Shown here piece after piece: positions 1-33,294 of a DNA stretch of 33,294 nucleotides. The stretch is from Gammaproteobacteria bacterium (GTDB lineage Bacteria > Pseudomonadota > Gammaproteobacteria > JAGOUN01): NCBI GenBank assembly GCA_018061255.1, contig JAGOUN010000013.1, forward strand, positions 1 to 33,294, given 5' to 3'. The translations under genes and the position numbers were made by a program. The stretch's first letter is position 1; each line of letters begins with the position of its first letter. The notes beneath the pieces are model-generated. The model was not told the origin of the DNA. It was given only the letters and a program-made list of their open reading frames with translations, and ran no database searches.

Positions 1-76
1 TTGATACAGATGATGGGTTCGCTAGTCTATTTTTTAGGCATCCTTGAATGGATGTTGACATTAGATTTTGGAGTAG

Positions 77-96
77 GGGCGACCGGTTGGTCGCCC
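77..96. terminator. GC-rich hairpin downstream of sspB
   Basis: The arms GGGCGACC and GGTCGCCC (8 bp) enclose a GGTT loop. The right side continues into TCTTTATATTT, so it would terminate plus-strand transcription from the left better than sspB transcription. It starts with the same GTAGGGGC head as the repeats at 12029 and 32554, so it may be a dispersed palindromic repeat acting as a terminator. Bases 1-72 hold no gene that I can support. Confidence 0.5.
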
Positions 97-105
97 TCTT
101 TATAT

Positions 106-528
106 TTATTTAACAACCTTCAAATGCGACGCGCCTTTACTACCACCGCTATCATCGCCGTCTTTATTATCAAAATGCGATCTTGGCATTGGCTGCATGA
201 CCGGATGATCGTAATCTTCTTCGCTGATATCAAACATTTTTCCTTCGCCGTTTTCTTTAGCATAAACAGATAAAACCGCGATCATTGGAACATAAATATA
301 ATGCGTCACCCCAGAAAATTGGGTTCGAAAAGATAAGTAAGATTGATGAAAAACAGGATCTCGAATTGCCTGAGGCGCCATATTCAATACAATCTGGCCA
401 TCTCTGACATGCTCAGTGGGAATTTCAACATGATCGACAGTCGCATCTACCACAAGATAAGGGGTACAACCACTCTCAACTATCCATTTGTAATAGGCTT
501 CTACGACATACGCTTTAATGGGAAGCAT
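106..528 (-). CDS. sspB: ClpXP protease specificity-enhancing factor SspB
   Basis: SspB is a cytoplasmic adaptor that binds SsrA-tagged peptides and delivers them to ClpXP. The 140-residue protein has the family layout. A folded N-terminal part starts MLPIKAYVVEAYYKWIVE and holds the HVEIPTEHVRDGQIVLNM strand region. An acidic, flexible linker follows (roughly 110-132, DNKDGDDSGG). The short hydrophobic C-terminal tail ends LKVVK, matching the ClpX-docking tail of the family. The ATG at 528 has an AAGGAG a few bases upstream. It lies downstream of sspA in the same direction, as in E. coli, and is probably the last gene of the rplM-rpsI-sspA-sspB operon. Confidence 0.95.
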   Translation of the reverse strand: MLPIKAYVVEAYYKWIVESGCTPYLVVDATVDHVEIPTEHVRDGQIVLNMAPQAIRDPVFHQSYLSFRTQFSGVTHYIYVPMIAVLSVYAKENGEGKMFDISEEDYDHPVMQPMPRSHFDNKDGDDSGGSKGASHLKVVK

Positions 529-554
529 AAAAACTCCTTCTTTTTTTGTATAGT

Positions 555-588
555 GAGGCAGGAAGGTCAGTCTTGTCGTCCCTGCCTC
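555..588. repeat. Inverted repeat in the sspA-sspB spacer
   Basis: Perfect 8-bp arms GAGGCAGG (555-562) and CCTGCCTC (581-588) enclose an 18-base loop. The hairpin ends shortly before the sspB ribosome binding site. It could be a dispersed palindromic repeat or an attenuator trimming sspB expression; the sequence does not decide between them. Confidence 0.4.
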
Positions 589-596
589 TACAAAAA

Positions 597-1232
597 TTAA
601 GCTCTTAATTCGTGTTCTTTTTCAGTCAAACTCGCTAAAAAAGACTCTCTTTCAAACATTTTTTTCATGTAAGCATGAATAGGCTTTGCTTTAGGAGAAG
701 ACAAAGAAATCTTCATTTTTTCAAGACGCCACAACAAAGGCACAACCATACAATCAATCAAAGAAAAATCATCGTTCAAAAAGTACGAAGATTCTCCAAA
801 AGCTTTGGCAACTGCCAATAAACTTTGGGTTAATTCTTCTCTAGCCTGCTCAACTTCCTCGGGTGAGGAAGCATCTGATAAAATGATATTCGCGTAACGA
901 TACCATTCTTTTTCAATACGGCACATCATAAGACGCGCTCTTGCTCTTGCAACAGGATAAATAGGTAGAAGAGGTGGATGAGGAAAACGCTCATCCAAGT
1001 ATTCCATAATCACCTGGGTATTAAATAATACTAAATCACGATCAACTAAAGTCGGTAGCGTTCCATAAGGATTAAGCTCCGCCAATGTTTCCAACGCATC
1101 ATCACGTTTAACTAAAACATAATCAACAGCAACCCCTTTCTCAGCGAGAACAATCCTCACTTGGTGACCATTAATATCACTAGGGCTGGTGTACAACGTC
1201 ATCACTGAACGTTTATTTGCTACCACTGCCAT
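597..1232 (-). CDS. sspA: Stringent starvation protein A (SspA)
   Basis: SspA is a glutathione-S-transferase-fold protein that binds RNA polymerase and alters transcription during starvation and, in several pathogens, virulence gene expression. The 211-residue product is close to E. coli SspA along its length. It has the near-identical start MAVVANKRSVMTLY, the HQVRIVLAEKGV segment and IMEYLDERFPHPPL, which contains the surface residues known to matter for SspA function. The end, FERESFLASLTEKE, also matches. The ATG at 1232 has GGAG about nine bases upstream. The gene starts 18 bases after rpsI ends, consistent with cotranscription. Confidence 0.97.
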   Translation of the reverse strand: MAVVANKRSVMTLYTSPSDINGHQVRIVLAEKGVAVDYVLVKRDDALETLAELNPYGTLPTLVDRDLVLFNTQVIMEYLDERFPHPPLLPIYPVARARARLMMCRIEKEWYRYANIILSDASSPEEVEQAREELTQSLLAVAKAFGESSYFLNDDFSLIDCMVVPLLWRLEKMKISLSSPKAKPIHAYMKKMFERESFLASLTEKEHELRA

Positions 1233-1250
1233 AAGCTTTTACTCCAGCAA

Positions 1251-1688
1251 TTAGCGTTTAGAGTACTGTGGACGTTTTCTAGCTTTACGAAGACCAACTT
1301 TCTTTCTTTCAACAGAACGAGGATCACGAGTAACAAAGCCAGCGCTTCGTAAACGTTTACGGAAGGTGACTGCAGCACCCTCTTCGCTAGCGCTTGCCGC
1401 AACCACACCTTCTTCATCATAAGAAATCAATGCTCGAGAAAGACCGTGGCGAATAGCACCTGCTTGCCCAGTACTACCACCACCTTTAACAGTAATCAAA
1501 ACATCGAACGTATTCGCCATATCAACCGCAATCAAAGGCTGTGTCACTAACATACGAGAGGTTCCCCTATCGAAGTATTCATCAAGCGACCGTCCATTAA
1601 TGGTAATTTTGCCTGTTCCTCGACGAAGGAAGACACGAGCAACGGATTCTTTACGTCTGCCTGTTGCGATAAATTGTTTTACAGTCAT
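1251..1688 (-). CDS. rpsI: 30S ribosomal protein S9, with an internal insertion
   Basis: S9 is a small-subunit head protein whose C-terminal tail reaches the P-site tRNA. The hallmarks are [11 protein letters not shown] near the start, [23 protein letters not shown] in the middle (cited as a landmark), and the basic tail [15 protein letters not shown] ending in SKR. At 145 residues it is 15 longer than E. coli S9. All the excess lies in one block, residues 93-107 ([15 protein letters not shown]), between the conserved YDE and the [14 protein letters not shown] helix. The reading frame is intact and everything else aligns without gaps. It starts two bases after the rplM stop. Confidence 0.97.
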
Positions 1689-1690
1689 TA

Positions 1691-2134
1691 TTAAGCCTTA
1701 TCTTTATCAAAATGAATTACTTGTGGCTGTTGCGCTCCGTGTGGATGTTCGCTACCCACATAGATTTTTAGCTTTCTAAACATGTCTCTACCCAAAGGAT
1801 TTTTTGGCAGCATCCCCTTAACAGCATGCTCAATAACACGCGTCGGGTGTTTTGCCAAAAGCTTTTCTAGCGTCACTGCTTTCAATCCGCCTGGAAATCC
1901 GCTATGGCTATAGTAAATCTTATCTGACATTTTTTTGCCTGTTACAGCAATTTTTTCAGCATTAACAACCACTATATAATCACCTGTATCCACATGAGGG
2001 GTATACTCAGGCTTATGTTTACCACGTAAATACTTTGCAATTTGTGACGCAAAACGTCCCAATGTCTGTTCAGTTGCATCAACCACATACCATTGATGGC
2101 TTACTGCTTGTGCTTTCGCACTAAATGTTTTCAT
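1691..2134 (-). CDS. rplM: 50S ribosomal protein L13
   Basis: L13 is an early-assembly large-subunit protein. The start was set at the ATG at 2134, giving [20 protein letters not shown], which aligns with the E. coli start and has GGAG eight bases upstream. The open frame extends to 2236, but those 34 residues resemble no L13. Family motifs visible are [60 protein letters not shown] and the C-terminal [10 protein letters not shown]. The product is 147 residues against 142 in E. coli. It is the first gene of the operon with rpsI; a hairpin lies in its leader (2170-2191). Confidence 0.97.
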
Positions 2135-2169
2135 TAAATCTTGCTCCAAGGCCAAACTACCACTATCTA

Positions 2170-2191
2170 GAACTAGCAAAACGACTAGTTC
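2170..2191 (-). promoter_or_regulatory. Hairpin in the rplM leader, possible L13 autoregulatory site
   Basis: On the minus strand GAACTAG and CTAGTTC form a 7-bp stem with an 8-base loop, between the predicted promoter and the rplM ribosome binding site. In E. coli L13 represses its own operon by acting on the rplM mRNA leader. The position fits such a site, but I see no sequence proof that L13 binds here. Confidence 0.35.
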
Positions 2192-2207
2192 CAAAAACGA
2201 GGCTGCA

Positions 2208-2236
2208 ATTTTACAGAAAACATCGATAACACGCAA
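2208..2236 (-). promoter_or_regulatory. Predicted promoter of the rplM-rpsI-sspAB operon
   Basis: Read on the minus strand, TTGCGT (2236-2231) and TAAAAT (2213-2208) are separated by 17 bases. The predicted start near 2201 gives a leader of about 65 bases that contains the hairpin at 2170-2191. The -35 box is imperfect. Confidence 0.4.
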
Positions 2237-2389
2237 GTGTCAAATTTACCAAATCACTTTAACCCTATTTAGAAGCATTAAACTAGAAAAAAAAGTTCGC
2301 TTAATTAGCAATTTATGATATTTTTCAAAGGTATTTATTTATTTTGTTACTTTAACTTGTTCCGTTAACATTTTTTAGAGGGAGAGAGT

Positions 2390-2791
2390 ATGACAGTCAC
2401 GAAAACACGGAAGACAGCAGCTAAACCAGCCGCTAGCAATACAGCAGTCAAAAAAGCTGTGCCCGCGAAGAAAGCTCTTACAATTAAAGAGCCATTGACA
2501 AAAAGCCAAATTTTAGCTCATGTTGCAGATGCATCAGGCTTGACTAAAAAACAAGTTTCAGCTGTATTTGAAGAAATTAGCGCACTAATTGAAGGCTCAA
2601 TTAAACCACGTGGGCCAGGCGCATTTACATTACCAGGCCTTTTGAAAGTTAACGTAATCAAAAAACCTGCTAAAAAAGCTCGCAAGGGAATTAACCCATT
2701 TACTGGCGAAGAAACAACATTTAAAGCAAAACCTGCTCATAACGTTGTTAAAATTCGCGCATTAAAGAAACTTAAAGAGATGGTTGAATAA
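2390..2791 (+). CDS. HU-family DNA-binding protein with a basic Lys/Ala-rich N-terminal tail
   Basis: This is a nucleoid-associated protein expected to bind and bend DNA as a dimer. Residues about 36-133 form an HU/IHF domain: LTKSQILAHVADASGLTKKQ for the helical base, GAFTLPGLLKVNVIKKPAKK for the strand region, and an arm turn INPFTGEETTFKAKPAHNVV in place of the usual RNPQTG. Residues 1-35 are a disordered-looking tail rich in Lys, Ala and Pro (KTRKTAAKPAAS, VKKAVPAKKA) that resembles histone H1 tails. The ATG at 2390 follows a strong AGAGGGAGAGAG ribosome binding site. The gene stands alone between oppositely directed units, with a hairpin terminator at 2961-2984. It is not a canonical hupA/B, so no symbol is given. 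Confidence 0.9.
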   Translation: MTVTKTRKTAAKPAASNTAVKKAVPAKKALTIKEPLTKSQILAHVADASGLTKKQVSAVFEEISALIEGSIKPRGPGAFTLPGLLKVNVIKKPAKKARKGINPFTGEETTFKAKPAHNVVKIRALKKLKEMVE

Positions 2792-2829
2792 ATCTTCTTT
2801 TTTGGTATCCGCTACATAAACCAGGGCGA

Positions 2830-2913
2830 GTGTCACCCCAGCGCAGGCTGGGGCCCAGTCAGTATTTTTAACTCATTGATAAGACTAGGTTCCTGCCTTC
2901 GCAGGAATGACAC
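2830..2913. repeat. Palindromic repeat with GTGTCA ends
   Basis: The 84-base element begins GTGTCACCCCAGCGCAGGCT and ends CTTCGCAGGAATGACAC. The ends form near-perfect terminal inverted repeats extending outward (GCGAGTGTCA against GCGAAGTGTCA). Each half also holds its own hairpin (CCCCAGC..GCTGGGG and CCTGC..GCAGG). It resembles the short noncoding repeats, including MITE-like elements, scattered in many bacterial genomes. It lies between the convergent HU gene and folD. Confidence 0.6.
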
Positions 2914-2960
2914 TTCGCTTGGTTGCCATTAAATTTGCAGGGGATACTTTTTTTGTTTAA

Positions 2961-2984
2961 AAGAAGGGCTTAAAGGCCCTTCTT
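2961..2984. terminator. Terminator between the HU gene and folD
   Basis: AAGAAGGGC and GCCCTTCTT form a 9-bp stem with loop TTAAAG. T-rich sequence flanks both sides, so it can serve the HU gene on plus and folD on minus. Confidence 0.7.
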
Positions 2985-3029
2985 TATTAAAAATGGCAGG
3001 TGTAAGACACCATCACCACATCACATCAC

Positions 3030-3878
3030 TCAATATTTTTTCAATTGATATGCCAACAAGGTGTTTCTCAAAAGCATAGCCACGGTCATTGGCCCTACCC
3101 CTCCAGGCACAGGCGTAATCCATTTTGCACGCCTCTGCGCTGACTCAAACTCAATATCACCGACTAAACGACCTGAAGCAAGCCGGGTAATCCCGACATC
3201 AATAATCGTTGAGCCTTCTTTAAGCCACTCGCCCTTAATTAATCCAGGCTTACCCACAGCGCTAATTACGAGATCCGCTACCTGCAGATGCTTTACCAAA
3301 TTTCGTGTATGACTATGACAAACGGTTACCGTAGCACCCGCTGACAGTAATTCCAACGCCATAGGCTGACCAACAATATTCGAACACCCCACCACCACTG
3401 CATCAGTGTTTTTAAAATCGCATTGAATATGCTCTAGTAACGCCATCACCCCCTGGGGCGTGCAAGGGCGTAGCGTTGGTCGACGTTGCGCCAAACGCCC
3501 TATATTATAGGGATGAAAGCCGTCAACATCTTTATGAGGATCAATCGCCTCCAAGAGCTGAGGAACATTAAACTGCAATGGCAATGGCAACTGTAACAAA
3601 ATACCATCAACAGCGACATCTTGGTTTAAGCGCTCAATGAGTCGCAATAAATCGGCCTGGCTTGCTTCTGCAGCAGACAGAACATGTTTACGTGATTCAA
3701 TTCCCACTTCCGCACAAGCAGATTGCTTATGCTGCACATAAATCTCTGAAGCTGGATTATGTCCGACAATAATAACCGCAAGAACTGGCACCCTTCCTTT
3801 CTGCAATCTTAAAGAAACAAGCTCTTGGATCAATTTTTTACGCAGTTCTGCCGCAATTTTTTTTCCATCAATAATCAT
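3030..3878 (-). CDS. folD: Bifunctional methylenetetrahydrofolate dehydrogenase/cyclohydrolase
   Basis: FolD oxidises 5,10-methylene-THF with NADP and hydrolyses the product to 10-formyl-THF, feeding purine synthesis and initiator tRNA formylation. The 282 residues match the family's usual length. The N-terminal catalytic part has [14 protein letters not shown] with the active-site Lys51, then [10 protein letters not shown] and [16 protein letters not shown]. The nucleotide-binding part has [20 protein letters not shown], where many relatives have an Arg after GR instead of Cys. The C-terminal [20 protein letters not shown] closes the folate site. It starts 10 bases after mltD ends on the same strand, so they are probably cotranscribed. 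Confidence 0.97.
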
Positions 3879-3888
3879 AAAAAGACCA

Positions 3889-5511
3889 TCACTCCGCGGT
3901 CACCTGGTAAATCACCATCGTTTTACCAGGATGCAAAACTGATTTTTCCGTAATAGATGGATTCCATCGCTCAATTTCTTCTACGGAAACAGCAAACTGT
4001 TGAGCAATTTTCCCCAAGCTATCTTTAGCTTGAATCACATAATGTATTTTCTGTAATGTTTTACGTGCAGCGTTCTCAGTCGAAGTCACCTTAGGAGGAA
4101 TATTTAATTTTTGACCTATTTTAAGCGTATCTGACGATAAATTATTAAACGCTCGAAGATTTTTCCAGCTGACATTTAAGCTATGCGCAATACTTGACAG
4201 AGTATCTCCTTTACGTACACGATAAACCGTCTCAGGAGGCAGTGATAAAGGACGCGCTACCTCCTTTACGCCAACCGATGAGCTCTTGCTTAATACAGAA
4301 GTGGATGCCACATTTTTAGTAGCAGACTTCATAGAAGCAATTGGAGAGGCGTCAGAAACGCTTTTAGGCAATACATGTGCAGAGTTAGGAATAAATATCA
4401 CATCGCCCACGTGTATCAAGGTATCGTCTAGCTTGTTTACCTGCTGCAATACAGCCATCGAGGTATGATATTTTGTTGCAATCTTGCCTAGAGTATCTCC
4501 TGATTGAACATCATATCGCTCCCAAGTGACGCGATTACGCTGCGGCATCAAAGCTAGCCCTTCTCTCAACTGCGTTTCGTTTTGAATAGGAACAACAAGA
4601 AGAAAAGGGCCGTCAGGAGAGGTTGCCCAGCGATTAAATCCAGGATTGAGGTTCATTAAAGCATTTAAAGATAAACCAGAAAGGCTTGCAGCTTTTGCCA
4701 AATCAATTTGAGAACCAACATCAACTTGCGTTAAATAAGGCTTATTCGGAATCTCTGGCATACCCAAAGGATATTTCTCTGGATGTCCAATCATTTCCGC
4801 CAATGCCAATAGTTTTGGAATATACAGTTGCGTTTGTTTACCTAGCGGCAAAGACCAAAAGTCAGTCGCCTCACCTTTAGCGGTGTTTTTCTTAACCGCA
4901 TTAAGAATTGTACCCTGTCCTGCATGATAAGCAGCCACGGTAAACATCCAGTTGCCATGAAAAAAATTCTGTAAATAAACGAGATAATCCAACGCAGCGT
5001 TGGTCGAAGCAAAAACATCTCTGCGACCGTCATACCACCAAGTCTGCTTTAACCCAAAATCGGTTGCGGTTGCAGGCATCATCTGCCACAAGCCCGCGGC
5101 ACCTGAAGTGGAATAAGCAAAAGGATCATAGGCACTTTCAATAATCGGCAAAAGCGCAAACTCAAGCGGCAAATTACGCTTCCTAATTTGCGTTATAATG
5201 TAATACATGTAGGGGCGAGCATTGGTGGCAGCTGCACGGAGATATTTTCTGTGGGCCATAAACCATGCAATTTGCTCCTTAACTTCAGGGCGCTCAGCTT
5301 GATGATCTAAAGTAAATTCTTTTTGGAATACACGCCAGATGTCACCACTACTATCGACGGAAGGCTTGGCAACCTTAGCCATTGGCACTTCACTATGAGG
5401 ATAGACAACACGATATTCTGCTTTTGCCGGAGAAGAGGTCATCACAATAGTTAGACAAAAAAGCGCCCAAATATAGCAGCTTATTCTACTGATTTTTGCC
5501 TTTTTCTCCAC
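3889..5511 (-). CDS. mltD: Membrane-bound-type lytic murein transglycosylase D with three LysM domains
   Basis: MltD cleaves the peptidoglycan glycan strand to 1,6-anhydro products. Residues 1-31 look like a Sec signal peptide ending SPAKA before EYRVV. No lipobox Cys is visible, unlike the E. coli lipoprotein. The SLT domain covers about 100-240, with catalytic Glu125 in [10 protein letters not shown], then [19 protein letters not shown] and AYHAGQGTI. LysM repeats lie at about 333-376, 430-473 and 491-536, joined by Ser-rich linkers; they should bind peptidoglycan. The GTG start at 5511 has AAGGA nine bases upstream. It is divergent from the methyltransferase gene; gloB, which lies next to mltD in E. 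coli, is absent. Confidence 0.95.
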
Positions 5512-5685
5512 GTTCGCTGTTCCTTATCTCATTTGAGCGCTTTCCAAAAAACGTATAGTTATTTCAGATTAAGCCTCAAACAGATATACTTATACGGCCA
5601 GGAAATATAAATGATCTCATCTGGAAAGTACAGCAATCATCGAACTTGCCTAGCAATAACTTTTGGATTGAAAAAGGATATTCTT

Positions 5686-6387
5686 GTGATATACCAACAT
5701 TTTAATGCTAAATTAGTGGCATATTTAGAGAAGATAGAGAAAGAGTTTATTGAGCAATTTTCTTCTTGCCATGCCATTGGAAATGCTTTGCTGATAGGAA
5801 ATTCACGACAAAGCCATCTACTCAAAGGCTGCCATTGCCAGCATCGTTATTTATTTTGCGAGAATTATCCTAAATCTCACCCGCAAATCTCACCAATATG
5901 CTTAGGGCACTTCACCGAACTCCCTTATGCCAAAGAATCCATAGACTTAGTCATTCTTCCTCATGTACTGGAATTCTCAAACCGGCCAAAGGAAATGCTT
6001 GGTCAAATATTTAACACATTGAGTAAACGAGGCGCTCTACTTTTGTTCTCATTTTTGCCTTCTACTAGATTTTCTCTGGCCAATAAAAACACTCCTCCAC
6101 CCTTTCTTTCTCCCCATGCAATCAAACAACTATTAACCCAAGTCGGATTAGAAATTATTGCCACACAATCTTTTTTTTCACCGCTGACACACACTCTTGA
6201 AAACAAATTTATGAAGCTTATTGACGCCGCCATAGCTTCCTATCTGCCTTTTTTGTGCAAGGCTAACCTTATTGTGGCCCAAAAAACTTCTATCCCCGCT
6301 ACGCCAATACCATTAAAATCGTTTGCAATACCAACTATCATGACAGCCTTAGAAGGCGGTTGCAGAAATCAACTGGGGAACCCTTAA
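5686..6387 (+). CDS. YafS-like class I SAM-dependent methyltransferase family protein
   Basis: The fold is assigned from the Methyltransf_11-type core [20 protein letters not shown], followed by [20 protein letters not shown] and [15 protein letters not shown], the pattern typical of YafS proteins beside rnhA. Substrate unknown. The SAM-binding glycine motif is degenerate: [14 protein letters not shown] where a GxGxG-like loop is expected. I chose the GTG at 5686 because AAAGGA lies just upstream; the frame is open from an ATG at 5611, which would add 25 residues. The stop is two bases before the rnhA start, so rnhA and dnaQ are probably translated from the same message. Confidence 0.75.
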
Positions 6388-6389
6388 AC

Positions 6390-6845
6390 ATGTCGACAAC
6401 AGTACATATTTTTACGGATGGCGCTTGTCGCGGCAATCCTGGCCCGGGTGGCTGGGGAGCTCTACTCATACACGGCGACAAAAAAAAAGAACTAAATGGC
6501 TCAGAAATCTTAACAACCAATAATCGCATGGAATTACTAGCGGCTATTAGAGGGTTAGAAGCACTGACTAAACCGTGTAAAGTCACCCTTACTTCGGACT
6601 CAAAGTATGTATTACAAGGCATCACGCTTTGGGTGATTGATTGGAAAAAAAAAGGCTGGAAAACTGCTAGTAAAGCGCCAGTAAAAAATCAAGACCTTTG
6701 GCAAACCCTCGACGCGCTTAATCAAATTCATGCCATCGACTGGCAATGGGTCAAAGGTCACAGTGGTCATCCAGAAAATGAATTAGTGGACCAATTAGCC
6801 AACCAAGCTATTGATGAAATGTTAACAATTAAGAGCAAACAATGA
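6390..6845 (+). CDS. rnhA: Ribonuclease HI
   Basis: RNase HI degrades the RNA strand of RNA-DNA hybrids such as R-loops and Okazaki primers. The 151-residue product carries the full catalytic set: Asp10 in [16 protein letters not shown], Glu48 in [10 protein letters not shown], Asp70 in LTSDSKYV and Asp134 in ENELVDQLA, plus His124 in [10 protein letters not shown]. The basic handle helix [15 protein letters not shown] is present. The ATG at 6390 matches the family start and has GGGGAA upstream; an ATG at 6360 in frame would add ten residues inside the previous gene. It overlaps dnaQ by four bases (ATGA). Confidence 0.97.
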
Positions 6846-7561
6846 CACGACAAATCGTACTTGACACAGAAACCACAGGCCTAAGACCTGAAGAGGGTCA
6901 TCGCATTATTGAAATTGGCGCAATCGAAATTATCGATCGCAGATTCACCAATAATGATAGACATATTTACATTAATCCCGAGCGCCCCATCGATGAAGGT
7001 GCATTCAAAGTCCACGGCATCAGCGCTCAGTTTCTCAGTGATAAACCGGTTTTCGCAACTATTGCTGAAGAATTTTTAGACTATATTCAAGGCGCCGAGC
7101 TAATTATTCATAACGCACCATTTGACCTTAACTTTCTTGATCACGAATACCGCTGGCTCAATAGAAATCATCCTGCAATAAAAAATATCTGTGGCATCAT
7201 AGACACTCTATCCATGGCACGTAAGCGCCACGCCGGCCAACGCAATTCACTAGACGCACTGTGCAAACGCTATGAAGTCAATAATACACACCGCCAACTT
7301 CACGGCGCGCGTCTTGACGCCCTGTTATTGGCAGAAGTTTTTTTGAGAATGACTGGCGGTCAAAATAACCTATTCGAAACCAATGCTACCTCGACAAAAT
7401 CTTTTGTTACTGCACCCGATCGTTATGCAGGAACTTCGATAAAAGACAGCCAATTTAATGTTATTCTTGCCACTGGAGAAGAACAAAAAGAACATGAAAA
7501 ATATTTAGAGAAAATGAATAAAAAAGGCGCGTGTGTTTGGCAAATGGATGACAAAAACTAG
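6842..7561 (+). CDS. dnaQ: DNA polymerase III epsilon subunit, proofreading exonuclease
   Basis: This is the 3'-5' exonuclease of the replicative polymerase core. The DEDDh set is complete: Asp8 and Glu10 in VLDTETTGL, Asp95 in [13 protein letters not shown], then His154 and Asp159 in [18 protein letters not shown]. After about residue 185 a linker leads to a C-terminal segment ([20 protein letters not shown]) that matches the polymerase-binding tail of the family. At 239 residues the length is normal. The ATG overlaps the rnhA stop. In E. coli the two genes lie side by side but are divergently transcribed; here they share a strand. Confidence 0.97.
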
Positions 7562-7599
7562 GATGTTCAGGCGAGCTAAGGCATTGAGAAATCATTAAT

Positions 7600-8148
7600 T
7601 CATCGAAAAACTGCCCGCTCAACGGCACGCAAGCTCATAAATATCGTCTCACGAATCATATTATCCCAAAAGCAAATATACGGCTTTTCTATCAAAATAC
7701 ACTTTATCCCTGCTAAAGTAGCCGCCAATCCGCCCGTTAACACTCTATCATCAACCAACAAGACTTCTTCAGGCTTAACCTGCTCACGAGTAATTACGCT
7801 GAGCAGCCCATCCGGATAAGGTTTTTGTTTCGCAACAAGAAATTGAATGCGAGGAAAGTGCTCGGCAAAATAAGCTTGCCGTTGCGGCGTGGGTTGATTC
7901 GAGAAAATATAAACATGATCTCCAAAAATAGCTTGTATCGTCGCTAAAACAGCATCAACGCCAACATAAAGTTTTTTTTGCTTATCTGCGGCTAATACGC
8001 CATCAAAATCTAACACAACAACTCGCATGCCAGACTGATATAGCCACCGCCAATCAATTGAAACAATATTACTTTCGTAAGGTATCGCTTTCAACTGTGC
8101 TTTATGCCGAAAACCTTCTTTAATTGAAAAAAAAACTCTTTCTATCAT
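7600..8148 (-). CDS. HAD-superfamily phosphatase, YqeG-like
   Basis: A cytoplasmic hydrolase of the haloacid dehalogenase superfamily; substrate unknown. Motif I is VLDFDGVL with nucleophile Asp47 and Asp49, motif II is IFSNQ with Ser83, a Lys-containing stretch AKQKPYPDG stands for motif III, and motif IV is LLVDDRVLTGG with Asp133/Asp134. The compact 182-residue size without a large cap and the DDRVLTGG context resemble the YqeG/HAD-IIIA group. It follows tusE by 18 bases on the same strand and converges on dnaQ, with only 38 bases between their stops. Confidence 0.8.
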   Translation of the reverse strand: MIERVFFSIKEGFRHKAQLKAIPYESNIVSIDWRWLYQSGMRVVVLDFDGVLAADKQKKLYVGVDAVLATIQAIFGDHVYIFSNQPTPQRQAYFAEHFPRIQFLVAKQKPYPDGLLSVITREQVKPEEVLLVDDRVLTGGLAATLAGIKCILIEKPYICFWDNMIRETIFMSLRAVERAVFR

Positions 8149-8166
8149 TTATGACTCTCTTAGATC

Positions 8167-8469
8167 TTAGATGCAATGCGGCGGCTTCGGCAAACCTGCA
8201 ATAAAACTAATCGTAAATAGTGGACGCTCGCCAAACAACTGCATTAGCTCTAACATAGTAGAAGCATGCTGCCCTGAGCGCAATTCCTTAATAAAAACTC
8301 GCATGGCAGGATGACGGGTGTTTTTCAAATATAGCTCTCGAAGTATACGAATAATTTCCCAATGTCTTTCAGAAAGTGCAATACCACTTTCATTGGCAAG
8401 ATCGATTGCCAATGGCTCGTTCCAATCCGCTATATTTATTAAAAAATCATCTTGGTTACGCGTTATCAT
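8167..8469 (-). CDS. tusE: TusE/DsrC family sulfur-relay protein
   Basis: TusE accepts sulfur from TusBCD and passes it to MnmA for 2-thiolation of tRNA wobble uridine. The 100-residue protein has the DsrC fold signature LSERHWEIIRILRELYLKN and ends AGLPKPPHCI, with the conserved penultimate Cys99 that carries the persulfide. The second Cys of true dissimilatory DsrC, about ten residues earlier, is absent, which favours TusE. It is slightly shorter than E. coli TusE. No tusBCD genes are in the window, so the partner proteins must be encoded elsewhere. Confidence 0.85.
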   Translation of the reverse strand: MITRNQDDFLINIADWNEPLAIDLANESGIALSERHWEIIRILRELYLKNTRHPAMRVFIKELRSGQHASTMLELMQLFGERPLFTISFIAGLPKPPHCI

Positions 8470-8547
8470 GGAGACTTCACTTATTTAACCGTCGTAGGCA
8501 GTGACGAAACAACTATAGCTCCAGAAATGGGGAGCTAACGTTATTGA

Positions 8548-8575
8548 CAAGAGCGACCCGACTTAGTCGCTCTTG
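8548..8575. terminator. Hairpin after the YccA-like gene
   Basis: CAAGAGCGAC and GTCGCTCTTG form a perfect 10-bp stem with an 8-base loop, 11 bases beyond the stop of the minus-strand gene at 8586. A T-run is poorly developed on either side. Confidence 0.55.
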
Positions 8576-8585
8576 CAATTATTGC

Positions 8586-9266
8586 TTAACGCTCTCTACC
8601 ACTAAACATGGCAAAAAGATTCAACAAGTTAATAAACAACATGTAGATATCTAGATATAGCGCAATCGTTGCCATGATGTAATTACGTTCACCACCATGA
8701 ATAATTCTTGCGGTATCAAACAAAATTAACCCCGAAGCGATAAACGATGTGGCCACAGAGATTGCTACGTAAAGCGCCGGCATCTTAAGAAAAATATTCG
8801 CAATGCTGCCAACGATAACTACTAACAAGCCAGTCGTCATGAAGCCGCCCAGCACACTAAACGTCTTTTTAGTCGTTAATGCATACATCGACAAGCCTAA
8901 GAAGGTAATGCCAGTAGTACCTAATGCAGATAAAACAATAAAACCACCGTTAGAATAGTTTTTCATGAACATTCCAACAATTGGCCCTAACATATAGCCA
9001 ATAAAACCAGTAAAGGCGAACACACTTGCTAAGCCCCAAACACTATTCTTTAAATGTGTCGTCAAGAATAGCAAACCAAACATCCCTACAAGAGACAGAA
9101 TAATCCCCATAGGCGGCGCTTGAATTGCCATTGCAATCCATGCCGTAAATGCACTAAATAAAATAGTTAAACTTAATAACAAATAGGTATTTCTGAGCAC
9201 AGAATGCTCAGCAATCAGCGATTCACTTGCCGCAGAGACAAAAACTTGTGATTTCATCGGGTCCAT
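8586..9266 (-). CDS. Bax inhibitor-1/YccA family inner membrane protein
   Basis: An integral membrane protein with about seven predicted hydrophobic helices over 226 residues and a short polar N-terminus. The family signature is visible in MLGPIVGMFMKNY, GTTGITFLGLSMYALTTKK, the acidic GLILFDTARIIHGGERNYIM and ALYLDIYMLFINLLNLF near the C-terminus. E. coli YccA modulates FtsH protease; related BI-1 proteins are calcium/proton leak channels. Which role applies here is not known. The ATG at 9266 has AGAGGA upstream; a second in-frame ATG is four codons on. It is divergent from tRNA-Ser. Confidence 0.92.
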   Translation of the reverse strand: MDPMKSQVFVSAASESLIAEHSVLRNTYLLLSLTILFSAFTAWIAMAIQAPPMGIILSLVGMFGLLFLTTHLKNSVWGLASVFAFTGFIGYMLGPIVGMFMKNYSNGGFIVLSALGTTGITFLGLSMYALTTKKTFSVLGGFMTTGLLVVIVGSIANIFLKMPALYVAISVATSFIASGLILFDTARIIHGGERNYIMATIALYLDIYMLFINLLNLFAMFSGRER

Positions 9267-9369
9267 AACAATTTCCTCTTAATTTGCAGTTGACGGTGGA
9301 ACAAATATTGTTAACAATAGGCACGTCTTTGGTGACTGACAACATTTAGGTGTTGCGTCCCAGCCTAAG

Positions 9370-9397
9370 TTGGACATTATACCTGAAAGGCTATAAT
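9370..9397 (+). promoter_or_regulatory. Strong sigma70-type promoter for tRNA-Ser
   Basis: TTGGAC (9370-9375) and a perfect TATAAT (9392-9397) are separated by 16 bases. The predicted start is near 9404, about 11 bases before the mature tRNA 5' end. No second clear promoter lies between the tRNA and gacA, so this may drive both. Confidence 0.75.
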
Positions 9398-9414
9398 ATG
9401 ACACCTCGTGTTTT

Positions 9415-9504
9415 GGAGAGATGGCTGAGCGGTTGAAAGCGGCGGTCTTGAAAACCGTTAAGGGGGTAACCCCTTCTAGGGTTCGAATCCCTATCTCTCC
9501 GCCA
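9415..9504 (+). tRNA. serT: tRNA-Ser(UGA)
   Basis: A 90-base class II tRNA. The acceptor stem pairs GGAGAGA (9415-9421) with TCTCTCC (9494-9500), followed by discriminator G and encoded CCA (9502-9504). The anticodon loop CTTGAAA places anticodon TGA at 9449-9451. A long variable arm (GGGG..CCCC) and the T-loop TTCGAAT are present. It reads UCA and other UCN codons. The next coding start is only 27 bases downstream. Confidence 0.97.
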
Positions 9505-9531
9505 CCCTTGTATTCTTGTTGGAGTATTATT

Positions 9532-10182
9532 TTGATTAAAGTCCTCGTTGTCGATGACCTTGATTTAATACGTGTAGGCGTTAAAAGCCTTCTCGAATCC
9601 ATCAATGGAATCAAGGTGATTGGTGAAGCACAAAATGGTGAAGAAGCGATTGCAGCAGCAAGAAAGCTTGGCCCTGATATTGTGCTCATGGATTTACAAA
9701 TGCCTGGTATGGGCGGTTTAGAAGCCACCAAAAAACTTGCGCATTATGTTCCTGATACGAAAGTCATTGCCCTAACCGTTTGCGAAGAAGAGCCTTTTCC
9801 CACTCGCTTAATTCAAGCGGGAGCGATGGGGTACGTGACTAAAGGCTGCGGCAAAGATGAAATGGTGCAGGCCATTCGAGCTGTGAATAGCGGTCAACGC
9901 TATATAAGCCCCAAAATTGCTCAAAAAATTGCCCTACAAAATCTTACTCAAGGACAGAAATCACCTCTGGAATCACTTTCCGAGCGTGAATTGCAGATCA
10001 TGATTATGATTACTAACGGTCAAAAAGCCCCTGAAATCGCTGATATTCTGTGCATTAGTCCAAAAACAGTGAACAGTTACCGCTACCGGATTTTTGCCAA
10101 GTTAAATATTAACACCGATGTTGAATTGGCACGATTAGCATTGCGCTTAGGTCTTGTAGAAGATCAGCCAGCCAATCAGTAA
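9532..10182 (+). CDS. gacA: GacA/LetA/UvrY-type response regulator
   Basis: A two-component transcription factor that in gammaproteobacteria activates the small RNAs that titrate CsrA, controlling transmission and stationary-phase traits. The receiver domain (1-120) has acidic pair Asp8/Asp9, phosphorylation site Asp54 in IVLMDLQMPGMGGLEATKK, Thr82 and Lys104. The LuxR-type helix-turn-helix lies at about 147-207, with SLSERELQIMIMITNGQK and ISPKTVNSYRYRIFAKLNI almost as in UvrY. The TTG start at 9532 has GGAG eight bases upstream and gives the family's MIKVLVVDD start; the longer open frame runs back into the tRNA and is not used. No sensor kinase gene is nearby. queA starts three bases after its stop. 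Confidence 0.93.
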   Translation: MIKVLVVDDLDLIRVGVKSLLESINGIKVIGEAQNGEEAIAAARKLGPDIVLMDLQMPGMGGLEATKKLAHYVPDTKVIALTVCEEEPFPTRLIQAGAMGYVTKGCGKDEMVQAIRAVNSGQRYISPKIAQKIALQNLTQGQKSPLESLSERELQIMIMITNGQKAPEIADILCISPKTVNSYRYRIFAKLNINTDVELARLALRLGLVEDQPANQ

Positions 10183-10185
10183 TAT

Positions 10186-11232
10186 ATGAAAACAACTGAC
10201 TTTAATTTTCACCTTCCTGATCACCTGATCGCAAAATACCCCACCAAGGAACGTTCAGCTAGTCGTTTATTGCACCTGAACCGCCTTACAGGCGATATTA
10301 GTCACCGCCATTTTTACCAATTACCCGATCTACTTGACACAAAAGATCTTTTGGTAATGAATAACTCAAAGGTAATTCCGGCGCGCATCTTTGGTCATAA
10401 AGACTCTGGCGGAAAAGTTGAAGTACTCATTGAACGTATTATCTCGACAAAATCAGCTTGGGCACACATACGCGCTAGCAAAGCTTTAAACACTGGCCGA
10501 ATATTGCTGCTAGGTGTTGCCAATACTCCTTTTAGAATTCATGGGCGCAATGATGATTTATTCGAAATCGAACTGATTCAATCCACTGGGCAAAATGCCA
10601 CTCAAACATTAATAGATTGGCTGCATCAATACGGGCACATGCCCCTACCCCCTTATATGCAGCGTGAAGACGAGACGCAAGATCTTGAACGCTACCAAAC
10701 GGTTTATGCACAACAGGAAGGCTCGGTTGCCGCACCTACTGCCGGTTTGCATTTTGATAATGCCTTATTCGCTGCTTTGCGTGACAAAGGCATTCAAACC
10801 GCCACCCTCACCTTGCACGTCGGATCAGGCACGTTTCAACCCGTACGCGTAGACGACATCAAAGATCATGTTATGCACAAAGAATGGTTTTCCTTACCAC
10901 AAGAAACCTGTGATGCTATTCACGCATGTAAAGCTCGCGGCGGACGTGTTATTGCTGTTGGCACTACAACGGTCCGAACACTGGAAAGCGCCGCGCGTAA
11001 CAATCCATTTCTAGGCAAAACAGAACAAAATACTGATATTTTTATTTACCCAGGTTTCAAATTTCAAGTTGTCGATGCCATGGTGACCAATTTTCATCTA
11101 CCCAAATCAACCCTGCTTATGCTGGTAAGCGCATTTTCTACCCAAAAAAATATTGCAGATGCCTACCAAGAAGCCATTAAAGAAAACTACCGCTTTTACA
11201 GCTATGGCGATGCCATGTTTATTGCTTCATAA
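10186..11232 (+). CDS. queA: S-adenosylmethionine:tRNA ribosyltransferase-isomerase
   Basis: QueA transfers and isomerises the ribosyl part of SAM onto preQ1 in tRNA, the penultimate step in queuosine synthesis. The 348-residue length is standard. Clear family landmarks are FHLPDHLIAKYP at the start, LLVMNNSKVIPARIFGHK, GHMPLPPYMQREDE, ERYQTVYAQQEGSVAAPTAG, LTLHVGSGTFQPVR, HKEWFSLP, RVIAVGTTTVRTLESA and VTNFHLPKSTLLMLVSAF. tgt, its common downstream partner, is not here; a DsbA-like gene follows. It directly follows gacA and probably shares its transcript. Confidence 0.97.
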   Translation: MKTTDFNFHLPDHLIAKYPTKERSASRLLHLNRLTGDISHRHFYQLPDLLDTKDLLVMNNSKVIPARIFGHKDSGGKVEVLIERIISTKSAWAHIRASKALNTGRILLLGVANTPFRIHGRNDDLFEIELIQSTGQNATQTLIDWLHQYGHMPLPPYMQREDETQDLERYQTVYAQQEGSVAAPTAGLHFDNALFAALRDKGIQTATLTLHVGSGTFQPVRVDDIKDHVMHKEWFSLPQETCDAIHACKARGGRVIAVGTTTVRTLESAARNNPFLGKTEQNTDIFIYPGFKFQVVDAMVTNFHLPKSTLLMLVSAFSTQKNIADAYQEAIKENYRFYSYGDAMFIAS

Positions 11233-11267
11233 TAGGCGCCCTATTGCAAATTAACTATTTTATTATT

Positions 11268-11900
11268 ATGAATAAAACGCTTGTCTCTATTACTTTAAGT
11301 ATTCTTGCCATATTGCTCTTCGGGGCGCTGGTTTTTAATAAAACGCACCGCGTAGATCTTCCCCCTCAGAAACAAATCAATATCGAAGGACAACCAATCA
11401 TTGGCCAGGGACAAATGACGATGGTGGCTTTTGAAGATATGAAGTGCAGCAACTGCAAACGTTTTGATGAAGAAATTTACCCTTATATCAAAACGCATTA
11501 CATTGACACCGGGAAAGCGCGCTATGTCACCATCCCTCTAGCATTTATTACCAACTCTACTCCGGCGGGTAATGCGGCTTTATGTGCTTATCACCAACAA
11601 CCGGCTCTTTTCTTTTCCTATGTAAATTATTTATACCAACACCAACCGGACGAAGCATTAGATTGGGCGACTCCAGATCTCCTTACCCAATTTGCGCAAC
11701 AAATCCCTGGGATTGATATGCAAGCCTTTACAACTTGCATCAAGAACAATACGTACTATACACAATTGCAACAAAACTTAGGGCTTGCCGGTGAAGTAAT
11801 GGGCGATACTGTTCAAACCCCAACGCTATATATTAATGGCTACGTAATCACGCCGATGACGATTGAACAGATTGAGAAGATCGCCAATACTCAACAATAA
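11268..11900 (+). CDS. DsbA-family periplasmic thiol-disulfide oxidoreductase, Com1/BdbD-like
   Basis: An envelope thioredoxin-fold protein expected to make or shuffle disulfides. Residues 1-23 form a signal anchor (VSITLSILAILLFGALVF). The active site is Cys60-Ser-Asn-Cys63 in AFEDMKCSNCKRFDE, and the cis-proline loop is TPTLYINGY with Pro185. Two further cysteines, 106 (ALCAY) and 157 (TTCIKN), could form a structural disulfide as in some BdbD/DsbA relatives. I used the ATG at 11268 because it begins the hydrophobic segment; an in-frame TTG at 11244 would add eight residues, and neither has a clear ribosome binding site. The gene is 35 bases after queA. Confidence 0.85.
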   Translation: MNKTLVSITLSILAILLFGALVFNKTHRVDLPPQKQINIEGQPIIGQGQMTMVAFEDMKCSNCKRFDEEIYPYIKTHYIDTGKARYVTIPLAFITNSTPAGNAALCAYHQQPALFFSYVNYLYQHQPDEALDWATPDLLTQFAQQIPGIDMQAFTTCIKNNTYYTQLQQNLGLAGEVMGDTVQTPTLYINGYVITPMTIEQIEKIANTQQ

Positions 11901-11917
11901 AAATATAATGAGAAAAA

Positions 11918-12054
11918 GGATAGGCACAAGGCGCCTCCCCTACACCGGCCAACGATTTATTTAACGATAACGAAATCATATTAGCCAATCAAATATTAAT
12001 AACGTTGAAAAATAAGACGACCTAGACCGTAGGGGCTGCGCCTTGTGCCTGCCC
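11918..12054. repeat. MITE-like palindromic element between the DsbA-like gene and fumC
   Basis: Terminal arms at 11918-11943 and 12029-12054 are inverted copies matching at 22 of 26 positions; the shared core is GGCGCCTTGTGCCT or a close variant, with CCCCTAC or GTAGGGG at the inner ends. The 85-base centre is AT-rich without a coding frame. The right arm is closely related to the sequence inside nuoG at 32554-32578, showing a dispersed family. Confidence 0.65.
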
Positions 12055-12103
12055 CTGTTCCGTAAAATATTGCGCGGTATTTTTACGAGTGGTCTTTAGG
12101 ATG

Positions 12104-12127
12104 TTTATTTTATCGCGTTAAAATAAA
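12104..12127. terminator. AT-rich hairpin after fumC
   Basis: TTTATTTTA and TAAAATAAA form a perfect 9-bp stem with a 6-base loop, six bases beyond the fumC stop. The stem is weak because it is all A-T; a second stem, CGTAAAATA with TATTTTTACG, lies next to it at about 12061-12087. Confidence 0.4.
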
Positions 12128-12132
12128 AAAAA

Positions 12133-13545
12133 TTATCCATGCGGATGCGTCATCTCTTCTGGTCTAACATTTTTATCAAACTCTTCTGAAGTTAAATACC
12201 CTAAAGCCAATGCAGCTTCTTTTAAGCTAGAATTATCATGCAAAGCTTTATGCGCAATTTCAGAAGATTTATCATAACCAATCACTGGATTCAATGCTGT
12301 CACCAGCATCAATGAATGCTGCAAAAAATAATTGATTTTGTTTTTGTCTGCCTGCAATCCTTCAACACAAAACTCAGTAAATAACAAACAACTGTCCGCT
12401 AAAAGCGTCGCAGAATGCACATAATTATGAATCATCACCGGCTTAAACACATTCAACTCAAAATTACCTTGAGAACCTGCAAAACCAACGGCAGCGTCAT
12501 TGCCAAATACTTGTATACATGCCATCGTCATCGCTTCACATTGGGTTGGATTCACTTTGCCAGGCATGATGGAGGAGCCAGGTTCATTCACCGGGAGAAT
12601 CAATTCCCCTAAACCACAACGTGGGCCTGATCCTAACCAACGCACATCATTCGCGATTTTCATTAAAGATGCCGCTAGTGTTTTTAACGCGCCATGCGCA
12701 AATACTAAAGCATCATGCGCCGCCATCGCTGCAAATTTATTTTTAGCAGAAACAAACGGCAATCCTGTTAAATCCGCAATAGTTTTTGCTGTCATAACTG
12801 CAAACTGCGGATGCGTATTGATACCCGTCCCCACAGCGGTACCACCTAACGCCAATTCATATAATCCAGGCAAAACTGCATGGATGCGTTCAATATTGGC
12901 ATCTAACTGCGACACATAACCTGAAAATTCTTGGCCTAAAGTTAACGGCACTGCATCTTGCAAATGCGTTCGGCCAATTTTTACAATTGGATCAAATTCT
13001 TGACGCTTATTATCCAAGGCATCACGTAACAGTTTTAGCGCAGGTAAAACTTTACGCACTGTTATTTCTATCGCCGCAATATGCATCGCCGTTGGAAAAG
13101 TGTCGTTCGAAGATTGCGACATGTTAACGTCATCGTTGGGGTGAACTGGCTTCTTACTGCCCAATACCCCACCTGCTATTTCAATCGCGCGATTACTAAT
13201 CACCTCATTGACGTTCATATTAGTTTGCGTGCCACTACCGGTTTGCCAGACACTCAATGGAAACTGATTATCGTGTTGATCCGCAATCACTTCATCTGCA
13301 GCAGCAATAATTAATTTGGCTTTATCCTCAGACAATAGTCCCAACTGCTGATTCACCATTGCTGCAGATTTTTTTAAAATACCAAATGCACGTATCAATA
13401 TTTTGGGCATTTGATCATTCCCAATCGCAAAATGATGCAAAGAACGACACGTTTGCGCTCCCCAATACACATTCGCTGGAACTTCTATTTTCCCCAGACT
13501 ATCACTTTCCATTCGAGTCACTTGTATAGTATTAACTTCTGACAT
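12133..13545 (-). CDS. fumC: Class II fumarate hydratase
   Basis: The iron-independent fumarase of the TCA cycle, a homotetramer converting fumarate to malate. The 470 residues match the family's usual length. Active-site regions are [13 protein letters not shown] near 104-116, [15 protein letters not shown] at about 141-155, [16 protein letters not shown] with His194, and the flexible loop [16 protein letters not shown] from 323 with catalytic Ser324. Its start lies inside the end of pepN (14-base overlap in another frame), so expression is coupled to pepN. Confidence 0.97.
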
Positions 13546-16135
13546 GATGCTCCTCCATATCCAGCGCTTTACTCACTGGCTCATAGACATTTTTAGATAA
13601 ATTCGGCGCGCTAATAATACGAGTTAATGCTTTTTGCATCAAGTCTTTACGTGGCGCAGCAAAACGTTGCCAAGCCAGCAAACACTCCACAATACGAGCA
13701 CTCACCATAGGATTAATGACATCTAAAGTTAACACGCATTCTGCTGCAAAGTGATACCCTTCGCCTGAGACATGATGAAAATTAAGCATATTGCTCGAAC
13801 AAAACCCACCGATTAAAGCGTAAACATTATTCGGATTTTTCAAATGGAAGAATGGCTGTTGCATTAAGCGTTGCACATTTTCAAGCGTGTCGGGTAATCG
13901 TGATTGCGCTTGAATCATAAACCACTTATTCATCACTAAGGGCTCATGCTGCCAACGATCTTGAAATTGCGCCAAGGCCTCAACGCGCTCTAAAGTATCG
14001 GTATGTGATAAAGCACTTAACGCAGCAATACTATCGGTCATATTGCCAGCAGTTTTAAACTGTTTAACCGCTAAATCAATATAAGATTTTTTATTCAACG
14101 CGACTAAGTGATGTAAGCATAATGCTTGTAATCGTCGTCGCCCCATTGCCTCGGGAGAATAGCCATTTTGATTGCTCACAAGAGACTCATATAATTTCAA
14201 CCAAGCTGCTTCGTGTTGCATCGCATTGTTTAAAAATAACTGCCAGCGTGCAGTTGAAATTTTATCAACATTAATTATTTCAACGCTTTCATGCAAATAT
14301 TTCTCAGAAGGAAGTTGTAATAATTCTGTTTGCATAGATAAGTCTGAAAAAGGTTGAAGAAGAATTTCACCAATAGCGTGTGAATAGTGTTCGTCAGACA
14401 TTCCCTCTAAAATAATTTTACTCGCCAGCCTCTGACCAGAGTCACAGCGATTAAAGCCGTCTGTATCGTACTTAAATAAAAACAACAATTCATCTTCGGT
14501 ATAAGAGAAATTTAATTTTATCGGCGCAGAAAAATGACGATTTAACGAAGGGATCACATCAACTTCAATGTTATCAAATACAAAAGATTGGAGGTTGCTT
14601 TCCAATAACACTGTTTTTTCAGATTCAACAAGGGCGACCGCAGTATCACCTCTACGTTTGCGCAGTAGCGAAGTCACGATAGGAATTAACATCGGCTGTT
14701 TATTCTGCATATCCGCCGTGGGCGGAACAATTTGCTCCATAGTTAACGTATAAGTTTTATTTACACTGTCATAGGTACCACTAGCATTCACCACAGGCGT
14801 GCCTGCTTGTGAATACCATAGTCGAAACTGTGATAAATCACGCTTTGAAACCTCTTCCATCACATCGATAAAATCGTTAGTCGTTACTGCTTGACCGTCA
14901 AATTTTTCAAAATAACGATCTGTCGCTTGACGAAAAACATCCGCGCCTAAAATCGTTTTCAACATACGAACGACTTCACCGCCTTTGTTGTAAATGGTTC
15001 TCGTATAAAAATTATCAATCGCCACATAGCTTTTGGGCTGAACAGGATGCGCCATTGGACCAGCATCTTCTGCAAACTGACCATTTCTCAAGTCCTGCAC
15101 CTTACGAATGCGATGCACCACTGCAGAATTATTATCTTCGTCATACGATTGTTCACGGAAAACTGTGAATCCTTCTTTTAGGCTTAGTTGAAACCAATCG
15201 CGACAGGTCACGCGATTCCCGCTCCAATTGTGGAAATATTCATGCGCTACCACGGTATCAACATCGGCATAATCTTGATCCGTTGCCGTTTCTGGATTGG
15301 CCAAAATATATTTAGCATTAAAAATATTCAGGCTTTTATTTTCCATAGCGCCAAAAATAAAATCATTTACTGCAACAATATTGAAAATATTTAAATCATA
15401 TTCTCGCCCATAATTTTCTTCATCCCAACGCATAGATTTTTTTAATGACAACATGGCAAATTCACAACGTTCGATATTTTGTTTCTCACTAAAAATATTC
15501 AGCGTCACCCTTCTGCCTGACATCGTGACAAAATAGTCAGTAATTTTCGCTAAATCCCCTGCCACTAATGCAAACAGATAACATGGCTTTTTGAAAGGAT
15601 CACGCCAAACAGCGAAATGCTTGCCTTGAGGAAGATCGCCCTCTTCAATTAAATCACCGTTGCTTAATAAAACTGGATAAGCTTGCTTATCCGCGATTAT
15701 TTTTACTTTATAAAAGGTCATGACATCGGGTCTATCAAGAAAAAAAGTGATCTTTCTGAAATATTCGGCTTCACATTGTGTGCAAAAAATATTATTAGAA
15801 ATATAGAGCCCTGTTAATTCTGTATTCGCGGCAGGATTAATTTCAGTCACAATTTTTAAAGAGAAAACCTCCGGCACATTAAAAATGTGCAAGCCATCGT
15901 CATCTTGTGAAAATTTAGGCACTTTTTCTTCAAGCACAATAGAAATAAGCTTGAGTTGCTTGCCGTCGAGAAACAAATGTTGGCTTGTTTTATCCAGACG
16001 ATGAACAACCAAATGACTTGTCACCAGCGTTTTTTCTGGAGTAAGGTCAAATTCTAAATCAACCTTTTCAATGACAAATGCGCTAATCTGATAATCCTTT
16101 AAAAACGTTTCTCTCTTTGTCGCTAAATTGGTCAC
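13532..16135 (-). CDS. pepN: Aminopeptidase N, M1 family zinc metallopeptidase
   Basis: PepN removes N-terminal residues from peptides in late cytosolic protein turnover. The 867-residue protein aligns along its length with E. coli PepN. The substrate-binding GAMEN is at 262-266, the zinc site HEYFH at 298-302 with the third ligand Glu321 in SLKEGFTVF, and the catalytic region [18 protein letters not shown] follows. The C-terminal helical domain is complete, ending in [11 protein letters not shown]. The GTG start at 16135 is used because no other Met lies close by; its ribosome binding site is weak. It is divergent from the ATPase gene at 16275. Confidence 0.97.
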
Positions 16136-16234
16136 GTCGATTGCGTCCGAATCATAAAATAGAACGCAATCATAACGCCCGCAGGCTAAACCGTAAATAT
16201 TATATTAATTATGTGAAAATCTTGCATTCAATGC

Positions 16235-16243
16235 TATAATTTC
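16235..16243 (+). promoter_or_regulatory. Extended -10 promoter of the ATPase gene
   Basis: TGCTATAAT is a perfect -10 hexamer with the TGn extension, about 31 bases before the GTG start. No good -35 is seen at the matching distance. Confidence 0.5.
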
Positions 16244-16274
16244 ACAAATATGCCTGCAAACCTAGGAACAAGCA

Positions 16275-17432
16275 GTGGAACGAGCCCATTATCTACAAGA
16301 AATTGAGAATGCCTTCAAGGTTCACCCCGTAGTCGCGATACTTGGGCCACGACAATGTGGCAAATCGACCCTAGCGCAACAATATGCGCAAAAACACCCC
16401 ACCCTGACCAGTAACATCTTCGACCTTGAAAACCCTTTGCACTTAGCACAACTCGAAGAAAATGCCTCATTCATTCTTAACGCTCAATCAGGCTTAATTA
16501 TTATTGATGAAATCCAATACCTACCTAACTTATTCAAACTATTACGCGTCATCGTCGACCAAGACCGTGAAAAACGAAAATTTCTCATTTTGGGCAGCGC
16601 TTCTCGCGACCTCATTCATCAATCATCAGAAACACTCGCCGGAAGAATCCAATATATTGAACTTTCCCCTCTCTCTGCAACTGAGACACAAAACACCAAA
16701 GAGTTATGGAACAGAGGCGGTTTCCCACTCTCTTTCTTAGCCAAAAACGACCTATTTAGCGCTACTTGGCGTAATGCTTATATTAAAACTTATCTAGAAC
16801 GCGATATTCCTAATTTGGGATTTAAAATACCGGCAAAACAATTACGACGCTTTTGGATGATGCTATCACACTATCATGGCAACATATTCAATGCATCAGA
16901 ACTCGGCAAATCACTTGGTGTTGCCAGCACAACGATCAAGCGTTACCTAGATATTTTGACAGGTACATTCATGGCGAGAGAGTTACAACCCTGGTTTGAG
17001 AACATCAATAAACGACAAGTAAAATCACCCAAAATCTACATTAGAGACAGTGGTATTTATCACAGTTTACTCAGTATCAACAGCCATGCGGCATTACTTC
17101 AGCATCCGAAGCTGGGCGCTTCGTGGGAAGGATTCGCACTCGAAGAAATTATAAAGTACCATCAAGCTGAGCCTGATGATTGTTATTTTTGGGCCGTTCA
17201 CAATCAATGCGAACTGGATCTTTTACTCATTATTAACGGTAAACGCCTAGGGTTCGAATTCAAATTTTCGGACAAACCCAAGCGCACACCCTCCATGCAA
17301 CAAGTGATGGAGTTGCTACACTTGGATCAACTCACGCTTATTACACCTGGAGAGCATTACTATATTCTCAGTGAAAATGTAACGTGCTCAGGTTTATCTC
17401 ATTATTTAGGCCTGATCGATTCAAGAGCTTAA
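16275..17432 (+). CDS. AAA-family ATPase with DUF4143 C-terminal domain
   Basis: A stand-alone ATPase of the AAA_14/DUF4143 type; biological role unknown. The N-terminal ATPase has Walker A GPRQCGKST (24-32) and Walker B LIIIDEIQYLPN (Asp78, Glu79), with LILGSASRDLI as a sensor strand. The middle part includes a winged-helix-like segment, ASELGKSLGVASTTIKRYLD. The C-terminal domain has ELDLLLIINGKRLGFEFKFS, which matches the D...ExK spacing of PD-(D/E)XK nuclease folds. The GTG start at 16275 has AGGAA upstream. The last 12 bases overlap the end of the convergent surface-protein gene. Such genes are often sporadic and horizontally acquired. Confidence 0.85.
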   Translation: MERAHYLQEIENAFKVHPVVAILGPRQCGKSTLAQQYAQKHPTLTSNIFDLENPLHLAQLEENASFILNAQSGLIIIDEIQYLPNLFKLLRVIVDQDREKRKFLILGSASRDLIHQSSETLAGRIQYIELSPLSATETQNTKELWNRGGFPLSFLAKNDLFSATWRNAYIKTYLERDIPNLGFKIPAKQLRRFWMMLSHYHGNIFNASELGKSLGVASTTIKRYLDILTGTFMARELQPWFENINKRQVKSPKIYIRDSGIYHSLLSINSHAALLQHPKLGASWEGFALEEIIKYHQAEPDDCYFWAVHNQCELDLLLIINGKRLGFEFKFSDKPKRTPSMQQVMELLHLDQLTLITPGEHYYILSENVTCSGLSHYLGLIDSRA

Positions 17433-19181
17433 ATTGATAATGTTATTTTCTTGCGTCAGCTCTCCTCCAGAATCAACAATGCCAGAAGGAGTTGTTGCCG
17501 TAACATTAATCACATTACCACTAATTTCTCCCGACACGGTAGATGTATTATAAACACCTATCGCTATTCCCTCGTCATTAGTGACCGTTAATGTAGAGTT
17601 TGTTAGATTTATCTCATTCGCTTCGGAATTGCTTAGATTAATACGTAAGCCATAGGCACGATGAGTTGAATCAGTAGAATTTGAAGTTGCAATTAATGTT
17701 GATTCAGAAATATTGATTTCACCAGTCTCACCGCCTACATACACAGCAGCGGCATTAAAAGTTTCTGAAGTGCTTGTAATAGTTGAATCAGTGATGGTAA
17801 CGTTATTTGCGCCATTCAGCTCAACACCCCGAGCATCTGCACTACGACTAGTATAAGCAGTAATAGTGGCATCACTAATAACCAATGCCCCACTGGAACT
17901 CGCTTTTATGCCTGTTTCATAATAATCATGTTCATTCGTAGAACCAACAACCACATTATCAATGGTAGCATTGGCACCAGAAATGTTAATGCCTGTGGAG
18001 TTATTAGTACCAAAACCTATGAGCTGTAAATTAGCGACTGAATTATCAGTACCCATTAAAACCAGCCCTTCCGATTGAATAATTGGACGATCATCCCCGG
18101 TCGCCACGGTCTTATAATCATCGGCATAACCTGCAATGGTCTGGGTGCCAGTTAACGTTATTGTAGTTGCGCTATTATAATCCGTACCTGTGTCTTCAAC
18201 GCGAATTTGCGCATCAGATGATGCGCCACTTATTTGATCTATATCGGTATAAGGATTTTCATACGTACCGTCTTCAGCACTGCCTGCTGCATCACTATTC
18301 ACAAAATAAAGATTATTAGCTTGCAATGCTTGCTCATCGCTGAACTTGGTATATTCGCTCACGGGCAATCCATTCGATGTCGTATTCACATCTAAATTAC
18401 GATACACCGGTGAATTCATTAAATTACTGGTAGTCGCATCGTTGTTATGCGCGCCGAAAGTGAAAGAAACCCCCGCAAAAACACGATTATGATTGGCATT
18501 ATCGTACCCATCGCCAATGAAAATCGTCGTATGATCATTCGTATAAAAATCTAATTGCGCATTTGCCCCCATCATAGCATTCGCATTGTCACGATTAAAA
18601 GCATACGGTGATAAATTCACTTGCCAACGATTATCGGCTTGAAAACGGTAGCCCACGGTAAAATCAGCGCCATAACTTAAAGACTCATAGTTATACTGCA
18701 TACGATCCATTTCACTATGCCCGGAAAAATCGACAAACTGTGTATTGCCGAATTCATCTGCCCAACCTTGACTCGTCAGGTTAGTTTTATTACCCACTGG
18801 CAAATAATAATTGACACGGTATTGCCAAGTGGGGGTTAAATATTCCATTCCAGGGCTAATCACATTGTAATAAGATTCGGAAGCAGAACGTTCTCGATCA
18901 TAAAATAAATAGCCACCTAAAATACCCTCAGAAGTGATTTGCTGACGATAACCGCCCCCGGCACTCAAAATACCCGCATTGGTGCTGGCGCCTGAAAATT
19001 GTAGATCCGTATAAAGCATTTGCTGATCATTGGAATAAACAGGAATTAACCCATCGGCCCAAGCACCCGCATAAGAACCGCCCATCGCAAGCGCTGTCAC
19101 GCTTGGTTCGTAGGCATGAGCAATGATGGGTAACGTTGTGGCTAAACACATGGCGAGTGTCTTTAATCGCAGTCCTTGCAT
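17421..19181 (-). CDS. Inverse-autotransporter-like outer membrane protein with beta-helix passenger
   Basis: A predicted outer membrane surface protein, function unknown. The start at 19181 is preferred: AAGGAG lies seven bases upstream and it opens directly into a signal peptide (residues 1-23, cleavage AHA before YEP). The frame extends eight codons further to 19205. Residues about 24-244 look like a porin-type barrel related to the inverse autotransporter domain, with alternating strands such as GILGGYLFYDRER and a final strand RVFAGVSFTFG. A linker containing SPVYRNLDV follows. From about 291 (LYFVNSDAAGSAEDGTYENP) to 586 it is a Ser/Thr/Asn-rich right-handed beta-helix with repeated N-I/V-T-I-x-S-T-I/L turns. 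No LysM or Ig-like domains are seen. Cys is absent from the barrel and passenger. Confidence 0.75.
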   Translation of the reverse strand: MQGLRLKTLAMCLATTLPIIAHAYEPSVTALAMGGSYAGAWADGLIPVYSNDQQMLYTDLQFSGASTNAGILSAGGGYRQQITSEGILGGYLFYDRERSASESYYNVISPGMEYLTPTWQYRVNYYLPVGNKTNLTSQGWADEFGNTQFVDFSGHSEMDRMQYNYESLSYGADFTVGYRFQADNRWQVNLSPYAFNRDNANAMMGANAQLDFYTNDHTTIFIGDGYDNANHNRVFAGVSFTFGAHNNDATTSNLMNSPVYRNLDVNTTSNGLPVSEYTKFSDEQALQANNLYFVNSDAAGSAEDGTYENPYTDIDQISGASSDAQIRVEDTGTDYNSATTITLTGTQTIAGYADDYKTVATGDDRPIIQSEGLVLMGTDNSVANLQLIGFGTNNSTGINISGANATIDNVVVGSTNEHDYYETGIKASSSGALVISDATITAYTSRSADARGVELNGANNVTITDSTITSTSETFNAAAVYVGGETGEINISESTLIATSNSTDSTHRAYGLRINLSNSEANEINLTNSTLTVTNDEGIAIGVYNTSTVSGEISGNVINVTATTPSGIVDSGGELTQENNIINLSS

Positions 19182-19253
19182 GGTAAATCTCCTTGAAATA
19201 GTCAACTAGATTAACCTAATCTCAAATTTTAACGCAAGGATTTCATTTAAAGC

Positions 19254-19283
19254 TTGAAAAATTGGCTTAGAAACAGGTATTGT
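19254..19283 (+). promoter_or_regulatory. Predicted promoter of the mla-type operon
   Basis: TTGAAA (19254-19259) and TATTGT (19278-19283) are 18 bases apart. A start near 19290 would place the in-frame TTG at 19280 upstream of the message and favours an ATG at 19304 or 19313 as start codon. Confidence 0.4.
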
Positions 19284-19312
19284 CTAATCATATGCATTGG
19301 ATAATGGCAAAT

Positions 19313-20443
19313 ATGGAATATTCCTCAGCCACATTGAGCTTTTCACTGATTGAAACGCCGCAACAATTGAATCTACAACTTTCAGGGGCACTGACGCGCT
19401 TTAGTTTGCCCGAGCTGAATAAAGCGTTTCAAGCTGCGCTTTCGTCGAAAAATCTCGCTAAACTCAGCGTTTCTACGCAAGGCATTACGCACTGGGATAC
19501 TGCTGGTTTAATTCAACTGAAAGAATGCATTAAAAATGCGCAAAAATTAATTCTCTGCACACTAGAACCCTTGCCAACTCAATTGCAGTCACTCTGGTCA
19601 ATGGTCTCCGATGAAGCATTGAGGCAAGACGTAATTCCTGAAGAGCCAACTCTAAAAGGCTTTGCAGGACTCGGTCAAATAGTGATGCAATTTTTTTCAA
19701 ATGTAAAATTAAGCCTGCAATACACTGGAGAAATTGTTGCCTGTTTTGGGTCTTTTCTTAGACACCCCAAAAGCTTAGATTTAAAAAAAGTACTCTTCTA
19801 TATTCAAGACGTTGGCCCAAACAGCATTCCTTTAACGTTTTTAATCGGTATTCTTTTTGGGTTAATCATGGCCTTTCAATCGGCTGGATTATTGAAAAGC
19901 TTTGGCGCGGAAATTTATGTGGCCAATCTCGTCTCAGTTGCTCTTGTGAAAGAATTAGGTCCATTACTGATGGCAATTATTTTAACCGGCCGAATTGCCT
20001 CAGCTTATGCGGCGGAAATCAGCGTGATGCAAGTTAATCAAGAAATTGATGCATTGAAAGTGATGGGCTTGAACCCCATTCCTTACTTGGTCTTACCTCG
20101 CCTGATTGCTACTGCGTTAATTGCTCCATTTATCGCTCTCTTTATGGACTTCTTTGGGCTCCTAGGATGCGGCCTTGTTATGCATGGGGAAGGATTCAGC
20201 CGCAATGTGATTATCGAACAAATGTTTATCTTTCTTTCTTTTGGCGATTTTATCAGTAGCCTTATTAAATCGATGATTTTTGGCGTGTTAATTGCCGGCA
20301 TTGGTTGTTTTCAAGGTCTTAATAGCGAGAAAAATGCAACAGCAGTGGGAGCAGCCACCACCCAAACTATGGTCATGTGTATTGTCATTGTCACATCAAC
20401 TGATGGACTTTTCACCACCCTACTTTTTTACATGGGGCTATAA
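19313..20443 (+). CDS. mlaE: MlaE-family lipid ABC transporter permease with N-terminal STAS (MlaB-like) domain
   Basis: The inner-membrane permease of an MCE-type phospholipid transporter. Residues about 1-100 form a STAS domain resembling MlaB (LNLQLSGALTRFSLPELN, then THWDTAGLIQL). The remainder is the MlaE permease, with NSIPLTFLIGILFGLIMAF, the coupling region AEISVMQVNQEIDALKVMGL and DGLFTTLLFYMGL at the end; five to six membrane helices. In E. coli MlaB and MlaE are separate; here they are fused. The start is uncertain: ATG at 19313 is used, but 19304, 19292 or TTG 19280 are in frame and none has a strong ribosome binding site. The ATPase gene starts two bases after the stop. Confidence 0.88.
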   Translation: MEYSSATLSFSLIETPQQLNLQLSGALTRFSLPELNKAFQAALSSKNLAKLSVSTQGITHWDTAGLIQLKECIKNAQKLILCTLEPLPTQLQSLWSMVSDEALRQDVIPEEPTLKGFAGLGQIVMQFFSNVKLSLQYTGEIVACFGSFLRHPKSLDLKKVLFYIQDVGPNSIPLTFLIGILFGLIMAFQSAGLLKSFGAEIYVANLVSVALVKELGPLLMAIILTGRIASAYAAEISVMQVNQEIDALKVMGLNPIPYLVLPRLIATALIAPFIALFMDFFGLLGCGLVMHGEGFSRNVIIEQMFIFLSFGDFISSLIKSMIFGVLIAGIGCFQGLNSEKNATAVGAATTQTMVMCIVIVTSTDGLFTTLLFYMGL

Positions 20444-20445
20444 GC

Positions 20446-21183
20446 ATGATACCGGTTATTAATGTCGAACATCTCAATCTTGCTTATGGAGATTTGTCTA
20501 TACTGGAAGATGCTAATTTCCACGTTGATGCGGGAGAAATCCTTACCATACTTGGAGGCTCAGGCTGCGGGAAAACCACTCTGTTGCGACACCTGCTTGG
20601 CTTAGAACAACCTAAAAGTGGGATCATTCAAATTGACGGCGTAGACATCACGCAAACCACAGTAGAAAGCCAAAAAGTCTTGCTTCAAAACATGGGAGTT
20701 ATGTTTCAAAGCGGCGCCTTACTTAGCTCTTTAACATTATTGGAAAATGTATTGCTGCCTATTAGAGCGCATGCAAATTTACCTGAAAGCCTGGCGATTG
20801 AATGTGCTTTACTAAAACTTCGCCTAGTAAAATTAGAAAAATACGCCCACTTCTACCCCGCCAATATCAGCGGAGGAATGATAAAGCGTGCCGCCATTGC
20901 ACGCGCTATGGCCTTGGATGCTCATATTATTTTTCTTGATGAACCTTCTGCAGGATTAGACCCTATCAGCCATCACGAGCTAGACGACTTAATCGCAGAT
21001 TTATCCAACAATCTTAATATTAGTTTTATCATTATTACACATGAACTTGCCACTATCACTGCTATTGCAGATCGTGCCATCATACTGAATAATAAAAAAA
21101 TAATCGCGCAAGGAAGCATTGCACACTTAATGAATGAAGTTGACGACCCCTTTATAAAAGAATTTTTTAGGAACGCAAAATGA
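20446..21183 (+). CDS. mlaF: MlaF-family ABC transporter ATP-binding protein
   Basis: The ATPase of the lipid transporter, acting at the cytoplasmic face with the MlaE fusion. Over 245 residues it shows Walker A GGSGCGKTT (37-45), Q-loop MFQSGALLSSL, signature NISGGMIKRAAIARAMAL, Walker B IIFLDEPSAGLDP and switch His in ITHELATI. The Q-loop FQSGALLSSLTLLENVLLP and SGGM signature are those of the Mla/Ttg2 subfamily rather than general importers. It overlaps the MCE gene by four bases (ATGA). Confidence 0.93.
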   Translation: MIPVINVEHLNLAYGDLSILEDANFHVDAGEILTILGGSGCGKTTLLRHLLGLEQPKSGIIQIDGVDITQTTVESQKVLLQNMGVMFQSGALLSSLTLLENVLLPIRAHANLPESLAIECALLKLRLVKLEKYAHFYPANISGGMIKRAAIARAMALDAHIIFLDEPSAGLDPISHHELDDLIADLSNNLNISFIIITHELATITAIADRAIILNNKKIIAQGSIAHLMNEVDDPFIKEFFRNAK

Positions 21184-22058
21184 GCAACAAGACAAATTAT
21201 TATAAGATTGGTTTATTCACTGCCTTCAGCATTACGCTTGTCATTGCTTTTATGGTATTCCTCGGCGTGAGCAATTTATTTAAACCTTCAGTACTTGTGG
21301 AAACCTATTTTGACGAATCGGTACAGGGCTTAAACATCGGCTCGCCGGTAAAATATCGTGGTGTCACTATTGGTGCAGTCACCGAAATAGCCATGGTCAA
21401 TACGAAGTATACTGCAGGAGAAATCAAATTTCCCAATCAAGAACAGCGTTATATTTATGTGCAATTTTCACTTACACAAAAGCTGCGCAGCAAAGAATTT
21501 GATCAAAAAAATCCACAAGAAACTATCAATCAACATGTTAAAAATGGATTGCGCGCAAGTTTAGCCACGCAAGATTTAGTGGGAAATGCCTATCTCTCTC
21601 TAAATTTTATCGATGACAAAAAATCACCTCTACTGCCTATTAGCTGGACACCGAAATCAATTTATATTCCTTCAGTGCCGAGCACACTTTCTCAATTATC
21701 GGATAATCTTAGTAATATGGCGTCTCGATTAAGTGACATTGATTTTGGAAAATTAATTAATGATTTTGATCATTTGACCTTGTCTCTAGATAAGAGCATA
21801 CAAGAGGCACAAATAGGTCAGTTAAGCAAAAAATTTAATGACACTCTCGAAGAAACCACAGCGGCGATGAAACAAGTGAGTCTATTAAGCGCTGAGATCA
21901 ATCAACTTTCAAGCTCTCAGAGAAAAAACTGGGAAGATACTTTTTCAGCACTACGTCAAACAAGTCTTAATTTGGCAGCCATGAGTAGCACATTGAAAAG
22001 CGATCCCTCTGCTGCCATTTTTGGAAAACCTGTTGAACCAATGGATCCATCACAATGA
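21180..22058 (+). CDS. mlaD: MlaD-type MCE domain protein
   Basis: A periplasmic lipid-binding subunit anchored by one N-terminal helix (residues about 9-31, YKIGLFTAFSITLVIAFMVF). The MCE domain follows at about 38-150, with VETYFDESVQGLNIGSPVKY and RGVTIGAVTEIAMV, the usual order, and an insert between strands (YTAGEIKFPNQEQ). The C-terminal third is helical, with LSQLSDNLSNMASRLSD and MKQVSLLSAEINQLSSSQRK, likely packing as a coiled-coil region. At 292 residues it is longer than E. coli MlaD (183) and closer to other single-MCE subunits. It overlaps the lipoprotein gene by four bases. Confidence 0.9.
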   Translation: MSNKTNYYKIGLFTAFSITLVIAFMVFLGVSNLFKPSVLVETYFDESVQGLNIGSPVKYRGVTIGAVTEIAMVNTKYTAGEIKFPNQEQRYIYVQFSLTQKLRSKEFDQKNPQETINQHVKNGLRASLATQDLVGNAYLSLNFIDDKKSPLLPISWTPKSIYIPSVPSTLSQLSDNLSNMASRLSDIDFGKLINDFDHLTLSLDKSIQEAQIGQLSKKFNDTLEETTAAMKQVSLLSAEINQLSSSQRKNWEDTFSALRQTSLNLAAMSSTLKSDPSAAIFGKPVEPMDPSQ

Positions 22059-22669
22059 AAAAAACATTATTTACTCTTTCAATTTTAACACTCGCTCTTA
22101 CTGCGTGTATGACACATGAAAAAACACACCCCATAGAAACATATTCATTTGCGCCTGTTACAGCGCAGCCATCATCGTCTTCACCTCAAAAAGCAAGTGT
22201 GTTGCGTATGATGCCAGCAAATATTACACCACAGTTTTCAAATTACTTTTTTATCTACCGCGAGTCTACAACAAAATATTTGACTGACCCCTATCGCCAG
22301 TTTCTAACTGCACCAAACACTGAAATCACCACTTACTTACATAATCATTTAGGGCCATTGGTCAACACAAAACTTGTCACGTCAGATAACCTGACTACCG
22401 CTAATTTTATTTTACAAGAAAATATCACTGAGCTTTATGGCGATTACCAAAATAAATCAGCACCAGAAGCCATTACTAGCATACAATTTATTCTCTATAG
22501 CAATGAAAATGGTTCTCCGACACAAATAGGCGCCGTCACTCTGAATGAAAAAACCACTATTGCGCCGAATAATCCAGAGTCCTTGATGAAAGGTTATCAA
22601 CAAAACCTGGATAACATAGCCGAAAAAGCAAGTGTCTTTATCAATCAATATGTTAGCAATAAAAAATAA
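22055..22669 (+). CDS. ABC-type transport auxiliary lipoprotein, PqiC-like
   Basis: A predicted lipoprotein partner of the MCE transporter. The signal sequence ends in the lipobox LTAC, with the lipid-bearing Cys at residue 18 (FTLSILTLALTAC). The next residues are MTHE, with no Asp at +2, which favours outer membrane sorting. The 204-residue body has the PqiC/YrbC-auxiliary pattern: VLRMMPANITPQFSNYFFIY, then a strand-rich core and the C-terminal helix QQNLDNIAEKASVFINQYV. It starts inside the mlaD stop. A PqiC-like protein here in place of a separate MlaC is inference from order and fold, not proven. Confidence 0.75.
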   Translation: MKKTLFTLSILTLALTACMTHEKTHPIETYSFAPVTAQPSSSSPQKASVLRMMPANITPQFSNYFFIYRESTTKYLTDPYRQFLTAPNTEITTYLHNHLGPLVNTKLVTSDNLTTANFILQENITELYGDYQNKSAPEAITSIQFILYSNENGSPTQIGAVTLNEKTTIAPNNPESLMKGYQQNLDNIAEKASVFINQYVSNKK

Positions 22670-22753
22670 TTACAAAATATTTTTGGAGATAAGGCTGTCT
22701 TAATCTAGAACATCTATAGTGCTGATAATAAAAAAATAAAAATAAGCTATCGC

Positions 22754-22984
22754 ATGTTCAAACAAGTAAAGTATTCTGAGCGCTTACGTTATGTACCACC
22801 CACCATGGCGACTGCGGGGAAAGTGATACAAGCAGCCGGTGTCAATTTGTTTGGCGTTCAGAAGACTTTTGAAGCCTATGATTGGAAAAATCACAACAAA
22901 ATTTTAGATTGCACACGCCCTATGCAATGCCGCCAGAAAACTACTTGCACTGGCTTTTTCAGTGCATGCCGGCTTGATCACTGA
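22754..22984 (+). CDS. Small ORF of unknown status, possibly a gene remnant
   Basis: A 76-residue frame starting MFKQVKYSERLRYVPPT. I recognise no family. There is no ribosome binding site before the ATG, and the last third (CRQKTTCTGFFSACRLDH) runs through an inverted repeat (TGCACTG and CAGTGCA, 22946-22966) and looks noncoding. The first 55 residues have a more protein-like composition, so this may be the truncated start of a lost gene. It follows the transporter operon by 84 bases on the same strand. Confidence 0.25.
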   Translation: MFKQVKYSERLRYVPPTMATAGKVIQAAGVNLFGVQKTFEAYDWKNHNKILDCTRPMQCRQKTTCTGFFSACRLDH

Positions 22985-23425
22985 CTTGAAGTAATTTTGA
23001 AGTTTCACTCACGTATGCCCCCTGTTGAATAATAATAGTGAAAGCAGTCGCTTTACTTTGGAATAGTCTCCATTTTTTTCTGCTCTTACAGAAGATTCAT
23101 GAAGAGAAATTGTTTGAGATTTTGACAAAACCAATTTAAATGATATCATTCATGTGTCACTTGTGTTTTTTGCAAATTGATTTTAAATCTTTTTTAAAAT
23201 CAATAAAATAGAAGGGACAATTTTTTTATTTTCATCAATCTAAAATTCCGCCCTGGCATGTCTTATAAATTATATAATCTTTAGAGAAGCGTCATTGCGA
23301 GTACTCGAAGCAATCTATCCGATTTTATATGGCAACTTCTAAAGCTTAAGAAAAGATGGATTGCTTCGAGTACTCGCAATGACGACAACTCAAGATTTTT
23401 TTTCTGAAGATCTATAAAAAATAGC
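22985..23425. other. Gene-poor AT-rich stretch between the transporter operon and nuoN
   Basis: No supported gene lies here. It holds an AT hairpin with perfect 12-bp arms (23176-23187 and 23193-23204, ATTGATTTTAAA and its complement, 5-base loop) and the long inverted repeat at 23290-23384. There is also a T7 run after a short TGGA..TCCA stem near 23059-23079. Unknown small RNAs cannot be excluded. Confidence 0.5.
23290..23384. repeat. Long inverted repeat, 30-base arms
   Basis: Arms 23290-23319 and 23355-23384 match at 29 of 30 positions in inverted orientation, around a 35-base spacer; each arm contains CATTGCGAGTACTCGAAGCA. RNA from either strand would fold into a very stable hairpin. 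Similar CATTGCGAG...GAAGCAATC palindromes are dispersed in many proteobacterial genomes. It lies just past the nuoN stop and could end the nuo transcript. Confidence 0.75.
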
Positions 23426-24880
23426 TTACATTAACACTGCCTGACAATAAGTCAGTAGCTCTGCAGGAAATATGCCTAACAGCAACGCAAACAAGCCTGT
23501 AAGGCTCACCAGCGTAAGTGAGCCAGAAGAAACCACTGGTGCATATACCACTTCTTTCGCCGGCTCATCAAAATACATCACCTTAATGACGCGAAGATAA
23601 TAATACAAACCGACAACACTCATCAGCACTGCAAACACTGCCATTGCCACTTGACCCGCAGCCAACAAAGACAAAAGAATCGATAGCTTTGCAACAAAGC
23701 CAACAGCGGGAGGAATTCCTGCCATAGAAAAAATTAACATCATCATAATCAATGCTAGCCAAGGATGACGTCGACTTAGGCCGGCCAAATCACTGACTGT
23801 TTCAACGGTGCCCTTGTGATGATTCAACAAGGTAATCACTGCGAAAGCACCCAGAGAAACTATTGCATAACTAATCATATAAAATAACGCTGCTGATAAC
23901 CCTGCACTTGCGCTAGCGGCAAGAGCTAATAACATAAATCCCATATGTGAAATAGAGGAATACGCTAGCATGCGGCGTAAATTATTTTGGGTTAATGCGG
24001 CAATATTTCCTACAAGAAGCGATAACACAGCAATCAAATAAAGCATTTCGCTCCAATGTTCAAACAACGGAATAAACGACGTTTGAAATAAACGTATCAA
24101 TAAAAATAACACTGCAATCTTTGGGGCACCAGCCAGAAAAAGCGTAACGCTAGGCGGTGCGCCTTCGTAGACATCTGGCAGCCACATATGAAAAGGAGCC
24201 AGCCCTAATTTAAAGGCCATACCTGCTAAAATAAACGCTATGCCGACCAATAGCATGATCATTTCACCGCCTGAAGCGTGGGAAGCGGCAAGTCCAACAT
24301 CAACAAAACTGAAACTATGCGTCACTCCATAGATCAATGAAATTCCATATAATAAGAACCCAGAGGCAAGTGCGCCGGTGACAAAATATTTTAATGCTGC
24401 TTCAGAGCCTTTGCTCGAGCCACGGTGATAAGCACACAAAATATAAAGTGGAAAAGACATTAACTCTAACGCGATATAAAATGTGAGAAAATGATAGGCT
24501 GTTGCCATAACTAGCATGCCGACGATAGAAAACAAACATAATGAAAAATATTCGCCGATAGCCAATTGCTGACGAATCAATTCTTTTCGCGAATAAAATA
24601 GTGCGAAAAAACTTAGCGCTAACACCAGCAAACTGCCCAGCATAGAAAAATGATCAAGGCGAAAACGCCCTTGCGCAATGGCGACTGCGTCAGGAAAACA
24701 CCAATACTGCCGCAATATCATGCCAATACCTACAAGCAAACCTATCTGCGTACTGTAATAAATCCAGCCGTCTGCTTTGTGTTTGAAAAATGCCGTTAAC
24801 AATAAAACTATACAAGCTAGCGTTAGAATAAACGCGCTTGGCAAAATGGCATCGAAGTATAAAGCAACAAAATTTCCCAT
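23426..24880 (-). CDS. nuoN: NADH-quinone oxidoreductase subunit N
   Basis: One of the three antiporter-like proton-pumping subunits in the membrane arm of complex I. The 484-residue protein is hydrophobic throughout, with about 14 helices. Glu139 lies in YIALELMSFPLYIL, a conserved charged site of this fold, and FKLGLAPFHMWLPDVYEGAP with its Lys and His marks the central channel. The broken-helix motif follows (LRRMLAYSSISHMGFM). It is the last gene of the operon, separated from nuoM by 111 bases that contain a palindromic repeat. Confidence 0.97.
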   Translation of the reverse strand: MGNFVALYFDAILPSAFILTLACIVLLLTAFFKHKADGWIYYSTQIGLLVGIGMILRQYWCFPDAVAIAQGRFRLDHFSMLGSLLVLALSFFALFYSRKELIRQQLAIGEYFSLCLFSIVGMLVMATAYHFLTFYIALELMSFPLYILCAYHRGSSKGSEAALKYFVTGALASGFLLYGISLIYGVTHSFSFVDVGLAASHASGGEMIMLLVGIAFILAGMAFKLGLAPFHMWLPDVYEGAPPSVTLFLAGAPKIAVLFLLIRLFQTSFIPLFEHWSEMLYLIAVLSLLVGNIAALTQNNLRRMLAYSSISHMGFMLLALAASASAGLSAALFYMISYAIVSLGAFAVITLLNHHKGTVETVSDLAGLSRRHPWLALIMMMLIFSMAGIPPAVGFVAKLSILLSLLAAGQVAMAVFAVLMSVVGLYYYLRVIKVMYFDEPAKEVVYAPVVSSGSLTLVSLTGLFALLLGIFPAELLTYCQAVLM

Positions 24881-24915
24881 AAAAATATCCTAAATCAATT
24901 TTTATCACCCCTCAT

Positions 24916-24952
24916 CCGCCTAGCGGCACCTTCTCCCCTCAAGGGGAGAAGG
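24916..24952. repeat. Palindromic repeat in the nuoM-nuoN spacer
   Basis: Two adjacent hairpins: CCGC-CTA-GCGG (24916-24926) and CCTTCTCCCC-TCAA-GGGGAGAAGG (24929-24952). The preceding CCCCTCATCCGCC and the second hairpin match a repeat type common in proteobacterial intergenic DNA. In the nuo message the second hairpin would form just before the nuoN start region. Confidence 0.65.
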
Positions 24953-24991
24953 ATTCAATAGAGAAGTTACCGTTAAAATAGATACCTGTTT

Positions 24992-26497
24992 TTAAATAGA
25001 ATTAAACGCCAAACTATTACTCAACAAATGCCCTACTGAAGCATGTAATATTTCCAACAACCCTTGTGGATAAACCCCAATAAATATAATCGCTGCGGAA
25101 AGCAATCCAAAAACAAAAATCTCATGCGTACCAATATCTTTAAGCAACGTAACTTTATGATTAGTCATTTGGCCAAAGAATATTTTCTTATACATTATTA
25201 ACGTATAAGCGGCAGCAATGACTAAAGTTGTCGCCGCTAAAAGTGCGACGCCGAAATTAGTGTGAAACGCCGCCACAATCACCATGAATTCACCCACAAA
25301 ACCCGAAGTGCCTGGGAAACCTACATTCGACAATGCAAATAACATCATAAAAGCCGCAAAAATCGGCATTGTTTTTGCCAGACCACCCCAATCTTTGAGA
25401 TTACGACTGCCTATCCAATATTGCATCATGCCTACCGCTAAAAATAGCCCACCCGTGTTAAAAGCATGAGCAATCATTTGCACCACCGCACCTTCGAAAC
25501 TCATATATGCTTCATCAGACCCCATACTGTAGATCATAAAACATCCTAACACCGCAAAGCCCATATGCGCGATGGAAGAATAAGCCATTAGCTTTTTCAT
25601 ATCTTGCTGCACAAGCGCCATAATCCCAACATAAATGATCGCGATCAAGGCTAGTACCATCATCGTCGGCGCCATAATTTTATTAGCCATGGGCAAAATC
25701 GGCAGACTAAAACGCACAAAACCATATACACCGATTTTTAACATTAAACCCGCCAATACGACTGAACCCGCTGCAGGTGATTCGGTATGCATATCCAACA
25801 ACCAAGTATGCAAAGGCCATAAAGGCAATTTAATTGCAAAAGCAATAAAAAATGCAGCGAATAGCCACAGTTCAGTATGCCGCGGTAAAACAAGCTCATA
25901 AAATTTCGTAATCTCAAAACTATTCGTCACTTGGTGCAAATATAAAATAGCGACCAGCATTAACACCGAGCCCAAAAACATCAGGATAAAAAACTTGATG
26001 GCAGCATAAGCGCGCTGTTTATCGCCCCAAATACCAATGGCTAAATACATCGGAATTAACATCGCTTCCCAAAATACATAAAACAAAATAGCGTCAAGAG
26101 CAGCAAACACCCCTATCATCATGGCTTGGGCAATAAGAAATACCGCCATGTATTGTGCAATATTATGCTTCACCAGTTTACAACTCGCTACGACAACAAT
26201 AAACGTCGTAAACGCCGTTAATAAAATCAGCGCTAAAGAAATTCCATCTATCCCTAAAGCATAGTGAATACCATAAGTTGGAATCCAATTGCGTACTTCT
26301 TGGAACTGCATCGCATAAGAGTTGGTATCAAAATTTTGATACAAAGGAATGCACATCAGCAATTCGGCTAATGAAGCGAGTACTGCCCATTTTTTTATAA
26401 TCGATTCAGGATAAAACTTATTTCCAAATAATAATAGGCATGCAGCGACTATCGGCCACCAAATTAACATGCTTAACAATGGAGTATTTTCAAACAT
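24992..26497 (-). CDS. nuoM: NADH-quinone oxidoreductase subunit M
   Basis: A second antiporter-like proton-pumping subunit of complex I. The 501 residues form about 14 membrane helices. Glu144 in FYVFWEAMLIPMYL coincides with the essential Glu of E. coli NuoM, and IKLPLWPLHTWLLDMHTESP carries Lys223 and His230. KLMAYSSIAHMGF and HAFNTGGLF follow in the second half. The 166-base gap to nuoL contains a palindromic repeat (26534-26620). Confidence 0.97.
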   Translation of the reverse strand: MFENTPLLSMLIWWPIVAACLLLFGNKFYPESIIKKWAVLASLAELLMCIPLYQNFDTNSYAMQFQEVRNWIPTYGIHYALGIDGISLALILLTAFTTFIVVVASCKLVKHNIAQYMAVFLIAQAMMIGVFAALDAILFYVFWEAMLIPMYLAIGIWGDKQRAYAAIKFFILMFLGSVLMLVAILYLHQVTNSFEITKFYELVLPRHTELWLFAAFFIAFAIKLPLWPLHTWLLDMHTESPAAGSVVLAGLMLKIGVYGFVRFSLPILPMANKIMAPTMMVLALIAIIYVGIMALVQQDMKKLMAYSSIAHMGFAVLGCFMIYSMGSDEAYMSFEGAVVQMIAHAFNTGGLFLAVGMMQYWIGSRNLKDWGGLAKTMPIFAAFMMLFALSNVGFPGTSGFVGEFMVIVAAFHTNFGVALLAATTLVIAAAYTLIMYKKIFFGQMTNHKVTLLKDIGTHEIFVFGLLSAAIIFIGVYPQGLLEILHASVGHLLSNSLAFNSI

Positions 26498-26533
26498 TAC
26501 CCTAAATCCTCAAGTAAACTCAATTTTGTCAAT

Positions 26534-26620
26534 AACAATAACGACTGGGGCGTTGATAAGATTTACTCCCCTCACCCCTACCCCTCTCCCGGAGGGAGAA
26601 GGGCTCCAATCGCTATTGTC
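26534..26620. repeat. Palindromic repeat in the nuoL-nuoM spacer
   Basis: The outer arms 26534-26551 and 26603-26620 are inverted copies (AACAATAACGACTGGGGC against GACAATAGCGATTGGAGC, 14 of 18). An inner hairpin is formed by CCCTCTCCC and GGGAGAAGGG. It belongs to the same family as the element at 30544-30600, which has the same inner CTCCC/GGGAG core and the same TATTGTC end. Confidence 0.7.
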
Positions 26621-26663
26621 TTTTTCAGATCCTAAACTTTTTTATCCGCTATCAAGAGAAATA

Positions 26664-28637
26664 TTAACTAACGAAAAAAATCAACATCAACAAAACAAAC
26701 AACCCACACACCATACTTAATGCATAGCGCCCAACAAATCCTGAATGCAACTGTCGCGATACTTTTGATAAATGCATCCAACGCGCTGCAACTCCATTCA
26801 CCCAAAAACCGTCTATCCATTTCATATCGATCACTTGATAAGCAAATTGTCCTAACTTATTAGCGCCTTTGACAAATACTTGCTGATTGAATGCATCAAA
26901 TCCGTATTTAACCATTAATAATTGGTAGAAAATTCCAAAATACTGTTTTATGCGAGCTGCCGCCTTTGGCTGAATAAGATAACAATAAACCGCACATACT
27001 ATCCCAGCGATCGTCACCCAAAACGACGCGGTTTTTACAGAAAGCAACGTCATCTCAAGAGCCCCATGAAATTCGGATTGCATAGTGAATAACACATCGC
27101 GCCCGGGTAATAAAAATAATGCATCGCCCAAAATTGAGGGGGTTTGATACAGCAATGGTGTAATCGTCATTGCACCTAAAATAATTGAAGGAATAGCAAG
27201 AACGATTAATGGCACTATCACTACCCATGAAGATTCTTTCACGTGTAAATGTTTTGTATCAAAGCGACTCGCGCCATGAAAAGTTAAGAAAAATGCTCTA
27301 AACGTATAAACAGCGGTAACGAATACCCCTAACAGTGCGCACACATAAGCAAAAGACGCGCCAGGAACCATCGACGCATGCACGGCTTCAATAATACTAT
27401 CTTTAGAATAAAATCCTGCGAAAGGAGGAATCGCAACTAATGCCAAAGCACCAATTAAAAATGTCAGCCAGGTGATGGGCATACGTTTCCATAATCCTCC
27501 CATGCGACGCATATCTTGTTCGTGATGCATGCCCAAAATAACCGATCCCGCAGCAAGAAAAAGTAAGGCCTTAAAACAAGCATGAGTAAACAAGTGAAAT
27601 AATCCAGCCGCATAAGCGGTAGAGCCTACGCCCATCATCATATAACCCAACTGAGACAAGGTTGAATAAGCAATCACTCGTTTAATATCATTTTGTACAA
27701 TCGCAATTAATCCCATGGATAAAGCTGTCATAGCGCCCAAGACCAAAACAATACTTAGTGCTGTGCTTGAATATTCCAAAATTGGTGACATGCGACATAA
27801 CATATAAACACCCGCTGTCACCATGGTCGCTGCGTGAATCAACGCAGAGATCGGTGTTGGGCCTTCCATCGATTCCGGCAACCACACATGCAAAGGCACC
27901 TGTGCAGATTTTGCTGCCGCGCCAATGAACAACAATATGCTCATCACGGTCATCAAAGAAAAAGATACGCCAGGATAAAACTGAATCATCTCAGAAGACT
28001 TGCTCGCCGCTTGAGAAAAAATCTCTGCGTAATCAGCAGAACCAAAATAAACAATCGCACAGGCTATTGCTAATAAAAAGCCAATATCCCCAACGCGATT
28101 CACAATAAACGCTTTCAAACCGCCTAAAACCGCAGATTCTTTTTCATACCAGAAACCAATCAACCAATAAGAGACAAGCCCCACGCCTTCCCAACCAAAA
28201 AATAGCAGAATAAAATCATTTGCCGAGACTAAACATAACATCGCAAACGTAAATAAAGACATGTAACTAAAAAAACGTTGATTGCTACTATCATCTTTCA
28301 TATAGCCAATACTATAAACATGCACGAACAGTGAAACGAACGTGACAACCAACATCATCGCCACCGTGAGATGATCCACCAGCAAGCCAATCTTTAAATG
28401 ATATTTCCCTGAGATCGCCCAAGAGTACAGTGAAAAGACTTGTTTAGGCGCTTGGTCACATAAAATCGTTTTAAATAAAAGTAATGAAGCAACAAAACTA
28501 AGGCCCATCAAACTAATCGTGACCACATGTGCGCCACGCTTGCCAATGTTTTTTCCAAAAATTCCAGCGGTCACGCCTCCTAATAATGGCGCTAAAAGCG
28601 TGATTAACATGAGTGTTTTAATTGAGATTAACATCAA
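26664..28637 (-). CDS. nuoL: NADH-quinone oxidoreductase subunit L
   Basis: The distal antiporter-like subunit of complex I; its C-terminal amphipathic helix runs along the membrane arm. The 657 residues include Glu150 in FFGWEGVGLVSYWLIGFWY, and AAKSAQVPLHVWLPESMEGP with Lys243 and His250, then PISALIHAATMVTAGVYML. The lateral helix falls in the last 150 residues, ending with a final membrane segment (YALSMVCGLFVLLMLIFFV). It starts two bases after nuoK ends. Confidence 0.97.
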   Translation of the reverse strand: MMLISIKTLMLITLLAPLLGGVTAGIFGKNIGKRGAHVVTISLMGLSFVASLLLFKTILCDQAPKQVFSLYSWAISGKYHLKIGLLVDHLTVAMMLVVTFVSLFVHVYSIGYMKDDSSNQRFFSYMSLFTFAMLCLVSANDFILLFFGWEGVGLVSYWLIGFWYEKESAVLGGLKAFIVNRVGDIGFLLAIACAIVYFGSADYAEIFSQAASKSSEMIQFYPGVSFSLMTVMSILLFIGAAAKSAQVPLHVWLPESMEGPTPISALIHAATMVTAGVYMLCRMSPILEYSSTALSIVLVLGAMTALSMGLIAIVQNDIKRVIAYSTLSQLGYMMMGVGSTAYAAGLFHLFTHACFKALLFLAAGSVILGMHHEQDMRRMGGLWKRMPITWLTFLIGALALVAIPPFAGFYSKDSIIEAVHASMVPGASFAYVCALLGVFVTAVYTFRAFFLTFHGASRFDTKHLHVKESSWVVIVPLIVLAIPSIILGAMTITPLLYQTPSILGDALFLLPGRDVLFTMQSEFHGALEMTLLSVKTASFWVTIAGIVCAVYCYLIQPKAAARIKQYFGIFYQLLMVKYGFDAFNQQVFVKGANKLGQFAYQVIDMKWIDGFWVNGVAARWMHLSKVSRQLHSGFVGRYALSMVCGLFVLLMLIFFVS

Positions 28638-28639
28638 CT

Positions 28640-28951
28640 CTATCCTCTTAATTCATTCAGCGTAACAATATCAATGCTGCCACGACGTCTAAACACTAAC
28701 ACAATGATGGCCAAGCCAATCGCAGATTCTGCGGCGGCCACCGTCAAAATAAAAAATACAAATACTTGCCCGGCAATATCGTGAAAATACTGTGAAAAAG
28801 CCACAAAATTGATATTCACTGCTAATAACATCAACTCTATACTCATTAATGCTTTAATTAAGTGATGTCGATTCATTACGATACCCGCAATACTGATACC
28901 AAAGATTAATGCGCTAAGCATTAAATAATACGCTAAAGGAATCACTGTCAT
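28640..28951 (-). CDS. nuoK: NADH-quinone oxidoreductase subunit K
   Basis: A small membrane subunit of complex I with three helices. The two buried glutamates needed for proton transfer are present: Glu39 in [18 protein letters not shown] and Glu75 in [14 protein letters not shown], equivalent to Glu36 and Glu72 of E. coli. The product is 103 residues. It overlaps nuoJ by four bases (ATGA), as is common in nuo operons. Confidence 0.97.
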
Positions 28952-29535
28952 TTTGTTACCCTCACCAAGCGCAACCTATCTTTCTTCGTCACTTTAATTT
29001 GTTCCGATATTTGCTGTTTTTTATAATGTCTATGTTCACGATGCGTCAGATAGATTGCACCGACGATGGCCACTAATAAAATCACCGCGGCTAATTCAAC
29101 CGAAAGCGCATCGTTGCCGAATAACGCCAAGCCCAATTGCACAAGATTACCGTCAGAGTTAATCGCTGGAACCGCAACACTGGCCTCATTAGGGGCGACT
29201 AATAATAGAAAAAACAATACAATCATCACTGCAAAAATAGCGCCAAACGATACCCAACTTTTATAGGAACGTTTAAGTGAATTTTCTTCGCCCAAATTCA
29301 ACATCATCACTACAAACAAAAATAACGTCATCACTGCACCGACATAGACAATAATGAGAATTAATCCTAAAAACTCAGCCTCAATTAAAATCCATAATCC
29401 CGCAGTGGCTACAAACGCTAAAATTAGCCACAAGACCGCATGTACTGAACGATTAGTTAAGGTCACCATCATACTGGAAATTAACAATACCGCGCTAAAC
29501 GCAAAAAACACGAGTTGAATTAAGGTTGCTGTCAT
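28948..29535 (-). CDS. nuoJ: NADH-quinone oxidoreductase subunit J
   Basis: A membrane subunit of complex I with about five helices. It carries the family pattern in [40 protein letters not shown] and [11 protein letters not shown]. The start at 29535 ([13 protein letters not shown]) is preferred: GGGA lies nine bases upstream and the ATG is one base past the DUF2442 stop (TAAGATG). In-frame ATGs at 29550 and 29544 would add a few residues. In the usual order nuoJ follows nuoI directly; here two extra genes intervene. Confidence 0.95.
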
Positions 29536-29536
29536 C

Positions 29537-29782
29537 TTAGTCATTCCCACGTATTAGAGTTTTCACAGAAACATCTTCATCAACTTTCGGCCAATGCACT
29601 CCCATACCATTTCCAATGAAACGCCAGTCTTGTCGTTCACTTTCTGTGGCATCTCGCAATCTTGGGAACCACTCTAAGGGGGCCGAAATTTCCCGACCAT
29701 CTGCTAAAATTAAATGCAATGAAGTCTTTGTAAAATTGACATCGATTGCATGGTCATCAAATTTAATTGCCAAAGTGCTCAT
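29537..29782 (-). CDS. DUF2442 family protein, second gene of an inserted pair
   Basis: An 81-residue protein of the DUF2442 family: FDDHAIDVNFTKTSLHLILA, then DGREISAPLEWFPRLRDAT, ESERQDWRFIGNGMGVHWP and DEDVSVKTLI, the whole short domain. The function is not established; DUF2442 genes are often paired with DUF4160 genes in an arrangement resembling toxin-antitoxin systems. The ATG at 29782 has GGAG seven bases upstream; the frame is open to 29845 but that part is inside the DUF4160 gene. It overlaps the DUF4160 gene by 20 bases, and its stop is one base before the preferred nuoJ start. Confidence 0.85.
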   Translation of the reverse strand: MSTLAIKFDDHAIDVNFTKTSLHLILADGREISAPLEWFPRLRDATESERQDWRFIGNGMGVHWPKVDEDVSVKTLIRGND

Positions 29783-29999
29783 GCCATTTCTCCAAAAATA
29801 ATTGCCTATGTTCAATAACAAGTAACCGAATCGTTGATAACTCATGGCTTCTGAAACTATATGAACTGGCCAAATTAACGGGGTTTAACCAAAACTTACC
29901 TACTTTATCGCCATTTTCCACATGAATATGAGGTGGCTCATTCCCCTCTAAACTAAAAAAGAAAAACCGATGTCCTTGAATCCTTAATACGGTTGGCAT
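29763..29999 (-). CDS. DUF4160 family protein, first gene of an inserted pair
   Basis: A 78-residue protein with the DUF4160 signature: the [20 protein letters not shown] start, the EPPHIHVENGDKVGKFWLNP core with a His-x-His pair, and LVIEHRQLFLEKWHEHFGN at the end. The biochemical activity is unknown; in a two-gene module with DUF2442 it could be the toxin-like partner, which is inference. Its ATG shares a base with the nuoI stop (TAATG), so it is translated from the nuo message. No separate promoter was seen. Confidence 0.85.
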   Translation of the reverse strand: MPTVLRIQGHRFFFFSLEGNEPPHIHVENGDKVGKFWLNPVNLASSYSFRSHELSTIRLLVIEHRQLFLEKWHEHFGN

Positions 30000-30490
30000 T
30001 ATCGATACTCCGCATCGGATTGTCGCGCTTTCGCAATGTCTTTTTCATAGCGATCGCCAACAGCCAATAATTTTTCTTTGGTCATAATATTTTCGCCACG
30101 ATTTTCAAAGTGATAATGCATCAACGAAGTTTCCACAATGGAATCGACGGGACATGATTCTTCACAAAAACCGCAAAAAATACACTTAAACAAATCTATT
30201 TCATAACGCGTTGTGCGACGTTGGCCATCACTTTCGCGTGGCCCTGCTTCTATCGTAATCGCTAATGCAGGACAAACCGCTTCGCATAATTTGCACGCAA
30301 TACAACGTTCCTCGCCATTCGCATAACGTCGTAAAGCATGTAAACCACGAAAACGCACTGACGTTGGTGCGGTTTCTTCAGGATACAGCACTGTGGTTTT
30401 ACGGCGCCAAAAATAAACCCCGGTCAACCGTAACCCCACGAGTAATTCCCATAAGGTAAAGCTTTTGATGTATTGTTTTAACACTTTCAT
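29999..30490 (-). CDS. nuoI: NADH-quinone oxidoreductase subunit I
   Basis: A peripheral-arm subunit that carries clusters N6a and N6b on the electron path to quinone. The two [4Fe-4S] motifs are complete: Cys63, 66, 69, 73 in [12 protein letters not shown] and Cys103, 106, 109, 113 in [12 protein letters not shown]. The 163 residues are typical for this group, slightly shorter than the E. coli protein. The stop overlaps the DUF4160 start. The gap to nuoH (124 bases) holds a palindromic repeat. Confidence 0.97.
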
Positions 30491-30543
30491 TCTATTCTCA
30501 TATCATACTTTAATATCTATTCAATACTCATGAAATACACCGT

Positions 30544-30600
30544 AACAACAGCGACTGAAGCCCTTCTCCCTCCGGGAGAGGGGCTTCAATAGTTATTGTC
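30544..30600. repeat. Palindromic repeat in the nuoH-nuoI spacer
   Basis: The arms 30544-30563 and 30581-30600 are inverted copies, 15 of 20 matching, with the inner pairing GCCCTTCTCCC and GGGAGAGGGGC around a 3-base loop. Same family and same orientation as 26534-26620. It begins about 54 bases before the nuoI start on the message. Confidence 0.7.
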
Positions 30601-30614
30601 ATAGCAGATTTTCT

Positions 30615-31637
30615 CTAAAACCAAGGCCCCACTTTAAAATATATCGCTAACGCAAGGACAATAATCCAGACCAATGCCACTGGAATCAATACTTTCCAAC
30701 CTAATGCCATAATTTGGTCATAGCGATAACGTGGAAACGTTGCACGCATCCACAAATACATGAGTAAGAAAAACCCCATTTTCATTACCAGCCAAACAAC
30801 GCCTGGAACAAATGCAAACCATTCACCAAGATATGGCACATGCTCAAAAGGAGAAAGCCATCCGCCTAAAAACATCAAGGCTGCTAATGCCGAAATTAAA
30901 ATCATATTGGCGTATTCTGCCAAGAAAAACAGTGCAAAACGTATGCCAGAATATTCCACATGAAAACCTGCGACAATTTCAGATTCACCTTCTGCGACAT
31001 CAAACGGCGCGCGATTCGTTTCTGCAACACCAGAAATCCAATACACAATCATCAAAGGAAATAAAGGCAAGGCATACCAATGCCAAATGCCGCCTGCTTG
31101 CGCCATCACTATTTGACTAAGATTCACTGAACCCGCCGCCATCATTACCCCGACTAAGGCAAAGCCCATCGCAATTTCATAAGAAATGGCTTGCGCTGAA
31201 GCTCTTATCGCACCATACATTGCATATTTAGAATTAGACGCCCAACCCGCAATTAAAACGCCATAAATACCCAACGAGGTCATCGCTAATACATATAACA
31301 AACCTAAATTAATATTCGCGATCACCCAGCCTGAATTCACCGGAATCACTGCCCAAGCAGAAAGTGCCGTACCAATGCTAATCATCGGCGCAATGATAAA
31401 TAGAAATTTATTCGACGCAGTAGGAATAATGAGCTCTTTTTGCAACATTTTTAAAACGTCAGCGAAAGGTTGTAATAATCCTTTAAAACCCACACGATTA
31501 GGACCCAAGCGCCCTTGCATATAGCCAATGACTTTACGTTCTGCATAAGTTAAATAGGCAACGCTTAAAATCACTACGATAAGTAGCGCTAAAATTTTAA
31601 TGACTAACCAAATTAATGCAAATAGTGCTTCTAACAT
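30615..31637 (-). CDS. nuoH: NADH-quinone oxidoreductase subunit H
   Basis: The membrane subunit that forms most of the quinone-binding cavity at the junction of the two arms of complex I. The 340 residues have about eight helices. Signatures are [20 protein letters not shown], the [20 protein letters not shown] loop, [40 protein letters not shown] and [20 protein letters not shown], with the conserved acidic residues present. It overlaps the end of nuoG by seven bases. Confidence 0.97.
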
Positions 31638-33294
31638 TTTATAATCTCTATATAACCCGATGCATTACCTAACTGCGCCGCAAGTGTTGTTCCCCCTGCA
31701 ATAAACACAGCGCCAATTGCTACTTGATTGTTGATGGCAATTTCACTTGACACAAGTGCTTCATCTTGTTTGATCTGTACTGCTTGTCCATCAATCAATT
31801 GCAATTGATTGGCCGTTTCTGCATGAATATGCACAGCTTCAAAACGAGTTTCAACTGCGCGTTGATTTAATGCGCGCGCACGACGAACCAAACTATCTGA
31901 GCGATAATCTGGCCAGGCGGTGATGCGTTCTAATTGGTTTACATGTGGCATCACAGCGGACGACTGGCCGGTAGCTCCTACATATTGCAGTCGCGAGTGG
32001 ACGTCGGGGCTGCTGACCTGTTGTCTTTCTTGATAGTCTAATGATTTCAATATATCTTCGCTGCTTTCAAAATCAAATGCAGGCACATCCAATAAATTTC
32101 CTAACACGCGATAAATCTTCCACCCTGGTCGCGCTTCACCTTTAGGCGCAACACATCCCGAAAATGAATGTTGTTCGCCAGCAAGATTAATGAACGTTCC
32201 AGAAGTTTCAGTAAACGCCGCGCAAGGTAGTAAAACCTTCGCCACTTTTTTTAAGTTTTCACTGACAAAAGGCGTCACTGCAATAACCATATCAGCGGAT
32301 AATAAGTTTTGCTGCAATTGATCTGGATTCGCCACATCGTATTCAGGTTCAATACCGTGCAATAGATAGGCTTTCATTGGTAAATGGCTTCTTTCTGCTG
32401 GCGCACTGACTTGATAGCATCCTACCGCATTAGCACCTTCGGGCAATTGCGCGAAAATGCTTTGTGTATCAGTAGCAAATTTATTTAATAAAGATTGAAT
32501 GATGGATGCATCGGGATGGTTTAATGCGTTTTCACCCATGATGATTAGGGAATGTAGGGGCAGGTCTTGTGCCTGCCCTTCACGAATTGCAGCAACAAAT
32601 TCAGATGGCTTAACAATTGTTTCGCTGGCTAAATCAAAATGATATGGATGTTTTATCATATCAATCACATGCACTTTTGCGCCTTTCAATGCCGCTTTAC
32701 GCACAAGATGCGCTAAAATCGGTTGGTCATTTCTGAGATGACTCCCCACCAACACAATCGTTTGCTGATTTTCGATTTCAGCAATTGGGATATTTAATCC
32801 GGGTACAACAGTTAATCTGGGATCTGTTTGACGCAAATTATAATTAATTTGTGAACTTTCTAGATGCCGCCATAAACGCTTAATTAAATAAGCTTCTTCT
32901 AAGGTACTGTTAGGGGATATTAGTGCGCCGATTTGATTAGCCCCATGCGCCGATTTGATTTTTTCCAATGCATTCGCAACGAAATTCAACGCAACTGGCC
33001 AAGTGACTTCGCGCCACTCTCCCGTTTCATCTTTGATACAAGGTTGGGTTAATCGATCTTGATTCAAGCCTTCATAACTGTAACGATCTCGATCTGAAAT
33101 CCAAGTTTCATTAATTGTTTCGTTTTCTCTTGCAGTCACCCGCATCACTTCACCGCGACGAGTATGCACAGACAAATGTGATCCAACACCATCATGCGAT
33201 GCAATACTGTGATAAGCTTTTAATTCCCATGCACGTGCTTTATATAGAAATGGTTTGGATAACAATGCGCCAACAGGGCATAAATCAATAATAT
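31631..33294 (-). CDS. nuoG: NADH-quinone oxidoreductase subunit G, 5' part outside the window
   Basis: The largest peripheral-arm subunit, with several iron-sulfur clusters and a molybdopterin-oxidoreductase-like domain without cofactor. The frame is open to the right edge; the first visible residues are [15 protein letters not shown], with the end of an N-terminal cluster motif. The TTG at 33265 is an internal codon, not the start. The Mo-domain is seen in [20 protein letters not shown] and [20 protein letters not shown] and in [20 protein letters not shown] near the middle. The segment GQAQDLPLH is encoded by a dispersed palindromic repeat. The protein ends at GYIEIIKC. Confidence 0.95.
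32554..32578. repeat. Palindromic repeat inside the nuoG coding region
   Basis: The 25-base sequence starts GTAGGGGCAGG and ends TTGTGCCTGCCC; GGGCAGG and CCTGCCC pair as a 7-bp stem. It is nearly the same as the right arm of the element at 11918-12054, with a few differences. The nuoG frame passes straight through it. Confidence 0.65.

Follow-up and report, generated by a model that had tools for sequence, protein, structure and literature searches.

A GTAG-type REP translated in frame within NuoG of a gammaproteobacterium, with signs of gain by codon replacement

Introduction

How did a short palindromic repeat come to be translated as part of the complex I protein NuoG, and was it added to the protein or exchanged for residues that already stood there? 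This question is raised by positions 32554-32578 of the window, i.e. the whole 33,294-nt stretch of gammaproteobacterial DNA (contig JAGOUN010000013.1) that was analysed. A first-pass annotation had seen there an in-frame insertion similar to those of Rickettsia palindromic elements, which add tens of residues to proteins. In this study, the locus was compared across the source genome of the window (G000), a 98%-identical congener (G002) and the next relative (G001). The reading that we consider likely is that the segment is a copy of a GTAG-type REP that reached nuoG in the ancestor of G000 and G002, was gained by replacement, now encodes a loop between a helix and a strand, and probably has no function.

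Results and discussion

The repeat in nuoG and its family

The features at this end of the window are:

32554-32578, plus strand: A-type GTAG REP monomer in nuoG (from its sequence, its copies in the genome, stem covariation and an exact twin)
32554-32557: GTAG head of the REP
32558-32565 with 32571-32578: stem of the REP
32566-32570: loop of the REP
31631-33294, minus strand: 3' part of nuoG, cut at the contig end, 553 codons (complex I NuoG by Foldseek)

The plus strand at 32554-32578 reads GTAGGGGCAGGTCTTGTGCCTGCCC. On the minus strand the 25-nt repeat is GGG CAG GCA CAA GAC CTG CCC CTA C, which encodes GQAQDLPL and supplies the first base of the next H codon, directly after EFVAAIRE; the REP thus corresponds to residues 239-247 (GQAQDLPLH) of the 553-codon NuoG fragment. 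This frame matches TIGR01973 with an E-value of 4.5e-81 for the cut window fragment, and the full-length orthologue of G002 matches it with an E-value of 1.7e-183, above the cut-off. The 25-mer has an exact second copy at G000:C60:3866-3890, and the earlier description of a dispersed palindromic repeat translated within NuoG proved correct in its coordinates and its reading frame.

The repeat unit is 25-27 nt long and consists of an unpaired GTAG head, an 8-pair stem and a 5-nt loop. Among 24 distinct monomers, A3 of the head is invariant and T2 and G4 are conserved in at least 90%; 93.2% of 192 stem cells are paired and 3 of the 8 pairs are changed on both sides. None of 500 shuffles reached the observed number of paired cells or the covariation score, and shifting the partner by 1-3 columns left a pairing of only 20.8-59.5%. 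A covariance model made from these 24 monomers found at least 23 copies in G000 and at least 46 in G002, numbers that are lower bounds because the model scored 150 of 548-565 candidates. No copy was found in G001 with the model (150 of 328 candidates scored) or by pattern search. A strict gapped pattern gave 7 matches in G000 (0 when read backwards), and a looser one detected 14 copies in G000 and 28 in G002 (reversed control, 0). The suggested search of the genome did reveal further copies inside and outside genes. One intergenic locus of the window carries two units in inverted orientation:

11918-11943, minus strand: REP, left arm of the intergenic dimer, degenerate (26.5 bits)
12029-12054, plus strand: REP, right arm of the intergenic inverted dimer (pattern, covariance model)

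The nuoG segment had been matched to the right arm of this dimer; both are units of the same kind, but the right arm is one base longer and differs in the loop-proximal part of the stem. Dimers with an interior resembling that of window 11918-12054 lie at G002:C79:53917-54053 and C51:13190-13324, and inverted dimers are also present in the E2 linkers of G002 described below. The family therefore shows the traits of the GTAG REP superfamily, namely the GTAG head, the size and stem (20-40 bp, a 5-13 bp stem and a short loop), dispersal, copies that are mostly extragenic near gene ends, and inverted dimers; the segment at 32554-32578 is a GTAG-type REP of ~25 nt.

Other palindromes reside in the same genome. 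These are a B-type REP family, GTAGGGGCGACC..GG[TC]CGCCC (a label coined here), and the unrelated palindromes CGTCATTGCGAG, CCCTCTCC... and CAGCCTACGCTGGCATGAC, the last of which, with up to 3 mismatches allowed, matches at 34 places in G000, at 28 in G002 and at 1 in G001 (control, 0). Within the window, a B-type REP lies at 73-96, just beyond the end of ORF 106-528 (minus strand), and 23290-23384 is an inverted pair of CGTCATTGCGAG elements that are 97% complementary.

NuoG of the relatives and the predicted structure

At 98% identity, the NuoG of G002 retains the REP, in which 1 of 25 bases is changed (L for P, in the 5' stem arm). Since the nuoG REP is present in both G000 and G002, it is older than their split. 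The NuoG of G001 (57% identical) is without the REP and carries an unrelated segment of the same length, the stretch from KPS to SLIIMG comprising 17 residues in the REP-bearing proteins and in G001 alike. Relatives had been expected to be 9-12 residues shorter, and this did not hold for G001, the only alignable REP-free relative. More distant NuoGs (33-40% identical) cannot polarise the site, because they have about 33 extra residues in the REP region of the alignment. Among 84,980 species scanned, 12 NuoG loci were found, none of them between 56% and 98% identity, and searches of the genus, family and order returned the same 3 genomes at every rank. Because relatives in this range of identity are lacking, NuoG is not polarisable further.

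The structure model of the NuoG fragment (12 sequences, mean pLDDT 73.2, pTM 0.76) places a loop between helix 229-239 and strand 249-252. Residues 239-247 are therefore predicted to be essentially a loop, in a region where the local mean pLDDT is 80 for residues 231-240 and 69 for residues 241-250. By Foldseek, the fold belongs with NuoG chains of complex I and with formate dehydrogenases, and the site lies in the molybdopterin-like domain, as the first-pass annotation had suggested.

REPs in other genes

In-frame REPs were found in nine protein families besides NuoG, i.e. MutL, TruB, PDH E2, YgfZ, NadE, RfaF, TsaC, uracil-DNA glycosylase (UDG) and a GltB-like protein. Copies in frame in identified genes account for 4 of 23 in G000 (nuoG, truB, mutL and the PDH E2 gene) and 12 of 45 in G002 (nuoG, truB, mutL, E2 with three units, ygfZ, nadE, rfaF, tsaC, and the genes for the family-4 UDG and the GltB-like protein). 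The G002 tally covers 45 of 46 matches, with C19:17350 left out, and the gene counts exclude REP-containing ORFs without family support, including those of 102, 142, 100, 170, 134 and 371 aa. Long ORFs terminate at the TAG of the GTAG head in 6 of 23 copies in G000 and 7 of 45 in G002. Cysteine frames were absent from 13 A-type coding units, which would have a probability of 0.0013 were five open frames used equally, but this apparent preference was not kept as evidence, since such frames do occur among B-type REPs.

In PDH E2 both inter-lipoyl linkers are in-frame REP units, whose type and arrangement differ between the sister genomes:

G002:C41:2987-3407 (L108): PDH E2 linkers
G000:C50:9726-10118 (L074): PDH E2 linkers

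The MutL linker of G000 likewise contains a CGTCATTGCGAG-type dimer that is read in frame. Repeat-encoded peptides have been taken up by core enzymes (complex I, PDH E2, MutL, TruB).

Replacement or addition

A clean insertion of 24-27 nt would predict a gain of +8 to +9 residues. Compared with REP-free G001, the net changes (in residues) in six single-REP genes are:

NuoG: 0
RfaF: +2
TruB: +4
GltB-like: +4
YgfZ: +4
TsaC: -5

MutL and E2 linker 2, with repeats of two kinds, are outside this list, and E2 linker 1 is given apart below. In G000 no orthologue of NadE, RfaF or UDG was found, and in G001 none of NadE, while the UDG frame of G001 is without its N-terminal part; the sites in these three genes are outside the comparison of the sisters.

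At two loci the direction of the change can be read. In the GltB-like protein, a 9-residue native segment common to G000 (TYTKFSNEA) and G001 (SDKKISHEA) is replaced in G002 by a 13-residue REP-bearing segment, and in TsaC the native stretch after LRPGMI, common to G000 and G001, is lost in G002, where the REP stands. As far as sequence comparison goes, these two loci show polarised replacement, with one close comparison each. Replacement rather than addition is held with moderate confidence, because there are two such cases, each with one close comparison, and loop indels are common. For NuoG, taking one relative at 57% identity as the reference, we infer that the REP replaced about 8-9 native codons and was not added to them; ordinary indels could change the length of this loop, and the G001 protein itself might have acquired residues. 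The parallel with Rickettsia elements drawn at the outset thus stands in so far as the repeat is translated in frame. It fails as a simple insertion, as the G001 segment has the same length and other genes show native residues replaced, and the element is a GTAG REP of ~25 nt, outside the 100-150 bp and the tens of added residues of the Rickettsia elements.

Sites that differ between the sister genomes

Nine A-type sites are present in one sister with both flanks located in the other. They are listed with the genome carrying the REP and with what stands in the other sister:

GltB-like (G002): native or unrecognised sequence
C9:10727 (G002): native or unrecognised sequence
TsaC (G002): CAGCCTACGCTGGCATGAC
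C41:23981 (G002): CAGCCTACGCTGGCATGAC
YgfZ (G002): B-type or B-like
E2 linker 1 (G002): B-type or B-like
E2 linker 2 (G002): B-type or B-like
C26:10797 (G000): B-type or B-like
C51:11715 (G002): CCCTTCTCC...GGGGAGA palindrome

This list is a non-random sample, in which 6 of 12 G002 flank pieces matched G000 (one of the six, C9:15874, is a copy present in both sisters and lies at the end of a contig). A different repeat occupies the site in the sister in 7 of 9 cases. At 18 shared sites, in contrast, most flanks are conserved, and 14 of the 18 are without a difference within 10 nt of the REP. The sisters have the first unit of E2 linker 1 in common and differ in the second alone, and a second spot in MutL has a B-like unit in G002 versus a CGTC dimer in G000. 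Duplicated flanks, as expected of a MITE, were not noticed in an unsystematic look at the polymorphic tracts shown.

Several further observations concern this part of the comparison. CGAGTACTC, which is also the core of the CGTC palindrome, adjoins the REP of the GltB-like gene (G002 L109 around 4744-4752) and may be left over from an earlier repeat or be there by chance. In the nuoI/nuoH spacer (window 30481-30617) CCCTCTCC palindromes lie in a 137-nt tract where G002 has an unrelated 15-nt tract, and in the nuoL/nuoM spacer (window 26498-26687) they lie in a 190-nt tract versus an unrelated one of 27 nt in G002. In G002 nuoH and nuoI appear to overlap; the nuoH/nuoI spacer of G001 was rejected as a comparison, as it is not syntenic. 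Between nuoN and nuoM, G002:C23 (L120 about 14155-14313) has a 158-nt palindrome-rich insertion versus 3 nt at window ~24992-24996. This insertion looks clean, and its visibility means that clean insertions are detectable by the comparison of sites.

The last point bears on the alternative of a clean in-frame insertion of the REP into nuoG, either with small deletions arising separately afterwards or with a matching insertion acquired independently on the G001 side. Published work speaks of intragenic REPs as inserted (PMC3733652), TsaC of G000 looks like a case in which another repeat was added and the native stretch kept (+4), and the E2 linkers exceed those of G001 by +10 and +14 for two repeat units. 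A change of +8 or +9, however, was seen in 0 of the 6 single-REP genes, and 0 of the 9 polymorphic sites is cleanly empty in the sister, though the method reveals the clean nuoM/nuoN insertion; we regard a clean insertion as rather unlikely.

Recombination with a diverged relative, bringing in a short tract with the REP, could account for extra differences beside some repeats, e.g. at the nuoI start codons, and for a GltB-like region that is 82% identical over 136 nt. Flanks are, however, nearly identical right up to many tracts. The NuoG flanks of G000 and G002 differ at the background rate and no donor is known, and such an import is considered improbable.

Under replacement, the preferred reading, REP DNA would enter a single-strand gap or break, flanking bases would be lost in the entry event itself or in later hairpin repair, and selection would retain in-frame outcomes only, in loops and linkers. 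Tentatively, and with more doubt than conviction, this may be extended to unrelated palindrome families being swapped at fixed loop or linker sites of genes, each gain replacing native codons or an earlier repeat, probably through hairpin breakage repaired with another repeat; protein loops would then be rotating docking sites for repeat DNA. Clean insertion and excision are usually assumed for IS200/IS605-like transposition, and if gains replace codons, these are not the whole story of REP spread. The two sister genomes, 97-98% identical and differing at many REP sites, a part of which lie in protein loops, provide before and after alleles.

Candidate movers

No transposase with matching REP flanks was found in the 3 genomes, whose assemblies are incomplete. 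PF01797 has 1 match in these genomes, G000:C40:12012-12338 (L033:1156-1866). This C40 gene encodes an IS200-like, RAYT-like Y1 transposase with several AAATCAAGGGGTCAGAT repeats in inverted orientation around it, and reaches 66.2 of 80 bits with the REP_Tyr_transpos model, below the NCBIfam cut-off. A RAYT as the mover was rejected, since the one Y1 transposase gene seen, that of G000, has repeats of another kind, AAATCAAGGGGTCAGAT, at its borders; in these incomplete assemblies a REPtron, i.e. a RAYT bordered by the NuoG-type REP, was not found.

Function

The peptide and the hairpin in NuoG are probably without function, tolerated and near neutral. At 18 shared sites 26 of 456 REP bases differ (5.7%), versus 258 of 6497 bases 201-400 nt away (4.0%), and this similarity of the drift to that of the flanks argues against strong constraint. 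The NuoG mRNA around the REP folds no better than shuffles (z -0.84), and its ordinary stability, together with the flank-like drift, makes a function in NuoG unlikely. The hairpin is nearly intact in both sisters, with one change in the 5' stem arm, and for E. coli, REPs close to the ends of genes have been described as able to reduce translation (PMC12306157); the copy is, however, absent from the NuoG of G001 and has no Rfam match at an E-value of 1, so that regulation of nuoG mRNA or translation by the hairpin, or action of the peptide in complex I, is regarded as very improbable. Chance resemblance of nuoG codons to the repeat, of which an unrelated segment of the same length in a REP-free relative had been proposed as the sign, is practically impossible even though G001 has just such a segment, because the 25-mer has its exact twin on C60, against a chance expectation of about 3.5e-9 exact matches in G000, the covariance model gives the NuoG copy an E-value of 3.9e-7, and a REP in the E2 linker of G002 encodes a near-identical peptide, GQAQDLPLQ.

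Comparison with known systems

The NuoG REP is real and ordinary in kind, and its added interest lies in the pattern of replacement and swapping. REP/RAYT systems and REPINs (PMC2817692, PMC3116915, PMC8266576) have the same REP architecture and a presumed single-strand DNA mobility; they differ in that here no RAYT flanked by the NuoG-type REP was found and the Y1 gene has other inverted repeats. How REPs spread is described as unsettled (PMC8266576). Rickettsia palindromic elements (PMC3767692) are likewise palindromic repeats in frame in protein genes, and orthologous Rickettsia genes may carry different repeat groups near one place, as here, for which hotspots or a common origin have been offered; they measure 100-150 bp, versus 25 nt, ~8 codons and a net change of 0 in NuoG. 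QMITE2 of Coxiella burnetii (PMC5896051) is also a gammaproteobacterial GTAG REP-bearing repeat, found at gene 3' ends where it provides stop codons, but it is 150-190 bp long, has direct repeats and occupies gene ends, in contrast to the internal loops described here.

The closest likeness is to the GTAG-tagged REPs (Di Nocera et al. 2013, PMC3733652), which likewise have a GTAG head and a short stem-loop, are dispersed, form inverted dimers, occur within genes (including truB and genes for DNA repair) and supply through their head the TAG stop of neighbouring genes. Their sequence and hosts are different, and they are described there as insertions, whereas the lengths reported here point to replacement. 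Judged by titles and abstract openings, the papers listed by the literature searches made here include no report of REP gain by codon replacement. Intragenic REPs and REP-given stop codons have thus already been published, and what is new here is the host, the host genes and the pattern of replacement.
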